From: Acidobacteriota bacterium
Lineage (GTDB): Bacteria; Acidobacteriota; Thermoanaerobaculia; Multivoradales; Multivoraceae
Length of the DNA: 64,000 bases
Assembly (NCBI GenBank): GCA_003388555.1
Contig: QQVD01000031.1
Span: 1 to 64,000, forward strand
Direction: 5' to 3'
Shown here: piece after piece, positions 1 through 64,000 of the stretch
How positions within the stretch are numbered: position 1 is the first letter of the stretch
Layout: the number at the start of each line of letters is the position of its first letter
Program-made: the position numbers and the translations under genes
Notes under the pieces: model-generated
What the model saw: only the letters and a program-made list of their open reading frames with translations
The model's database searches: none
What the model was told of the DNA's origin: nothing

Positions 1-208
1 GCAGGTGGGCGAGGGTCTCGACGCCGCTCCCGGCGAGGTCGAGGTAGGCGACCGTCGTCGGCCCGAGCACGCGGAACGCATCGAGCCCTTTCGGTGAGAG
101 GTTGACGTGGCCGTCGCCGGTGAGCGGTGCGCTGGCGACGAAGAACATCCTCTGACCGGCGATGAACTCGCGCAGCTTGTCGTCGATCTGCTCGAACACC
201 TTGCCCAC
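1..208 (-). CDS. Pyridoxamine 5'-phosphate oxidase family protein (partial, cut by window edge)
   Basis: Only the first 69 codons lie in the window, and the frame is open to the left edge. The start is GTG at 208-206, preceded by an AGGAGG box seven bases upstream that sits inside the last codons of folD. The two genes are three bases apart and probably cotranscribed. The visible protein starts VGKVFEQIDDKLREFI and contains FFVASAPL, then GHVNLSPKG, then AYLDLAGSGVETLAHL. That order is typical of the split-barrel FMN-binding PNPOx-like proteins of about 180-200 residues. Such proteins usually bind FMN or F420 and reduce small substrates. The substrate here cannot be told, and the FMN-contacting C-terminal part is outside the window. 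Confidence 0.8.
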   Translation of the reverse strand, partial: MGKVFEQIDDKLREFIAGQRMFFVASAPLTGDGHVNLSPKGLDAFRVLGPTTVAYLDLAGSGVETLAHL

Positions 209-211
209 GGC

Positions 212-1069
212 TCAGCCCTCCTGCCGCTCGGCGGCCTCGATCGTGTTGCGCAGCAGCATCGCCACCGTGGTCGGCCCGACGCCGCCCAGGCGCGGCGTGA
301 TCCAGGACGCCACCTCGGCCACCGACTCGTCGACGTCGGCGAGCAGCTTGCGTCCCTGCCAGGAGATACCACCCGAGATCACCACCGCGCCCTCGCGCAC
401 CATCTCCGGTCTCACGAACCCGGGCGAGCCGACCGCGGCGACCAGGATGTCGGCGCGGCGGGTGAAGCGGGCGACGTCGCGCACGCCGCTGTGCACCACG
501 GTGACCGCGGCGTTGGCGCCCTCCGCCTTCAGCGACAGGAGCAGGGCCAGGGGACGGCCGAGGGTCGGGCCGCGGCCGATGATCACCACCTCGCGGCCGG
601 CGGTGGGAATGCCGAAGTGCACCAGCATCGCCTGGATACCGGCCGGCGTGCAGGGCACCGGACCTGACTCCTGCAGCACCAGCTTGCCGAGGTTGATCGG
701 GTGCAGCCCGTCGCCGTCCTTGGCCGGATCCATGCGGGCGAGGGCGGCGTTGAAGTCCAGCCCGCGGGGCACCGGATGCTGGATCAGGTAGGCGTGCACC
801 GCCGGATCGTCGTTGAAGCGGTCGACCGCCGCTTCGAGCTCGCGCTGTGAGGCGCCGGTGGGCAGGTGCTGATGGTGGGAGCGGATCCCGACCGCCTCGC
901 AGGCCTCGTGCTTCTTGCGCACGTAGCTGGCGCTCGGACCGTCGTCACCGACCAGGATGGTCCCCAGTCCGACCTCGGTGCCGCGTCCGGCGAGCGCCGC
1001 GGCGCGGCGCTTCACGTCGGCCAACACCGATTCGGCGACTTCGGTTCCCTGCAGCAGTTGGGCGGTCAC
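212..1069 (-). CDS. folD: Bifunctional methylenetetrahydrofolate dehydrogenase / methenyltetrahydrofolate cyclohydrolase
   Basis: FolD interconverts 5,10-methylene-, 5,10-methenyl- and 10-formyl-tetrahydrofolate in the cytoplasm, using NADP(H). The open frame runs further upstream, but a GTG at 1069 gives 285 residues, the usual family length. Catalytic Y49 and K53 lie in SYVRKKHEACEAVGI, and the nucleotide-binding loop is VVIIGRGPTLGRPLALLL, followed by VTVVHSG. The C-terminal signature is present as TPRLGGVGPTT. Two motifs deviate from the common form. QLPLP is QHPVP (97-101) and KDVDGFHP is KDGDGLHP (117-124), but the aspartates are kept. It is divergent from the glycosyltransferase gene at 1212, with about 140 bp between, and is followed closely by a PNPOx-like gene. 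Confidence 0.93.
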   Translation of the reverse strand: MTAQLLQGTEVAESVLADVKRRAAALAGRGTEVGLGTILVGDDGPSASYVRKKHEACEAVGIRSHHQHLPTGASQRELEAAVDRFNDDPAVHAYLIQHPVPRGLDFNAALARMDPAKDGDGLHPINLGKLVLQESGPVPCTPAGIQAMLVHFGIPTAGREVVIIGRGPTLGRPLALLLSLKAEGANAAVTVVHSGVRDVARFTRRADILVAAVGSPGFVRPEMVREGAVVISGGISWQGRKLLADVDESVAEVASWITPRLGGVGPTTVAMLLRNTIEAAERQEG

Positions 1070-1211
1070 GGGGTCTTCCGGTAGGGTGGAGGTCGGCTCC
1101 GGCGGGTCGTGCGTCCGGTGCTCGGCGGCGCGAGAGGCCGGAGCGTAGCAGGGCGCCGCGCATGCGGCGGCTCCGCCGCAGGGGCGTCGATCCGATAGCG
1201 TCCCGGATCTG

Positions 1212-2456
1212 ATGTCAGAGGGCACCGCAGGGCGCGAGGCGCCGCAGATCGTGCACCTGGTGGCCAGGGCGCCGCACCTCTCGGGGTCGTACAACCGGCG
1301 TGTCGGCACCCTGATCGACGAGTTGCCCGAGTACCGTCAGCGCGTGCTCTGCACGCAGACGTCGGAGCCCGTGCCCGACGCCGCCTCTGACCGGGAGGTG
1401 GAACAGCTCGGCGTCTCCGGCCTGTCGGTGGCCGAGCGGCTGCTCGCGGCGCTCCCGGCGCCGCTGCGGGCACGGCTCGGTTTGCCCTTCGGCGACCGCG
1501 AGAGCCAGGTCTTCGCTTGGCAGGCGGCGCGCCGGCTGCGAGCCCTCAGGCCCCGGGTGGTCATGGTCTACGACAACCACAAGCTCGGTCCGGTGCTGCG
1601 CCGGGCGATCGACTGGCCCTGCCGGCTGGTGCTGCACCAGCACGGACTGTCGTACTTCCTGTCGCCAGCACAGGCGACGCGCGACCTCAGCGCCTTCGAC
1701 GCGGTGGTGCTGCTGCACCCGAGCTCCTTCCACTTCGACCGCGCAAGGTCCCACCAGTACCTGCCCGACGTGCACGTGCTGCCGAACTTCGTCGACACCG
1801 CCGAGTTCGCGCCGCCGAGTCGTCAGGAGAAGCAGGCGCTGCGCGCCGAGCTCGGGCTGCCGGCGGACGTCGCGGTGGTGCTCAGCCTCGGCCGACTGGT
1901 GCCGAAGAAGGGCCCGCACCGCCTGCTGCGCGACTGGCGCGAGGTGGTCGCCTACGGTCGCCGGGCGCTGCTCTGGATCGTCGGCGACGGCCCTGCCGAC
2001 TACCGCCGCGGCCTCGAATCGATGGCGCGAGAGCTGGGCGTCGCGGACTCGGTGCGCTTCGACGGCGCCGTGGCGCCCGAGCGGACGGCTCGCTGCTACG
2101 CGGCCTGCGACCTCTTCGTGCTGCCGAGCCTGTGTCACGAAGGCCAACCGCTGACGCTGCTCGAGGCCCTGGCGACGGGAGTGCCGTGCATCGCCAGCGA
2201 CTACCCGGGCCTCGGCGACTGCTTTCCGGAGAGCTGCGTCGAGCCGATCGCGATTCCCAACCACCTGGGCGCCTTCGTCCCGGCGCTGAGCCGGTTGCTC
2301 GACGATCCGCACCGTCGTGATGCGATGGGCGCCGCCGGTCGCGCCCTGTGCGTCGAGGAATATTCGCTGGCGCGGGGACTCGACCGTTGGCGCCGCCTCT
2401 ACGACGAGGAGCTGCGGATGGCTGTCGCCTTTCCTGGCGTAGCGGGCGAGGGATGA
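1212..2456 (+). CDS. Glycosyltransferase family 4 protein
   Basis: This 414-residue protein has the two-domain GT-B layout of retaining GT4 glycosyltransferases. The N-terminal acceptor domain begins IVHLVARAPHLSGSYNRRV. The C-terminal nucleotide-sugar domain starts near residue 225 with VVLSLGRLVPKKGPHRLL, and WIVGDGPADY follows. The EX7E donor-binding motif is HEGQPLTLLEAL near residue 312. Such enzymes build cell-surface glycans, lipopolysaccharide or exopolysaccharide at the cytoplasmic face. The sugar and acceptor cannot be read from sequence. The gene stands alone on this strand, divergent from folD, and its last 58 bases overlap the end of the convergent K+ channel gene. Confidence 0.85.
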   Translation: MSEGTAGREAPQIVHLVARAPHLSGSYNRRVGTLIDELPEYRQRVLCTQTSEPVPDAASDREVEQLGVSGLSVAERLLAALPAPLRARLGLPFGDRESQVFAWQAARRLRALRPRVVMVYDNHKLGPVLRRAIDWPCRLVLHQHGLSYFLSPAQATRDLSAFDAVVLLHPSSFHFDRARSHQYLPDVHVLPNFVDTAEFAPPSRQEKQALRAELGLPADVAVVLSLGRLVPKKGPHRLLRDWREVVAYGRRALLWIVGDGPADYRRGLESMARELGVADSVRFDGAVAPERTARCYAACDLFVLPSLCHEGQPLTLLEALATGVPCIASDYPGLGDCFPESCVEPIAIPNHLGAFVPALSRLLDDPHRRDAMGAAGRALCVEEYSLARGLDRWRRLYDEELRMAVAFPGVAGEG

Positions 2457-4138
2457 GTGGCGACCGCGGCGCCGCGAACGAGCAGATGCTCCGCCCGCCG
2501 TAGCGCGGCACGGTCGCCGCTGAGGTAGAGGTCGTCGCCCGGCTGCAGGACAGTCCGGCTCGAAACCACCATCTCGACGCCCTCGGCGCGGCCGATGCCG
2601 ATCAGTGAGGCGCCGGTGCGCTCGCGGAGGCGCAGTTCGCCCAACTGCCTGCCTGCGATCGAAGGACCGGCGCGCAGCTGCAGCAGCTGCACCTCGTTGT
2701 TGACCCAGATCCGCTGCTCGCCGAACAGTCGCTCGAGCAGCAGGTCGGCGGTGACCTGCGACAGCGACAGCACGGTGTCGGCGCCGGCGGCGCGCACCCG
2801 GTCGGCGTTGGAGTGCTCGCGCAGGCCGGCGACGATCACCGCCCCGGGAATGGTGTCGCGCACCACCAGGGTCGCGAGCAGCGCCTTGGCGTCGGAGTCG
2901 AGGGCGATCACCACCGCGCGGGTGTTGCTTCCGTCGCGCCCGAGCACCGTCGGCGAGAGCACGTCACCGATCAGATCGGCGCCGCCGTCCGGGTCGGCGT
3001 CGACGGTGATCACCGTCTCGCCGGTGTCCCGGAGCAGCTCCGTGGTCACTTTGCCGACCTTGCCGTAGCCGTAGACCACCACGTCGCCGCCGCGACGCAG
3101 CGCGGTGCCGCCGGCGCAGAGCTCCTGCAGCCGCCGGAGCGACTCGGCGCTGCCGACCGCGGTGAGGATGCCTCCGGCGGCGACCCTCGTGGTGGCGGTC
3201 GCCGGCGTCTCGAACACCGCGCCCCGCCACTGACCGATGATCGAGCTGCCGGTCGAGGAGCCGATGCCGAGCTCGGCCAGCGTCCGGCCGGCGGCGGGTG
3301 AAGAGGGATCGACCCGGATGTCGGAGAAGACGACCCGGCTGTCGATGGCGCCGAGCGGATCGGTGAGCCGGCCGGTGGAGCCCTCGTCGGCATCGCGGCG
3401 CAGCAGGAAGCGCGTCGCCGCGCGCGAGGCGAGCGCGGCGCCGAGCACGTGCTTCGGGGTCAGGGTCAGATCGGCTCCGGCCAGCTGCAGCGGCCGCCGA
3501 TGCTCCGCTTCGCCGACCAGGGCCAGCGCCTGGCCGCTCCAACCAGACCGCCGGAGGGCGACGATCAGCGACGAGCTCTCGTGATCCGGTCCGTTGGTCA
3601 CCAGGGTGCGGATCCGCTGCGGTGGGATGCGATCCAGGAGCAGGTCCGGATCGGGGCACAGCACCACCTCGAGCCCACGCTCGAGCAGCGCCCGCGCGCG
3701 CGCCTCGTCGGTCTCGACGACGACCACGTTCCTCTCGCGCCCCTCGAGCTCGGCGAGGAAGGTCGACAGCTCCGGCCCGGGGCGGAAGACCAGGAGCAGA
3801 TCGTCGAGCCTGGTGGTCGTCGGCACCCGGGTCTGGAAGCGTCGTTCGAGGATCGGGATCAGCGCCAACGGCAGCACCAGGAAGACCAGCGCGACACCGG
3901 TGAACTGCGCCACGACGACGAAGGCGACCATCACCGGGTGGCTCCACCGGCCGTCGATCCCGTAGCCGGTGGTGGTCATGGTCTCGGCCGCCCACTGCAG
4001 GCTCTGCGAGACGGTGCGCTGGTCTCCCTCCAGGTGGCGCATGCCGAGCCAGTAGAGCAGCGTCATCACGGCCAGCGCCGCCGGCACCGAGAGTGCGAGC
4101 AGGCGGACAGTGCGTGCGACCACGCGTCCTGACGACAT
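2399..4138 (-). CDS. Two-TM potassium channel with cytoplasmic NAD-binding RCK (TrkA-like) region
   Basis: The protein is a one-pore K+ channel subunit. TM1 is about residues 11-33. The pore helix runs to the selectivity filter TTTGYG at 55-60, and TM2 follows (VMVAFVVVAQFTGVALVFLV). The cytoplasmic part carries two RCK-like units. The first has lost the nucleotide-binding glycines (VFRPGPELSTFL). The second keeps GYGKVG in VVVYGYGKVGKVTTELL. The C-terminal TrkA-C-like regions end with LQPGDDLYLSGDRAALRRAE. The frame is open upstream to a GTG at 4174, but the ATG at 4138 places the first helix close to the N-terminus and is preferred. The assembled channel would be a tetramer gated by cytosolic ligand. 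The 3' end overlaps the convergent glycosyltransferase gene. Confidence 0.87.
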   Translation of the reverse strand: MSSGRVVARTVRLLALSVPAALAVMTLLYWLGMRHLEGDQRTVSQSLQWAAETMTTTGYGIDGRWSHPVMVAFVVVAQFTGVALVFLVLPLALIPILERRFQTRVPTTTRLDDLLLVFRPGPELSTFLAELEGRERNVVVVETDEARARALLERGLEVVLCPDPDLLLDRIPPQRIRTLVTNGPDHESSSLIVALRRSGWSGQALALVGEAEHRRPLQLAGADLTLTPKHVLGAALASRAATRFLLRRDADEGSTGRLTDPLGAIDSRVVFSDIRVDPSSPAAGRTLAELGIGSSTGSSIIGQWRGAVFETPATATTRVAAGGILTAVGSAESLRRLQELCAGGTALRRGGDVVVYGYGKVGKVTTELLRDTGETVITVDADPDGGADLIGDVLSPTVLGRDGSNTRAVVIALDSDAKALLATLVVRDTIPGAVIVAGLREHSNADRVRAAGADTVLSLSQVTADLLLERLFGEQRIWVNNEVQLLQLRAGPSIAGRQLGELRLRERTGASLIGIGRAEGVEMVVSSRTVLQPGDDLYLSGDRAALRRAEHLLVRGAAVATHPSPATPGKATAIRSSSS

Positions 4139-4278
4139 TGCGATGGATGGTATCCAAGCCGACCGGACCCGCACGGATCGGGAATCGCTGCCTGTGCCGC
4201 GCGCTTTACCTTAGCCAGCGGTGCGTCTGCCGCTCCGAGAGCTGACGAGATCAACGACGAGGCCGGGGAGGGCATCGC

Positions 4279-4806
4279 GTGAAGTTGCAGATCGAGAACG
4301 CTTCGACCCAGGATGGACGACCGACGACCGCCCCGTCGCGGCTTCCGGCGGCACTGCTGGCACCGCTGCTCGCGGTGGCGCTGCTCGGCTGCGGCTCCTC
4401 GCGCGGCGGCAGCGAACCGACGCGTCAGACCACCGAGCTGTACACCTGCGAGATGAGCTTCACGCTTTCGGGCTGGTCGGCGATCTACAAGCGCGCCGAC
4501 GGCCAGGGCCGGGTCTCGTGCAGCAACGGCGAGAGCGCCGAGGTCGCGCTGCGTTTGCGTGGCGGCGGCCTCACCGCCGGCAAGACCGAGATCCTCGAGG
4601 GCACCGGCAAGTTCTCGGGGGTCAAGGGCATCGAGGAGATCTACGGCTCCTACGCCGCTGCCGGCGCCCAGGGCGGCGCGGTGAAGGCGAGCGAGGCGAT
4701 CGCGATGACCAAGGGACCGGTGTCGCTGGCGCTGGCCGGCACTGGGCGCGGCTTCTCGCTGGGGCTCGACATCAGTCGCTTCACCATCCGACGCATCAGC
4801 GACTGA
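4279..4806 (+). CDS. Putative lipoprotein of unknown function
   Basis: The 175-residue product has a lipoprotein signal. A hydrophobic stretch (LLAPLLAVALLGC) ends in an LLGC lipobox with the lipidated cysteine at residue 38, after an unusually long polar n-region of about 21 residues. The mature part has a glycine-rich beta-like pattern. It includes GRVSCSNGESAEVALRLRG, TGKFSGVKGIEEIYGSYAA and LALAGTGRGFSLGLDI. I recognise no named domain. Paired cysteines (TCEM and SCSN) could form a disulfide in the periplasm. The gene is divergent from the channel gene, and its last 11 bases overlap the end of the convergent glycosyltransferase gene at 4796. Confidence 0.7.
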   Translation: MKLQIENASTQDGRPTTAPSRLPAALLAPLLAVALLGCGSSRGGSEPTRQTTELYTCEMSFTLSGWSAIYKRADGQGRVSCSNGESAEVALRLRGGGLTAGKTEILEGTGKFSGVKGIEEIYGSYAAAGAQGGAVKASEAIAMTKGPVSLALAGTGRGFSLGLDISRFTIRRISD

Positions 4807-5992
4807 TCGTGGCGGGTGGCCGGAGAGTCACCCGCCATCCGCTCTCGAGCATCGCGCGGATCGCTTCGCGCAGGTCCTCGCGACTGTGCCTCGCGGCCCA
4901 GTCGGCCGCCTCGCGCCGCATGCGGTCGACACGCTCCGGGTCACCGGCGAGCGCGGTGACGGCGTCGGCGATCTCCTCGCCGTCGGCCCGATCGAGAGCA
5001 ACGCCGCGACCGTCGAGCATCGACCGGGCGAAGCCGCCGGCGGACGACAGGCAGACGACCCCGTGTGCCATCGCCTCGGCGAGCACCTTGGGCCAGCCCT
5101 CGTGGGCGGACGGCAGCACCAGCACGTCGCACCAGGCGTACTGCGCGGCGACCCGGTCGAAGGGCAGGGCGCCGGTGGTCTCGAAGCGGTCGGCGAGTCC
5201 GAGATCGCGCGCCTGGCGCTCCAGCGCTCCGCGCTGCGGGCCGTCTCCGACCAGGCGCAGACGGACGGCGACGCCACGACTCTCCAGCCGGGCGCAGGCG
5301 TCGACCAGGCGATCGACCCGCTTCTGCGCCGCCAGCCGTCCGGCGAAGAGCAGGCGCACCGGCTGGCCGGGTCGCTGCAGCCCAGGAGGCCTCGCCGCGG
5401 CGATCCGACCCGCCTCCTCGACCTGGCTGCGGTCCATCATCGAGGTGAACGAGGGCACGATGTGGGCCGGCTCTCCGGGCCACTCCCCGTAGACGCCGAC
5501 CGGGCCCCGGAACCAGCGGCGCAGCAGCCAGCGCTGCAGCTTCACGACCGGGCGCTCGCCCGGATAGGGCGCCCACTGACCTGCGTACTTGGCGCAGGCG
5601 GGGCGGCCCGAGAGCGGAGCCAGCAGAGCGCCCAGCATGCCGAGCACGTTGGGCAGACGCACGTGCACCGCGTCGTGCGCCCTGATCGCGCGCCACAGCC
5701 TCCAGACGTGGGCCGGTGCGGCGACCGCCTGCGCCAGTCGGCCGAGCGATCGGGGCGAGCCGATCAGCCGCTGCGGCAGCAGCACCAGACCCTGGCGGTC
5801 GATCGCGGTCGCATCGTCGGGCGGCGCCCCTGTGCCGCGCGGCGCTGCGATCGAGAGGCGGGGGAAGAGATCGGCCCACAGCTCGATCTCGCGCGCGTAC
5901 GGGCCGAAGGCCCACAGCCGGCCCCGATGCTCGTAGTGCTCGACCCCCGAGACCACCAGCAGCGACTGTGGCGCTCGGGGCTGGCCGCTCAC
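4796..5992 (-). CDS. Glycosyltransferase family 4 protein
   Basis: The protein is 398 residues from a GTG at 5992. That codon overlaps the stop of the upstream oxidoreductase as GTGA, so the pair is translationally coupled. A GT-B fold is indicated. The acceptor domain begins LLVVSGVEHYEHRGRLWAFG. The donor domain begins near RLLFAGRLAAQKRVDRLVDA, continues LVGDGPQRGALERQA, and carries the EX7E motif HEGWPKVLAEAMAHG. It probably transfers a sugar to a lipid-linked or surface glycan at the inner membrane. Coupling to a Gfo/Idh/MocA oxidoreductase suggests, but does not prove, that the partner makes or modifies the donor sugar. Confidence 0.85.
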   Translation of the reverse strand: MSGQPRAPQSLLVVSGVEHYEHRGRLWAFGPYAREIELWADLFPRLSIAAPRGTGAPPDDATAIDRQGLVLLPQRLIGSPRSLGRLAQAVAAPAHVWRLWRAIRAHDAVHVRLPNVLGMLGALLAPLSGRPACAKYAGQWAPYPGERPVVKLQRWLLRRWFRGPVGVYGEWPGEPAHIVPSFTSMMDRSQVEEAGRIAAARPPGLQRPGQPVRLLFAGRLAAQKRVDRLVDACARLESRGVAVRLRLVGDGPQRGALERQARDLGLADRFETTGALPFDRVAAQYAWCDVLVLPSAHEGWPKVLAEAMAHGVVCLSSAGGFARSMLDGRGVALDRADGEEIADAVTALAGDPERVDRMRREAADWAARHSREDLREAIRAMLESGWRVTLRPPATISR

Positions 5993-7236
5993 GGACGCGC
6001 CGCGGCGCTCGGGTTCCAGTCGCCGCGCGCCACCGCCGGCACGAACTCCTCGAGATCCTCGTCGAGCGCCACTACCCGGCCCTCCTCGGCACTGCGGTAG
6101 GCGGCCATCAACAGCTCGGCGATCGCCACTCCGTCGTCGAAGTTCTCGCGCGGCCGCTCGCCGGCGAGGAAGGCGCGCACCATGTGGCGATTCTCGGCAT
6201 CGTAGCCGTAGGAGGTCGCCTCGCTGGCGAGCACCGGCATGAGGCCCATTTCGGCGTTCTGCTTCTCGACCAGGTCCTCTCCCGCCTGCTGCTGCAGCTC
6301 GCGGGAGAAGAACAGCTGCAGGTCGGTGTCGAGCGAGTTGGTGCGCATCGAGTACTCGGGCCCGAGCAGTTCCATCGACAGGCGCAGACCGGCGCCGACG
6401 AAGGACCACGAGGTGGTGGCCTCGATCATCAGCGGCCGTCCCTGCTCGTCGTCGAGCTCGACGGTGGCGCGGGCGAAGTCCTCGGAGGGGCGCTGACGGT
6501 AGTCGATCTCGCGGCCGTAGCGCTCGCGCAGCTGTTCGGCGTACTCGGGCCGCTGCCACTTGAGCGCCGCGATCTGGGCGCTGACCCTTCGCGGCACGAT
6601 CGAGGTGCGCGGTTTTCCCGGCTCGGTGAGCAGGTAGCGGCCGACCTCGATCGAGTGGCACATCATGTCGTTGAGGACGCCTCCACCTTGCAGGCGTCCG
6701 TTCCAGAACCAGGCGGCGTGCGGTCCCGAGTGCTCCTCCGCGGCGCGCGCAAGGTAGGGCCGTCCGCTCGCCGCGGCGCCGCGTGCCCACGCCAGCTCAC
6801 GTCCGCGCTCCACGGACGGCGCGAAGACCTGGTTCTCGAGGTAGCCGTCGAGCAGGCCGTGCTCACGGGCCAGGCGCTGCATCTCGCGCGCCTCGGGCAG
6901 GGTCCGGCCGAGCGGCTTCTCGCAGGCGACGCCGCGCAGCTTCGCGCCGGAGGCCACCGCGGCGCAGATCTTGCGCATGTTGTCGAGCCGGGCATGGTTC
7001 GGCCCGCACAGCCAGAGGGCGTCGATCGCCGGATCGGCGGCCATCTCCTCGATCGAGGCGAATGCCCTTGCGGAGCCGACGCCGAGCTGTCGTGCCAGCG
7101 CCGCGGCGCGCTCGGCGTTGCCCTGATTCGGGCTCCAGACGCCGAGCACGTCGGCGTCGCGCACTGCGATCCACGAACGGATGTGGAACTGGGTGATGAA
7201 CCCCGAACCGACGAAACCGACTCCCAGACGCTGCAT
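5989..7236 (-). CDS. Gfo/Idh/MocA family oxidoreductase
   Basis: This is a 415-residue NAD(P)-dependent oxidoreductase of the sugar/inositol dehydrogenase family. The Rossmann motif is at the extreme N-terminus (VGFVGSGFITQFH). The family EKP motif is CEKPLGRT, and the catalytic-site histidine lies in GGGVLNDMMCHSIEVGRYLL. The ATG at 7236 has a GAGGAG box eight bases upstream, whereas the longer open frame lacks one. These enzymes oxidise or reduce sugar hydroxyls. The substrate is not determinable here. It lies downstream of a DUF3179 gene and is coupled by a four-base overlap to a GT4 gene, which points to glycan metabolism. Confidence 0.87.
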   Translation of the reverse strand: MQRLGVGFVGSGFITQFHIRSWIAVRDADVLGVWSPNQGNAERAAALARQLGVGSARAFASIEEMAADPAIDALWLCGPNHARLDNMRKICAAVASGAKLRGVACEKPLGRTLPEAREMQRLAREHGLLDGYLENQVFAPSVERGRELAWARGAAASGRPYLARAAEEHSGPHAAWFWNGRLQGGGVLNDMMCHSIEVGRYLLTEPGKPRTSIVPRRVSAQIAALKWQRPEYAEQLRERYGREIDYRQRPSEDFARATVELDDEQGRPLMIEATTSWSFVGAGLRLSMELLGPEYSMRTNSLDTDLQLFFSRELQQQAGEDLVEKQNAEMGLMPVLASEATSYGYDAENRHMVRAFLAGERPRENFDDGVAIAELLMAAYRSAEEGRVVALDEDLEEFVPAVARGDWNPSAAARP

Positions 7237-7333
7237 GCTGCACTCCTCGGCTGAGGTCCAACGGAGGAGCGATCGTAGCAACCGCGGCGGCCGTCCAGAC
7301 TGGCCGCTGCCGGGGTGGGAGCTGTCGCCGGAC

Positions 7334-8707
7334 TCAGCGCACCAGCTCGGTCTCGGGATAGGCGGCGAACCAGCCGAACCAGAACGCCCGGTGCCCCGCC
7401 AGGCGTTCGAGACGGGCACCGTCGGCGCCGACCAGGGCATCCTCGGTCACCTGCCAGACGCCGCCCTCGCCGTCTTCGACCCGGTCGCGACCGTTCCAGT
7501 CGGCGAAGCGGCGCCCGCCGGTGCGGTAGGCGCGGTTGGCTCCCGAGCGGTCGGTGAGCACGACCAGGTCGACACCGGCGTGGCTGAGCTGGTGCAGCGG
7601 GTTGCGCTCGAGGAACTCGGCGGCAAGCGCCAGCGGCTGCTCGGGGTCGCCGAGCAGCAGGCAGAAGACCTCGGCCTTGTTGTCGAGCCGGTCGTCGCGG
7701 CGGGAGACGGCGAACATCAGCTCGTCGGTGGCGAAGTACTCGCGGTACGCCGCGCCCTCCGAGTAGTCGCGCTCGTAGCCGGTGTCGAGCGACAGCACCC
7801 GGGTGTCGGGGTGACGCTTGCGCCATTCTCCCCACGTGGTGGTGACGATGCTCCGCCTCGGCAGCTCGATGCCGCGGCCGACCAGCGGCCCGATGACGGG
7901 CACGCCCCAGAGGGTGTTCCACAGCGACTGCGTCGCCTCGTCGAACATCAGCTTGTTCGAGCGGTAGAGGAAGCCGCTGGTGCCGAGCTCGTACCGCTCG
8001 CCGCCGACCTCGGTCTCGAACAGGATCATCGATCCACACAACGTGCAGTAGACGCCGGCCACCGGCACGCCGCCGACGGTGTCGGTGAACATCTCGTGCC
8101 ATCCCATGATGCGCTTCGGGTAGGCACGCGCGTCGCCTTCGACCTCGAGTCCGAAGACGACGTCTCGCCTGCCGAGGTAGCTCGCCTCGTCGGCGGAGAT
8201 CATCTTCGGGTCGTGCAGCGGCGGGATGCCGTTCTGCGCCACACCCCCCCAGCGCACCTCGTCGAGCTCGACGGTGCTCTCGCGACCGGCCGAGAAGTAG
8301 ATCTCGAAGCGGGGGTCGATCAGCCGGTAGAGAAGGCTCTTGAACTCCGCGTAGTGCTGCCAGTCGCCGCGCTCGTCCCAGGCCCAGTACCACTCGAACC
8401 AGTCGTTGCCCGAACGCGCGAGGCGGCGCTGGCCGGTGGCACGTTCGAGCAGATCGAAGAGCTCGTCGCGGTAGACGGGGTCGCGCACCAGCTGAAGCAC
8501 CTCGAGCAGCATCGGGACGAACGACGGCTGCCACTGGCGCTCGACGCGACTGAGCACGCCGCGCCGGATGTCGGGGTCGTTGCGCAGCAGGTCGACGAAG
8601 TCGGCGGCGGCCAGATCGGGGCTGACGCTCTGGCCGCCAGCTGCGGCGATGCCGCCGAGGGCCAGCAGTACGGACAGGGCCGTGGCTGCCCGGAAGGGTC
8701 GGCGCAC
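7334..8707 (-). CDS. DUF3179 domain-containing secreted protein
   Basis: The product is about 457 residues and has a signal peptide (VRRPFRAATALSVLLALGG...). Two starts are possible, GTG at 8755 and GTG at 8707. The second has an AAGGGG box close upstream and gives a compact signal sequence, so it is chosen. After an alpha-helical N-terminal third, the DUF3179 core is clear: WHEMFTDTVGGVPVAGVYCTL, with a cysteine pair as YCTLCGSMILFET, then LGTSGFLYRSNKLMFDEAT and WNTLWGVPVIGP. The family has no established activity. The conserved CxxC hints at metal or redox chemistry. It precedes the Gfo/Idh/MocA and GT4 genes on the same strand with a ~97 bp gap. Confidence 0.85.
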   Translation of the reverse strand: MRRPFRAATALSVLLALGGIAAAGGQSVSPDLAAADFVDLLRNDPDIRRGVLSRVERQWQPSFVPMLLEVLQLVRDPVYRDELFDLLERATGQRRLARSGNDWFEWYWAWDERGDWQHYAEFKSLLYRLIDPRFEIYFSAGRESTVELDEVRWGGVAQNGIPPLHDPKMISADEASYLGRRDVVFGLEVEGDARAYPKRIMGWHEMFTDTVGGVPVAGVYCTLCGSMILFETEVGGERYELGTSGFLYRSNKLMFDEATQSLWNTLWGVPVIGPLVGRGIELPRRSIVTTTWGEWRKRHPDTRVLSLDTGYERDYSEGAAYREYFATDELMFAVSRRDDRLDNKAEVFCLLLGDPEQPLALAAEFLERNPLHQLSHAGVDLVVLTDRSGANRAYRTGGRRFADWNGRDRVEDGEGGVWQVTEDALVGADGARLERLAGHRAFWFGWFAAYPETELVR

Positions 8708-8790
8708 GGCACCCCTTGTCGGCGTCGGGTCGATCGATGGGCTCGCCTGCTTCACCGTTCAGCGGTACGCGGGAGCCGCGGCGGACGGAT

Positions 8791-9198
8791 TCAGTGGGTG
8801 ATGAGCGGCGCCAGCTCTTTCGCCTGCGCCACCCAGTTCTCGACCATCGACTGCGCCGGCGCCCTGCGGGTCAGCCGGCGCTTCCCGTTGACCTCGACCA
8901 TCTTCGCCGTCAGGTTGTCGGGGCGGCGCTTGCGCAGCTCCTTGACGGTGTCGACCCCGGCCGCCTCGAGGAGCTCGCTGAACTCCTGACCGATGCCTCG
9001 GATGCGCATCAGATCGGCCATGTTCGCCCAGCGCAGGAGCTGCTTCTCACTGAGGCCGGTGGCCGCGCTGATCGACTTGCGGCCCTTGCGATCACAGCAC
9101 CGCTCGAGCAGCTGCGTGGTGCTCCTGATGTCGACCTTGCCGAGTTTCCTGGCGTGCGCCGGTCCGACTCCCTCGATCTCTTCGATCCGGTACCCCAT
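8791..9198 (-). CDS. DUF4332 helix-hairpin-helix protein
   Basis: The 135-residue protein consists of helix-hairpin-helix repeats. The first is YRIEEIEGVGPAHARKLGKV and the second is LMRIRGIGQEFSELLEAAGV, matching DUF4332. Each has the G-[VI]-G turn used for non-specific DNA backbone contacts. This is a small cytoplasmic protein, probably nucleic-acid binding, with no known partner. The start ATG at 9198 has a GGAGGAG box five bases upstream. It is a single gene between the DUF3179 gene and the LysM gene, all on the minus strand. Confidence 0.85.
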   Translation of the reverse strand: MGYRIEEIEGVGPAHARKLGKVDIRSTTQLLERCCDRKGRKSISAATGLSEKQLLRWANMADLMRIRGIGQEFSELLEAAGVDTVKELRKRRPDNLTAKMVEVNGKRRLTRRAPAQSMVENWVAQAKELAPLITH

Positions 9199-9308
9199 CC
9201 CCTCTCCTCCCGCGCGAGCCGACGTCGCCTTGCGCTCACGGACGGCAGCGGCGTGCAGGGCGCTTCACGGCTGGACCGATCCGCGCCGCACGCCCCCTCG
9301 TCCGATGG

Positions 9309-9797
9309 TCAGTTGCTGGCCTCTTCCAGCGCCGGGATCCGTAGCACCTGGCCGGGATAGATCTTGTCGGGATCGGTGAGCATCGGCTTGTTGGCTTCGA
9401 AGATCACGGGGTACTTCATTGCGTTGCCGTAGTACTGCTTGGCGATCTTCGACAGCGTCTCGCCCTTGGCGACCGTGTGGAGCTGAGCCTCCGGCTCCTG
9501 CTTCTCGACCTCGAGGCGATCGTCCACCCGTGCGATCCCGGCCGTGTTGCCGACCACGAGGACCACCTTCTCGCGGGCCGCCTGGGTCGCCACCTTGCCG
9601 CGCACCGTGGCGAGGTCTCCCTTGACCTCGATCTCGAGGTCCTCCACCTCGAGGCCGAGGTGACCGATGCCGCCACGCAGCGCTGCCGCTCGCCTGGCGT
9701 CGATCACGGCGCGGTCACTGGCGGAGGAGGACTGCTTCTCGTCCTCCTTGCCGAAGATCTTGGAACCCGCGTTCTTGACGAAGTCGATCAGACCCAT
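9309..9797 (-). CDS. BON and LysM domain protein (YgaU/Kbp-like)
   Basis: The 162-residue product has the layout of the YgaU/Kbp potassium-binding protein: an N-terminal BON-like region (LGLEVEDLEIEVKGDLATVRG) and a C-terminal LysM repeat (HTVAKGETLSKIAKQYYG to KIYPGQVLRIP). The N-terminus starts MGLIDFVKNAGSKIFG, as in that family, and no signal peptide is present. The E. coli relative is 149 residues and binds K+ in the cytoplasm. That function is inferred here only by similarity. The ATG at 9797 has an AGGAGA box about seven bases upstream, and the longer open frame lacks such support. Confidence 0.88.
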   Translation of the reverse strand: MGLIDFVKNAGSKIFGKEDEKQSSSASDRAVIDARRAAALRGGIGHLGLEVEDLEIEVKGDLATVRGKVATQAAREKVVLVVGNTAGIARVDDRLEVEKQEPEAQLHTVAKGETLSKIAKQYYGNAMKYPVIFEANKPMLTDPDKIYPGQVLRIPALEEASN

Positions 9798-9927
9798 TCT
9801 CGTCTCTCCTGTCGTTTGGTCGTCCTGGGGGTGACGGGCAGCCGGCGTCGTCACGGCGATTCGAGGCGGACTCACGCCGGGTTGCCGACGCGCTCGCGGC
9901 GCGCAGGAACCGACGCCCAGACCCCGC

Positions 9928-10530
9928 TCAGCCTCGACCGAGGAACTTGCCCAGCAGCCCCGCGCCGGCCTGGGCGACGTCGTCGAGAACGTTACCGTCG
10001 CCGTCCCGGTCCAGGAGGTCGCCGAGCATACCGAGTTCGGGACGCTGCCGCTCCAGTCGCTGGCGTTCGCCGCCGAGCAGGTCGGCCAGCCCGCCACTGT
10101 CGAGTCCGCGCTGGCGCTTCTCCTTGCCGAGCGCACCCATCACCAGCGGCGCGAGGATCATCAGCAGCTTCTGCACCGAGGCGGCATCGAGACCGGAATT
10201 GCGACTCACGGCGCCCTCGACGGCGGCCTGCCTGTTGCCCAGCGCGTGACCGAGGATGCCGCCGCCGTGGTGGCGCTGCGCTGCCCCGTCACCGAGGAAG
10301 GAGGCGAGGTCGTCGAGCACGCTGCCGTCGTGGTCCCTGTCGAGCGCGGCGCTGAGCGACGAGAGCCCGCCGCTGCTGCCGGCGTTCTTGGCCAGCGCGC
10401 CGAGGAGCACGGGAAGAGCCCCGGACACTGCCTGTTCGGTGGCTCCGCGGTCGGCTCCGAGCTGCCTGCTGATCGTGTCGAGCGAGTCGCCGCCGATCTG
10501 TCTGCTGAGGCTCTCGAGCAGTGAGCTCAT
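9928..10530 (-). CDS. DUF937 family protein with two calcium-loop-like motifs
   Basis: The 200-residue protein has the DUF937 (YidB-like) pattern. MSSLLESLSRQIGG and LGADRGATEQAVSGALPVLL open the domain, and VQKLLMILAPLVMGALGK closes it. Inserted at 64-75 and 174-185 are two loops, DRDHDGSVLDDL and DRDGDGNVLDDV. Both have the DxDxDG spacing of EF-hand or dockerin calcium loops. DUF937 has no established biochemical role. The loops make calcium binding a reasonable inference. A run of G residues upstream of the ATG at 10530 can serve as ribosome binding site. The gene is flanked by LysM and cupredoxin-like genes on the same strand. Confidence 0.82.
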   Translation of the reverse strand: MSSLLESLSRQIGGDSLDTISRQLGADRGATEQAVSGALPVLLGALAKNAGSSGGLSSLSAALDRDHDGSVLDDLASFLGDGAAQRHHGGGILGHALGNRQAAVEGAVSRNSGLDAASVQKLLMILAPLVMGALGKEKRQRGLDSGGLADLLGGERQRLERQRPELGMLGDLLDRDGDGNVLDDVAQAGAGLLGKFLGRG

Positions 10531-10617
10531 CTCGTCCCCCCTGGTTTCGGAATCGCCTGCCGTCGCCGTGGCCCGGCAGAGTAGTCGCCCCGAGCGCCGA
10601 GGCAGTGTAGCGGTTGG

Positions 10618-11340
10618 CTACTCGGTGAATGTGAAGGAGGTGGCCGCGCCGTCGGCCGCGACCTCGATCTCGGTTCTGCGCTCGCCGAAGATCTCGTGCC
10701 AGGCGACGACCGTGTACTCGCCCGGCGGCAGGCCGGAGATCTCGAAACTGCCGTCCGGCCCGGTGGTGTCGAAGAACGGATGCTCCATCACGAAGATGTA
10801 GCTCGCCATCCACGGGTGCACGTCGCACTTGAACTTGATCGCCTTCTCCGGCTTGGTGAAGAACTTGGTGCGTTTGCCCTCGGCCGGTTGCCCGAGGTTG
10901 AACGGCCGGTTCTCGCGCGCCAGGCAGCGCACGTTGTGCAGGGTGGGGTCGTCGTTGATCACGTCGAGATCCTGCTGCACCAGCACCCCCTGCACCTTGG
11001 GTTGGTACATGCAACCCTCCTGGCGCAGCTCGGCGGCCTTCTCAGGCGCCTCGTAGGGGCCGCCCGGGGGCACACCCTCGACGTAGACGAAGACGTTCGC
11101 CAGCTCTCCGTTCTCGCCGATGATCTTGTCGTCCTGGAGCACGTGCTCGTCGTGCAGCTTCTCGCAGTTCGGATCGGCGTTCATGCGGATGGCCCGTCGC
11201 CGCACCTCCGGGCCCTCGTAGGTGACCTTGCCGCGCAACGAAGCGGCGAGGAGGTCGCCTGCGCCGAGCGAGAGGAGCGCGATGGCGGCGAGGACCAGGC
11301 GTGCGGTGTGACGGGGTGAAGAAGCGTTGAGTCGATGCAC
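10618..11340 (-). CDS. Secreted cupredoxin-like protein with carboxypeptidase-regulatory domain
   Basis: The 240-residue product starts at GTG 11340, with AGGAG eight bases upstream. Residues 1-33 form a signal peptide. The middle has the ligands of a type-1 copper site: H135 in DPTLHNVRC, then C172, H175 and M178 in FKCDVHPWM. The C-terminal region SFEISGLPPGEYTVVAWHE is a carboxypeptidase-regulatory-like beta sandwich. Acidobacterial and planctomycete relatives are commonly called plastocyanin-like or methylamine-utilisation-like proteins. A periplasmic electron carrier or copper protein is likely, but the redox partner is unknown. The strong hairpin terminator of rpsD lies just upstream, so it has its own promoter. 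Confidence 0.8.
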   Translation of the reverse strand: MHRLNASSPRHTARLVLAAIALLSLGAGDLLAASLRGKVTYEGPEVRRRAIRMNADPNCEKLHDEHVLQDDKIIGENGELANVFVYVEGVPPGGPYEAPEKAAELRQEGCMYQPKVQGVLVQQDLDVINDDPTLHNVRCLARENRPFNLGQPAEGKRTKFFTKPEKAIKFKCDVHPWMASYIFVMEHPFFDTTGPDGSFEISGLPPGEYTVVAWHEIFGERRTEIEVAADGAATSFTFTE

Positions 11341-11420
11341 GGGTCCGGGCTCCTGGTTGACAGGTGGTGCGGTCGAGCTCGCGGTCTGCGACCGGAGAGG
11401 CAGACTACCGCAGAGACGAA

Positions 11421-11450
11421 CAAGGCCGGCTCCGCGGGGAGCCGGCCTTG
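11421..11450 (-). terminator. Intrinsic terminator downstream of rpsD
   Basis: A perfect 13-bp inverted repeat with a four-base loop begins 28 bases past the rpsD stop. Its arms read CAAGGCCGGCTCC and the exact reverse complement. On the minus strand it is followed by TTCGTCTCT, a weak U-rich tract. It isolates rpsD from the cupredoxin-like gene. Confidence 0.7.
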
Positions 11451-11477
11451 TAGACGAGACCCGATCGTGGCGGCGGA

Positions 11478-12077
11478 TCAGCGCGAGTAGAACTCGATGA
11501 TCAGCGGCACCTCGCAGATGATCGGCACGTCGTCGCGTACCGGCAGCGCCGTGAGCTCGGCCTTGTAGCCGGTCTCGTCGACGTGGATGTAGGCCGGCAC
11601 CGCGGCGCCGGTGCGAGGCTCGTTGAAGCAGCGCAGCTTGCGGCTCTTCTCGCGCACCTCGACGACGTCGCCGACCCGCACCTGGTACGACGGCACGTTG
11701 ACTCGCTGGCCGTTGACCTGCAGGTGGCCGTGACCGACGAACTGGCGGGCGGCGAAGATGGTGGGAGCGAAGCCGCAGCGCAGCACGAAGGCGTCGAGCC
11801 GCGTCTCGAGCAGCTGCACCAGGTTGTCGCCGGTGACGCCGCGCATGCGGTTCGACTTGTCGAAGTAGTTGCGCAGTTGGCGCTCGCTGATGTTGTACTG
11901 GAAGCGCAGCCGCTGCTTCTCGAGCAGCTGCCGCCCGTAGTTGCTCTGCCGGCGCCGGCGTTTCATGCCGTGCATGCCGGGCGGATAGGAGCGCCGCTCG
12001 AGGTAGCGCTGAGCTTTGTCGCTCAGCGCCACGCCGAGCTTTCGCGATGCTTTGACTTTGGGACCGTTGAACTTCAC
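11478..12077 (-). CDS. rpsD: 30S ribosomal protein S4, zinc-free form
   Basis: S4 nucleates 30S assembly by binding the 5' domain of 16S rRNA. The 199-residue product carries the family signatures: SYPPGMHGMKRRRRQSNYG, RLRFQYNISERQLRNYF and the S4 RNA-binding domain from NLVQLLETRLDAFVLRCGFA to NGQRVNVPSYQVRVGD. It starts MKFNGPKVKASRKLG. The CxxC...CxxC zinc site of many S4 proteins is absent, so this is the cysteine-less form. The GTG start at 12077 has AGGAGA seven bases upstream. The gene stands alone with its own terminator, not next to rpsM, rpsK and rpoA, so it may be a paralogue or a relocated copy. Confidence 0.95.
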   Translation of the reverse strand: MKFNGPKVKASRKLGVALSDKAQRYLERRSYPPGMHGMKRRRRQSNYGRQLLEKQRLRFQYNISERQLRNYFDKSNRMRGVTGDNLVQLLETRLDAFVLRCGFAPTIFAARQFVGHGHLQVNGQRVNVPSYQVRVGDVVEVREKSRKLRCFNEPRTGAAVPAYIHVDETGYKAELTALPVRDDVPIICEVPLIIEFYSR

Positions 12078-12186
12078 GAGGGATTCTCCTGCGGCGGTGG
12101 CTCACGTCCAGCTCTGTGAGCGACGTCGCGGGCTTGCGGTTGGCGCTCCTGGCCGGTCGCGCGGTGGCGCGTCGGCGGAGGCGCCG

Positions 12187-12205
12187 GAGACCTGACCCAG
12201 GTCTC
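12187..12205 (-). promoter_or_regulatory. Hairpin in the putative rpsD leader
   Basis: GAGACCTG and its exact reverse complement flank a three-base loop. The hairpin lies ~110 bases upstream of the rpsD start and has no U-tract, so it is not a terminator. S4 is known to repress its own mRNA through leader structure in several bacteria. A similar role here is inference. Confidence 0.35.
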
Positions 12206-12359
12206 GGATTCGGTTGGGTTGGGTTGCCGCCACGCGCGAGAATGAGTGGGCCTCGGCGCGCCCGCCGCGAGCCGCCCTCGGTCTCGCCGCGGTGTCGGGG
12301 ATCCGGCCCGGCCTCAGCCGCGGAGCGGCCGGCGGACCTCCGACGATCGACAGCCCTCG

Positions 12360-12389
12360 ATCCTATGCAAAAGGCGGTGGTTGCGGCAA
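12360..12389 (-). promoter_or_regulatory. Candidate sigma70-type promoter for rpsD
   Basis: Reading the minus strand, TTGCCG (12389-12384) and TAGGAT (12365-12360) are separated by 18 bases. They resemble -35 and -10 hexamers. Transcription would begin near 12353 and give a leader of about 275 nucleotides that contains the 12187-12205 hairpin. Assignment rests on sequence resemblance only. Confidence 0.3.
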
Positions 12390-12433
12390 GCCGGCGGGAG
12401 CGTCGTCCGGCCGTCGCCGCGAGCCTCAGCCTC

Positions 12434-14248
12434 TCATCGCCCCCTCGCGCCGACGCTCTTGTCGGCCAGCCAGTCGCGCAGTCGCTCGGGCTCCCAGGTG
12501 TTGACGCAGGAATCGGCCGGGAGTCCGGCGCGACGCGCCGTACGCACGCCGTAGGAGAGATAGCCGAACTGGGCGTCGGAGTGTGCGTCGGTGTCGATGG
12601 CCACCAGGCAACCGACCTCGACCGCGCGGCGCAGAGCCGCGTCGTCGAGATCGAGTCGACGGGGATTGGCGTTCAGCTCGAGCGCCGTGCCGTGCTCGCT
12701 GGCTGCCGCGCAGAGCGCGTCGATGTCCGGCTGCAGCCCGCGGCGACGACCGACGATGCGGCCGGTCGGGTGCCCGAGGATGTGCACGTGGGGGTTGCGG
12801 ATCGCCGCCAGCAGCCTGCGCGTGGCCGTGGCGCGGTCCTGGCTCAGCGAGACGTGCGGAGACGCCACCACCACGTCGAGCTCGGCGAGCACCTCGTCCG
12901 GGTAGTCCAGGCTGCCGTCGGGGAGGATGTCGACCTCGGCGCCGGCCAGCAGCACCAGGTCGTCGAGCCCGGCCGCCAGCTCGCGGATCGCCGCCACGTG
13001 CTCGCGCAGGGCGTCGATCTCGAGGCCGCCGGCGAGCACCGAGCTGCGCGAGTGGTCGGTGACCGCGAGGACCGCGAGGCCGCGTCGCCGCGCGATCGCC
13101 ACCAGCTCCTCGAGCGAATGGCGGCCGTCCGAGGCGGTCGAGTGGGTGTGCAGGTCGGCGACGATCTGGTCCTCGTCGATCAGCCTGGCGAGCAGGTCGC
13201 GCAGCGCCTCGAGGCCTACACGAGCCGGGTCGAATGCCTCCTCGCGCAGCTCGGCGGGGATGAACGGCAGACCGAGGGCGTCGTAGAGCTCGGCCTCCTC
13301 GGCGCCGGCGAGCGGCGTGCCGCCGTGGTCCTGGGGCCTGGGCTCGTCGCCTTCGAACAGGCCGTACTCGTTGAGCCGGCGCCCGAAGCCGATGGCGATC
13401 TGGCGCATCAGGACGTTGTGCTCCTTCGAGCCGGTGAAGTAGTGCAGCGCGGCGCCGAAGGCGGCCGGCTCGCCGAGACGCAGGTCGGCCTGGATGGCAT
13501 GGCCGCCGGCGCTGAGGCGGACGCTGCACTTGCGCTCCCCGGAGGCGAGCACGTCGGTCACCCGCCCGTCATTCACGAAGGCCTCGGCGAGCCGGCGTCG
13601 CGCCGCCGGGTCGTGGTGGGCGGCCACCAGATCGAGGTCGCCGATGGTCTCGACACCGCGGCGCAAGCTGCCGGCGATCTCGACCCGCGCCTCCGGTTCG
13701 ACGGAGCGCAGTCCGTCCCGCAGGTCCAGTGCCAGTGGCATGGCCAGCGCCACCGGCAGGCGATCGCGGGTCCGGGTGAGGAACTCCAGGGCCGAGCGCA
13801 GGTTCTGCACCGTCTTCCGGCCCATCCGCGGCAACGACTCGACCCGCCCGGAGTCGAGCTCGCGGCGCAGGTCGTCGACTCCCTGCACGCCGAGCTCCTG
13901 CCACAGGGTGCGCACCGCCTTCGGTCCCAGCCCGGGGACCTGGAGGAGCTGGAACAGGCCGCCGGGCACCCTCTCGAGGATCTCGACGTGGTCGGCGATC
14001 TCGCCGTGCTCGACGAACTCGAGGATGCGTCGGGTGGCTCCTTCGCCGATCCCGGGGATCGCTTCGAGACGGGCGCGCAGCTGGGCCGGATCGTCGCCGA
14101 GCTGGTCGATCGGAGCCGTCAGGTCACCGATCGCCCGCGCCACGCGCCGGTGGGAGGCGGAGCGGAACGAGCTCTCGCCGAGCAGGTCGAGCCCGTCGGC
14201 CAGCTCCTCGAAGGCCCGCTGCAGGGCCTTGTTCACGTCGTTGCTCAC
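12434..14248 (-). CDS. polX: DNA polymerase/3'-5' exonuclease PolX
   Basis: The 604-residue product has the full PolX order. Residues 1-90 are an N-terminal 8-kDa-like helix-hairpin-helix domain with LEAIPGIGEGATRRILEF, and a second hairpin is VPGLGPKAVRTLW. The nucleotidyltransferase core is at EIAGSLRRGVETIGDLDLV, where the GDLD aspartates bind metal, and HYFTGSKEHNVLMR follows. The C-terminal PHP domain starts ADLHTHSTASDGRHSLEEL and ends with AIDTDAHSDAQ, so the metal-binding histidines are present. PolX fills gaps in base-excision repair and trims 3' ends. The GTG start at 14248 is chosen because it lies just after the NUDIX stop at 14283. The two genes are probably cotranscribed. Confidence 0.93.
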   Translation of the reverse strand: MSNDVNKALQRAFEELADGLDLLGESSFRSASHRRVARAIGDLTAPIDQLGDDPAQLRARLEAIPGIGEGATRRILEFVEHGEIADHVEILERVPGGLFQLLQVPGLGPKAVRTLWQELGVQGVDDLRRELDSGRVESLPRMGRKTVQNLRSALEFLTRTRDRLPVALAMPLALDLRDGLRSVEPEARVEIAGSLRRGVETIGDLDLVAAHHDPAARRRLAEAFVNDGRVTDVLASGERKCSVRLSAGGHAIQADLRLGEPAAFGAALHYFTGSKEHNVLMRQIAIGFGRRLNEYGLFEGDEPRPQDHGGTPLAGAEEAELYDALGLPFIPAELREEAFDPARVGLEALRDLLARLIDEDQIVADLHTHSTASDGRHSLEELVAIARRRGLAVLAVTDHSRSSVLAGGLEIDALREHVAAIRELAAGLDDLVLLAGAEVDILPDGSLDYPDEVLAELDVVVASPHVSLSQDRATATRRLLAAIRNPHVHILGHPTGRIVGRRRGLQPDIDALCAAASEHGTALELNANPRRLDLDDAALRRAVEVGCLVAIDTDAHSDAQFGYLSYGVRTARRAGLPADSCVNTWEPERLRDWLADKSVGARGR

Positions 14249-14282
14249 GTCGTTCCGCGCGGCGGCCAAGGCGCTCGCCCGG

Positions 14283-15044
14283 TCAGTGGTGCAGCAGCCG
14301 GTGGCGGCCGTGCACGGTCTTGAAGAGGGGAACACGCGGCGGCGTGCTGACATCGCCGGAGGCGACCCGCTCGCCGAGCAGCGACAGCACCACCTGGGTG
14401 ATCTTCGGCAGCGGCAGCTTCGTCGTCGCGGAGAGCGGGATCCAGCGCAGGTCGCCGAGCTCGCCGTTGCCACTCGGTGCCGGGTGCTCCTCGTCCAGCC
14501 TGGTGACGAAGAAGCGGGCGTCGAAGCGCTTGGCGCGGCGCGGCGGCGTGACCGCCCGGCAGAGCAGATGCAGCCGGTCGAGAGCCGGCGCCCAGCCTTC
14601 GGCGCCGCCGCCGTCCGGCGCCGCGAACTGCCGCCAGGGTGAGCGGCGCTCAGGCCGGGGCCCGGCGCTCCTGCCGGCGATCCGCAGGCCGGTCTCCTCG
14701 AAGGTCTCGCGGATCGCCGCGATCGCGATGGCGCGGCCGCGGGCCGGCGTCGCTCCGGCCTCGAGCCGCGCCGCGACCTCGGGCCGCAGCTCGCTGGCGG
14801 CCCTGACGCGGTGGTCGTCGCGGTCGACGCGGCCGCCCGGGAAGACGTAGAGGTCGCTCCAGGCGTCGCGGGTACGGCGGCGCCCCATCAGCACCACCGG
14901 GCCGGCGCGTCGGTCGTCGCGCAGCAGCACCAGGGTGGCGGCGTCGCGGGGCCGCGGCGAGCGGGCCGGTCTCTGACGGGCGGCGGCTGGGTCCACCGGG
15001 GCATGATAGACGCGGCGGGCACGCCTGGGAGCGCGTTGTGTCAT
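14283..15044 (-). CDS. NUDIX hydrolase
   Basis: The 253-residue protein has a Nudix box with an insertion. LYVFPGGRVDRDDHRVRA is followed some 40 residues later by AIAAIRETFEETGLRIAG, which holds the metal-binding REtFEETG glutamates. Spacing between the GG and the REXXEE part is longer than in MutT and resembles the NUDT19/CoA-diphosphatase-like subgroup. The enzyme would cleave a nucleoside diphosphate linked to another moiety, and the substrate is not assignable. The first ~35 residues are Arg/Pro rich and may be partly untranslated. It is divergent from the threonine aldolase gene with only 59 bp between, and upstream of polX on the same strand. Confidence 0.85.
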   Translation of the reverse strand: MTQRAPRRARRVYHAPVDPAAARQRPARSPRPRDAATLVLLRDDRRAGPVVLMGRRRTRDAWSDLYVFPGGRVDRDDHRVRAASELRPEVAARLEAGATPARGRAIAIAAIRETFEETGLRIAGRSAGPRPERRSPWRQFAAPDGGGAEGWAPALDRLHLLCRAVTPPRRAKRFDARFFVTRLDEEHPAPSGNGELGDLRWIPLSATTKLPLPKITQVVLSLLGERVASGDVSTPPRVPLFKTVHGRHRLLHH

Positions 15045-15103
15045 CGTCGTCGGCCGTCGTGCCCCGGGCGCGACGACGAGCCCGCTACGTCATCCATCGC
15101 CCG

Positions 15104-16156
15104 ATGAGCAGCACCTCGACGATCGACCTGCGTTCCGACACGGTGACCCGACCCAGCGCCGCGATGCGTCGGGCGATGGCCGATGCCGAGGTCGGCGACG
15201 ACGTCTACGGAGAGGATCCCACCGTCGAGCGTCTGCAGGCCGAGGTCGCCGCGCTGCTCGGCAAGCAGGCCGGCCTCTTCGTCACCAGCGGCACCCAGGG
15301 CAACCTGCTGGCGATCTGCACCGCCGCGGGGCGCGGCGACGAGATCGTCATCGGAGACACCGGCCACAGCTTCCTCTACGAAGTGGGAGGGCCGGCCGCC
15401 ATTGCCGGCGTGCCGACCCACGCCCTGCCGGTGCGCGAGGACGGAACGCTCGATCCGGAGCGCATCGCCGCGGCGGTGCGCCCGCGCGAGATCCATCACG
15501 CCCGCACACGGCTGGTGGTGCTCGAGAACACCAAGGACGGGCGGGTGCTGCCGCTGGCCTACCTCGACGAGGTCGGCGAGCTGCTGGGGCGCATCGGCGT
15601 ACCCGGGCACCTGGACGGGGCGCGGCTGTTCAACGCCGCCGCCGAGCTCGGGGTCGCGCCGGAGAGGCTGTGCCGTTGCTTCGAGACCGTCACCGTCTGT
15701 CTCTCCAAGGGGCTCGGCGCTCCGGTCGGCTCGGTGCTCTGCGGCTCCCGCGAGCGCATCGAGGCGGCGCGCCGGTGGCGCAAGATGCTCGGCGGCGGCC
15801 TGCGCCAGGTCGGCGTCCTGGCGGCGGCGGGGCTCGTCGCGCTCGGGCATCGCGATTCCCTGATCGAGGACCATCGGCTCGCCGGCCGTCTGGCGCAGGC
15901 GCTGGCGGCCCTCGCCCCGGAGCTGCTGCGGGTGGAGCGCTGCGCCACCAACATGCTGTTCGTCTCGTCATCCTCCGACGTATCCGTCGCCGCCGATCTG
16001 CAGACTCGGCTGTCCGCAAGGGGGATCGTGTGGCCGGCGGCCTGGTCGCAGCAGGGCCGGTCGTGGACTCGCCTGGTCACCCACCGCGACCTGCCCGCCG
16101 ACACCGTGGAACGCGTCACCGCGGCGCTGGGCGAGGTGTTCGGCGGCCTGTCGTAG
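15104..16156 (+). CDS. ltaE: Low-specificity L-threonine aldolase
   Basis: A PLP enzyme of fold type I that splits L-threonine or L-allo-threonine into glycine and acetaldehyde. The 350-residue length is standard when the ATG at 15104 is used. The N-terminus IDLRSDTVTRPSAAMR and the segment VGDDVYGEDPT are family hallmarks. D171 in HLDGARLFNAAA contacts the pyridine nitrogen, and K202 in CLSKGLGAPVGS forms the Schiff base. It is a cytoplasmic tetramer in known cases. The gene is divergent from the NUDIX gene and followed after 86 bp by the antiporter gene. Confidence 0.93.
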   Translation: MSSTSTIDLRSDTVTRPSAAMRRAMADAEVGDDVYGEDPTVERLQAEVAALLGKQAGLFVTSGTQGNLLAICTAAGRGDEIVIGDTGHSFLYEVGGPAAIAGVPTHALPVREDGTLDPERIAAAVRPREIHHARTRLVVLENTKDGRVLPLAYLDEVGELLGRIGVPGHLDGARLFNAAAELGVAPERLCRCFETVTVCLSKGLGAPVGSVLCGSRERIEAARRWRKMLGGGLRQVGVLAAAGLVALGHRDSLIEDHRLAGRLAQALAALAPELLRVERCATNMLFVSSSSDVSVAADLQTRLSARGIVWPAAWSQQGRSWTRLVTHRDLPADTVERVTAALGEVFGGLS

Positions 16157-16242
16157 CCGAACGCGGTCCTGCGAGTTACGCTCTGACGTCCTGGCACGGG
16201 CTGCTGGCCGCGGCCGTTCACTCCACAAGGGGTTCCTCTCTC

Positions 16243-18285
<2,043 letters not shown>

Positions 18286-18303
18286 GCCGCGCGCCGTCCG
18301 TTC

Positions 18304-19266
18304 TCAGCGCGGAGCGAGGTCGCGGATGGCCTGGCGGAAGTCGCCGCTGTCGCCGGGGTGCAGCAGGGCGAGCGCCGGGGTGTGCACGCCGGCCTCGACA
18401 TACTCGGCCACCCGCTCGCGGCATCTCTCGGGAGGCCCGTTGACGATCAGGTCGTCGACCACCGACTCCGGGATGGCCTCGAGCGCCGCCTTGCGGTCGC
18501 CGGCCTGCCAGTGGCTCCACATGCCTTCGAGCTCGGATCCGCGCCCGAGCCATTTGTGGAACTCGGCGTAGACCGGCACGTTGAGGTATGCGGCGGCGGC
18601 GCGCCGGCCGATCGTCAACGCGAGCTCGCGGTCGGAGGTCGGGACGACGAAGATGCGCGCCGCGATCTCCTTGCCCTCGCCGCCGGCGTGCACGTGCGGC
18701 ACCACCGTGCGCACGTCCTCGGGAGAGAGCCAGTTGAGGATCGCCCCGTCGCCCTCGCGGCCGGCGAGGCGGAGCATTCCCTCGCGCAGGGCGGCGACCA
18801 GGATCCTCGGCGGCTGCTCGACCTTGCGCCCGAGCCGGAAGCCCCGCACCGAGAAGGTCTCGAACTCCTCGTCGATCTTCTCACCGGCGAGGGCGCGGCG
18901 CAGGAAGCGCACGGTGTCGCGCACCCGGTACCAGGGCTTCTCGAACGGTGTGTCGTTCCAGTTCTGCACGATGACGTTGCTCGACGAGCCGATGCCCATG
19001 ACGAAGCGCCCGGGCGCCGCCTCGGCGAGCGAGGCGACGCTCATCGCCAGCAGCGCCGGTCCGCGGGTGTAGGCGGGGATGATCGCGACTCCGAGCCGCG
19101 CCTGCGGCGTCCAGGCGGCAGCGAGGGCGAGCGGAGTGAAGCCGTCGGTGCCCATCGCCTCGGACGACCAGAAGTCGGTGTAGCCGAGGTCGACCATCTC
19201 CTCGAGGATCTCGCGGTGCTGGTGCAGCGGCACTTCGAAGGGGAGGGACATTCCGTAGCGGCTCAT
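18304..19266 (-). CDS. LLM-class flavin/F420-dependent oxidoreductase
   Basis: The 320-residue protein has the luciferase-like TIM barrel. MSLPFEVPLHQHREILEEM, GYTDFWSSEAMGTDGFTPL and PGRFVMGIGSSSNVIVQNWN are typical of the F420-using subgroup. VEYVEAGVHTPALALLHPG-like C-terminal sequence closes the barrel. Cofactor choice, FMN or F420, cannot be decided here. Two ATGs lie six bases apart. An AAGGAG box abuts the first (19272) but sits six bases before the second (19266), so the second is chosen. It ends 18 bases from the convergent antiporter gene. Confidence 0.87.
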   Translation of the reverse strand: MSRYGMSLPFEVPLHQHREILEEMVDLGYTDFWSSEAMGTDGFTPLALAAAWTPQARLGVAIIPAYTRGPALLAMSVASLAEAAPGRFVMGIGSSSNVIVQNWNDTPFEKPWYRVRDTVRFLRRALAGEKIDEEFETFSVRGFRLGRKVEQPPRILVAALREGMLRLAGREGDGAILNWLSPEDVRTVVPHVHAGGEGKEIAARIFVVPTSDRELALTIGRRAAAAYLNVPVYAEFHKWLGRGSELEGMWSHWQAGDRKAALEAIPESVVDDLIVNGPPERCRERVAEYVEAGVHTPALALLHPGDSGDFRQAIRDLAPR

Positions 19267-19303
19267 CTGCATCTCCTTGCCGTGCCCCCGGGGCGGGCGG
19301 CGC

Positions 19304-19738
19304 TCAGTCGAGGTCGAATCTGGGGATCGGGACGTCGGGGAGCTCGAGCAGCGCCTGCTGATCCGGCCGCAGGTCGCGGGCTCCGCGGATGTAGACGTGC
19401 TCGATCTCTTTGGCGGTGCGGGTCGTGTTCCAGTGCAGCAGCACCCGGATGCACTGCGACAGGGCGCCGGGCACCTCCATCTCGTGGCCGCAGATCAGGG
19501 CGACGTCGAGCCAGCCCAGCTTGCGCGCGGCGAGCGCCGGGAACTCGGCGTCGAGGTCTCGGGTGGTGGTGAAGTAGGCGCTGGCGACGTCGTCGGGAAC
19601 GATGCCGTTGCGTTCGATCAGGTACCAGAGCAGCTCACCGGTGGCGAGCAGGATCGCCGAGCGGCTGTTCTCCTCGACCGTCGTGGCGCCGCGCACGCCG
19701 CGACACTGCACGATGCGGCGCGGCGTCTCGACCGGCAT
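19304..19738 (-). CDS. aroH: Monofunctional chorismate mutase, AroH class
   Basis: The enzyme converts chorismate to prephenate, committing it to phenylalanine and tyrosine. From the ATG at 19738 the protein is 144 residues, near the 127 of the Bacillus enzyme. Class-defining parts are present: CRGVRGATTVEEN with the active-site arginine, FTTTRDLDAEFPALAAR, and HEMEVPGALSQCIRVLLHWN carrying the second arginine. The trimeric AroH fold is distinct from the helical AroQ type. No other aromatic biosynthesis gene is nearby. An in-frame ATG at 19798 would add 20 residues, and neither start has a good ribosome binding site. Confidence 0.9.
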   Translation of the reverse strand: MPVETPRRIVQCRGVRGATTVEENSRSAILLATGELLWYLIERNGIVPDDVASAYFTTTRDLDAEFPALAARKLGWLDVALICGHEMEVPGALSQCIRVLLHWNTTRTAKEIEHVYIRGARDLRPDQQALLELPDVPIPRFDLD

Positions 19739-19925
19739 CGACGGAGTCGGCGCCGCCGGGTCGGCGGGGCTGGGCTTGGCTTGGCGTTCGGGGCACATCG
19801 CTTCGGGCCGGCAAGCTATCAGCACCGTCGCTTCGCCCCGGGATCGCGGCGGCCCCGGAAACAGACGCACTTGGCGTCTCGTAGGATGGTCGCGTCGACA
19901 CGGCGTACGACCAATGGAGTGACGG

Positions 19926-20471
19926 ATGAAGCGACGGATCGGAGGGTGCCTCTACCTCCTGCTCACCGGGGGCTTCCTGCTGGTGATCGGCGGCTGGTTC
20001 GCGCTCGCCGAGCTGGGCGCGGCGGTGCCCGGGATCGACCAGGCCTGGCCCGTGTTCCCGATCTTCGGCGGCGTCTGCTTCCTGCTCGGCTGGGTGCTGA
20101 ACCGCCGCGCCTACGGCCTGGTGCTTCCCGGCTCGGCAGCCCTGATGGTGGGGCTCTTCTTCTTCCCCTTCGCACTCGGATGGATCTCCTGGGATCGCAT
20201 GGAGGTGCTCTGGCCGGTGTTCCCGCTGATCGGCGGCCTCGCCTTCGTCGCCATGTGGCTGGCGGCGTTCGCCCGCCACACCGGCCTGCTGGTGCCGGCG
20301 TTCCTCGGCGTCGGCACCGGGATCGTCGGCCTGGCGATGACGTCGACGCCGCTGGGTGCGGTGGTCGAGCGGGTCGGCTGGCCGGTCGCCTTCCTGGCCG
20401 TCGGCGCCACATTGATCCTGCTGCCGCTCTTCCTGCTCCTCGGAGCCCTGGTGCGGCGTATCGCCACCTGA
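19926..20471 (+). CDS. Small polytopic membrane protein of unknown function
   Basis: The 181-residue protein has about five or six membrane helices. The motif WPVFPIFGGVCFLLGWVL (from residue ~41) recurs as WPVFPLIGGLAFVAMWL (from residue ~97), so the protein is an internal duplication of a helix pair. That pattern resembles the LiaI/LiaF-type transmembrane region found in envelope-stress membrane proteins, but a firm family call is not possible. The ATG at 19926 has GGAG seven bases upstream. It precedes another membrane protein gene at 20502 on the same strand. Confidence 0.6.
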   Translation: MKRRIGGCLYLLLTGGFLLVIGGWFALAELGAAVPGIDQAWPVFPIFGGVCFLLGWVLNRRAYGLVLPGSAALMVGLFFFPFALGWISWDRMEVLWPVFPLIGGLAFVAMWLAAFARHTGLLVPAFLGVGTGIVGLAMTSTPLGAVVERVGWPVAFLAVGATLILLPLFLLLGALVRRIAT

Positions 20472-20501
20472 CGGCGGATCCGGCGCGACGGGCTGACCAC
20501 G

Positions 20502-21590
20502 GTGCCTGGCACCTTCGTGCATCTCGGCGTGCAGCTGGGCGGCGCCGGTCTCGCCGCGCGCGGTCGGCTCGGGCGCGACGCAGCCTGCTGGACGGTGCTC
20601 GGCTGCCTGGTGCCGGACCTGCCCTGGATCGCACAGCGCGCCCTGCGTCCGCTGCTGCTCGGCCGGGTGGACGGCGAGCTCTTCTACTCGCTGCGGCTGC
20701 ACGCCGTGGTGCAGAGCTCGCTGCTCTTCTCGCTGGTGCTGGCGACGGCGCTGGCCCTCCTGTGGGCGCGGCCGGGGAGGGCCTGGCAGTGGATCGCCGT
20801 CGGCTGCCTCGGCCATCTGCTGCTCGACGCACTGCAGATCAAGTGGGCCAACGGCGTGGTGCTGGCGGCGCCGATCAGCTGGCGCACCCTGCGCTTCGAC
20901 CTGTTCTGGCCGGAGAGCCCCTGGAGCCTGCTGCCGACCCTCTTCGGGGTCGCGGTCTGGCTCTACTGGATGATTCGGCTCTGGCGGCGGGGCGGCCCCG
21001 GGCTGGAGCTCGCGCGGGGCGCTGCGCGGCGGCGCAGGCTCGGCGTCGGTCTGGTGCTGCTGGTCGTCTGGTCGCTGGGCCCGTTGGCCTTCCTCGGTGC
21101 GGCCCAGCGCGACGGGGTGCACTACGTCGAGGTGCTGCGGCAGACCGAGCGGCGCCCCGGACGCACGGTCGAGATCGCCAGGGCTGCCTACGGCGTCGAT
21201 GCCGAGGGCCCCTGGGTCCGCACGATGACCGAGGAGGTGCTGAGGGTGCCCGGGCTGGAACGCTGGCCGGGGCTGCTCGATCCGGGCGTCGCGGCGCGCA
21301 GCCGGCTGTCGCTGCGCGGGCGCTTCGTCGACGCGGCGACGCTGGAGCCCCTCGCGGCGCGCCGGCACCCTGTCGGTGTGCGCGCCGGCTGGTCGCTGGC
21401 GGGCGTGCTGGCCGCGTCTTCACTGCTCGTCCTCGCGGTGCTGAGGAGCCCATCGGTTAGATTGCCGCCGCGGCAAGCGTTGGCATCGACGGACCAGCGG
21501 AATGCGCGGCGGCCCGGCGCCGTAGGAGACGGCGGAAGACCCACGACGGCGTCGGCGCGCGGTGGCGCCGCGGAGGAGAAGAGGATTTGA
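20502..21590 (+). CDS. Membrane protein, possibly DUF457-like metal-dependent hydrolase family
   Basis: The 362-residue protein begins GTFVHLGVQLGGAGLAARG, then has GCLVPDLPWIAQR, SLRLHAVVQSSLLFSL and IAVGCLGHLLLDALQIKWAN. The spacing of H, PDL, H and GHLLLD recalls the membrane-bound metal-dependent hydrolases of the DUF457/YdjM group. The fit is partial. The C-terminal 150 residues carry a soluble beta-rich segment and one more helix, ending in a low-complexity tail. It starts at GTG 20502 without a clear ribosome binding site. Its stop overlaps the TTG start of the ABC ATPase gene, which suggests cotranscription with that exporter. Confidence 0.55.
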   Translation: MPGTFVHLGVQLGGAGLAARGRLGRDAACWTVLGCLVPDLPWIAQRALRPLLLGRVDGELFYSLRLHAVVQSSLLFSLVLATALALLWARPGRAWQWIAVGCLGHLLLDALQIKWANGVVLAAPISWRTLRFDLFWPESPWSLLPTLFGVAVWLYWMIRLWRRGGPGLELARGAARRRRLGVGLVLLVVWSLGPLAFLGAAQRDGVHYVEVLRQTERRPGRTVEIARAAYGVDAEGPWVRTMTEEVLRVPGLERWPGLLDPGVAARSRLSLRGRFVDAATLEPLAARRHPVGVRAGWSLAGVLAASSLLVLAVLRSPSVRLPPRQALASTDQRNARRPGAVGDGGRPTTASARGGAAEEKRI

Positions 21591-22570
21591 CAGCAGCAGG
21601 AGACGCAGCGCTGGTGCTCGAGGGAGTGACCAAGCGCTTCGGCAAGCAGACCGCCGTCGACGGGATCTCGATGCGGGTCCCCAGCGGCTCGATCTGGGGC
21701 TTCCTGGGGCCGAACGGTGCCGGCAAGACCACCACCATCCGGATGGTGATGAGCATCATCTACCCCGATGAGGGGGAGATCAGGATCCTCGGCAAGAGCA
21801 ACGCCGAGTCGATCAAGGACCGCCTCGGCTATCTGCCGGAGGAGAAGGGCCTCTACAAGAAGATGACCGCCGGCGAGATCGTCGCCTACTTCGGCCGGCT
21901 CAAGGGCATGGCGGCCGGCGACGCCAAGCGGCGGGCGCGCGAGCTGCTCGAGCAGTACGGCCTCGGCGACGCCGTCGACAAGAAGTGCGAGGCGCTCTCC
22001 AAGGGCATGGGGCAGAAGGTGCAGATCCTCGGCACCGTGATCCACGACCCCGACCTGGTGATCCTCGACGAGCCGTTCTCCGGGCTCGATCCGGTCAACG
22101 CCGAGGTGATGAAGGACCTCATCCTGCAGATGAAGCGGGACGGTCGCACGGTGATCTTCTCGACCCACATCATGCTGCAGGCCGAGCAGCTGTGCGACGG
22201 GCTGACCCTGATCAACCACGGTAGGAAGGTGCTCGACGGCACCATGGCCGAGGTGCGTGGCTCCGAGGAGCGCGGCATCCTGCTCGACTACGACGGCGAC
22301 AGCCAGAAGCTGCACAGCCTCGACGGGATCGAGCGCATCAACGACTCGGGCAAGCAGGCCGAGATCTTCCCGGCGTCCGGGGTCGATCCCCAGCACCTTC
22401 TGCAGCAGATCGTGCAGCGGGTGCACGTGCGGCGCTTCGACCTGCGCGAGCCTTCGCTGCACGAGATCTTCGTGCGCGCGGTAGGTGGCCGTGCCGACGG
22501 CGTCGCGGTGCGCGGGGTGCAGGGTCAGGCAGTCCTGGTCGCCGAGTCCGGAGATTCCCCCGATGCGTGA
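21587..22570 (+). CDS. ABC transporter ATP-binding protein (NatA-like)
   Basis: The nucleotide-binding subunit of an ABC-2 type exporter, 327 residues. Walker A is GPNGAGKTTT, the signature is ALSKGMGQKVQILG and Walker B is LVILDEPFSGLDP, with the switch histidine in IFSTHIMLQAE. After residue ~225 the DUF4162-type tail of NatA-like proteins follows (LHEIFVRAVGG). The start is a TTG at 21587. It overlaps the previous stop as TTGA and lies directly after the purine-rich GGAGGAGAAGAGGA. The permease gene begins eight bases before this gene ends, so the two are coupled. Substrate may be Na+ or a small organic molecule, by analogy only. Confidence 0.92.
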   Translation: MTAAGDAALVLEGVTKRFGKQTAVDGISMRVPSGSIWGFLGPNGAGKTTTIRMVMSIIYPDEGEIRILGKSNAESIKDRLGYLPEEKGLYKKMTAGEIVAYFGRLKGMAAGDAKRRARELLEQYGLGDAVDKKCEALSKGMGQKVQILGTVIHDPDLVILDEPFSGLDPVNAEVMKDLILQMKRDGRTVIFSTHIMLQAEQLCDGLTLINHGRKVLDGTMAEVRGSEERGILLDYDGDSQKLHSLDGIERINDSGKQAEIFPASGVDPQHLLQQIVQRVHVRRFDLREPSLHEIFVRAVGGRADGVAVRGVQGQAVLVAESGDSPDA

Positions 22571-24218
22571 CAAGACACTGCTCGTCGCCCAGCGCGAGCT
22601 GGTCGAGAACATCCGCACCAAGGCCTTCTGGATCGGTATCCTGCTCTTCCCGGTGCTGATCGTCGTGATGATGGTCGCACCGACGCTGCTCGAACGCGCC
22701 AAGTCGGCGCGCCAGTACGCGGTGGTCGACGAGTCGGGCTGGCTGCTCGAGCAGATCGATCAGCGTGCCGCCCTGCCCGACCTGGAGAAGGTCTTCGCCC
22801 AGGCGCTCGAGCGCAAACGCGCCGGCAGCTCGCGCTTCGACGAGTTGCCCGAGGCGCTGCGCCAGGCCACCGGACAGATCGAGGCGGGTCTGGCGATGGT
22901 CGAGGAGCAGGCCGGCGGCGACTGGGACGAGAGTGAACGGGCCGAGGCCGAGTCGACGATCATCGAGGGTTTTGCCTCGGTGGTCGCGGGGTTCGCCGGA
23001 ACCCAGGGAGGCCAGCTGCGCGAGATGCTGCCGCCGGAGGCGATCGCGCCGCTCGAGCAGCTGCGCGAGGAGATCCGTCGTTGGTGGCTCGAGCTGCCGG
23101 CCGAGGAGGCCGTGGAGTACGGCTCCGGAGTCTCCAAGAGCCGCTACGTGCGGGTCGAGGTGCCCGGCGAGGGCGAGGAACAGATCGCCGAGCTGAACCG
23201 GCGGGTGCGCGAGGGCGAGCTGTTCGCGTACATCGTCATCGGCGAGGACCCGATCAACGGCGAAGGCGACAGCCGCTACGTCTCCTCGAACCTGACCGAC
23301 GACGATCTGCAGGTCTGGTTCTCGCGCCTCGCCAGCGACGTGCTGCGCGCCGAGCGGCTCGAGGAGAAGCAGATCGACGCCCAGACCGCCGACTGGATCC
23401 AGGCGCCGTTCGACATGCGGCAGGCCAAGTTGGGCACCAGCGGCGAGGAGGAGGACGTCGCGACCCAGGACCGTGTGCGCCAGTGGGCGCCGGTGGCCTT
23501 CGTCTATCTGCTCTGGATCTCGGTCTTCACCGTCGCCCAGATGCTGCTCACCAACACGGTGGAGGAGAAGTCGAACAAGCTGATGGAGGTGCTGCTCTCC
23601 TCGGTCTCGCCGCTGCAGCTGATGATGGGCAAGATCGTCGGCATCGCCGCCACCGGCCTGGCGATGCTCGGATCGTGGGCGGTCTTCTTCTACCTGGCGA
23701 CGAAGTTCGTGCCGCGCTTGACCGGAATCGACTCGAGCCTCGATCTGTCGATCATCGTCACCGACCCGAAGTACATGGCGTCCTTCTTCGTCTACTTCCT
23801 GCTCGGCTACCTCTTCTACGCCGCCCTGCTGGTCGGCATCGGCTCGGTCTGCGACTCACTCAAGGAGGCGCAGAATCTGATGACCCCGATCATGCTGCTG
23901 CTCTTCGTGCCGCTGGCGTCGATGGTGCCGATCGGCCAGGACCCGAACGGGCTGCTGGCGCGGGTCATGTCGTACATCCCGCCGTTCACGCCCTTCGTGA
24001 TGATGAACCGCGCCGCCGGCCCGCCGTCGACGCTGGAGTACGTGCTGACCAGCGCGCTGCTGCTGGCTTCGGTGGGGGTGGTCATGTGGGCCGCCGCCAA
24101 GGTGTTCCGCATCGGTGTGCTGATGACCGGCAAACCGCCCAAGTTGCGGGAGATCCTGCGCTGGATCCGGGCGCCGATCGGGGTGGTGCCGGAGCGGCGT
24201 GCCGAACAGATGCGCTGA
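22563..24218 (+). CDS. ABC-2 type permease (NatB-like)
   Basis: The membrane subunit of the exporter, 551 residues, starts at ATG 22563 and overlaps the ATPase gene by eight bases. The first helix is AFWIGILLFPVLIVVMMVAP. A large ~300-residue periplasmic domain follows, rich in charged helices. The C-terminal half has five or six helices, starting at VAFVYLLWISVFTVAQMLL. The coupling segment NTVEEKSNKLMEVLLSSVSP is characteristic of NatB and related ABC-2 permeases. It works as a dimer with the ATPase. The gap to the next gene at 24425 contains a GC-rich hairpin with no U-run. Confidence 0.9.
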   Translation: MRDKTLLVAQRELVENIRTKAFWIGILLFPVLIVVMMVAPTLLERAKSARQYAVVDESGWLLEQIDQRAALPDLEKVFAQALERKRAGSSRFDELPEALRQATGQIEAGLAMVEEQAGGDWDESERAEAESTIIEGFASVVAGFAGTQGGQLREMLPPEAIAPLEQLREEIRRWWLELPAEEAVEYGSGVSKSRYVRVEVPGEGEEQIAELNRRVREGELFAYIVIGEDPINGEGDSRYVSSNLTDDDLQVWFSRLASDVLRAERLEEKQIDAQTADWIQAPFDMRQAKLGTSGEEEDVATQDRVRQWAPVAFVYLLWISVFTVAQMLLTNTVEEKSNKLMEVLLSSVSPLQLMMGKIVGIAATGLAMLGSWAVFFYLATKFVPRLTGIDSSLDLSIIVTDPKYMASFFVYFLLGYLFYAALLVGIGSVCDSLKEAQNLMTPIMLLLFVPLASMVPIGQDPNGLLARVMSYIPPFTPFVMMNRAAGPPSTLEYVLTSALLLASVGVVMWAAAKVFRIGVLMTGKPPKLREILRWIRAPIGVVPERRAEQMR

Positions 24219-24424
24219 TCCGGGCAGAGAGCGGCAGACGGTCCCGGCCGGGGCCTGAGATAGGATGAAGGGGAACGGAGACGGAGCCGTCGGCCGCACC
24301 CTGCGCGCTCACGGAACCCGCGGCGCCGCTTCGCGCAGCGCCCACCCGAGCCTCCAGTCGCCGCTCGATGGCGGCTGCGCAGACCAGTTCCCCGCGCTTT
24401 CAGGCACGCGGCCCGGAGCCCCAC

Positions 24425-25312
24425 ATGCCGCCTTCCGCAGCACCCGACGTGAGCACCGCCACCCGGCCCCTCTCCAAGGTGGTCACGCCCGAGAAGCCCC
24501 GCTTCTGGCCGACTCTCAAGCAGCGCGCCAAAGAAGCGGTCAAATGGCCGTTCTACAAGCTCTACGAGCGCCGCCTGATGGCCGAGGTGGCGAGCTGGAA
24601 CCTGCCGCGTCACATCGGCATCATCATGGACGGCAACCGCCGTTTCGCCCGCCAGCTCGGTCTCAGCCACGTCTCGCAGGGCCACCTGCGCGGCGCCCAG
24701 AAGCTGTGGGACGTGCTGTCGTGGTGTTACGAGGCGGGAGTGCCGGTGGTCACCGTGTGGAGCTTCTCGATCGACAATTTCGGCCGCGACACCTCGGAGG
24801 TCGAGGCGCTGCTGCAGCTCTTCGAGGAGAAGACGCGCGAGCTCGCCGAGCACGAGGAGGTGCACGGCAAGCAGGTTCGGGTGCGCTACTTGGGCGAGAT
24901 CGCCCAGCTGCCCGAGAGCCTCCAGCACGCCATCCAGGTCGCCGAGGAGAAGACCCGCGGCTACGACCGATTCCAGCTCAACATCGCGATGGCGTATGGC
25001 GGCCGGCGTGAGATCACCGAGGCCTTCCGCGGCTACTTCCGCACCCAGAAGGCGCGCGGGATGTCCTTCGACGAGGCGATCGACAGCCTCGACGAGAAGG
25101 CGATCGAGCCGTTCCTGTACACCAGCGGCCAGCCCGAGCCCGACCTCATCCTGCGCACCAGCGGCGAGATCCGACTCGGCGGCTTCCTGCTCTGGCAGAG
25201 CGCCTACTCCGAGTACTACTTCTGCGACACCAACTGGCCGGCGTTGCGCAAGATCGACCTGTTGCGAGCCCTGAGAGCCTACGCGCAGCGGCAGCGGCGT
25301 CTGGGCAGGTGA
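24425..25312 (+). CDS. uppS: Cis-prenyltransferase (polyprenyl diphosphate synthase, UppS family)
   Basis: The enzyme condenses isopentenyl diphosphate units onto an allylic primer, in cis, to make the lipid carrier for cell-wall and surface glycans. The catalytic motif IIMDGNRRFARQLG, the SFSIDNFGRD segment, AMAYGGRREITEAF and the substrate motif RTSGEIRLGGFLLWQSAYSE are all present. At 295 residues it is longer than the usual ~250 because of a ~60-residue N-terminal extension. An ATG at 24368 would add 19 more, but the ATG at 24425 has a GGAG box seven bases upstream. The usual neighbours cdsA, frr and dxr are absent, so it may be a second, specialised copy. Confidence 0.9.
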   Translation: MPPSAAPDVSTATRPLSKVVTPEKPRFWPTLKQRAKEAVKWPFYKLYERRLMAEVASWNLPRHIGIIMDGNRRFARQLGLSHVSQGHLRGAQKLWDVLSWCYEAGVPVVTVWSFSIDNFGRDTSEVEALLQLFEEKTRELAEHEEVHGKQVRVRYLGEIAQLPESLQHAIQVAEEKTRGYDRFQLNIAMAYGGRREITEAFRGYFRTQKARGMSFDEAIDSLDEKAIEPFLYTSGQPEPDLILRTSGEIRLGGFLLWQSAYSEYYFCDTNWPALRKIDLLRALRAYAQRQRRLGR

Positions 25313-25392
25313 GAGCGCGGCTCGATCGGCGAGCACGGTCGTGGGCGCCGGGAATGTGACCTCGAGCCTCCGGCGGGTACTGTCTCCTCGAG

Positions 25393-25995
25393 ATGTCGAG
25401 GAGAGGGTCAGAACAGGCGAGCGCGGCCGCCGAGGCGGAGCTCGAGGCGGCGATCGCCGAGCTGTCGCCAAGGCTGCTGCGCTACGCCGCGGCGCTCTGC
25501 GGTGACTGGCCGACCGCCGAGGACGCGGCGCAGGACGCGTTGGCGGCTCTCGTCCGTCGCTGGCTGCGCCACGGTCCGCCGGACGATCCGCTGGCCTTCA
25601 CCTTCGCGGTGACGCGCCGGCGGGCGGTGCGGGCGAGTGTTCGCCGCCGCCTGCTCGATCCACTCGAACGCGTCCTGGGTCGGCCTGGCGAGCTTCCCGA
25701 CCCGGAGCGAACCGCTGCGGCCACGCAGCGCGTGAGTCTGGCGGCCGCGGCGTTGGCCGAACAGCCACGGCGGCTGCGCGCGACGTTGGCGATGCACGTC
25801 GGCGGCCTCTCTGTGCGCGAGATCGCGCGGCTCGAGAGGTGCTCCGAGTCGGCGGTGAAGATGCGCCTGCTGCGCGCCCGTCGTGCGCTGCGCGAGAGCC
25901 TGGAGCGGCGCGGCGCCATGGCGGTCGACGAGGAGCGCCCGGGCAGCGGCCTGGGGGCCGGGCTGGGAGTCGTCGTGGAGGGTCGTGGGCGATGA
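25393..25995 (+). CDS. ECF-type RNA polymerase sigma factor
   Basis: The 200-residue protein has the two conserved sigma regions. Region 2 is LSPRLLRYAAALCGDWPTAE with DAAQDALAALVRRW, the core-binding and -10-binding helices. Region 4 is ALAEQPRRLRATLAMHVGG followed by the helix-turn-helix SVREIARLERCSESAVKMRL. The linker between is short, as in ECF factors. The last ~30 residues are Gly/Val rich. Its stop overlaps the ATG of the next gene as ATGA, and the third gene follows one base after that. This gives a tight sigma, anti-sigma and STN cassette. The regulated promoter is unknown. Confidence 0.85.
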   Translation: MSRRGSEQASAAAEAELEAAIAELSPRLLRYAAALCGDWPTAEDAAQDALAALVRRWLRHGPPDDPLAFTFAVTRRRAVRASVRRRLLDPLERVLGRPGELPDPERTAAATQRVSLAAAALAEQPRRLRATLAMHVGGLSVREIARLERCSESAVKMRLLRARRALRESLERRGAMAVDEERPGSGLGAGLGVVVEGRGR

Positions 25996-26444
25996 ACAGA
26001 CATTGTGAGGCGTGGGATCGGCGTCGGCCCTCGGAGTCGGAGGAGGCGGTCGATCGCTGGCTGGCGGAGTCGCTACGGCCCGCTGCCGAGCAGGTCGAAC
26101 GGGTGCGTCGCGGCGCGCTTGCCGAGGGCGCGGGCACGCCCCGGTGCAGAGCCGGCGCCATCCGCTGGTGGGTCGCTCCGGCCGCCGCGCTGCTCGCTTC
26201 GCTCGCGCTGTGGGCGCTCCTGCCCATCGGCAAGACCGCAGAAGAGCAACGTCGGGGCTCGGCGGCAGCCAGGCGCCTCCCGGTGGTGGTGACCGGTGAT
26301 GGCGAGCTGGGCTGGCGGATCGCCAACGTGGCGACGGACGACGGAACCGCTTCGACCGGCGCGCCGCCGCGATTCCTGCTGGTCGCCGCTCGTCAGCGCA
26401 CGGCCGGCCCCGACGCCAGCGAGCTGAGCTCGAAAGGAGACTGA
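25992..26444 (+). CDS. Probable one-TM anti-sigma factor
   Basis: The 150-residue protein has a soluble N-terminal part (1-58), one membrane helix (residues ~60-80, WVAPAAALLASLALWALL) and a ~70-residue outer part. The N-terminal segment starts MNRHCEAWDRRR and is short and helical, as in anti-sigma domains, but lacks an obvious zinc HxxxCxxC site. It carries no recognisable family domain. The call rests on topology and on its ATGA overlap with the sigma factor gene. The periplasmic tail could contact the double-STN protein encoded immediately downstream. Confidence 0.6.
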   Translation: MNRHCEAWDRRRPSESEEAVDRWLAESLRPAAEQVERVRRGALAEGAGTPRCRAGAIRWWVAPAAALLASLALWALLPIGKTAEEQRRGSAAARRLPVVVTGDGELGWRIANVATDDGTASTGAPPRFLLVAARQRTAGPDASELSSKGD

Positions 26445-26445
26445 G

Positions 26446-27081
26446 ATGTCGAAGAACGAGGAGTTCGGAGCACTCGCGGCGGCGCCGCGACGGGCGGTCA
26501 GGCTGGCTCTGTCAGCGTTGCTGCTGTCGGCTGCGACGGCGGCCGCCGCAGCGTCGCCGATCACCCTCGAGCTGGTCGATGCGCCGGCAGACGAAGTGCT
26601 GTCGGCGCTCGCGGCGGTGCTCGACGCCGAGCTCGAGATGCCTCCCCACGGCGACCGCGATGTCACCGTGACCCTGCACGGCGTGCAGGCGACCACGGCG
26701 CTGCAGGTCGTGTGCGAGTCGATCGGATGTGACTGGACGCTGGGTGGCGGCCGGCTGTCGATCGCATGGCAGGAGCGGGGAGGCTCAGCACCCTCAGTGC
26801 AGTCGGCGGAGACCGGCGCGGCGGCGTTGCAGGACGAGCCACGGTTCGGCGAAGAGCTGGACCTCAGCCTGCGGGATGCTCGCCTCGGAGAGGTGCTCGC
26901 TGGTTTCGCCAAGGTGACCGGGGTGCCGGTCGACGTCGCTGCCGAGCTCGAGAACGCGACGGTCACCGTCGAGCTGCGCCAGGTGCCCGCATGGAAGGCC
27001 CTGGAGCAGATCTGCCGGGTCAACGGCTGCCGGCTCGAGCTGCTCGACGCGGCGAAGCGGCTGCGCGTCAGTCCTCGTTGA
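26446..27081 (+). CDS. Periplasmic protein with two STN (secretin/TonB N-terminal) domains
   Basis: The 211-residue product has a signal peptide ending near residue 37 (ALLLSAATAAAAAS). Two STN-like domains follow, roughly 39-109 and 133-208. Each shows the pattern of strand, helix, strand: ITLELVDAPADEVLSALAAV and LDLSLRDARLGEVLAGFAKV, then VTVTLHGVQATTALQVVCES and VTVELRQVPAWKALEQICRV. STN domains normally sit at the N-terminus of TonB-dependent transducers or secretins and signal to an anti-sigma factor. Here they form the whole protein, with no barrel attached. AAGGAG lies seven bases before the ATG, and the gene is one base after the anti-sigma gene. The end overlaps the convergent GT39 gene by 14 bases. 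Confidence 0.82.
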   Translation: MSKNEEFGALAAAPRRAVRLALSALLLSAATAAAAASPITLELVDAPADEVLSALAAVLDAELEMPPHGDRDVTVTLHGVQATTALQVVCESIGCDWTLGGGRLSIAWQERGGSAPSVQSAETGAAALQDEPRFGEELDLSLRDARLGEVLAGFAKVTGVPVDVAAELENATVTVELRQVPAWKALEQICRVNGCRLELLDAAKRLRVSPR

Positions 27082-29413
27082 GCTCAAGGGCGGAGCGATG
27101 CCGCACGCCTTCGAGCACCGACCCCTCGGGCAGGAACAGGTAGATCAGGGTCGCCGAGGAGGCGCCCGGTGTCGCCTGCGGGCCGGCCTCGCCGAGATCC
27201 GGCACGCGCACGGTCAGGCCCTGGCCGTCGTCGCTCCCCAGCAGCGACACCGACGGCATGCGCTCGAGAGCCTGCGGCTGTGCGCGCCGGGTGAGGCGGG
27301 CGTGGGCGCCGTCTGCCGACTGGGCGCCGCCGGGGAAGTGACCCTCGAGAGCCAGCTCGTCGCCCGGCCGCAAAGACAGCCGGAGCAGCGCCCACTGGCC
27401 GGGCAGGGTGAAACGCAGGCCCGCCGCGCCCCGCATGGAGTCGTCGGGCAGCACCGCTTCCCTCGCCAGCTCGGCGCCGTCGAGCGGTAGCCCTGCGGTC
27501 GTGCCCTCGACCGCCAGCAGGCGCAGCACCGGTCCTTCGCGCCAGCGCCCCGGTCGCAGCCGCCAGACCTCTGGCAGCTCGTCGAAGAGCCGCTGGTAGG
27601 TCGCCGACATCTCGACGTGGTGTCCCTCGAGCTCGGCGTCCTCGCGCACGAAGCGGGTGTAAGCGCTCGACGACGCCAGCAGGTAGTCGTACTCGCCAGC
27701 GAGCAGTTCCTCGAGCGGTCGCCTGGCGAGGAAGCGGCTGTTGCTGCTGCGCACGCCCCAGCTCTCGGCCAGGTGCAGGCGCGGCGTGTACGACTCCTTG
27801 AGCAGGTGCACTCCCGGCGGCAGCTGGGCGGCGAGGCGCGCCGTCGCCAGCTCGCGGGTGCTCGGCCGCGCCAGGGCGAGGCTCTGGCGCACCGTCTCGG
27901 CGACGGGGACCGCGAACAGCGCCAGCAGCACCAGGGCGACCAGGACGACCCGGGCCGGCGTACCGCGGAAGAGTGCGACCCGCTGGCTGGCCGCCACCAG
28001 GCGCGCCAGCACGACGAAGGCGCCCAGAGCCACCAGGGCGCAGAGCGCCGGCATCACCGGCGCCAGGTTGCGCTTGACCACCATGCTCATCGCGGCGAGC
28101 AGCGCCAGGTACGCCACCGGGAACGGCAGCGCCCAGAGCAGACGCGTCCTGGTGGGCGTCGGACGCCGCAGCAGCAGCGCTAGTCCGCAGGCTGCCGTGA
28201 CGAGGAGCGGCCAGCCGAAGCTCTCGCCGAGGCGCTCGAGGTAGTAGACGGCGTTGCTGTCGGGCTGCACGCCGAGCCAGCCGCCGCCGCCGTACTGACG
28301 CAGTCCGAAGAGCATGCCGCGCGGCGACAGCAGGGCGTGCGCGGGGTCGACGAAGAAGGTCGGCGACACCGCGAGGAAGACCGCCAGCGAGGTGGCTCCG
28401 GCCAGGGGAAGGGCGAGCAGGCCCCGAGCGCCGGCCAGCGAGCTCCTGCCGCTGGATCGAGGGCCGATCCGATGGCTGAGCCAGACGCCGATCAACGCCA
28501 GGGCGACGACGCCGGCCGGGTACTTGGCGCCGGCGGCGAGCCCGGCGGCGGCGCCGGCGGCGGACGCCACGGCCCAGGTCTCGCATTCGTACCAGCGCAT
28601 CGCCAGAGCCAGGGCGCAGGCGGCGAAGCAGGCCGAGGGCCAGTCCGAGATCACCAGGTGGGCGCCCTCGTTCACCAGCGGCGAGAAGATCCAGGCCGCG
28701 CCGGCCAGCAGGCCGACCAGCGGGCCGCCGAGCTGGCCACCGAGCCACGCCACCGGCAGCACCGCGAAGGCTCCCAGGAGCGCCACCAGCAGGCGCAGCG
28801 CCAGGCGGTCGCGGGCGAAGCGCAGATCGGGTCCGGCGTCCGCGACGAGCGGGTTCGCGGCGGCCGGCAGGCGTTGGTCGACCAGGGCGCGGGCGAGGCG
28901 GCTCGACAGCGGCTCGACGAGGTCGGAGATCCACAGGGCCATGGCGCCGCTGTTGTAGAGCAGATGGGGATAGACGAAGCTGCCGCGCACCCACTGACCG
29001 GCGTCGATCTGCTGCGCGTGGTGCAGGTAGGTTCCCTCGTCGAGGTAGGACTGTTCGACCAGCTCGTGGGTGACCCCCGAGAGCCGCAGGGTGAGGGCCA
29101 GCAGCAGGAGTCCCGCGGCGCCCAGGGTGCGGGCCCGGCGGCGGCGCCAGCCGGCGGCGAGCAGCCGCAGCAGCGACCCGCCGCCAAGGGCCATGAGCGC
29201 TGCGAGAGCGATACGCCCTGGCCCGAGGAGCGGCGTGGCGCGCGCCACGTGCACCACCCAGAGCGTCGCCAGGGTGAGTGCGGCGCCGGCGGTGGCGAGG
29301 TGCAGTGGATGGCGCCACGCGGCGTCGCCCCCCGAGGTCGGTGGCGTCGCCGTGCCTGGCGACGTCGACGCGCGGTCGCGCCGTGCGGCGCCGAGAGGGG
29401 TCAGGTCGGACAC
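27068..29413 (-). CDS. GT39-like polytopic membrane glycosyltransferase (GT-C)
   Basis: The 781-residue protein has about 12 membrane helices after a polar N-terminus and a ~200-residue extracytoplasmic C-terminal domain. The first outer loop carries the GT-C acidic pair in EQSYLDEGTYLHHA, where D and E would activate the acceptor or bind the polyprenyl-phosphate donor. The loop VYPHLLYNSGAMALW follows. Such enzymes transfer a sugar from a polyprenyl-phosphate sugar to protein or lipid A at the periplasmic face. The acceptor is unknown. The GTG start at 29413 is divergent from a second GT39-like gene at 29479, with 65 bp between. Its 3' end overlaps the double-STN gene. Confidence 0.82.
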   Translation of the reverse strand: MSDLTPLGAARRDRASTSPGTATPPTSGGDAAWRHPLHLATAGAALTLATLWVVHVARATPLLGPGRIALAALMALGGGSLLRLLAAGWRRRRARTLGAAGLLLLALTLRLSGVTHELVEQSYLDEGTYLHHAQQIDAGQWVRGSFVYPHLLYNSGAMALWISDLVEPLSSRLARALVDQRLPAAANPLVADAGPDLRFARDRLALRLLVALLGAFAVLPVAWLGGQLGGPLVGLLAGAAWIFSPLVNEGAHLVISDWPSACFAACALALAMRWYECETWAVASAAGAAAGLAAGAKYPAGVVALALIGVWLSHRIGPRSSGRSSLAGARGLLALPLAGATSLAVFLAVSPTFFVDPAHALLSPRGMLFGLRQYGGGGWLGVQPDSNAVYYLERLGESFGWPLLVTAACGLALLLRRPTPTRTRLLWALPFPVAYLALLAAMSMVVKRNLAPVMPALCALVALGAFVVLARLVAASQRVALFRGTPARVVLVALVLLALFAVPVAETVRQSLALARPSTRELATARLAAQLPPGVHLLKESYTPRLHLAESWGVRSSNSRFLARRPLEELLAGEYDYLLASSSAYTRFVREDAELEGHHVEMSATYQRLFDELPEVWRLRPGRWREGPVLRLLAVEGTTAGLPLDGAELAREAVLPDDSMRGAAGLRFTLPGQWALLRLSLRPGDELALEGHFPGGAQSADGAHARLTRRAQPQALERMPSVSLLGSDDGQGLTVRVPDLGEAGPQATPGASSATLIYLFLPEGSVLEGVRHRSALELNED

Positions 29414-29478
29414 GGTCGGGCAGACTATCGAAGCGATCTGGCACCATGCGCCTGTCCGCGCTCAGGAGGCCCCGCGAC

Positions 29479-30975
29479 ATGTCATCCAACGGAGCAGCGG
29501 CGAGCACAGGCGCGAAGAGTGTGGCGTGGCCGGGCGTCCTCGCGGTCGCCGCGGCGGCGAGCGCAGTCAGGCTGCTGTTCGCTGGACGCTACGGCTTCCA
29601 TCGCGACGAGCTCTACTACGTCACCGGCGGCTGGCGGCTCGACCCGGGCTACGTCGACCACCCGCTGCTGCTGCCCTGGCTCGCCGGCGCCACCGAGCGC
29701 CTCTTCGGGCCGTCGCTGCACGCTCTGCGCCTGTGGCCGATCGCCGCCGGCGCCGCGTCGATCGTTCTCGCGGCGCTGATCGCCGCCGAGCTCGGCGGAG
29801 CCGCCCGGGCCCAGCGACTGGCTGCCCTGGCCACCGCCCTCTGTCCCTTCTTCTTCATCGCCCACCAGGTCTTCCAGACCAACTTCGCCGACCAGCTGGT
29901 GTGGACGGCAGCGCTGGTGGTGCTGCTGCGCGGCGTCCGCCGTGCTCCCGCGGACGCCCCGTTGCCGGCGCGTACCTGGCTCGGTTTCGGCGGCCTGGCC
30001 GCGGTGGGCTTCCTCGCCAAGTACACCGTCGGTGCGCTGGGGGTCGCCCTGGTGATCGCTCTGGCGCTGCGACGGCGCAGGGAGTTCCGCAACCCCTTCC
30101 TCTACCTGGGCGGGGCGCTGGCGCTGCTCGGCCTGTTGCCGGGGGCCGCCTGGCAGCTGGCGCACGGACTGCCGTTCCTGGAGTTCGCCGCCGCCAAGGA
30201 GGACTGGATGCCGTGGGCGTCGCTCGCGGTGCAGGTCCTGATGGTCGGTCCGGCGACGGTGCCGCTCGTCGTCGCCGGCGCCCTGCTGTTGCTGCGCCGC
30301 AGGGACACCGGCCTGGTGGGGTGGGTGGCACTGCTCGCGATGGGCCTCTTCCTGGCCGTTCTCGCCAAGCCCTACTACGCGAACGCCGTCTGGGTGCCGC
30401 TCTTCGGCGCCGGCGGTGTGGCGCTGGGGAGGTCTCGGAGGCGCTGGCCGGAGGCCCTGCTGCTGGGCAACCTGGCGATCCTGCCGCTGCTCTTTCCGCT
30501 CCTGCCGGTCGAGCGCTACGCCCGCCTGCCCGATCCGATCGGCGAGCTGGCGGAGACGGTGGGCTGGCCCGAGCTCGTCGACCAGGTGGACGAAGCGCTG
30601 GCCGAGCTGCCGGCCGGGGAAGATGTCGATCTGGTCGTGCTGACCGCGAACTACGGCGAGGCGGCCGCGCTCGAGCTCCTCGGTCGTCGCCTCGAGGCCG
30701 ATGCGCCACTGCGTCGGGCGGTCGTGATCAGCGGCCACAACAGCTACGCCTTCTGGATCGAGGAGTCGCTGCAGGGGCGCAGCCTCGATCGCCTGGTCCT
30801 GGTCGGCTATCCGGTCGAATGGGTGGGGCGGTGGTACGAGGAGGCGATCGAGCTGGCGACGATCGGCAACCCCTGGGGGATCGACAACGAGGAGCGCGGC
30901 GCTGCGGTGGTGCTCGGGCGCCTCCCTCGGCTGTCGCGCGAAGAGCTGATCCGGGCCTGGACGCACTACAACTGA
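29479..30975 (+). CDS. GT39-like polytopic membrane glycosyltransferase (GT-C)
   Basis: The 498-residue protein has about 10-12 membrane helices. The first outer loop is GFHRDELYYVTGG, with the D-E pair of the GT39/ArnT group. DPGYVDHPLLLPWLA follows, then NFADQLVWTAALVVLL. The C-terminal soluble part (DVDLVVLTANYGEAAALEL) lies outside the membrane. Donor is expected to be a polyprenyl-phosphate sugar and the acceptor a lipid or protein. The ATG at 29479 has AGGAGG nine bases upstream and is preferred to an in-frame ATG 11 codons earlier. It is divergently paired with another GT39-like gene. Confidence 0.83.
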   Translation: MSSNGAAASTGAKSVAWPGVLAVAAAASAVRLLFAGRYGFHRDELYYVTGGWRLDPGYVDHPLLLPWLAGATERLFGPSLHALRLWPIAAGAASIVLAALIAAELGGAARAQRLAALATALCPFFFIAHQVFQTNFADQLVWTAALVVLLRGVRRAPADAPLPARTWLGFGGLAAVGFLAKYTVGALGVALVIALALRRRREFRNPFLYLGGALALLGLLPGAAWQLAHGLPFLEFAAAKEDWMPWASLAVQVLMVGPATVPLVVAGALLLLRRRDTGLVGWVALLAMGLFLAVLAKPYYANAVWVPLFGAGGVALGRSRRRWPEALLLGNLAILPLLFPLLPVERYARLPDPIGELAETVGWPELVDQVDEALAELPAGEDVDLVVLTANYGEAAALELLGRRLEADAPLRRAVVISGHNSYAFWIEESLQGRSLDRLVLVGYPVEWVGRWYEEAIELATIGNPWGIDNEERGAAVVLGRLPRLSREELIRAWTHYN

Positions 30976-31208
30976 GCAGCTGCCTGGTCGGTAGCGTTCT
31001 TGACCTGCCGCGGGCTCGGAGCCGACAGCGGCGCCCAGCAGAGGTCTGGGACACCTCCGGCTCGCCGCCGCCTCCCGGTGGTGCAAACCTTGCTCTTCGG
31101 CCGTCCGGTACCTCTGCGCATGGTCATCCCCAGACCCAAGGTTCGGCCGCCGTCGTCGACGTGGAGTCGCCCCGCCACTCGATGCAGCCCGGAGATCGCG
31201 TCCCGCGG

Positions 31209-31773
31209 GCGATCGAGGACGACGAGAACTTCGCCCGCACCCTGCTCGATCTGGGCCCGCGGGCACGGATTCCGGGGTGTCGTGACGGTCCGCGGCGACG
31301 ATTCCCTGCGCACGGCGCGGGAGGTGGGGCCGGATGCCATCACCCTCGACCAGGGCCTGCTCGAGTCCGGACTGCCAGAGCCGAAGCGCAAGATCCTGCG
31401 CAGCCTGGCGCACGGCGATCCGACCCTGCTGGGCAAGAAGGTGCTGGTCGTCGACGACGAGGTGCGCAACATCCTCGCGATCACCGCGCTGCTCGAACAG
31501 CGCGGGGTCGAAGTGGTGTCCGCGGAGAAGGGCCGCCGGGCTCTCGAGCGGTGCTACGAGCGGCCGGACGTGGATGCCGTCCTGATCGACATCATGATGC
31601 CCGAGATGCACGGCCACGAGGCGACCCGCGAGATCCACCGGCGCCCGGGGGGGAGCCGAGTTGCCGGCGACCGCGCTGACCGCGAAGGCGATGGAGGGCG
31701 ATCGCGAGAAGCGCATCGAGGCCGAGAGCCTCGGACTACGTGACCAAGCCGGTCGAGCCCGAACAGCTGGGCG
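31209..31773 (+). pseudogene. Remnant of a multi-receiver hybrid sensor kinase
   Basis: No intact frame covers this stretch, but receiver-domain pieces appear in order across three reading frames. [13 protein letters not shown] (from ~31215) is followed in another frame by [13 protein letters not shown] and [24 protein letters not shown] and [20 protein letters not shown] then open a second receiver, with [15 protein letters not shown] holding its phospho-aspartate. Near 31650 the frame shifts to [17 protein letters not shown], and near 31725 it shifts again to [14 protein letters not shown]. The histidine kinase core is missing. This is a decayed gene. Sequencing error alone would not explain the missing parts. 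Confidence 0.75.
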
Positions 31774-32230
31774 GAGGAGAAGCTCGACGAGCTCGAGCCG
31801 GGCCTGCTGCTCGAGGCCGTGAGCCGTCGCCACGGCTACGACTTCCGCAACTACCCCGGTGCGTCGCTGCAACGACGAATCCGTCGCGCCATGCAGCTCG
31901 AGCGGGTGCAGACGATCTCGGCGCTCGAGGCGCGGGTGCTGCGCGATCTGGAGGCGTTGCGACGCTTCGTCTCGTGCCTGCCGGTGAACGTCATCGAGCT
32001 GTTCCGCGATCCGCTGCTCTAGCGGATGATGCGCCGCGAAGTGCTGTCTTCTCTCTCGCACTACCCGTTCCTGCGTGTGTGGTGCGCCGGCTTTTCGACC
32101 GGCCAGGAGGCCTACTCACTGGCCATCGTGCTGGTGGAGGAGGGACTGCTCGAACGCAGCCGCATCTGGGGCGCCGAGTTCGTCGGAGTGCTCTTGACCG
32201 CTGCCAGTCGCGACGGTGCCTCGGGGCTGC
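31774..32230 (+). pseudogene. Remnant of a CheR-type protein-glutamate methyltransferase
   Basis: The CheR N-terminal helical domain is readable (EEKLDELEPGLLLEAVSRRH, then YDFRNYPGASLQRRIRR). It continues to LPVNVIELFRDPLL and meets a TAG at 32020-32022, where relatives have a tyrosine. The same frame resumes with REVLSSLSHYPFLRVWCAG and FSTGQEAYSLAIVLVEEG, the SAM-binding region. Similarity fades after residue SRIWGAEF, and the rest of the methyltransferase is lost. The piece is fused to the kinase remnant upstream, as in CheB/CheR-hybrid kinase clusters. It is not expected to be functional. Confidence 0.75.
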
Positions 32231-32403
32231 GGCTGATCGCCCGTCGTCGTGGGCGCGGCATCGTGCAGGACCCGAAGAGGCGGGTCGGTTCGGTCGCCTG
32301 GCGACCGGCGCGGCTATGATCGCAGTCCAGTCGACCTCGATCTGAAGGAGCAACGCCGTCCGGGGGCTGATCCGGCCGCCGGATGCAGAGGAGCCACGAG
32401 CCT

Positions 32404-34455
32404 ATGGAGCGCCTCTCCGCCTCGTCGTGCGCCGCACGGTTCGCGCTGCCGCTCGTCGTCGCCCTCGCCCCCGGTGCTGCGGTGGCAGGCCAGGCGCCCG
32501 GAGCACAGCCGGCCTCCGACCGCCAGGTCACCTACACCGAGGAGCGCGAGCCGTGCGCCGAGTACGACCCGCAGCGTTTGGCGCTGTTCGGCGACCTGCA
32601 CGTGCACACCAGCTTCTCGTTCGATGCGGCGGCGATCAGCATCGGCGCCACCCCCGAGGACGCCAACCGCTTCGCGCGCGGAGAGGCGATCGACTTCTGG
32701 CCGCTCGAAGGTGGCGAGCCGGTCGGCGAGATCCGCATCGACAGGCCGCTCGACTTCCTGGCGGTGACCGACCACGGCGAGTTCCTCGGCGAGCGCAGGC
32801 TCTGTCGGGAGGAGGGATCGCCGAGCTACGACTCGCCGTTCTGTCGCGGCACCCGGGTCAGCGAGCGCCAGGGCATGGTGATGCTCGGACAGGTGGCGAC
32901 CACCGAGAATCCGCGACGCCTGGCCGAGGTCTGCGGAGAGGACGGCGCGCTCTGCCGCGAGTACGCCCGCGCTCCCTGGCAGCGTCTCGCCGCCGCCGCC
33001 GAGCAGGCCTACGACAAGAGCTCGAAGTGCTCCTTCACCAGCTTCGTCGGCTACGAGTACACCGGAACTCCCGGTGGATCGAACTACCACCGCAACGTGA
33101 TCTTCCGCAACGCCAACGTGCCGGAGCTGCCGGTCTCCTACATCGACGCTCCCTACGACAGCCTGCTGTGGCAGAAGCTCGACGCCGCCTGTAGCGCCGA
33201 GCAGGGCTGCGAGTACCTGACGATCCCGCACAACTCGAATCTGGCCAACGGGCGCATGGCTCCGTACATGCGGCTCGAACGCAGTCTCGACAGCCGTCGC
33301 GCCTACGCCGCCAAGCGCCTCGAGCGCGAACCCATCCTCGAAGTGTTCCAGCACAAGGGATCGTCGGAGTGCATCAACGGCCTCTCCAGCGTTCTCGGAG
33401 CGCCGGACGAGCTGTGCAACGTCGAGGCGGTGCGGGAGATCGGCCGCGAGGAGACCTACGCGACCACCGCTCCCGCCGGCGGCTCTGGCGCCGCTGCAGC
33501 CGCGCACGACGGCGCGGCGTCGCTGCCGGGGCTGGTCTCCGTGAACGAGGTCACCGGCGAGTGCGGCGACGAGGTGGGCGGCGGCGGCATGCTCGGCGGT
33601 GGCTGCGTGCACCCGACCGACTACCTGCGGTCCGGCCTCCTGGTGGGCCTGCGGGAAGAGGTCGAGATCGGGCTCAACCCGGTGAAGCTCGGGGTCATCG
33701 CCTCGACCGACACCCACGCCGCCACGCCGGGGGCCGCCGTCGAGTCCGACTGGCGCGGTCACGTCTCCGTCGAGTCGACGCCGGCAGAGCGCCTCCAGCC
33801 CGGCCTGCTGACCAGCGGCATCGACGGCAACCCCGGCGGGCTGGCCGGCGTCTGGGCGGTCGAGAACTCGCGCGATGCGATCTTCGAGGCGATGTTGCGG
33901 CGCGAGGTCTTCGGTACCTCCGGCCCACGCATCGTGCCGCGCTTCTTCGCCGGCTGGGGCTATCCCGACGATCTCTGCGCCAGCGCCGACCTGGTGGCCA
34001 CCGGCTACGCCTCGGGGGTGCCGATGGGGGGTGACCTCGGTGCCGCCCCCGCTCCGCGCGCCAAGCCGACGTTCGTCGCTTCGGCGCTGCGTGATCCCAC
34101 CGCGGTCGGCGCGCCGCTGCGCGAGCTGCAGTTGATCAAGGGATGGGTCGACGCCTCGGGAGGACTGCACAACGAGGTCAGGACGGTGGCTCGCGCCGAG
34201 CCGGAGGGTGGCAGCGCCGATCTCTGCGCGGTGGTGCGCGACGAGAGCTTCGATCCGGCGGTTCCGAGCTACTACTACCTGCGCGTGGTGCAGGTCCCGA
34301 CCGCCCGCTGGCACGTCCACGACTGCGACCGTCTGCCCGCCGCAGAGCGCCCCGCGGTGTGCACCGACGGCTCCTACCCGGAGAGCGTGCACGAGATGGC
34401 CTGGACCTCGCCGATCTGGTACCGGCCGGTCGGCGAGGGGGGCGGCTCCCGGTGA
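32404..34455 (+). CDS. DUF3604 domain-containing secreted protein (PHP-like)
   Basis: The 683-residue product has a signal peptide (ARFALPLVVALAPGAAVAG). The DUF3604 domain opens with LALFGDLHVHTSFSFDAAA, and DFLAVTDHGEFLGERRLC follows, giving the PHP-type metal-binding histidines and aspartates. SFTSFVGYEYTGTPGGSNYH and KLGVIASTDTHAATPGA complete the family pattern. Relatives are annotated only as DUF3604, with hydrolase activity inferred. The ATG at 32404 has a GAGGAG box ten bases upstream. An in-frame ATG at 32383 lacks one. About 15 cysteines suggest a disulfide-bonded extracytoplasmic protein. It lies directly downstream of the decayed kinase region. Confidence 0.88.
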   Translation: MERLSASSCAARFALPLVVALAPGAAVAGQAPGAQPASDRQVTYTEEREPCAEYDPQRLALFGDLHVHTSFSFDAAAISIGATPEDANRFARGEAIDFWPLEGGEPVGEIRIDRPLDFLAVTDHGEFLGERRLCREEGSPSYDSPFCRGTRVSERQGMVMLGQVATTENPRRLAEVCGEDGALCREYARAPWQRLAAAAEQAYDKSSKCSFTSFVGYEYTGTPGGSNYHRNVIFRNANVPELPVSYIDAPYDSLLWQKLDAACSAEQGCEYLTIPHNSNLANGRMAPYMRLERSLDSRRAYAAKRLEREPILEVFQHKGSSECINGLSSVLGAPDELCNVEAVREIGREETYATTAPAGGSGAAAAAHDGAASLPGLVSVNEVTGECGDEVGGGGMLGGGCVHPTDYLRSGLLVGLREEVEIGLNPVKLGVIASTDTHAATPGAAVESDWRGHVSVESTPAERLQPGLLTSGIDGNPGGLAGVWAVENSRDAIFEAMLRREVFGTSGPRIVPRFFAGWGYPDDLCASADLVATGYASGVPMGGDLGAAPAPRAKPTFVASALRDPTAVGAPLRELQLIKGWVDASGGLHNEVRTVARAEPEGGSADLCAVVRDESFDPAVPSYYYLRVVQVPTARWHVHDCDRLPAAERPAVCTDGSYPESVHEMAWTSPIWYRPVGEGGGSR

Positions 34456-34499
34456 GGCGGTTGCCTCAGCACGAGCGGCAGGTGCGAAAGGAGGTCGAG

Positions 34500-35411
34500 A
34501 TGCCCGGTGTAAGACGTTTCCTCGATCGTTCGGTGGCTCGTGCGGGGGCCGTCTTCGCGGTCGCCGGCCTGCTCGGGTCCGCGGCGCCGCCTCCGGTGAC
34601 CGCCGAGACGATCGTGCAGCGATTCGCACCAGGAGAGCAGCCGCCGTCAGGAACACAGCTCGCGCCGCCGGTGAGCGCCATCACCCAGCGCACCAACCTC
34701 CCCAGCTCCTTCTACGTGATCCCTTGGTTCACCGTCGACCTCGACGATCCCGGGGCGACGACCACCCTGTTCGCGATCCGCAACGAGCAGGAGGCCGACA
34801 ACGAGGTGACCGTCGAGTACTACGACCCGTCGTTCGGCTCGCTCGGCGACGAGTTCGTGGTGCTCGGTGGCATGCAGGTGCTGACCCGCAACGTGCGCGA
34901 CGCCGGTCTCGCCGAGAGTGGGGTGGTGAGCGGCTTCATCCGCATCCTGGCAGACGCTCCCGTCACCGTCGACACCTTCCAGATCACGCCTTCCGAGGCC
35001 TTCGCCAGTGGCGGCGTGCCGGTGGACGTCTCGGGAGGAGGCCTGTGCACCAGCTGGCGCTCGCGGTTCCTGCTCGGCGGCGGCTTCTCCGGCGGCACCG
35101 TGCTGACCCTCCTCTTCAACCAGCCGCTGGGCCCGGGCGAGCCGTCCCTGCGCGGGACCGCCTACAACGAGGCCGGCAACGAGATCAACACGTTCAGCAT
35201 CACCACTGACGAGTTCGCCATCCAGGTGCCCGCCTCGGATCTGGTGCTGCCGGGCAACCCCTTCGGCTCCCTGACCCTCGAGTTCCTGGCTCCCGAGGAG
35301 GAGGGAGCCATCGTGAACACGGGAGCCGTACAGGCGAACTACGACGCGCTCGGACTCTTCTCGGTGGCGATCGAGGGCCACTGTCTCGACGAGGTCGGGC
35401 CGATCCTCTGA
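34500..35411 (+). CDS. Secreted protein of unknown function
   Basis: The 303-residue product has a signal peptide (AGAVFAVAGLLGSAAPPPVTA). The mature part is predicted beta-rich: FYVIPWFTVDLDDPGATTTL, AIRNEQEADNEVTVEYYDP and VSGFIRILADAPVTVDTFQI suggest an immunoglobulin-like or jelly-roll fold for recognising or coating a surface. I recognise no family, although similar proteins without a name are common in Acidobacteriota. The start is well supported by AAGGAGGT ending six bases before ATG 34500. It follows the DUF3604 gene by 44 bp and probably shares its transcript. It ends 34 bp from the convergent ABC permease gene. Confidence 0.65.
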   Translation: MPGVRRFLDRSVARAGAVFAVAGLLGSAAPPPVTAETIVQRFAPGEQPPSGTQLAPPVSAITQRTNLPSSFYVIPWFTVDLDDPGATTTLFAIRNEQEADNEVTVEYYDPSFGSLGDEFVVLGGMQVLTRNVRDAGLAESGVVSGFIRILADAPVTVDTFQITPSEAFASGGVPVDVSGGGLCTSWRSRFLLGGGFSGGTVLTLLFNQPLGPGEPSLRGTAYNEAGNEINTFSITTDEFAIQVPASDLVLPGNPFGSLTLEFLAPEEEGAIVNTGAVQANYDALGLFSVAIEGHCLDEVGPIL

Positions 35412-35445
35412 CCGCTCGGGGCCGAAGCGCCGCGACCGCAAGCGA

Positions 35446-38118
35446 TCAGTTCTCGCGCAGGATCTCGACCGGCGGCACGCGCAGCGCCCGGCGGCTCGCC
35501 AGCAGGCCGACGGTGACGGCGAGTGAGACGGCGCCGACGAACGAGCCCGCGAGCAGCAGCGGCCGCCAGGTCCACTCGATCTCGAAACCGCGGGTGATCG
35601 CGAACCAGGCGAGCACCAGGCTGCCGAGGGTCGCGACCGTCGCGGCGACGGCGCCGACCAGGGCGTACTCGGTGCCGAAGACCCGCAGCACGTCCGCACG
35701 GGCCATGCCGAGGGTCTTGAGCAGCGCGACCTGCCGACCGCGCTGGGCCGAGCTGGTGGCCACCGCGCCGGCGAGGATGGCGAGCCCGGCGAGGATGGTG
35801 AAGCTGCCCAGCACCCGCATGCCGAAGCTGAGCTGCCGCATCAGTCCGACGACCCTGTCGAGAAGCTGGCGGATGCGGAAGACCGTGACGTTCGGGAACT
35901 GCTGCGCCACGGCGTCCTGGATCCGTTGCTCGCCGCCGTCTGGCAGGCGCGCCGCGGCGAGACGGGACTGCGGCACCGCCTCGAGCACGCCCGGCTCGAC
36001 GACGAGGAAGAAGTTGATGCCGAAGGTCTGCCAGTCGACCTCGCGGATCGAACTGACCACCAGGTCGAAGGTCTCGCCGCCCGTCTGCAGGGTCAGCTCG
36101 GAGCCGACGTCGACACCGATCTCGCGGGCGAACTCCTCCTCGACGCTCACCTCGGGGCGGGGATCGCCCCACAGAGCGTCCGGGTCGGCCTGGCGCAGCA
36201 CCCGGTTGTCGGCCGGCAGCTCGCGCTGGTAGGTGAGACGCAGCTCGCGGCGGAACGCCCAACGGGCCTCACGCTCCTCGGCGAGCTCGTCGGCCGGCCG
36301 GTCGTCGATCGACGCGATGCGCGCCATGACCACCGGCGCCGAGTCGATGCGGCTGGCGCCGCCTTCCTCGAGGATGCGTGCGATCTCGGGCCACTGCTCG
36401 TTCTCGATGTTGATCAGGAAGGCGGACGGAGCGTCGGTCGGCAGGTCGGCGGCGAGCTCGTCCTGCACGTGCTCCTGCACCAGCGCCATGGTCAGCAGCA
36501 CCAGCAGCCCGAGGCCGAGGGCGGTGAGGGCGCCGAGAGTGCCGCCGCCGGGTCGTCCCACCGCGGCCAGTCCCTGACGCAACCAGAAGCTCCGCCGCTC
36601 GGTGGCGAGGCGCTGGGCGAGCCGGGTCAGGGCGAAGTTGCCGAGACCGATGAGCGCCACGGTGAGCGCGACGCCGGCGAAGAAGAAGGCGCCGATGCGC
36701 AGCGATCCTGCCTGCCACGACGCCAGAGCCGTGACCGCCACCACCAGGGCGACGAGTACCAGGGCGTCGAGCGCCCGCGAGCCGGGCAGCGGCTCGGCAT
36801 CGCGCCGGAAGACGCGCGACGGGGGAACCCGCAGCACCGAGAGCAGGGGAGGCAGGGCGAAAGCGGTGGCGGTGCCGACACCGAGCACGATGCCGCGCAG
36901 GAAGGCGAGGGGTTGCCAGATGCGGATCGCGTCCGGCGGCACCAGCCCGGCCAGGATAATCGGCACCAGCAGCACTCCGAGCAGCCCGATGACGCCGCCG
37001 ATGACGCTACCGATCAGTCCCAGGAACACCGCCTGGCCGAGATAGAGCGCGAACAGCTCGCGCGGCCGCATGCCGATGCACTTGAGTACCGCGATCGCGT
37101 CCAGTCGGCTCGACAACCAGGTGCGCACGCCCTGTGCGATGCCGACTCCGCCCACCAGCAGCGAGAGCAGCGCCACCAGGCCGAGGAACTCCTCGAGATC
37201 CTCGAGGCCCTCGCGGATCAGCGGCTGGGCGTCCTCGTAGGTCTCGACCCGGTAGCTGGGGTCGTCGCCGATCACCGCTTGCAGGGTCTGCCTGGCGGCC
37301 GCGATGCTCTCGGTGCTGGAGTCCTCGAGCGCGATCAGCGTCTTGCGGCGCGAGAAGTTGCCGAAGCCTCCAAGGCCGCTCTGCTCAAACGCCTCGGCGC
37401 CGAGCAGCACCGCCGGGCCGACGCTGAGCAGGCCCGGCACCCGGTCGGGCTCGGCGATCAGCACGCCGGCGATGCGGGTGCGGGCGCGCCCCACCAGCAG
37501 GTCGTCGCCGATCTCCAGGCCGAGCTGGTTCAGCAGGTCCGAGGCGGCGAGCACCCCCGGACGCTCGTCGCCGTCGCCGAGGGGGACGAAGAGCTCGGCG
37601 AGCGGGAGCTCGGCGCTGGTGCGCGCGACGCGCTCCGCCGCGCCGTCGCGCGGGAGGACTTCGAGCTCGACCTCGCCGTAGAAGGGATAGGGACCGTCGA
37701 TCGAGCGCAGCTCGGCGAGCAGCGAGCGGGCGCCACCGTGCTCACCCGGAGTGCGCGAGCTGCGCGCCACCAGCCCGACCGTCTCGCGCAGCTCGGCGCT
37801 GCGCCCTCCGGGCAGCTCCGCCACGGCGCGGGCGAGCTCCTCGCCGAGATCCGCCTGCGAGCTGATCGCCAGGTCGGCGGCGAGCAGCGAGCGCGCCTCG
37901 CGGCGTATGGCCCCGTCGAGACTGCTGGCCAGCGCCGCGATCGAGACCACCGCCGAGACCCCCACCGCCAGGCAGAGCACCCAGTACACGACGCGGCCGA
38001 GCGAGCCGCGCAGCTCCCAGCGGGTGTAGCGCCAGGCGAGGCTGGGTCGCAGGCGCGCGCGCGGCGCCTCGGCGGTCGCGGCCGGCGCATCCGCCGGCCG
38101 GGAGTTCGCTTCGCTCAT
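35446..38118 (-). CDS. FtsX-like ABC transporter permease (YbbP-like)
   Basis: The 890-residue protein matches the long YbbP permeases. The first helix is VVYWVLCLAVGVSAVVSIAA. It has two FtsX domains, one with LVALLSLLVGGVGIAQGVRTW and the other with MRVLGSFTILAGLAILAGAV near the end, and long extracytoplasmic MacB-like domains between. Eight to ten helices are expected. With the ATPase encoded 19 bp upstream it would form a tripartite-like ABC system that moves lipids or hydrophobic compounds, or that controls envelope enzymes, rather than a classic importer. Substrate is unknown. The last residues are PPVEILREN, the typical family ending. Confidence 0.9.
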   Translation of the reverse strand: MSEANSRPADAPAATAEAPRARLRPSLAWRYTRWELRGSLGRVVYWVLCLAVGVSAVVSIAALASSLDGAIRREARSLLAADLAISSQADLGEELARAVAELPGGRSAELRETVGLVARSSRTPGEHGGARSLLAELRSIDGPYPFYGEVELEVLPRDGAAERVARTSAELPLAELFVPLGDGDERPGVLAASDLLNQLGLEIGDDLLVGRARTRIAGVLIAEPDRVPGLLSVGPAVLLGAEAFEQSGLGGFGNFSRRKTLIALEDSSTESIAAARQTLQAVIGDDPSYRVETYEDAQPLIREGLEDLEEFLGLVALLSLLVGGVGIAQGVRTWLSSRLDAIAVLKCIGMRPRELFALYLGQAVFLGLIGSVIGGVIGLLGVLLVPIILAGLVPPDAIRIWQPLAFLRGIVLGVGTATAFALPPLLSVLRVPPSRVFRRDAEPLPGSRALDALVLVALVVAVTALASWQAGSLRIGAFFFAGVALTVALIGLGNFALTRLAQRLATERRSFWLRQGLAAVGRPGGGTLGALTALGLGLLVLLTMALVQEHVQDELAADLPTDAPSAFLINIENEQWPEIARILEEGGASRIDSAPVVMARIASIDDRPADELAEEREARWAFRRELRLTYQRELPADNRVLRQADPDALWGDPRPEVSVEEEFAREIGVDVGSELTLQTGGETFDLVVSSIREVDWQTFGINFFLVVEPGVLEAVPQSRLAAARLPDGGEQRIQDAVAQQFPNVTVFRIRQLLDRVVGLMRQLSFGMRVLGSFTILAGLAILAGAVATSSAQRGRQVALLKTLGMARADVLRVFGTEYALVGAVAATVATLGSLVLAWFAITRGFEIEWTWRPLLLAGSFVGAVSLAVTVGLLASRRALRVPPVEILREN

Positions 38119-38137
38119 CGTTGGTGCCGTGGAAGGC

Positions 38138-38881
<744 letters not shown>

Positions 38882-39006
38882 GGTCGCGCGGTGGGCGGTG
38901 GTGGGCAGTGGGCGTGGGTGGCGCAGTCGGCTGTTGCCGACGGGCGCTCGGCGGCGGCCGGCGGCGCCGATTCTCCCACGGGTTCGGCGGTCGCCCGGGG
39001 GCGGAT

Positions 39007-40815
39007 TCAGCGGCCCTCGTGCGCCGCTCCCGCATCTGTCGCGGGATCCGGCTCGGCCCCGGTGTCGCGCGCCAGATCGTGGTACCGGCCCGGCTCGAGA
39101 TCGACGAAATGTTCGCGGTGGCCGTCCGGCCACACCACCTCGACGCTGGCCGGGCCCGGGCCGGCGAGTCGCAGCACCACCCGGCAGTCGTTGGCGGAAG
39201 CGTAGCCGCCGTCACGCTGCACCCGGCGCAGCTGCAGCGGCAAACCCTCGGCCGGGGCCAGCAGGCGCACCAGGGCTCCCTGGGCGCGGTGGTCGGGAAG
39301 CAGTCGCAGCCCCAGCCACGCTGGCGGCCGGTCGTCCTGGGCGGTGTGTGAGAGCAGCAGGCGGGCCGGCCCCGAGTTGTTGGTCACCACCAGGTCCTGA
39401 TCGCCGTCCTGGTCGAGATCGCCGCGCAGCAGTCCGCGCGAGACGTCGGCGCCGCGGAAGGCCTCGCCGGCCTCGGCGCTGACTTCCACGAAGGTGCCGT
39501 CTTCGCGGCCGCGGAAGAGCTGGTTGGGCTCGTCGAGGGGAAAGGCGTTGCGCGAGCGATCGGCGCCGGGCACGAAGGTCACCGCGCCGTTGGCCACCGC
39601 GACGTCGAGCAGGCCGTCGAGGTCGTGATCGAGGAAGGCGACGCCGAAGGCGGTGTGCAGCCAGCTCGGTGCGCCGAGGCCACTGGCGTCGCTCTCGTCG
39701 CTGAAGCTGCCGTCGGCCTGCGCACGATAGAGGGTGTTGTTCTCGCGCCGGAAGTGGGTCATGAACAGATCGAGATCGCCGTCGGCGTCGAGGTCGCCGA
39801 GCTCGACGCCCATGCTCGCCTGCGCCTTGCCCTCGCGGCTCAACGCGCTGCCGAACATCAGGGCGTCGTCGACGAAGCGCGGCACCTCGCTGCCCGGGGC
39901 AGGATCCCGCTGCAGCCACAGCTGATTGGCCATCAGGTCGTTGGCGACGTAGACGTCGACGCGCCCGTCGCGATCGAAGTCGCCGGCCACGACGCCGAGG
40001 CCGTTGGCCGGAGCCGCCAGCAGGCCGGCCGCGGCCGAGACGTCTTCGAAGGTGCCGTCGCCGCGGTTCAGGAACAGGCGATCGGCCTGGGGGCGGTAGG
40101 CGCCGGGCAGGCAGTAGTCCGGCTCGCCCCGCTCGGTGAGGCAGAGCTTGTTCAGCACCAGCGAGTACTCGAGGTAGTTGACCACCCAGAGATCGAGGTC
40201 GCCGTCGTTCTCGACATCGAGGAAGGTGGCGGCGACCGACCAGCTCGGATCGGCGACTCCGGCCTCGATGGCCACTTCGGTGAAGCGGGGGAAGCCGCCA
40301 GGTTCGCTCACCGGCGCACCGTCGTTGCGCCACAGCTGGTTGGGCCCGTGGTTGAGCAGATAGAGGTCGAGGTCGCCGTCGCCGTCGACGTCGCCCACCG
40401 CTGCGCCGATGCCGTAGCCGGTGGCGTCGATGCCACTGCTCTCGGTGACGTCGACGAAGCGCACGCGGCCGTCCTCGAGATCGTTGCGGAAGAGCCGGCC
40501 GCGAGGCGCCTCGTCCGCTCGCCAGGGTATGAGCGCGTCGTCGAGAGAGCGATCGGCACCGAGCAGCGCTCCCTGGGCGAGGTAGAGGTCGAGGTCGCCG
40601 TCGCCGTCGGCGTCGAAGAGGGCGCCGCCGCTGCCCACCACCTCCAGGTAGTAGAGGCGGCCGGTCATGCCGTTGAAGTGCACGAAGTCGAGGCCGCTGT
40701 CGGCGGTGGCGTCGACGAACGGCAGCGGCTGCGCGATCGTCGCCGCAGCCACCAGGAACTGGCCGAACAGCAGTCGGCGGGTCAGATGGTTCCGGTCCGT
40801 GGTCATGCGCTTCAC
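39007..40815 (-). CDS. CRTAC1 family protein (FG-GAP repeats and ASPIC/UnbV domain)
   Basis: The 602-residue product starts at GTG 40815, overlapping the previous stop as GTGA. An ATG three codons later is an alternative. After a short hydrophobic N-terminus (LLFGQFLVAAATIAQPLP) there are about seven FG-GAP/VCBS blades with DxDxDG loops, such as FDADGDGDLDLYLAQG and VGDVDGDGDLDLYLLNHG. They would bind calcium and form a beta propeller. The C-terminal ASPIC/UnbV region includes RDGGYASANDCRVVLRLAG and VEVVWPDGHREHF. These are secreted or surface proteins with a proposed role in binding glycans or proteins. The gene is coupled to a larger relative upstream. Confidence 0.88.
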   Translation of the reverse strand: MKRMTTDRNHLTRRLLFGQFLVAAATIAQPLPFVDATADSGLDFVHFNGMTGRLYYLEVVGSGGALFDADGDGDLDLYLAQGALLGADRSLDDALIPWRADEAPRGRLFRNDLEDGRVRFVDVTESSGIDATGYGIGAAVGDVDGDGDLDLYLLNHGPNQLWRNDGAPVSEPGGFPRFTEVAIEAGVADPSWSVAATFLDVENDGDLDLWVVNYLEYSLVLNKLCLTERGEPDYCLPGAYRPQADRLFLNRGDGTFEDVSAAAGLLAAPANGLGVVAGDFDRDGRVDVYVANDLMANQLWLQRDPAPGSEVPRFVDDALMFGSALSREGKAQASMGVELGDLDADGDLDLFMTHFRRENNTLYRAQADGSFSDESDASGLGAPSWLHTAFGVAFLDHDLDGLLDVAVANGAVTFVPGADRSRNAFPLDEPNQLFRGREDGTFVEVSAEAGEAFRGADVSRGLLRGDLDQDGDQDLVVTNNSGPARLLLSHTAQDDRPPAWLGLRLLPDHRAQGALVRLLAPAEGLPLQLRRVQRDGGYASANDCRVVLRLAGPGPASVEVVWPDGHREHFVDLEPGRYHDLARDTGAEPDPATDAGAAHEGR

Positions 40816-43223
40816 CTCGCCTCCTCGCCGGAGGAGGCACGCGGCAGCACGATGGGCGGCCGGTCGATCGTCTCGAAGCCCTCTATCCCCTCGACGACGC
40901 GCACGAAGCGGTCGAGCGGCGCTCCGGTGACCACCTGACGGAGGCCGCTGCCCGGCCAGACGATCTCGATGCGCTCGATCGCCTCGGCGCCGCCGAGGCC
41001 GACCTCGAGCCGCAGGGTGGAGGCGCCGAACGAGCCGCCGCTGCCGACGACGCGGTGGAGCTCGCGCGAGCCGGTCGCGGTGCGCAGCACCAGCTTCACC
41101 CGGGCGCCGATCGCGGCGCGGTTGGCGCGCCGGCCCTCGAGCTCGAGGGTGATCCAGCGCCGGTCCGGCGCCGCGGGTCGTCCGCTGGAGAGGGTGGGGT
41201 TCTCGAACAGCAGGTTGGGGAAACGATCGACCGGGTAGAAGCCGCCGAGCTGGTGCAGCAGGTCGCGGTCGCCGTCGTGGTCGACGTCGCCGAAGGCGAT
41301 GCCGTGCCCCTTCTGCAGATGACCGAGGCCGGTCTCGAAGGTGGTCTCCTCGAAGCCCAGCTCGGGGCCGCGGTTGGACCAAACCTGGTTCGGCAGCACG
41401 CTGGCGAGGTCCGGCTCGCCGGTGCCGAGCACCAGATCGAGCCAGCCGTCGTTGTCGAGATCGGCGTGGTTGGCGCCCATCGGCATCGACGGCCGCACCA
41501 GGCCGAGCTCGCGGCTGACCTCGCGGAAGCCGGGCGTGCCGGTCTCGCGCAGCAGGTTGCGGTAGAGCAGCGGCTGGCCGTCGGAGGCGCGCACCCGCTC
41601 GCCGCGGTAGCTCGCCGCGATCGCCCGCGCCTGCGAGCGGTAGTCGGCGACGAAGAGGTCGAGGTCGCCGTCGTCGTCGAAGTCGAACCACCAGGTGGCG
41701 AACGACTGCAGCGCCGGCTCGGTGACGCCGAGCTCCGGCGCCACGTCGACGAACCGCGGCGGCCCTCCGGGTACTTCGGGGTCGGGGCCGTCGTTGCGGT
41801 AGAGGCGATTGGGTCCGAAGTTCGACACGTAGAGGTCCGCATCGCCGTCGTCGTCGTAGTCGCCGAACGCGACTCCCTTGGCGTAGCGCAGGTTCTCGAC
41901 CCCGGCATCGGGCGCGACGTCGACGAAGCGGCGCGCGCCGCCTCGGGTCTGCGACGAGGAGGCGTCGGCACTCTGGTTGAGAAAGAGCTGACTGGGGTGC
42001 GGATGTGCGGCGGTGGCCTCGTTGCCGACGAAGAGGTCGAGGTCGCCGTCGCCGTCGACGTCGGCCCAGGCGGCCGTCTGCGTGGGGCGCGCCGGCTCGG
42101 CGAGCCCGACCTCGGCGGTGACGTCGAGGAAGTGGAAGTCACCCGAGCCCGCGGCACCGTCTCCTCCCACCACGCCGCGCAGCAGCGAGTTGCGGATCGC
42201 GCCGTCGCCGAGCAGCCAGGCGCCGCGCAGCACCAGCAGGTCGAGCACGCCGTCGTCGTCGTAGTCGGTCTGCACGAGGTTGAGGCCACCGAACTGGTCG
42301 GCCAGCCTCCAGGGCGCCGAGACGTCCTCGAAGCTCCCGTCGCCGCGGTTGCGCAGCGCCAGCACGCCCAGGCAGGGGTCCCAGGTCGAGGTGACCAGGT
42401 CGAGCAGCCCGTCGCCGTCGAAGTCGTCGACCACGGCGCCTCCGGCGAGGTCGTCCCGGGCCGAGGCGCCGAGCGTCGCGTAGTCGATGCCGCGCCAGCG
42501 CCTCGGGCTCACCGGCCCCGTCTCCACCAGGCCGGGCAGCTGCAGCGCTCGCGGCAGCGCGTCGCTGTCGCCGCCCTGCAGCGCGGTGGCGAGGTTGAGC
42601 AGCCAGACGGCGAGGGGGTCGCCCGGCTGCAGGGCGAGCGTCTGGCGCAGGTGCATCGCGGCGCGCACCGCCCAGCGCGGCTCGCGGTGCAGCGCGCCGG
42701 GTCGCAGCGGCACGATGCAGGCGTCGGGATGCTGCGCGACCGCTCTGCCCGAATCGCCCGGGCTGCCCGAGCCACCGTGCAGGCAGTTCGAGTCCTCGCC
42801 GAGCTGCAGCGCGGCGATGCCGGCGAGCCAGTGCGCGCGCTGCAGCAGGTCGCGGTCGCTCACGGAGTCTCCGTCCGGCGAACGCTGGGCCGAAAGAGCC
42901 GACAGCGCCGCATCCAGATCGTCGATCGCTCCGCTCAGCTCGCCGAGCCGCAGCCGTTCACCGGCCCGCTCGACCAGGAGGTGGACCGGGGGGGAGGGCG
43001 ACAGCTCGTCGAGGCGCAGGTCGAGGCGCTCGAGTGCCGCGCGACCGAAGAACGGGTTGTCCGCTGCGGTGAGCTGCGCGCACGCAGCGCGCAGGTCGTC
43101 GGTCTCGCTGGCCTGGCGGGCACCGGCGGTCGGCGGCGCCAGTGCGATCGCCAGCGCCAGCGAGGCGACGGTTCTTCGCACGGCGCGAGAGGCGGCGGGG
43201 GTCGAGCAGGGACGCTCCAACAT
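40812..43223 (-). CDS. CRTAC1 family protein (FG-GAP repeats and ASPIC/UnbV domain) with helical N-terminal region
   Basis: The 803-residue product has a signal peptide (TVASLALAIALAPPTAGA) if it starts at ATG 43223. A GTG 14 codons upstream is possible. Residues ~40-230 are helical, with LGELSGAIDDLDAALSALSA and HLRQTLALQPGDPLAVWLLN resembling TPR-like repeats. From ~260, FG-GAP blades with DxDGDG loops follow (DDFDGDGLLDLVTSTWDP and others). ASPIC/UnbV closes the protein (ERIEIVWPGSGLRQVVTGAP). It is translated just ahead of the smaller CRTAC1 gene, and the two form an operon. A TonB receptor gene diverges from it at 43408. Confidence 0.86.
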   Translation of the reverse strand: MLERPCSTPAASRAVRRTVASLALAIALAPPTAGARQASETDDLRAACAQLTAADNPFFGRAALERLDLRLDELSPSPPVHLLVERAGERLRLGELSGAIDDLDAALSALSAQRSPDGDSVSDRDLLQRAHWLAGIAALQLGEDSNCLHGGSGSPGDSGRAVAQHPDACIVPLRPGALHREPRWAVRAAMHLRQTLALQPGDPLAVWLLNLATALQGGDSDALPRALQLPGLVETGPVSPRRWRGIDYATLGASARDDLAGGAVVDDFDGDGLLDLVTSTWDPCLGVLALRNRGDGSFEDVSAPWRLADQFGGLNLVQTDYDDDGVLDLLVLRGAWLLGDGAIRNSLLRGVVGGDGAAGSGDFHFLDVTAEVGLAEPARPTQTAAWADVDGDGDLDLFVGNEATAAHPHPSQLFLNQSADASSSQTRGGARRFVDVAPDAGVENLRYAKGVAFGDYDDDGDADLYVSNFGPNRLYRNDGPDPEVPGGPPRFVDVAPELGVTEPALQSFATWWFDFDDDGDLDLFVADYRSQARAIAASYRGERVRASDGQPLLYRNLLRETGTPGFREVSRELGLVRPSMPMGANHADLDNDGWLDLVLGTGEPDLASVLPNQVWSNRGPELGFEETTFETGLGHLQKGHGIAFGDVDHDGDRDLLHQLGGFYPVDRFPNLLFENPTLSSGRPAAPDRRWITLELEGRRANRAAIGARVKLVLRTATGSRELHRVVGSGGSFGASTLRLEVGLGGAEAIERIEIVWPGSGLRQVVTGAPLDRFVRVVEGIEGFETIDRPPIVLPRASSGEEAR

Positions 43224-43407
43224 CTCGGATCTGACGGTAGCGCTGGATTTAACTGACGGCTTCACTTAGATTGGGAGACCAAATCCCCGTCGGAACAAGG
43301 AATCGGTGCTGCCGCAGCACACCCCGCGCCTCCTGCGCTCTCTCTCCGGGTCAGAAATCCCTGGGGATCCAAAGGGGGGCGACGGCAGCCGAACTGGAGG
43401 AAACACT

Positions 43408-46400
43408 ATGCGACGCTTCGGGCTCCTCTCGCTCCTGATCCTGCTGGTCGCGCTGCCCGCCTGGGGTGACGGCCAGGAGACCGCGACGATCAACGGCATC
43501 GTCTCCGATGCCTCGGGCGCCGCACTTCCCGGCGTCCTAGTCACCCTGAGCGGCGGCCAGGGCGACAAGACGATCGTCACCGAGACCGACGGCTCCTACC
43601 GCTTCGGCCTGGTGCGGCCGGGCGACTACACGGTGCGCGCCGAGCTCGAGGGCTTCGCGGCCGCCGAAGCGACGGTGGTGGCCAACGCCGGTGGCAAGTA
43701 CGACATCGACCTCAGGATGTCGCTGACCACCTCCGAGCAGATCACCGTCACCTCCGACGCGCCGATGGTCGACAAGTACAACGTCACCGCGGGCGCGACG
43801 ATCCAGGCCGAGACCGCCGGTGAGGTGTCGGCGACGGTGCGCTCGTTCTACGGCGCTCTGCAGGTGCTGCCGGGCGTCACCAACGACGTCGAGAGCGCCG
43901 ACCTGTCGAACTCGCGCCCGACCGTCAACGGCGCCTTCTGGCAGGAATCGAACGTCTACGTCGACGGCGTCGACACCACCTACTCGATGCGTGGCGGCGG
44001 CACCCGCGTCTTCCTGCCGACCTCGGCGCTCAGCGAGGTGAACCTCGAGGCGGGCGGCGGCGGCGCCGAGTACGGCCGCAACGTCGGCTCGCACACCAAC
44101 CTGATCGTCAAGTCGGGCACCAACGAGTTCCACGGCGACATCGCCGGCGTCTACAGCAAGGCCTCGTGGAACAGCAACTACGATCCGCAGCCGATCCTCG
44201 GCCAGGACGAGAACCTGATCCGCACCTTCATCGACCAGGGCCAGACGCGTGAGCAGGCGATCGACACGGCGACCAACTGGGTGGTGTACAAACCCGGCGA
44301 CCGCGACGGCGAGGACACCAACATCGAGGCCTCGATCGGCGGTCCGATCAAGCGCGACAAGGCCTGGTTCTTCCTCGCCCGCGGCGAGACCTCGACCAGC
44401 CAGATCGACAAGACGCTCGACGGCCAGCGCTTCAACAACAGCTCGGACTGTTCGCCACCATCGCCAAGGTCAACTTCCAGCCCGGCACCTCGCACTCGCT
44501 CGCCTACACCTACATCGACGCGCCGGTCGACCGCATCTTCCTGCTGCCGCCGATGGGCGATCGCTACAACGCGACCTTCTTCGATCTCGAAGGCAGCGTG
44601 AACTCGCTGAGCTGGAACTGGGCGGCGAGCCAGGACTTCTTCCTCGAGGCCAAGATCGCCCGTCAGGTCTCCGACGAGAACCGGCGCATCCCGTTCACCT
44701 TCGAGGACAAGATTCAGGATCCGCGCTACGCGCCGAATCCTGCGCTCGGCCGTTTCGCTCCCAACAACAACGACAACGCCTTCGTCCAGAACTTCGACAA
44801 CACCTGGCACAACGGCTGGATCTTCGGCGACGGGTACGGCCTCAACGAGTTCCCCCGTGACCAGCTCAATCTGGCCGCGACCCAGTTCATCGGTGCCAGC
44901 CACGAGCTCAAGTACGGCCTCGACCTGCAGCAGGTGAAGTGGGACCAGAACGTGCAGCGGCCGAACATCCAGACCGCCTACGACTTCATCCTCGGACACC
45001 CCTACGGCGCGGCGAACAACTGCGTCGGCTTCGCCAGCGATCCGACCGAGGGCGGCGAGGACACCCGCTGCTTCCTGGTCGACTACAACTCACACGGTCT
45101 GCCGCTCTCGAACGCCGAGACGGACGGCGACAACTATGGCGCCTACCTGCGCGACCGCTTCTCGGTCGGCGATCACTGGACGTTCAACGTAGGCCTGCGC
45201 GCCGAGCAGCAGACGATCAGCAACGACACCGGCCGCGAGGTGATCGACCAGCTCACCTGGTCGCCGCGTTTCAACATGGTCTACGACGTCAAGGGTGACG
45301 GGCGCCAGTTGATCACCTTCAACACCGGCCGTTTCTTCGTGCAGACGCCGCAGTACCTCGCCAACTCGGCGCTGCAGGAGGGTTGGAACGGTGCCTCGAA
45401 CACCTACGACCTGTTCATGCACGCGTACAGCGCGGCTCCCGCACTCAGCTTCCTGCCGACGACGGCGGCCTGCGGCTTCCTCGCCGGTCTGGGACTGCCG
45501 ATCGACTTCACTCAGGGCGCCTACTGCTTCCGCCTCGGGTCGGTGCGGCCGGGCGGTCTGTTCGACCTCGTCGACTCGGGGCTGTTCCAGCTCGACATCG
45601 AGCCCTACCACCGCGACGAGGTGGTGATCGGCTACGAGTGGCAGTTCTCCGACAACTGGGCTTTCGACGCCAAGGGCATCTACTGGCGCATCGACAACCT
45701 GATCGGCACCACTCTGCAGCGCGACCCCAACGGCAACCTGTTCCAGTTGGTCGCCAACTACGGCGACTACGCCGAGATCCTGCGCGCCAACAACTTCGTC
45801 GGTAACTTCCTGACCACCAACGCCAACTTCACCTTCAACGGACAGGGGCCGACCGCGGCGATGGCGGAATCGATCCTCGACAACTTCCAGGACGACAACC
45901 GCGACTACGTGGCCGCCCAGTTCCAGCTCAACCGCCGGTTCAAGAACGGCTGGGCGCTCTACAACAACATCACCTTCTCGAAGGTGGAGGGCATCACCTA
46001 CGGCGGCGGCAACGGCGGCAACGACCTCGGCGCCTTCAACAACCTCGACGACGACTACGGCCGCAACATGGACGCGGTGCTCACCGACCAGATCCTCGCC
46101 GGCTTCGCCGCGACGCCGAACTTCTGCGCCACCCAGGGCCTGCCGGCGAGCTGCATCGACGACCTGCGACCGTTCATCGGTCAGCCGCTGTCGACGATCA
46201 ACCGTCAGGGCGAGCTGCCCAACGACCGCAGCGTCATCGCCAAGTCGTTCGGCTACAAGGTGTGGACCTTCGGGCGGCAGTCGTTCACCCTGGGTGGCCA
46301 GGTGACCTGGCAGTCGGGCTCGCCGTGGCAGAAGACGGCCGCGGCCTCCAACCCCAACGTGGCGCTGCTCGACAACGCCCGCAACACGTCGATCAACCTC

Positions 46401-46637
46401 TTCCTGCAGGAGCGCGGCTCCAACAACGACCCGGACTTCTACTGGGCGAACGCGTCGGTGGCCTACGCCTTCCCGCTCGGCAGCCGCCTCAGCGGCAGGC
46501 TGCGCCTCGAGGCGACCAACATCACCGACGAGCAGGAGCTGGTGGCGACTTCGGACCGCACCGGCCTGCCGCTGCGTTCGCGCCGGTCGTTCCAGCAGCC
46601 GCGCAAGTTCCGGCTGCTGGCCTCGATCACCTTCTGA
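43408..46637 (+). CDS. Oar-like TonB-dependent receptor, interrupted by a one-base frameshift
   Basis: A ~1076-residue outer-membrane receptor. The ATG at 43408 has GGAGG seven bases upstream. A signal peptide (LLSLLILLVALPAWG) is followed by a carboxypeptidase-regulatory-like domain (ATINGIVSDASGAALPG to GDYTVRAELEGF). The plug (VTVTSDAPMVDKYNVTAGAT) and a 22-strand-type barrel follow, ending in FRLLASITF with the terminal Phe. At 44446-44450 the frame changes. GAC-TGT is read where GAC-CTG is expected, so one C is missing and the two parts lie in different frames. The first part terminates in a meaningless tail at 44601. It may be a sequencing error or real inactivation. Oar-like receptors take up or sense large substrates, probably glycans or peptides here. 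Confidence 0.88.
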
Positions 46638-46687
46638 CCTGGTGACGACTGCGCCCGGTCGACCGCTACGGTCGGCCGGATCGGATC

Positions 46688-46711
46688 AGGGGGCCTCCGG
46701 GCCCCCTTTTT
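46688..46711 (+). terminator. Intrinsic terminator after the TonB-dependent receptor
   Basis: A perfect 8-bp GC stem (AGGGGGCC with GGCCCCCT) and a four-base loop begin about 50 bases past the receptor stop and are followed directly by TTTTT. It is a standard rho-independent terminator and separates the receptor from the TPR protein gene at 46746. Confidence 0.85.
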
Positions 46712-46745
46712 CGTCGCCGCAGCGCTTAGAGTCGCAGGCGCAGCG

Positions 46746-48683
46746 ATGGCGAAGCGGAGGACCAGGAAGGGCGCCGGCCGTGCCGAGCGTCGCCAGATCA
46801 GCAGCAGCGAGCTGCGCGCCGCCGGGGCGCGGCCGCGCGCGGCGGTGCGCGTCGGCGCCGCGGCGCTGCTGGTGGCGGCGGTGGCGCTGGCCTTCGCGCC
46901 GGTGTACGGCAACGGCTACGTCTCGTTCGACGACCCGCGCTACGTGGTGCGCAACCCAGCCGTGCAGCAGGGCGTCGACGGCGAGCTGGTGCGGTGGGCG
47001 CTGACCTCGCGGCACGCCTACAACTGGCATCCGCTGACCTGGCTGTCGCACGCCGTCGACTACTCGCTGTTCGGCGAGGTGTGGGGAGCGCACCACGCGG
47101 TGTCGGTGGGGCTGCACGCGGCCTCGGCGGTCCTGCTGCTGGCCTTTCTCGTGGCGGCGACCGGGCGTTTCTGGCTCGCCTTCGCGGTCGCGGCGCTGTT
47201 CGCTCTGCACCCGCTGCGGGTCGAGTCGGTGGCCTGGCTGTCCGAGCGCAAGGACACCCTCAGCGCAGCGCTCTTCTTCGCCACGCTGCTGGCGTACGTG
47301 CACTACGCTCGCCGGCCGGGGGTGCTGCGCTGGGCAGGGTGGACCGCACTGGCCCTGCTCGGGCTGATGGCCAAGCCGATGCTGGTGACGCTGCCGCTCG
47401 TGCTGCTGCTGGTCGACGTCTGGCCGCTCGATCGGTGGCGGCCGCTGGGCGTCGGTGACGTCTCCAGGGTCCCGACGCCGCTGCACGACCGTAGGCCGCG
47501 GATCGAGCCGGCGTCGCCCGCCCGGCTGGTGGTCGAGAAGCTGCCGCTGATCCTGGCAGTGGTCGGCTCGATCCGGCTGACTCTGTGGGCTCAGCAGCCG
47601 GTGGTGCAGGATCTGGAGCAGTTCCCGCTCGCCGCGCGGCTGGAGAACGCAGCGGTCTCGGTCGTCCGCTACCTCGGCAAGCTGGCCTGGCCGGCCGACC
47701 TCGGCGTCTTCTACCCGCATCCCGGTGCCGCGGGCTGGTCGGCGGGAGTCGTGGTGCTGGCGATCGGACTGCTGGCAGCCGTCAGCGCGCTCGTCTGGTG
47801 GCGCCGGCGGACGCGTCCGGAGGTCACGGTCGGTTGGCTCTGGTTCCTCGGCATGCTGGTGCCGGTGCTCGGCCTGGTCCAGGTCGGCATCCAGTCGATG
47901 GCCGATCGCTACACCTACCTGCCCAGCGTCGGAGTGCTGGTGGCGCTGGTCTGGCTCGCCGCCACGAGGTGGCCAGGGCGACGGATCGCCGCCGTCGCGG
48001 TGCTGCTGTGTGTGCCGCTCGCGGCGCTCACCCTCCGCCAGGCGCGCCACTGGAGCGACGACGTGGCGCTGTTCCGGCACACCCTGGAGGCCACCGACGG
48101 TTCGTTCTGGGCCCACTACAACCTCGGGCTGGCGCTGCAGCGCGAGGGCAACGCGATCGGCGCCCGCGAGCAGTTCGAGGCCGCTCTCGAGCGGCAGCCC
48201 GACAACGTCGAGGCGATGCGCAACCTCGCCCACCTGCTCGACGACCAGGACGTCCCCGGAGTCGACGCCGACCGCGCGCGCGCCCTCTTCGAGCGGGCGG
48301 CGGCGCTGCGACCCGACGATCCGTTCGCGCAGATCGACGTCGCCAGAACGCGCTCCGAGGCCGGCGATCCGGCCGGCGCCCTCGACGCCGCTCGGCGGGC
48401 CCTGGCGTCGCGTCCCGACGAGCCCAGCTGGATCGCGCTCGAAGGTCGGGCGCTGGTGCAGCTGCGACGCTTCGCCGAGGCCGAGCCGGTGCTGCGCCGC
48501 GCCGCGGAGCTGCAGCCCGATGAGGCCGAGGCCTGGAATGCGCTCGGCGTCGCGGTGGCGCAGCAGGGCCGGTTCGGCGAGGCTCTACCGCTGTTCGAGC
48601 GCGCTCTCGAGCTCGAACCGGGTCACGGCGAGGCGGCGCGCAACCTCGAGGCGGCGCGGCGCCTGGCGGAGACAGACCCCTAG
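46746..48683 (+). CDS. TMTC-like membrane protein with C-terminal TPR repeats
   Basis: The 645-residue protein has about 10 membrane helices, then soluble tetratricopeptide repeats from about residue 450. The GT-C-type first outer loop is GNGYVSFDDPRYVVRNPAV. The family motifs YNWHPLTWLSHAVDYSLFG, HPLRVESVAWLSERKDTLSA and LLGLMAKPMLVTLPLVLLLV identify it as a bacterial relative of the TMTC O-mannosyltransferases (DUF1736). TPR units repeat as WAHYNLGLALQREGNAIGA and AWNALGVAVAQQGRFGEAL. It is often miscalled O-GlcNAc transferase because of the repeats. It may glycosylate periplasmic or surface proteins, and the substrate is unknown. Confidence 0.87.
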   Translation: MAKRRTRKGAGRAERRQISSSELRAAGARPRAAVRVGAAALLVAAVALAFAPVYGNGYVSFDDPRYVVRNPAVQQGVDGELVRWALTSRHAYNWHPLTWLSHAVDYSLFGEVWGAHHAVSVGLHAASAVLLLAFLVAATGRFWLAFAVAALFALHPLRVESVAWLSERKDTLSAALFFATLLAYVHYARRPGVLRWAGWTALALLGLMAKPMLVTLPLVLLLVDVWPLDRWRPLGVGDVSRVPTPLHDRRPRIEPASPARLVVEKLPLILAVVGSIRLTLWAQQPVVQDLEQFPLAARLENAAVSVVRYLGKLAWPADLGVFYPHPGAAGWSAGVVVLAIGLLAAVSALVWWRRRTRPEVTVGWLWFLGMLVPVLGLVQVGIQSMADRYTYLPSVGVLVALVWLAATRWPGRRIAAVAVLLCVPLAALTLRQARHWSDDVALFRHTLEATDGSFWAHYNLGLALQREGNAIGAREQFEAALERQPDNVEAMRNLAHLLDDQDVPGVDADRARALFERAAALRPDDPFAQIDVARTRSEAGDPAGALDAARRALASRPDEPSWIALEGRALVQLRRFAEAEPVLRRAAELQPDEAEAWNALGVAVAQQGRFGEALPLFERALELEPGHGEAARNLEAARRLAETDP

Positions 48684-48850
48684 ACCAGCTCGGGCGGCGC
48701 CGCCGCGGCGGGCTCCTCGCCCAACCTGCCGCGAGCCTCTATGATCGGAGGGGTGCGGACCTTCTTCGCTTCGGGGAGGTCTCCGGTTGCTGGGGCACGT
48801 GGCGCCTTGGAGTCCCGTCAGGCCGCCGAAGGCGAGCTAGGAGGAGTGGG

Positions 48851-49429
48851 ATGAGAGCCGTGTCGATGCGTTGGTTCCTGGTCTCTCCGATCCTGGTGCT
48901 TTCGAGCCTGCAGGCCGGCACGGCATCTGCCCAGCCTGGTTTTCGCGCCTGGCTCGACGAGGGCCAGGCGGCCGCGGGGACAGGCACCGGATCCTCCGCC
49001 AGCGGAGTCGCCGTGATGCTGCTCGAGCCGGCGCAGGACAGGCTGACCTACACGATCACGCTGCAGGGGCTCGACCTCGATGGCAGCCAGACCCCGGCCG
49101 ACCCCGACGACGACGTCACCGGGCTGCACTTCCACGCCGCGCCGCCCAACGTGAACGGCGGCGTCGTCTTCGGCCTGATCGCTCCCAACCACGATCCCGA
49201 CGACCTGGTCATCGATCCCGTGGCCGGCACCCTGACCGGCGCCTGGGAAGACACGGACAGCCAGCCGTTGAATCCGCAGCTCGCGAATCTCCTCTCCGGC
49301 GGCCTCTACCTCAACGTGCACACCACCGGATTCGCAGCGGGCGAGATCCGCGGCCAGGTGCTGCCGATCGTCTTCGTCGACGGATTCGAGAGTGGCGACA
49401 CGACGGCTTGGAGCTCGGCGGTTCCCTAG
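48851..49429 (+). CDS. CHRD domain protein with FESGD...AWS C-terminal tail
   Basis: The 192-residue secreted protein has a signal peptide (FLVSPILVLSSLQAGTASA), then one CHRD domain. VTGLHFHAAPPNVNGGVVFG and GLYLNVHTTGFAAGEIRGQV are the typical motifs. CHRD domains bind extracellular partners, as in chordin, and are also found in bacterial secreted proteins. The last 18 residues are VFVDGFESGDTTAWSSAV, a tail I have seen recurrently at the end of secreted proteins from this phylum. It may be a sorting or attachment signal, but this is inference. AGGAGG precedes the ATG at 48851. Confidence 0.82.
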   Translation: MRAVSMRWFLVSPILVLSSLQAGTASAQPGFRAWLDEGQAAAGTGTGSSASGVAVMLLEPAQDRLTYTITLQGLDLDGSQTPADPDDDVTGLHFHAAPPNVNGGVVFGLIAPNHDPDDLVIDPVAGTLTGAWEDTDSQPLNPQLANLLSGGLYLNVHTTGFAAGEIRGQVLPIVFVDGFESGDTTAWSSAVP

Positions 49430-49470
49430 CGTCTGAATCGATCCTCCTGGCAGCTCGTCGCCCCCTCCGC

Positions 49471-50154
49471 ATGAGCCAGAACGTCCACCCTAGAGATCCG
49501 ATCCGGCCGTCGGCGTCGCGTTCTCCGACCCGACGCGGTTTCCTCGGCGCTGCTGTGGCGACGGCCACGGGCGTCGGGCTCGGCAGCCGGGCGACCGCCG
49601 GACAGCCCAGCGCCGGAGGAGATCCTGTCGGCGATCGTCGCCGCGCGCTGTTGAGAGCGGTGGCCGGCCACGCCCTTCCGGCTGACGCCCTGGGGGAGGA
49701 TGGGATCTCCGAGCAGGTCGCGGCCTTCGAGCGCTGGTCGCGTGGCTTCGAGCCGGTGGCCGAGCTCGATCATCCCTACATCTGGAGCGACGAGCTGGTG
49801 TACGGTCCGCCGGATCCACGCCCGGGCTGGCAGGCGCAGCTCGACGGTCTCGATCTCGAGGCGCGGCGGCGGCACGGTGCCGGGTTCGTCGAGCTGCCGG
49901 TCGGCCATCGGGCCGAGCTGCTGCGCGAGCACCTGGAGCGTGCGGTTCCGGCGGGTCTGCGCGAGCTGCCGTTCGCGGCCGAGGCGCCACACGTGGCGAT
50001 CGCGCTGCTCGCCTGGTGGGCCGGTACCTCCGGGGCGAACGATCTGTGCCACGGCGCCGCGATCGGGCGCCACGAGTGTCGCGGTCTGCCGAGCGCGGCG
50101 CAACGCCCGGAGCCGCTCGCCCCGCCGAGCCGCGCCGACCGGGGAGAGCGGTGA
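49471..50154 (+). CDS. Tat-exported gluconate 2-dehydrogenase subunit 3-like protein
   Basis: The 227-residue product has a twin-arginine signal, SPTRRGFLGAAVATATG near residue 20. The mature helical part (RRALLRAVAGHALPADALGE, EQVAAFERWSRGFEPVAEL) fits the gluconate_2-dh3 family. Such small subunits guide the flavoprotein of three-subunit membrane dehydrogenases through the Tat pathway. The GMC-type flavoprotein gene starts one base before this gene stops (TGATG), so the pair is coupled. The cytochrome c subunit of classic gluconate, fructose or sorbitol dehydrogenases is not seen here. The ATG at 49471 lacks a strong ribosome binding site. Confidence 0.75.
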   Translation: MSQNVHPRDPIRPSASRSPTRRGFLGAAVATATGVGLGSRATAGQPSAGGDPVGDRRRALLRAVAGHALPADALGEDGISEQVAAFERWSRGFEPVAELDHPYIWSDELVYGPPDPRPGWQAQLDGLDLEARRRHGAGFVELPVGHRAELLREHLERAVPAGLRELPFAAEAPHVAIALLAWWAGTSGANDLCHGAAIGRHECRGLPSAAQRPEPLAPPSRADRGER

Positions 50155-51788
50155 TGGCCGGGCGGGTGCACGAGACGGGGGTCTGCATCCTCGGCTCCGG
50201 GATCACCGGCGCGCTCGTCGCCGAGCGCCTGGCGGAGCAGACCACGGCGCGCATCACCGTGGTCGAGGCCGGCGACCGGATCTTCAATCTCGACCAGCGC
50301 TTCGAGCGTCGCGACCGCTTCCTCGACTACCGCGAGAACCCGTGGCCCGACGACCACATCCGCGGACAGACCGGCAGGGGGCTGCAGTCGCGTTCGATGT
50401 GCGTCGGCGGACTGGGCCTGCATTGGGGCGGCACCACGCCGCGCTTCACCCCCGAGGATCTGCGGCTGCGTTCGCTCTACGGCGTCGGCGAGGACTGGCC
50501 GGTCGAGTGGGAGGAGCTCGACGCCTTCTACCAGGAGGCCGAGGAGCGCATCGGGATCGCCGGCGTGCAGGGCCCGCCCGAGCTCGACCCGCGCAGCCGC
50601 GACTACCCGATGCCGGCGCTGCCGCTGTCTTACAACCTCGAGAAGCTGCGCGCCTGGGGGGAGCGCTCTGGGATCCCGTTCTGGCCCAACCCGGTGTCGA
50701 AGAACTCGCGGCCCTACCGCGGCCGCAACGTGTGTGTGCGCTGCGACACCTGCACGATCTGCCCGACCGGCGCCAAGTACTCGCCCGACTTCACCCTCCA
50801 GGAGCTGCTCGCACGGGAGAGGATCGAGCTGCTCGACCGCACCCTGGTGCGGCGCCTCGTCGTGGGCGAGCGGGGCCGGATCGCCGGGGCCAAGGCGCTC
50901 GACCGGGATCGGCCCGACGAGCCGCTCGAGCTGCGCGCCGACGTCTTCGTCGTGGCGCTGGGCTACGCTTGGAGCGCCCACCTCCTGCTGCTCTCGGCGT
51001 CGGACCGTGCCCCGGCAGGGGTCGCCAACCGCTCGGGCCTGGTCGGCCGCTTCATGAGCGGCCACCGCCCCTACAACGCCTTCGTCGAAGTCCCGGAGAA
51101 GCTCTACCCCGGCATCTACGAGATGGACTCGCTGCTGTCGAAGAGCTTCCAGCGCCCCGGCGACATCGATCGCTACGTGCGCCACGACCTGCGCATCTGG
51201 GAATCCGATTTCGGCCGCAGGCCGCGGCTGCGGAGCGACGACGGAGAGCTGCTGCTCGGCGAGGATCTGCTCGCCGACTGGCGGCAACGGGGCGAGCGCG
51301 GGGCGGCGCGGCTGCGCGCGTACTACGACGTGATCCCGGCCGAGGGCAGCGGCCTGCGGATCGATACCTCACGCACCAACGAGTGGGGAGACCCGATGTT
51401 CCGCATCGAGATGCAGCCGGCGCCGGAGACCTCGGAGCTGATCCCGCTCGCCGAGGCGCAGATCGAAGGAGTGTTCGACCGGATGATCGCGGCCGGAGGC
51501 GGCCGCCTGCTCGAGCGCCGCGTCAGCCGGGAGATCCACGATCATCCGGCGGGTGGTTGCCGCATGGGCGCCGATCCGGCGACCAGCGTCGTCGACCCCT
51601 ACGGGCGTAGCTGGGATCACGAGAACCTGTGGATCGTCGGGGCGCCGACGATGCCCTCGGCGGGATGCAACAACGGCACCCTGACCTTCGCCGCGCTCAC
51701 CCTGCGCTCGGCGGCGAAGCTCGCTGCGCTGCTGCCGCCGAGCGGCGCTGAGCCCGCGATCCCCCACCGGGCGGAGGTCGCGGCGTGA
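50154..51788 (+). CDS. GMC-family FAD oxidoreductase with four-cysteine cluster
   Basis: The 544-residue flavoprotein has the FAD-binding Rossmann motif CILGSGITGALVAERL at the N-terminus. The GMC C-terminal motif is HPAGGCRMGADPATSVVDP, and the catalytic histidine/asparagine region is PSAGCNNGTLTFAALTL. Between them C194, C197, C200 and C203 lie in CVRCDTCTICPTGAKYSP, a ferredoxin-like spacing ending in CP. The protein would oxidise an alcohol or sugar at the periplasmic face and pass electrons on, possibly through an Fe-S centre in place of a cytochrome. It is coupled upstream to the subunit-3-like gene and downstream, by GTGA, to an amidohydrolase gene. Confidence 0.85.
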   Translation: MAGRVHETGVCILGSGITGALVAERLAEQTTARITVVEAGDRIFNLDQRFERRDRFLDYRENPWPDDHIRGQTGRGLQSRSMCVGGLGLHWGGTTPRFTPEDLRLRSLYGVGEDWPVEWEELDAFYQEAEERIGIAGVQGPPELDPRSRDYPMPALPLSYNLEKLRAWGERSGIPFWPNPVSKNSRPYRGRNVCVRCDTCTICPTGAKYSPDFTLQELLARERIELLDRTLVRRLVVGERGRIAGAKALDRDRPDEPLELRADVFVVALGYAWSAHLLLLSASDRAPAGVANRSGLVGRFMSGHRPYNAFVEVPEKLYPGIYEMDSLLSKSFQRPGDIDRYVRHDLRIWESDFGRRPRLRSDDGELLLGEDLLADWRQRGERGAARLRAYYDVIPAEGSGLRIDTSRTNEWGDPMFRIEMQPAPETSELIPLAEAQIEGVFDRMIAAGGGRLLERRVSREIHDHPAGGCRMGADPATSVVDPYGRSWDHENLWIVGAPTMPSAGCNNGTLTFAALTLRSAAKLAALLPPSGAEPAIPHRAEVAA

Positions 51789-53044
51789 GGCGGCGGTCAC
51801 TCGTGTTCCTCGCAATGTCGTGGGCTGCTGCTGCGGCGGTCGCGCAGCCGGGGCCGCTGGTGGCGCCGATGCCGGAGGCGGTCGTCGTCGTCGCCGACCG
51901 GGTCTTCGATGGCCGTGGTGAAGTCGCCGAAGGCCGCGCCGTGGTGGTGCGCGACGGACGCATCGAGCGCCTCGTCGCCGCGGCGGAGCTCGCCTCCGAC
52001 CCGAGCCTCGGTGGGTTGCGCCGTATCGAGCTCCCGGGCTCCAGCCTGCTGCCGGGTCTGATCGACACCCACGTGCACATCGGCTGGTCGTTCGGGCTCG
52101 ACGGCCGCACGATGACCGCCGACGGGCCCGAGTCGCCCGAGCAGCGCGCCCTGCTGGCGGCGGAGAACGCCGCCCGCACGCTGCGGGCCGGAGTGACCAC
52201 GGTGCAGAGCCTCGGCGAGGAGCTCGATCTCGAGCTGCGTGACGCGATCGCCCGCGGCACCCTGCCGGGGCCGCGCATCCTCACCTCGGCCGGTGCGATC
52301 GTCGATCCAGGCCTCGAGCCGGCGCAGCTGCGCCTGGCGGTGCGCGGGTTCCAGCAGCGCGGCGCCGACGTGATCAAGGTGTTCGCCTCGGCATCGATCC
52401 GGGTGGGCGGCACGCCGACCCTGAGCCAGGAGCAGCTCGACGCGATCTGCGGCGAGGCGTCGGCGGCCGGCCTGCGCAGCGTCGTGCACGCGCACTCGCC
52501 GGAGAGCGCCCGGAGGGTCGCGGAGGCGGGGTGCACGGCAGTCGAGCACGGCGCGCTGCTCGATCGGCCGACGCTCGAGCTGCTGGCCGAGAGGGGCGTC
52601 TACTACGACCCCAACATCGACCTGGTGCTGCGCAACTACTTCGAGAACGAGGAGCGCTTCCTCGGCGTCGGCAGCTACACCGCCGAGGGGTTCGCGCAGA
52701 TGCGCGCCGCGGTGCCGAGGGCGCTCGAGACCTTCCGCGCCGCGCTCGAGGTCGACGGTCTGAAGACCGTGTTCGGCACCGACGCGCTGGCCGGGGCGCA
52801 CGGCCGCAACGTCGAGGAGTTGGTCTACAGGATCCGCGAGGGCGGCCAGCCGGTGCTCGAGGCGATCACCTCGGCGACCGCGCTGGCGGCGGAGTCGCTC
52901 GGCCTGGGCGACGAGATCGGAACCGTGGCCCCGGGCTACGTCGCCGACCTGATCGCCGTCGCTGGCGATCCTCGGGAGGAACCCGAAGCGCTGCTCGCGG
53001 TCCGTTTCGTGATGGCGCGGGGAGCGGTCGTGCGGCGCGACTGA
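51785..53044 (+). CDS. Secreted amidohydrolase family protein
   Basis: The 419-residue product has a signal peptide (LVFLAMSWAAAAAVAQ) and the metal-dependent amidohydrolase fold. LLPGLIDTHVHIG has the HxH motif, VIKVFASASIRVGG has the lysine that is normally carboxylated, and VVHAHSPESARRVAEAG and TVFGTDALAGAHG have the histidine and aspartate ligands. Relatives include imidazolonepropionase-like and Xaa-Pro dipeptidase-like enzymes. The substrate is not predictable. The start is GTG 51785, overlapping the GMC stop as GTGA. A shared transcript with the GMC oxidoreductase suggests coordinated breakdown of an amino or amide compound, which is inference. Confidence 0.88.
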   Translation: MRRRSLVFLAMSWAAAAAVAQPGPLVAPMPEAVVVVADRVFDGRGEVAEGRAVVVRDGRIERLVAAAELASDPSLGGLRRIELPGSSLLPGLIDTHVHIGWSFGLDGRTMTADGPESPEQRALLAAENAARTLRAGVTTVQSLGEELDLELRDAIARGTLPGPRILTSAGAIVDPGLEPAQLRLAVRGFQQRGADVIKVFASASIRVGGTPTLSQEQLDAICGEASAAGLRSVVHAHSPESARRVAEAGCTAVEHGALLDRPTLELLAERGVYYDPNIDLVLRNYFENEERFLGVGSYTAEGFAQMRAAVPRALETFRAALEVDGLKTVFGTDALAGAHGRNVEELVYRIREGGQPVLEAITSATALAAESLGLGDEIGTVAPGYVADLIAVAGDPREEPEALLAVRFVMARGAVVRRD

Positions 53045-53051
53045 TCGTGAC

Positions 53052-53073
53052 GCGGCGCCGTCGGCGGCGCCGC
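53052..53073. terminator. Possible bidirectional terminator hairpin
   Basis: Between the convergent amidohydrolase and TauE/SafE genes, GCGGCGCC and its reverse complement GGCGCCGC flank a six-base loop. No U-tract follows on either strand, so termination strength is doubtful. Confidence 0.25.
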
Positions 53074-53087
53074 AGACGGTCGCGGAC

Positions 53088-53816
53088 TCAGGAGAGCAGT
53101 CGCAGCAGGCCGCGCGCCAGCACCAGCGCCGAGGTGGCACCGGAGAGGACGAGGATGGCGGTCCGCACCCCTTCCGGCCGGACGCGTCCGATCAACGGCG
53201 TCGACGCGGCGTAGCCGAGCAGCGTCGCCGGGACCATGAAGGTCAGCGTCGCGAGCTCGGCGCGTCCGATCTGGCCGTAGGCGGCGAGCACGATCAGCGA
53301 CAGGGTGCCGCCGACGAAGAAGTAGCCCGAGAGCGTGCCGCGCAGTCTCTCGCCCTCGAGCGAGCGCACCACCAGGGCGATCGGCGGCCCGCCGACCGAG
53401 ACTGCGGTGCCGGTGATGCCGGAGACGAAGCCGGCGCCAACCAGGTTGCGCCGGGTCATCGGCAGCGCGGTGCGCTGCAGCGTCGCCAGCACCACGCTGC
53501 CGAGCAGCAGCGAGCCGAGCACGACGTCGAGCACGCCGGCGGCGAGCCAGGCGACCAGCGCGGCGCCGACCAGGGCGCCGGGAAAGCGGCCGACGATCGC
53601 CGGCCCTATCTCGGCGATGCGCATCCCACGGCGATCGCGCAGCGACACCAGCAGGGCGAGGGCGAAGTTCGCCATCAGCAACGGTGCCGGCACCAGCTGC
53701 GGCGCGATGAGCAGCAGGATCGGCGCCGCGACCATGCCGAGGCCGATGCCGACGGTGCCCTGCAGGGCGCTGGCCGCGGCGACGACGCAGGCGGCGAGGA
53801 GGAGGGTGGGCGTCAT
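53088..53816 (-). CDS. Sulfite exporter TauE/SafE family membrane protein
   Basis: The 242-residue protein has about seven to eight helices. It is made of the duplicated four-helix TauE/SafE unit. GTVGIGLGMVAAPILLLIAP in the first half is matched by LVGAGFVSGITGTAVSVGG in the second. The family exports sulfite, sulfoacetate or other organic anions, and the substrate here is unknown. The ATG at 53816 has a purine-rich region upstream in the divergent intergenic sequence. It is convergent with the amidohydrolase gene, and the GIY-YIG repeat unit begins about 50 bp beyond its start. Confidence 0.87.
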   Translation of the reverse strand: MTPTLLLAACVVAAASALQGTVGIGLGMVAAPILLLIAPQLVPAPLLMANFALALLVSLRDRRGMRIAEIGPAIVGRFPGALVGAALVAWLAAGVLDVVLGSLLLGSVVLATLQRTALPMTRRNLVGAGFVSGITGTAVSVGGPPIALVVRSLEGERLRGTLSGYFFVGGTLSLIVLAAYGQIGRAELATLTFMVPATLLGYAASTPLIGRVRPEGVRTAILVLSGATSALVLARGLLRLLS

Positions 53817-54178
53817 GTGGAGTGGAGAGTGGTCGGTGGTGGAGCTGTTGCCGTGAGTGGTGCGGCTCGGCTTCCCGAAACGCATGGAACCGTAGCCTTC
53901 GCTGGGATGACGGAAGGAACAAGAGCGGTCGGGGGGCCTGCCGCACCGACTCGGCGCTGCGCGAAGCTTCGAAGGCGCTCCTCAGAGGGAATGGTGAGGA
54001 CAGCAGAGGGAGGAAACTGGCGATTGCCGTGGGAACGTCGATGGCCGGACGTGGGATCGTGAGGCGGCTGATTGTCGAAGGAGAGAGATGCGAAGGAACG
54101 ACTCCCGTTGGGCGTGTCGGAAGAGGGCGAGATGTCGGGGACAGCGTCACGAAGGCTCGTTCGTGAGATCCTCGGAGG
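53817..54178. other. Intergenic region between TauE/SafE and GIY-YIG remnant
   Basis: The ~360 bases contain the left hairpin-repeat copy (53868-53920). The rest is visibly richer in A and purines than neighbouring genes, with no plausible ORF. It probably belongs to the same inserted unit as the GIY-YIG gene. Confidence 0.5.
53868..53920 (-). repeat. Left inverted copy of a ~50-bp hairpin repeat
   Basis: This stretch matches, in inverted orientation, the copy at 54546-54601. Its core is GCCTTCGCTGGGATGACGGA. One arm of the internal hairpin is worn: AACCGTAGC stands where ATCCCAGC is expected. The match contains a few mismatches and one indel. It is the shorter, more degenerate boundary of the GIY-YIG unit. 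Confidence 0.7.
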
Positions 54179-54471
54179 ATGAAGGAGCCGGCGGTCTACA
54201 TCGTCATCGGCGGTTCGGCGCTCTCTACGTGGGCGTGACCAGTCACCTGGTCCAGCGGATCTGGCAGCACCGGGAAGGTCTGGTCGAGGGATTCACGCGA
54301 AGGTACGGGATCGAGTTGCTCGTCTACTACGAGATGCACCCTCAGATGAACGAGGCCATTCAGCGCGAGAAGCAGTTGAAGGCCTGGAAGAGGGCATGGA
54401 AGATCCGCCTCATCGAGAGGGACAACCCGCACTGGCAGGACCTCTGGGAGGAGATCGCCGGAGGTCGTTGA
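54179..54471 (+). pseudogene. GIY-YIG nuclease family protein, frameshifted near the N-terminus
   Basis: A ~96-residue single-domain GIY-YIG nuclease can be read only by joining two frames. MKEPAVYIVIGGSA starts at ATG 54179. GALYVGVTSHLVQRIWQHRE continues in another frame from about 54208. The shift is net one base deleted (or two inserted). The rest is clear: GFTRRYGIELLVYYEMH and AIQREKQLKAWKRAWKIRLI, with the catalytic arginine and glutamate. Similar small stand-alone nucleases are common, with no proven function. The gene lies between two inverted hairpin repeats, at 53868-53920 and 54546-54601. Confidence 0.8.
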
Positions 54472-54731
54472 TTCACGCGGCTCAAAGGGTCTCGGCCCTT
54501 CCTCTCGTCACACGGCCTGCCGACACTCGATGCCCGTCGAACGTGATTCCTCCCCTCCGTCATCCCAGCGAAGGCTGGGATCCATGCGTTGCGTGAAGCC
54601 GACCCGCCCCGTCGCCGCTCGACGGGCTCACCGAGCCGGAGCCGACGACCGACCAGCCTCCGACGCCGATTCACGAGCCGAACCGTCGCGGCCAGGCCGG
54701 CGCCCCGAACGGCTCAGCCCCGATCCACGGC
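54472..54731. other. Intergenic region between the GIY-YIG remnant and ileS
   Basis: The ~260 bases hold a weak hairpin at 54484-54499 (AAGGG...CCCTT), possibly a terminator for the nuclease gene, and the right hairpin repeat. The remaining ~130 bases up to the ileS stop (on the minus strand) show nothing recognisable. Confidence 0.4.
54546..54601 (+). repeat. Right inverted copy of a ~50-bp hairpin repeat
   Basis: The copy has an intact internal palindrome at 54562-54581, ATCCCAGC and GCTGGGAT around a GAAG loop. Flanks are CCGTC on one side and CCATGCGTTGCGTGAAGCC on the other. It is the reverse complement of 53868-53920, except for a few mismatches and one indel. Repeats of this type, with the core CATCCCAGCGAAGGCTGGGAT, are widespread in bacterial genomes and are often mis-annotated as protein. 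Confidence 0.75.
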
Positions 54732-57701
54732 TCAGGCCATCCCCACCGCCTCCGCGTCGCGGTCGCTGAGCCAGCCGCCGTCCTGGCGCAGCTTCACCGT
54801 CTCGTCGCGCTTCCACGAGCGCTCGCAGCGCGGCTGATCGCGCAGGTCGACGACGACGACCTCGCCGTCCTCGAGCCGCGGGTCCAGCTGCACCCGAGAC
54901 ACCGAGAGCAGGTCGGGAAGGTCGGCGAGGAAGCAGGCGAAGGCGCCGGGCGAGTCACCGATGCGAACGCCGGCGTCCAGGGTGTTCTCGATGCCCTGCG
55001 GTTTGGCTTCCTCGAGCGCCTTGTCGACCTGGCCGTGCAGCTCGATGACCGCCTCCCAGGACGGGTCGGCGTGGTGGAGGACGCTCTCGAGGTCGGCGGC
55101 CAGGTCGCTCCCGGGCTCGGCGAAGCCGTCGACGTGCACGTCGACGTCGTCACCGAGCAGCGCGCGAGTCGCCTCGTCGGCGGTATGGGGGAGGATCGGG
55201 GCCAGCAGCGAGGCGAGCACCCGGGTGATCTCGTGCAGGGCGCTCTGGGTGCGTCGCCGGCGTGGCGCATCCGCCAGGTCGCAGTAGAGACGGTCCTTCA
55301 CCGCGTCGAGGTAGACGGAAGAGAGGGTGTGGTTGCAGAAATCGAACAGCGCCTGGTGTGCGCGGCGGAAGTCGAAGCGTTCGTAGGCGTCGGTGACCTG
55401 ACGATAGAGCAGGGCGGTCTCCCGGAGCGCCCAGGCGTCGATCGAGCACGGATCGATCCGCGACAGCGGCAGCTTGTGCTCGGCAGCGTCGAAGTCGTCG
55501 AGGTTGGAGAGCAGGAAGCGCAGCGTGTTGCGCACCTTGCGGTACGACTCGCCGGCGAGCTCGAAGAAGCTCAGGTCGACCTTGATGTCGTTCTCGAACG
55601 CCAGCGAGCTGACCCACCAGCGGCAGACGTCGGCACCGAAGCGCTCGAGCAGGTCGTCGACGTCGAGGGTGTTGCCGAGCGACTTGGACATCTTGCGGTT
55701 GTCCTTGTCGACGATGAAGCCGTGGGTCAGCAGGGTGCGGTACGGAGCCTCACCGGTGGCCCCGATCGAGGCCAGCAGCGAGCTCTGGAACCAACCACGG
55801 TGCTGGTCGGATCCCTCGAGGTAGAGGTCGGTGGGGAAGCGCATTCCGCGCTCCCTGACCACGGCGTTCCACGAAGCGCCGGACTCGAACCAGACGTCGA
55901 AGATGTCGTACATCTTCTCCAGCTCGCCGAGACCGACCGTGCCCTCTCTGAGCGCCCGCGGAGCGTCGGGGTCGCTGCCCGGGTCGTAGCCGGCGAGCAG
56001 GGCCTCCGGGTCCTCGAGGAACCAGGAGTCGGAGCCTGTCGTCCGCTCGTCGCCGGCCGGATGGGCAGCGAAGCGCTCGGCGATCACGCGTACGGTGCGA
56101 GCGGTGAGCAGCACCTCGCCCGAAGGCAGCCGGAACGCCGGGATCGGCAGTCCCCAGGCGCGCTGACGCGACAGACACCAGTCGGGCCGCGCCTCGAGCA
56201 TGCCGTCGAGCCGCTTGCGCCCCCAGCCGGGCACGAACTCGACGCCGCGGGTCGCCTCGAGGGCGGCGCCGCGCAACGTGCCGTTGCCGCGCGCCATGTC
56301 GCGGTCCACCGCCACGAACCACTGCTCGGTGGCCCTGAAGACGACCGGAGTCTTCGAGCGCCAGTCGTGGGGGTAGGAATGATGGAAGTCGAAGTGCAGA
56401 TACAGGTGTCCGCTCGCCCGCAGCCGCTCGATGATCTGCGGGTTGGCGTCCCAGATCGAATGGCCGCGCAGCCATTCGGGCACGGTGTCGTCGTAGGTCC
56501 CGTCGGCCTGCACCGGACAGTAGATCGGCAGGCCCTCGCGCTGGCCCGTGGCGTAGTCCTCCGCGCCGTGTCCCGGTGCGGTGTGTACCAGGCCGGTGCC
56601 GTCCTCGAGGGTGACGTACTCCGCAGCGACGACCTTCCAGGCCCCTGCCGCACCGCCGGCGGTCTCGTCGCGGAACGGATGGCGGTACTCCAGGCCGAGC
56701 AGGTCGGCGCCCTTGCAGCGACCGAGGATGCGGACCGACCCGGGCTCGATGTCGCGGCCCTTGGCCACCGGGTCGAGCAGCTTCTCGGCGACGACGCCGA
56801 CGCGGCCGGCGAGGTCGACGAGCACGTAGTCGAAGCGCTCGTGCACCGCGATCAACAGGTTGGCGGGCAGCGTCCACGGTGTCGTGGTCCAGATCATCAG
56901 TGCCGAGTCACCCGGAACCTCCGAGGCATCGACGCCGAAGGCGCTCGCCAGGGCAGCCGGGTCGTCGACCTCGAACCAGACGTAGATCGACGGATCCTCA
57001 CGGTCGTAGTACTCGAGCTCCGCTTCGGCCAGCGCCGTCTCGTTGGCGATCGACCAGTGCACGGGCTTGAGGTCGCGGTAGACGATGCCCTGCTCGAGCA
57101 TCTCGGCAAAGACCTCGAGGGTCTTCTGCTCGTAGATCGGCGACAGGGTCTTGTACGGATTTTCGTAGTCGGCGAGGGTCGACAGCCGCAGCATCCCGCT
57201 CGCCTGCAGCTTGATGTACTTCTCGGCGTCGGCGGCGCAGGCGCGTCGCACCGCCATGCGGCGGGTGCCCTCGTCGAGCCCCTGGAGCTTCTCGAACTTG
57301 CCACTCGCCACCATCTCGGTCTGGACCTTGTGCTCGATCGGCAGACCGTGGCAGTCCCAGCCGGGCACGTAGGGGCAGTGCCTGCCGGCCATCAGCCGGG
57401 TGCGCACGACGAGGTCCTTGAGCACCTTGTTCAGCAGGTGGCCGGTGTGGATCGGGCCGTTGGCGTAGGGCGGCCCGTCGTGGAAGACGTAGGGCTCGGC
57501 GCCGGCGCGCGCCGTCAGCACGCGTTGGTACTGGCCGCTCTCGGCCCACCGCTTCTGGCTCTGCGGCTCGTTCTGCTTCAGGTTGGCCTTCATCGGGAAG
57601 GAGGTCCTGGGCAGGTTGAGCGTCTGTTTGTAGCGCTTCTTGCGCTCCTTCTCGGCCGCATCGCTCGCCGCTTCGGCTGCTGTCGTCTGTTCGTCGCTCA
57701 T
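54732..57701 (-). CDS. ileS: Isoleucyl-tRNA synthetase
   Basis: The class I synthetase charges tRNA-Ile and edits valine. It is 989 residues. The HIGH motif is NGPIHTGHLLN (85-88), and KMSKS is RKMSKSLGNTLD near residue 668. The CP1 editing domain with TPWTLPANLLIAVHE lies between. The tRNA-binding anticodon domain follows. The C-terminal zinc finger is altered. Relatives have CxxC twice, but here the tail reads CERSWKRDETV and later LSDRDAEAV, so three of four cysteines are lost. The first 25 residues are a charged extension. The gene is alone, with a leader of about 200 bases that contains a possible attenuator. Confidence 0.97.
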   Translation of the reverse strand: MSDEQTTAAEAASDAAEKERKKRYKQTLNLPRTSFPMKANLKQNEPQSQKRWAESGQYQRVLTARAGAEPYVFHDGPPYANGPIHTGHLLNKVLKDLVVRTRLMAGRHCPYVPGWDCHGLPIEHKVQTEMVASGKFEKLQGLDEGTRRMAVRRACAADAEKYIKLQASGMLRLSTLADYENPYKTLSPIYEQKTLEVFAEMLEQGIVYRDLKPVHWSIANETALAEAELEYYDREDPSIYVWFEVDDPAALASAFGVDASEVPGDSALMIWTTTPWTLPANLLIAVHERFDYVLVDLAGRVGVVAEKLLDPVAKGRDIEPGSVRILGRCKGADLLGLEYRHPFRDETAGGAAGAWKVVAAEYVTLEDGTGLVHTAPGHGAEDYATGQREGLPIYCPVQADGTYDDTVPEWLRGHSIWDANPQIIERLRASGHLYLHFDFHHSYPHDWRSKTPVVFRATEQWFVAVDRDMARGNGTLRGAALEATRGVEFVPGWGRKRLDGMLEARPDWCLSRQRAWGLPIPAFRLPSGEVLLTARTVRVIAERFAAHPAGDERTTGSDSWFLEDPEALLAGYDPGSDPDAPRALREGTVGLGELEKMYDIFDVWFESGASWNAVVRERGMRFPTDLYLEGSDQHRGWFQSSLLASIGATGEAPYRTLLTHGFIVDKDNRKMSKSLGNTLDVDDLLERFGADVCRWWVSSLAFENDIKVDLSFFELAGESYRKVRNTLRFLLSNLDDFDAAEHKLPLSRIDPCSIDAWALRETALLYRQVTDAYERFDFRRAHQALFDFCNHTLSSVYLDAVKDRLYCDLADAPRRRRTQSALHEITRVLASLLAPILPHTADEATRALLGDDVDVHVDGFAEPGSDLAADLESVLHHADPSWEAVIELHGQVDKALEEAKPQGIENTLDAGVRIGDSPGAFACFLADLPDLLSVSRVQLDPRLEDGEVVVVDLRDQPRCERSWKRDETVKLRQDGGWLSDRDAEAVGMA

Positions 57702-58055
57702 GATGGGTGTGTCCCTGTCGGGATGCAGTGGTCTCCGGTCCGGTGCCCGGTCGCAGACCCCCTGAAAACGCGAAACGGCCTCGCCGGGTGGCGAGGCCGC
57801 TGGGAGGCTCGGGTCTGGGTCCGCTGCTCAGTCGGGGCAGCGTTCCACGGACCGCGGCTGCGGCCGGCTGGAGGTGGTAATCGGGGTCGCGCAGCACATT
57901 GCAGCAGCGATCATATCCGAAGCGCGGAAGCGGCTGCAGCGGCGGGGCGAGCTCCGGGTCGATCGCGGTCGAACGGATCGCGGGTCTGATAATTTGCCGA
58001 CGACTCCCGGATCGGCTGGTGGCGACGCCGGCCGCCGGAGGGAAGGTCGATTCCG
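57702..58055. other. Intergenic region between ileS and the SH3 gene
   Basis: The ~350 bases contain the ileS leader on the minus strand. It holds a -10-like TATGAT at 57915-57910 and a hairpin at 57776-57799. On the plus strand, GATAAT at 57988-57993 is a possible -10 for the SH3 gene. No open gene is supported. Confidence 0.45.
57776..57799 (-). terminator. Possible attenuator hairpin in the ileS leader
   Basis: A perfect 10-bp stem (CGGCCTCGCC and reverse complement, four-base loop) lies ~75 bases upstream of ileS. On the minus strand it is followed by TTTCGCGTTTT, a broken U-tract. No minus-strand gene ends nearby, so its likely role is conditional termination in the ileS leader. No T-box consensus was found. 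Confidence 0.4.
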
Positions 58056-59195
58056 TTGCAATCTCCCAAGGGCAGGTCGCCCGCCGCCCCGACTCCACCC
58101 GGCCGACGGCGAGGCTCGCGGGCCGCGGGCGCCGCCGCGCCGCGCTGCGGTCGCTGGCTCCTCTTCCTCCTCGTGCCGTTCGTCCTGACAGCCGGCGCCA
58201 CAGCGGGGCAGTCGCCACCGGCGGCGCCCGAGCCCGAGAGCCGTCTGAGATCAGTCGAGAGTTTCGAGACGTCGGACAGCGCCGTGCTCGAGTTCCGGTT
58301 CACCGACGAGTCGGTCCCCGAGGTCTCGCTGCTGCGCAGCGGTGGATCCCTGGTGGTCACCGCGGAGGAGATCGCGCTCGCCGGCCGGCCCGACGCCAGC
58401 TCGTCGCGCGGCTTCTTCCGCTCGGTGGCGCTCGCAGAGCACGGCCGACCAGGCCCCCTCGGAGACTCGCCGGGCTTTCGGGCGAAGATCGAGATCCCTG
58501 CGGACATGCTGCTGACGCACTCTGTCGGGCCGGGGAGACTCTGGCTCGTCGCCTGCCGTGAGGTCGTCGCCTCGGCGCTCGGCTGTCCTTCCGTGACCTC
58601 GGTGCAGCGTGCCGCGCGTCAGGAGGCCGAACGCCGCCGTCGTGCCGTCGATGGTGCCGCCGAGGCGGCTGCCGAAGAGCCGGCGAACGAGCGTCCCACC
58701 GTTGCCGACCGCCCGGCGAGAACGGTCCCCGAGGCCTCGGCCGCCGACGTCCCCATCGAACGTCGCGCTGCGATGGTGCGCAGCAGTGCGGTGCGCGTCG
58801 GCCCGGGTCCGACCTACGATGCGCTGGCCACGATCTCGGCCGGGATGGAGGTCGAGATCCTCGACGAGGAGGCCGGCTGGCTCTCGGTGCGCACCTCGCG
58901 GGCGACCGGGTGGGTTCCCGAGGCCGACGTGCGCAGGGCGGTGCCGCGGCCCGAGAGCTCCGGCGAGCCGGCGGCTGCCGCCCCGTTGGCCGCCGCCGAG
59001 CGCCTCGGCGGCTCCATGGGTATCACCAACAACCGGGTCAGCCTGCGCGCTGAGCCGACGGTACGTTCCGAGCGCCTGTCGGTGATCTCGGCCGGGCGCA
59101 CCCTGGAGATCCTCTCCGAACGCGGGCTGTGGCTCGAGGTGTTGATCGGCGGCGTGCGCGGCTGGATGTTCGGTGAGTACGTCGACCGGCCCTGA
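58056..59195 (+). CDS. Bacterial SH3 domain protein, two SH3b domains
   Basis: The 379-residue product starts at a TTG (58056) after GGAGGGAAGG. A positively charged n-region and a hydrophobic stretch (WLLFLLVPFVLTAGATAG) form a signal or anchor. A ~150-residue Glu/Ala-rich region is followed by two SH3b domains. The first is near 245-295 (VRSSAVRVGPGPTYDALATI, AGWLSVRTSRATGWVPEADV) and the second near 325-378 (NNRVSLRAEPTVRSERLSVI, GLWLEVLIGGVRGWMFGEYV). SH3b domains bind cell-wall peptides. It opens the block of exopolysaccharide genes on this strand. Confidence 0.82.
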   Translation: MQSPKGRSPAAPTPPGRRRGSRAAGAAAPRCGRWLLFLLVPFVLTAGATAGQSPPAAPEPESRLRSVESFETSDSAVLEFRFTDESVPEVSLLRSGGSLVVTAEEIALAGRPDASSSRGFFRSVALAEHGRPGPLGDSPGFRAKIEIPADMLLTHSVGPGRLWLVACREVVASALGCPSVTSVQRAARQEAERRRRAVDGAAEAAAEEPANERPTVADRPARTVPEASAADVPIERRAAMVRSSAVRVGPGPTYDALATISAGMEVEILDEEAGWLSVRTSRATGWVPEADVRRAVPRPESSGEPAAAAPLAAAERLGGSMGITNNRVSLRAEPTVRSERLSVISAGRTLEILSERGLWLEVLIGGVRGWMFGEYVDRP

Positions 59196-59249
59196 GCCGG
59201 CCGCCGGAGCGACGACCAGGAGGGCGCCGGGGGCGCACAGCGGATTCAG

Positions 59250-60089
59250 ATGTCGCAGGAGTGGAACCTCGAAGCGCTGCGCGAGAGCGTTCGGTCGACC
59301 GAGCGCAGGTACCGGCGCGAGCTCGAGGCCGATCTCGAGGTCGGCTGGATCGACATGCACTCCCACGTGCTGCCGGGCGTCGACGACGGGGCCGAGAGCT
59401 TCGACCACGCGGTGGAGCTGCTGCACGAGGCGTGGGAGGGCGGGACTCGCGAGGTCTACGTCACTCCGCACATGTTCCGCAACCCTTTCGACAACTTCGA
59501 TGCCGCCGAGATGGTCGATGCGTTCGGCCGTTTCGCCGAAGGTCTGCGTGAGCTCGCCGTGCACCACGTCACCGAGTACCGGTTCCTGCGCGATCTGAAG
59601 ATCCACCTCGGCGCCGAGAACTACGTCTCGCCGGAGTTCCTCACCGCGCTCGCCGAGCGGCGGGTACTGACCCTCGGCTCCACCCGATGCCTGCTGCTCG
59701 AGCTGCCGGACGGCCTGGTCACCAAGGCCGCCGAGTCGGCGGTGAGGAAGGTGGTCGATGCCGGCTACGTGCCGGTGCTGGCGCACGTCGAGCGGGTGAC
59801 GGCGTTCACCCGCTCGGCCGCCAGCCTCGAAAGGCTGCTCGAGGAGGGGGCGATCGGCCAGGTCAACCTGCCCGGGCTGATCGATCCGCGGACGTTCGAG
59901 GTCGCTGCCGGCCACGTGCAGAGCGGCCGCGCCCGTCTCGTCGCCTCGGACGGACACGATCTCGCTCAGCGCACCATGCGCCTCGACCGGCTCGACGAGA
60001 TCCCCGGACCCCGTCGGCTACGCACTCTGGTGGAGGAGGCGATGACGGTGCAGCCGCGCCGGATCTTCGAGCTGCACCGAGCGGGCTGA
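59250..60089 (+). CDS. CpsB/CapC-type tyrosine-protein phosphatase (PHP domain)
   Basis: The 279-residue enzyme dephosphorylates tyrosine on the BY-kinase tail and so controls exopolysaccharide chain length and export. It belongs to the Mn-dependent YwqE/CpsB family. VGWIDMHSHVLPGVDDGAE (D35, H37, H39) opens the PHP metal site, REVYVTPHMFRNP carries another histidine, and VPVLAHVERVTAF and RARLVASDGHDLAQR complete it. The cognate kinase gene is at 61067 on the same strand, but the leftward FecR-like gene lies between them. The ATG at 59250 has only a weak ribosome binding site. Confidence 0.9.
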   Translation: MSQEWNLEALRESVRSTERRYRRELEADLEVGWIDMHSHVLPGVDDGAESFDHAVELLHEAWEGGTREVYVTPHMFRNPFDNFDAAEMVDAFGRFAEGLRELAVHHVTEYRFLRDLKIHLGAENYVSPEFLTALAERRVLTLGSTRCLLLELPDGLVTKAAESAVRKVVDAGYVPVLAHVERVTAFTRSAASLERLLEEGAIGQVNLPGLIDPRTFEVAAGHVQSGRARLVASDGHDLAQRTMRLDRLDEIPGPRRLRTLVEEAMTVQPRRIFELHRAG

Positions 60090-60126
60090 GTGGCCGGCCC
60101 GAAGCCGACCCCCGGAAGCGCCCGGA

Positions 60127-60906
60127 TCAGTTGCCGTCGGCCCGGGTCTCGATCGTCGTCGACGGCTCGCGATCGTCGTCCTCGACGACCGAGATCGCGA
60201 TGCCGGCGCCGGCGGCTCCCAGACCGATGAGCGCGATCCTGCCGCGTCGCCCGTCGTCGGCGACGATCGCGGCGAGATCGCAGTCGCCGCCGGTACGATC
60301 TTCGGCGTCACCGCTCTCCACCGCCTCGGCGACCTCTTGGCCCTGGACGACCTCGGCGCCTTCGTCGAGGGAGACACCGAGCCCGTCGGCGAGCTCGATG
60401 GTGGTCTCGGAGATCGAGGCGATGCAGTGCACCTCGGCACCGTCGGCGCCGCGCAGCAGCACCGCGAGGTCCTCGTCGATGCCGCCGGTGCTGTCGACGT
60501 TGAGCAGGGTGGCCCCTTCGTCGACAGCCGAGGTCAGCACCGCGGGTTCGACTGTCTGGGCGACGTCGCCGCCGCCACCGAGCGCCACCGTGGCGCCGGC
60601 CTGCCACCGGGTGTCCGGATCCCCGGCCAGCGAGACGGAGCCGTCGAGCACCTTGATCAGGAGGGCTTCCGCGTCGAGTGAGAACTCGGCGCTCGAGCGC
60701 GGCTCGACGACCACCGTGGTGCGGCCGCTGAGGAAGACCTGGACCGGATCGTTGGCCGCCGTCACCTGGCTGCCCGGCCAGACCGGGTCCAGCACCTCGG
60801 AACCCGCGGTCGAGTATCCGACGGGCGCCGAGGAGCTCGCCAGGGCCGCGGTGGCGACGAACAGTGCGGTGCCGACGAGGACATGGCTGCGGGCTTGGAT
60901 GCGCAT
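60127..60906 (-). CDS. Secreted FecR-like or beta-rich protein with C-terminal membrane segment
   Basis: The 259-residue product has a signal peptide (LVGTALFVATAALASSSAP) and a beta-rich region. SGRTTVVVEPRSSAEFSLDA and AEALLIKVLDGSVSLAG resemble the periplasmic FecR-type beta domain, but I cannot assign it firmly. A C-terminal hydrophobic run (RIALIGLGAAGAGIAISVV) could anchor it. The middle is very acidic (VDEGATLLNVDSTGGIDEDL). The gene is on the opposite strand within an exopolysaccharide locus, between the phosphatase and kinase genes. It may sense or be displaced by the polymer, but no evidence supports a specific role. Confidence 0.55.
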   Translation of the reverse strand: MRIQARSHVLVGTALFVATAALASSSAPVGYSTAGSEVLDPVWPGSQVTAANDPVQVFLSGRTTVVVEPRSSAEFSLDAEALLIKVLDGSVSLAGDPDTRWQAGATVALGGGGDVAQTVEPAVLTSAVDEGATLLNVDSTGGIDEDLAVLLRGADGAEVHCIASISETTIELADGLGVSLDEGAEVVQGQEVAEAVESGDAEDRTGGDCDLAAIVADDGRRGRIALIGLGAAGAGIAISVVEDDDREPSTTIETRADGN

Positions 60907-61066
60907 GGGTACAGGTCCCCCGAAGGGCGTGGGAGCCTGGAGGATACCAGAGACCGCCGCTCTTCGGCGCCTCGAGGGCCGACGGGATCCCGCTCGGTGG
61001 TAGCCTCTCAGCCGCTGCCCGCAGCTCGCCGACCGCCTCGAAAATCGCCTCGACTGAGGTTTCGCG

Positions 61067-63346
61067 ATGGACCGGGAGTCCTACTTCAACGAAGACCTGC
61101 GCCGCCACGGCGGTGGCGGCGTGGGGCCGGGCGCGCGCAGGGGCGACAACGATCCCTCGGAGGGGATCAAGGTACGCCAGCTGATCGAGTCGATCAGGGT
61201 CCGGATCTTCACCGTGGTCCTGGTCTGGCTGCTCACCGTCGTCGTCATGGTGGTGCACGTCTGGACCCAGACGCCGCTCTACCGGTCGACCGCAACGCTC
61301 GAGATCGAGCCGAAGCAGAACCTGCTGCCCTACCAGGATCTCTCGGCCCGCGGCGGCGACCAGAGCAACATCGAGACGCAGATCACCCTGCTGCGCAGCG
61401 GCAACCTGCTGGCCAAGGTCGTCGAGCGCCTCGAGCTGACCACCCGGCCCGAGTTCGTGCGCTCGGTCGATCGGGGCTTCTTCCTCGACGCCGCCGAGGC
61501 CGGGCTCGATCTGATCAAGAACGGCTTCCGGCCGCGTCGCCGCGGCGAAGCGCTCTCGGAAGCCGGGGCCCTGCGTCGGCTGCAGGAGAATCTGTCGATC
61601 GCGCCGGTGGGCAACACCCAGCTGGTGCGGGTCTCCTACTCGTCGCCCGACCCGGACCTGTCGACCGACGTGGCGGGCGCGATCGCCCTGACCTTCATCG
61701 AGACCACGCTGCAGACCCGGTACGACGCCACCAGGCGTGCCGTGAAGTTCCTCGAGGATCAACTCGCCGAGCTCGAGAACGAGATCGAGGACTCGCAGGA
61801 CCAGTTGCTCGCTTTCGCCCGCAGCCGCGACCTCGACGTCGACGGCGAGTCCGCCTCGTCGCGCCGCGTCGGCGATCTGGCGCGGCTGCAGACCGAGGCG
61901 GAGGCCGAGGCGGCCAGACTGCGCTCCTACGTCGACACCCTGAGGGCCGGCCGCACCGAGGGCGTGCCCGACACCGCGAAGACGCAGGAGCTGCGGGCGC
62001 TCGAGGCGCAGATCGCGCGCCAGGAGCAGGAGCTGGCAGCGCTCTCGGCTCGCTACGGCCCCGAGTGGCCGTCGGTGCGGCAGACCCGGTCGGAGCTCGC
62101 CGAGCTACGCCGCGATCTGAGCGCCGCCGGCGGCCGTGCCGCCGATGCCGTGCTGCAGCAGTACCGCGCCGCGCAGCGCCGGGCCGACAGCTTCGCCGCC
62201 CAGATCCGCGCCGAGCGTCGCTCCTCCGACCGCGAGAGTGAGGCGGCGGTACAGCTGGAGATCCTCGAGCGCAAGACGCAGACCAACAAGCAGCTCTACG
62301 ACGGCATCCTGCAGCGCCTGCGCGAGACCGACATCGTCGCCGAGCTGCAGAAGGAGGGCATCCGGATCTCGATCCCGGCGACCCGCCCCAACAGCCAGTA
62401 CGCGCCCAACAAGACGCGCTCGACGCTGTTCGCGCTCGGCATCGGTCTGGCGCTCGGCATCGCCGCGGCGCTGGGGCTCGAGTTCCTCGATCAGACCGTC
62501 AAGAGCTCCGACCACATCACCGAGAGCATCGGACTTCCGGTGCTGGGTACGGTGCCTTCGATCGGCAAGCAGGAGGGGAACTGGCTGGCCGCCAAGCTCA
62601 AGCTGCCGCGTCGCAAGCCCAGCCGCACGCCTCCGAAGCTGCTCGAGCCGAAGGGCGATCGGCGCTCCAACATCGTGCGTGAGTCGTATCGTTCGGTGCG
62701 GACCTCGCTGCTGCTCTCCTCGGCCAGCGAGCCACCGCGAACGATCCTGGTGACGTCGGCGTTGCCGGCCGAGGGCAAGTCGACCACGGTCGCCAACATG
62801 GCGATCTCGTTCGCGAACAACAACGCCCGCACCCTCATCATCGATCTCGACCTGCGCAAGCCCGCGCTGGCGCCTCTCTTCGAGGTCGACTCCGAGAACG
62901 GGATGAGCAAGTTCCTCGCCGGTCGGGCGGAGTTCGCCGACCTGCTGCAGCAGACCAAGCACAAGAATCTGGCCTTGGTGAGCGCCGGGCCGTGCCCGCC
63001 GAATCCCACCGAGCTGCTCGGCTCGAAGCGCATGCGCTGGTGCCTGGGCGTGGCGAGCGAGCACTTCGACGTGGTGCTGATCGACAGCCCGCCGTCGCTC
63101 GAGCTGAGCGACGCTCTCACCGTCTCTCCCTACGTCGACGGCGTGGTGATCGTGGCGCGCGCCGGTCAGACGCCGCGCGAGGCGGTGCGCCGCACCAGCC
63201 TGCGCTTCCAGCGCGCCGGCGCCCGCATCCTGGGAGCGCTGATCAACGGCGCCGACCTGCGCAACCCGGATTACGGCTACTACTACTCGGGCTACCTCTC
63301 GCGCACCTACGACTACCACTACGCGGGCACCTCCGCCGACGGCTGA
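61067..63346 (+). CDS. Polysaccharide biosynthesis tyrosine autokinase (Wzz domain plus BY-kinase)
   Basis: The 759-residue protein combines a chain-length determinant and a BY-kinase. TM1 is VVLVWLLTVVVMVVHVW, and TM2 is LFALGIGLALGIAAALGLEF, near residue 465. A long coiled coil (residues ~225-430) lies between. The kinase part has Walker A at TSALPAEGKSTT (residues ~562-573), Walker A' at LIIDLDLRKP and Walker B at VVLIDSPPS. The tail has a tyrosine cluster, YGYYYSGYLSRTYDYHY, for autophosphorylation in trans. It would regulate and drive exopolysaccharide polymerisation with the CpsB-type phosphatase at 59250 and the ligase-like protein downstream. GAGG lies seven bases before ATG 61067. 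Confidence 0.93.
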   Translation: MDRESYFNEDLRRHGGGGVGPGARRGDNDPSEGIKVRQLIESIRVRIFTVVLVWLLTVVVMVVHVWTQTPLYRSTATLEIEPKQNLLPYQDLSARGGDQSNIETQITLLRSGNLLAKVVERLELTTRPEFVRSVDRGFFLDAAEAGLDLIKNGFRPRRRGEALSEAGALRRLQENLSIAPVGNTQLVRVSYSSPDPDLSTDVAGAIALTFIETTLQTRYDATRRAVKFLEDQLAELENEIEDSQDQLLAFARSRDLDVDGESASSRRVGDLARLQTEAEAEAARLRSYVDTLRAGRTEGVPDTAKTQELRALEAQIARQEQELAALSARYGPEWPSVRQTRSELAELRRDLSAAGGRAADAVLQQYRAAQRRADSFAAQIRAERRSSDRESEAAVQLEILERKTQTNKQLYDGILQRLRETDIVAELQKEGIRISIPATRPNSQYAPNKTRSTLFALGIGLALGIAAALGLEFLDQTVKSSDHITESIGLPVLGTVPSIGKQEGNWLAAKLKLPRRKPSRTPPKLLEPKGDRRSNIVRESYRSVRTSLLLSSASEPPRTILVTSALPAEGKSTTVANMAISFANNNARTLIIDLDLRKPALAPLFEVDSENGMSKFLAGRAEFADLLQQTKHKNLALVSAGPCPPNPTELLGSKRMRWCLGVASEHFDVVLIDSPPSLELSDALTVSPYVDGVVIVARAGQTPREAVRRTSLRFQRAGARILGALINGADLRNPDYGYYYSGYLSRTYDYHYAGTSADG

Positions 63347-63372
63347 GCGGCGCGGACCCGGAGAGCAGACGG

Positions 63373-64000
63373 GTGTTGCGACGCACGTTGTGCTGGGCGG
63401 TCGCGTCGGGTGCGGCGGCGCTGCAGGCCTGGATGCTGTGGAGCTACGGAGCGACCTCACAGGGACCGCTGCTCGAGGCGGTGGTCGCAGCCGCTGCCCT
63501 CGGCCTGCTCGCGCTGCTGGTGGCGGTCCGGCCGGCCCGGCTGGGAGTCGTCTACTGGGGTGTCGGCGCCGTCGCGGCCCTCGGCGTTCTGCTGCTGCCG
63601 ACGGTGCGCGCCGAGGGTTGGTCGGTGCTGCTGCTGGGCTGGGTCTTCTTCGGCCTGCCGGCGCTGCTCTCGAGCGAGGTGCCGGAGTCCGGTCGCATCG
63701 CCGCGATCGCCAGGGCGCTGGTCGTGGTCGTCTGCCTGTTCGGCGTCGCCGAGGCCGTGGCCGGGGTGCTGCAGGGGCGCGGGCTCCTGCCGATCAACTT
63801 CGTGCACGGGGTCACCGGCACCTACGTCAGCCCGAACCACTTCGCCGGCCTCATCGTGCTCACCTGCCTGACTGCGATCGGCGTGCTGGCGGGGTTCGCT
63901 GCGGGTGCGGCGGCTGCACCGGTGCGGCGGGTCGCAGCGGCGCTGCTCGCCGCCGCCGTGGTCCCGTTGCTCGGCGCGGCGGTCTTCGCGTCGCGGAGTC
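63373..64000 (+). CDS. O-antigen ligase family membrane protein (partial, cut by window edge)
   Basis: The gene starts at GTG 63373, 26 bp after the kinase stop, and runs off the right edge. The visible 209 residues contain about five or six helices. The family loop appears as VTGTYVSPNHFAGLIVLT (compare GTFVNRNHFAG in Wzy/WaaL proteins), preceded by VAEAVAGVLQGRGLLP. Such proteins polymerise or ligate undecaprenyl-linked sugar units in the periplasm. Adjacent placement after the BY-kinase is the classic arrangement of a Wzx/Wzy exopolysaccharide system. The catalytic C-terminal half is outside the window. Confidence 0.82.
   Translation, partial: MLRRTLCWAVASGAAALQAWMLWSYGATSQGPLLEAVVAAAALGLLALLVAVRPARLGVVYWGVGAVAALGVLLLPTVRAEGWSVLLLGWVFFGLPALLSSEVPESGRIAAIARALVVVVCLFGVAEAVAGVLQGRGLLPINFVHGVTGTYVSPNHFAGLIVLTCLTAIGVLAGFAAGAAAAPVRRVAAALLAAAVVPLLGAAVFASRS

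Follow-up and report, generated by a model that had tools for sequence, protein, structure and literature searches.

CGTC-tagged REPs constitute a superfamily of repeats that includes dRS3 of Neisseria (i.e., CGTC-1) and RPE-4/6 of Rickettsia (Di Nocera, De Gregorio and Rocco, 2013, PMC3733652); tagged REPs as a whole are known from more than 80 species in 8 phyla. Its members resemble the repeat studied here, being hairpins with an unpaired CGTC at one end that occur in multiple copies and often in inverted pairs. The superfamily is presented there as lacking a dedicated transposase, whereas our loci often pair such REPs with a GIY-YIG nuclease gene. REPtrons and their RAYT (TnpA-REP) proteins, as described in the same pages (PMC3733652), share the layout of our unit, i.e., a single small nuclease gene enclosed by inverted REPs and many solitary REPs, but rely on a Y1 HUH transposase and a GTAG tag instead of a GIY-YIG nuclease and a CGTC tag. 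Nuclease-linked CGTC REPs would represent a second, independently evolved REP-type system beside RAYT.

A family of small, widespread GIY-YIG enzymes named Ssn, which we take to be the family of the nuclease reported here, is said to consist of site-specific single-stranded nucleases, each with a cognate repeat, NTS in the case of Neisseria; the study reportedly comes from Chenal, Veyrier and colleagues, in Nature Communications in 2025. Measured against this definition, our gene is a small GIY-YIG gene with its catalytic residues kept, although broken, and the many copies of a cognate repeat would correspond to a repeat that adjoins the gene, has about 20 genomic copies and is its putative target. 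To our knowledge, that study neither claims that REP and gene form a mobile unit nor assigns the repeats to the CGTC REP superfamily. The pairing of nuclease and repeat is probably known in part because of this work on Ssn and NTS, and what is added here is the identity of the repeats as CGTC REPs, the REP-gene-REP unit with its empty sites, and the copy-number link. Among the matches listed, the openly licensed PMC literature contained no paper tying GIY-YIG nucleases to CGTC REPs. The main text of a 2025 REP survey (PMC12306157) has neither "nuclease" nor "transposase", and a paper on the GIY-YIG superfamily (PMC1564403) has neither "COG2827" nor "palindrom".

The locus lies in the window, i.e., the whole stretch of 64,000 nucleotides analysed. 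We consider it fairly probable that it holds a unit in decay, in which CGTC-tagged REPs, the targets of a small GIY-YIG nuclease, enclose the gene for that nuclease, and that such nucleases cut single-stranded REP DNA while REP and gene behave as a mobile unit; we infer both the target recognition and the mobilisation.

The unit between the TauE/SafE gene and ileS

A TauE/SafE gene and ileS bracket the unit, in which a GIY-YIG nuclease gene lies between two inverted repeat copies of about 46 bp (Table 1). Two pairs of inverted arms were detected, one of 33 nt with 85% complementarity (53859-53891/54578-54610) and one of 24 nt with 96% (53894-53917/54553-54576), which confirms the enclosure of the gene put forward in the original prediction. 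That prediction also placed the same hairpin repeat at both ends: the copies are inverted as proposed, but only the right hairpin is intact, the left copy having kept its tag and first arm while the second arm no longer reads GCTGGGAT. Around 15 bases beyond the CCATGCG of the right copy are common to other copies in the genome. Scanned alone and without gaps, the left copy scores 28/46, the level of shuffled sequences (maxima 28-30), because of one indel.

Table 1. Features of the unit, in positions of the window.
Feature	Positions	Strand	Remarks
Left CGTC-REP copy	53867..53913	minus	Tag inwards; second hairpin arm decayed, GCTACGGT
Stretch of ~265 bp from left REP to start codon	53914..54178		Exceeds the 250-bp limit used for counting hairpins at related loci
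GIY-YIG nuclease gene, frameshifted	54179..54471	+	MKEPAVYI in one frame, GALYVGVT...GGR in another
Right CGTC-REP copy	54557..54602	plus	Intact hairpin CGTC-ATCCCAGC-GAAG-GCTGGGAT-CCATGCG

The unpaired CGTC lies directly 5' of the stem in the right copy, and this tag, together with the short loop and the CCA tail, matches the CGTC-tagged REP superfamily; judged by its sequence, the repeat is thus a CGTC-tagged REP. Simple GTC-tagged hairpins number 24 in the window, and the GTCAT...ATCCA form occurs only at 54558-54581. The GC content of the unit interior is 0.62 against 0.71 for the window, with no lower value among the 639-bp windows sampled. An A-rich and purine-rich interior had been predicted; the former stands (A content 0.21 versus 0.14), while the purine content (0.57) is the same as in the left flank and higher only than in the right flank (0.51). 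By eye, a weak hairpin just 5' of the start codon (54144-54170, GCGTCACGAAGGCTCGTTCGTGAGATCC) resembles a decayed REP in the usual, tag-outward orientation.

The core repeat was found at 20 places of the 6.8-Mb genome with up to 3 mismatches, while the reversed pattern gave none; the tag is CGTC, or TGTC in some copies, and not the GTAG of REPtrons. The variant seen in the left copy of the unit recurs once, at C58:14403, so these two copies probably share ancestry. Contig C58 (G000:C58, locus L024) carries there an inverted REP pair, 12798-12818 and 14403-14423, the two REPs 1.6 kb apart and enclosing a short-chain dehydrogenase gene, and the right copy of this pair has the GCTACGGTT variant, as does the left copy of the unit. 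Two further REPs of the same contig (4738-4758 and 6126-6146) are intragenic, within a long frame at 4101-8420 coding for a Sortilin-Vps10/BNR-type protein. Since the nuclease gene is frameshifted and a search of the genome turned up no further gene of this subfamily, its REPs, about 20 in number, are probably relics.

The nuclease and its relatives

The gene matches the GIY-YIG domain (PF01541, 49.1 bits), as predicted, and nothing else, so that the unit lacks the Y1 (HUH) transposase gene of a REPtron. The predicted frameshift is likewise present: the segment MKEPAVYI, read from the ATG at 54179, runs in its separate frame into a stop, hence the frameshift is real in this assembly, although an error of assembly may have produced it. 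With its first GIY-YIG motif in another frame, the gene is broken. The Y, R, E and N residues of the GIY-YIG site, presumably the catalytic positions, are conserved across the family and retained in the main reading frame of the window gene. A GLVEGFT-like stretch is also common to the family, as seen in alignments A3 and A4 (37 and 33 rows, respectively); A4 served for the fold. Loci L048 and L076, which have a stop inside the matched stretch, were left out of the protein work, and L077 was left out of the tree.

The structure predicted for a homologue (L040) is a compact GIY-YIG fold (pLDDT 94.6). Compared with the PDB, this model matched only the UPF0213 protein 1zg2 below E=0.001, followed by Slx1 structures and, more weakly, UvrC-N; a sequence search of the PDB likewise returned only UPF0213 below that threshold. 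NCBIfam held no family for the four proteins searched. YhbQ/UPF0213 proteins thus share the fold and size of the family and provide its closest PDB match, but the window gene does not group with them. Three places of the window genome encode GIY-YIG proteins, i.e., the window gene, a YhbQ-type gene and one that reads as UvrC beside uvrB; no second member of the window subfamily was found in this genome.

Among the 59 relatives searched, clear homologues occur in G003 only, which has two of them, 50% identical, and four more relatives give weak matches (31-40%). The protein tree has little resolution, with 26 of its 60 inner branches open. In it the window protein falls among Pseudomonadota rows and away from both copies of G003, a member of the same family, a placement without support, while the single YhbQ row, from the window genome, sits on a very long branch distant from the window row. 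One G003 copy (L084) is enclosed by an inverted repeat of 57 nt (89% complementary) whose GTC ends face the gene; the other (L079) has only scattered pieces of related repeats.

Association of the nuclease family with tagged hairpins

We collected a sample of 51 genes of the window nuclease subfamily from public genomes, among the matches listed. GTC-tagged hairpins occur within 250 bp of 38 of these 51 genes on at least one side and of 23 on both, compared with 12/96 and 0/96 for control ORFs of the same loci; by this rule the left REP of the window, about 265 bp from the start codon, is not counted. Adding a longer-loop class raises the numbers to 41/51 and 25/51 among the same matches. A scan of all 256 tetramer tags over these 51 loci ranks GTCA first by number among the hairpins near the genes (87 in 42.7 kb versus 36 in 248.7 kb far from them, about 14-fold by density); CGTC comes third (53 near, 46 far), and all tags together are 2.2-fold denser near the genes. 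Inverted repeats sought without any motif, with scores of at least 16, surround 28 of the 51 genes among the matches listed; the controls from related loci give 1/95 for ORFs and 1/543 for gene-sized windows. The window gene itself scores 25, the maxima being 15 for the 43 other ORFs of the window, 16 for the 95 control ORFs and 17 for the 543 windows.

Short GC-rich palindromes may come to lie beside an unrelated gene by chance; in favour of this, the core of the repeat is widespread, the window has further GTC-tagged hairpins and other genomic REPs adjoin ordinary genes. For the family as a whole, all the control comparisons (ORFs, YhbQ-type genes, gene-sized windows) speak against this explanation, which we regard as extremely improbable; with no control ORF out of 96 flanked on both sides and one window in 543 with an inverted repeat scoring at least 16, chance pairing was rejected.

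The fixed scanner undercounts, as it misses longer-loop repeat classes, and it can also overcount, as for a match in a masked stretch in the Lysobacter family set (L182). Ten loci of the 51 have no scanned hairpin; the eight viewed by eye (all but L062 and L077) have GTCAT...ATCC(A)-type repeats or close variants near the gene. In L033 the related repeats lie 130-380 bp upstream of the matched stretch, L041 displays the tail half only and L076 has a changed tag. In consensus the hairpins read YGTCAT...ATCCA, and their loops are mainly of two kinds, GCGAAAGC-like and CTTG. Protein and hairpin similarity are correlated (r=0.43, permutation p=0.001, n=47), as would be expected from co-diversification or from mere shared descent.

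A set from a plasmid collection was also considered, in which 12 of 36 matches were taken so as to be spread over genera. Scanner matches lie within 400 bp in 10 of the 12 loci, one of which (L086) is not a clear REP; related repeats were missed by the scanner in L086, L091 and L093. The tag is not universal: near the genes of L086 (Rhizobium) and L091 (Sinorhizobium) it is changed, and the repeats there read CTCATYCCTGTGCTCGTCACAGGRATCC. In Neisseria gonorrhoeae (L095, 2650-3570), a homologue absent from the collection's gene table, which is incomplete, has eight dRS3-type CGTC hairpins within 400 bp. This gonococcal homologue falls inside the tree of the window nuclease family. Across many phyla, the nuclease family is accompanied by this class of repeats.

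The association does not extend to YhbQ-type GIY-YIG genes of the same genomes: hairpins were found at none of 12 such genes, classed by best match, clearly for about six (L105-L110) and weakly for the others, and a general effect of GIY-YIG genes was rejected on the basis of this control. In the same comparison, clear window-type loci (at least 80 bits), some of them shared with the set of 51 genes, have hairpins in 8 of 12 cases and lack them in 4, and six loci under 50 bits, left unclassified, have none. The link between nuclease and REPs, absent in YhbQ-type genes, provides a testable candidate enzyme for CGTC REPs.

In the family or genus, as named by the tool, of Lysobacter arvi, best matches only, hairpins accompany 45 of 46 window-type loci, one of the 45 being doubtful owing to masking, and lie on both sides in 29; neither of two YhbQ-type loci has any. 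Locus L135 of this set and L032 are one and the same gene. One inward upstream REP at 43-61 bp is common to seven loci from the genus of L. arvi (L141-L143 and L146-L149), and no REP was found within 250 bp downstream of these genes. This is possibly a vertically kept or domesticated form.

The number of REPs also follows the gene. In the family of L. arvi, the nuclease gene (E<=1e-10) is present in 53 of 159 genomes, and at least 10 REP copies occur in 41 of these 53 versus 6 of the 106 genomes without the gene (Fisher 8e-21, kinship ignored; reversed pattern 0), leaving 12 gene-bearing genomes with fewer than 10 copies and the 6 others as counter-cases. Among 119 genomes of the Microvirga arvi family, searched with the pattern of another stem class, the proportions are 24/63 with the gene and 5/56 without (p=2e-4, kinship ignored), so that 39 of the 63 genomes with the gene stay below 10 copies of that pattern.

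CGTC REPs might also be spread by a Y1 (RAYT-like) or another transposase, the GIY-YIG link being secondary. Y1 transposases are indeed common in the L. arvi family (109 of 159 genomes), but their presence does not predict the number of CGTC REPs (35/109 with Y1_Tnp versus 12/50 without, p=0.35), and a Y1 link was rejected on this ground. Furthermore, at least 10 copies are found in 10 of 10 genomes that have the GIY-YIG gene and no Y1, versus 4 of 66 that have Y1 and no GIY-YIG gene, and Di Nocera et al. (PMC3733652) state that the tyrosine transposase genes of CGTC-positive species are never flanked by CGTC repeats. Spread by Y1 thus appears very improbable.

The orientation of the REPs bears on the window unit itself. 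Its tags point inwards; elsewhere, among the matches listed, the outermost hairpin pair is tag-outward in 19 of the 23 both-flanked loci and tag-inward in one, and the nearest pair is tag-inward in 4 of the 23. The window REPs could therefore be independent genomic REPs flanking an old, broken nuclease gene whose own repeats have decayed. The rarity of the inward orientation, the long upstream spacing and the C58 pair (12798/14403) around a dehydrogenase gene agree with this, which we hold to be possible and rather unlikely. Against it, with 20 copies found in 6.8 Mb, chance would very rarely place two of them within 300 bp of one particular gene, although the copies do cluster; an inward upstream REP is also found at the seven loci from the genus of L. 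arvi, and the L084 gene too lies inside an inverted repeat with GTC ends facing it. We favour a REP-gene-REP unit, of which the window copy is most likely a decayed example. Its exact boundaries are uncertain, because the copy is decayed and has the rarer orientation, and the proposal that the present repeats are the original unit ends is not supported, given the inward tags and the other inverted pair around the dehydrogenase gene.

A lack of association between scattered repeat copies and GIY-YIG genes had been named as evidence against the prediction, and half of this was found: 18 of the 20 core copies of the window genome lie on contigs without a GIY-YIG match. Such separation is also what non-autonomous repeats would show.

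Variable presence of REP-gene-REP units

In the mechanism that we favour, the nuclease would recognise tag and hairpin (YGTCAT...ATCCA) as single-stranded DNA and cut at the hairpin foot, and the REP-gene-REP or REP-REP segments so released would be lost or joined elsewhere. The gene would spread as the autonomous member, solitary REPs being non-autonomous members; in the window genome, the nuclease would since have been broken by the frameshift.

Three other loci differ between related genomes in the presence of a unit. In Azospirillum lipoferum 4B, a REP-gene-REP unit lies between sufB and sufC, and eleven other Azospirillum records match this site in two pieces, about 500-600 bp shorter; the unit is absent from the four of these that were fetched, one of which (L100) has a poorly aligning junction and no gene there. 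In Sphingobium, a unit lies beside fnrL in seven records while five match in two pieces, and in two of the three records aligned (TYG64 and TYG74) a single CGTC...GACG palindrome replaces it. At one locus compared in 12 genomes of the genus of L. arvi, gene and REPs are present in 4 (the left REP being altered in G096), one REP is left in 2, half a REP in 1 and no REP in 5; in one of the one-REP genomes (G098), the remaining REP joins the head of the left copy to the right copy. As read from these alignments, the states at the three loci fit units gained and lost by events at the repeats, which need not be transposition as such. Ordinary homologous exchange, or a deletion between repeats, can produce such changes as well.

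The nuclease might instead be an enzyme of use to the host, one that cleaves single strands carrying REPs and thereby modulates natural transformation or recombination, with REPs as its targets and a gene that moves by ordinary recombination. The work on Ssn and NTS in Neisseria reportedly leans this way, as does the gonococcal homologue among its dRS3-type CGTC hairpins; moreover, no target-site signature of transposition was seen at the loci examined, and the G098 scar resembles a deletion between REPs. The absence of the entire unit from the suf operon of relatives, the occurrence of as many as 4 or 5 matches in separate places of one genome (G164, G329) and the rise of REP number with the gene argue the other way, and we judge a host-use enzyme doubtful. 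The original prediction had proposed a nuclease-linked mobilisation system distinct from that of Y1 transposases, and this is supported in part: the pairing proved general and units are present or absent at the three loci, but the nuclease family itself is reportedly already described as Ssn.

More broadly, we see even chances that the dedicated enzyme so far missing from the entire CGTC REP superfamily, with the GTCATTCCCGCG..., GTCATTGCGAG... and GTCATTCTGAG... repeats counted in, is supplied by this GIY-YIG subfamily. REP-gene-REP would in that case be a new minimal mobile element that acts via single-stranded hairpins, as REP/RAYT systems do, with a nuclease unrelated to RAYT, and the window would hold a decayed copy of it.

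For the window itself, an ileS match (E<=1e-20) was found in 2 of 23 other genomes of the family, and in both tauE is not within 1.5 kb of ileS; consequently, relatives provide no clean empty site. A flank search for Rhizobium CIAT894, where an IS4 element adjoins, gave no usable empty site and no other record covering most of the query.

On a plasmid of Planktothrix agardhii (L093, 2600-3560), a nuclease gene of the family occurs with GTCATTCTGAG-type repeats, and its neighbours are a gene annotated as an MmeI-type restriction-modification enzyme and drmA of a DISARM defence locus.
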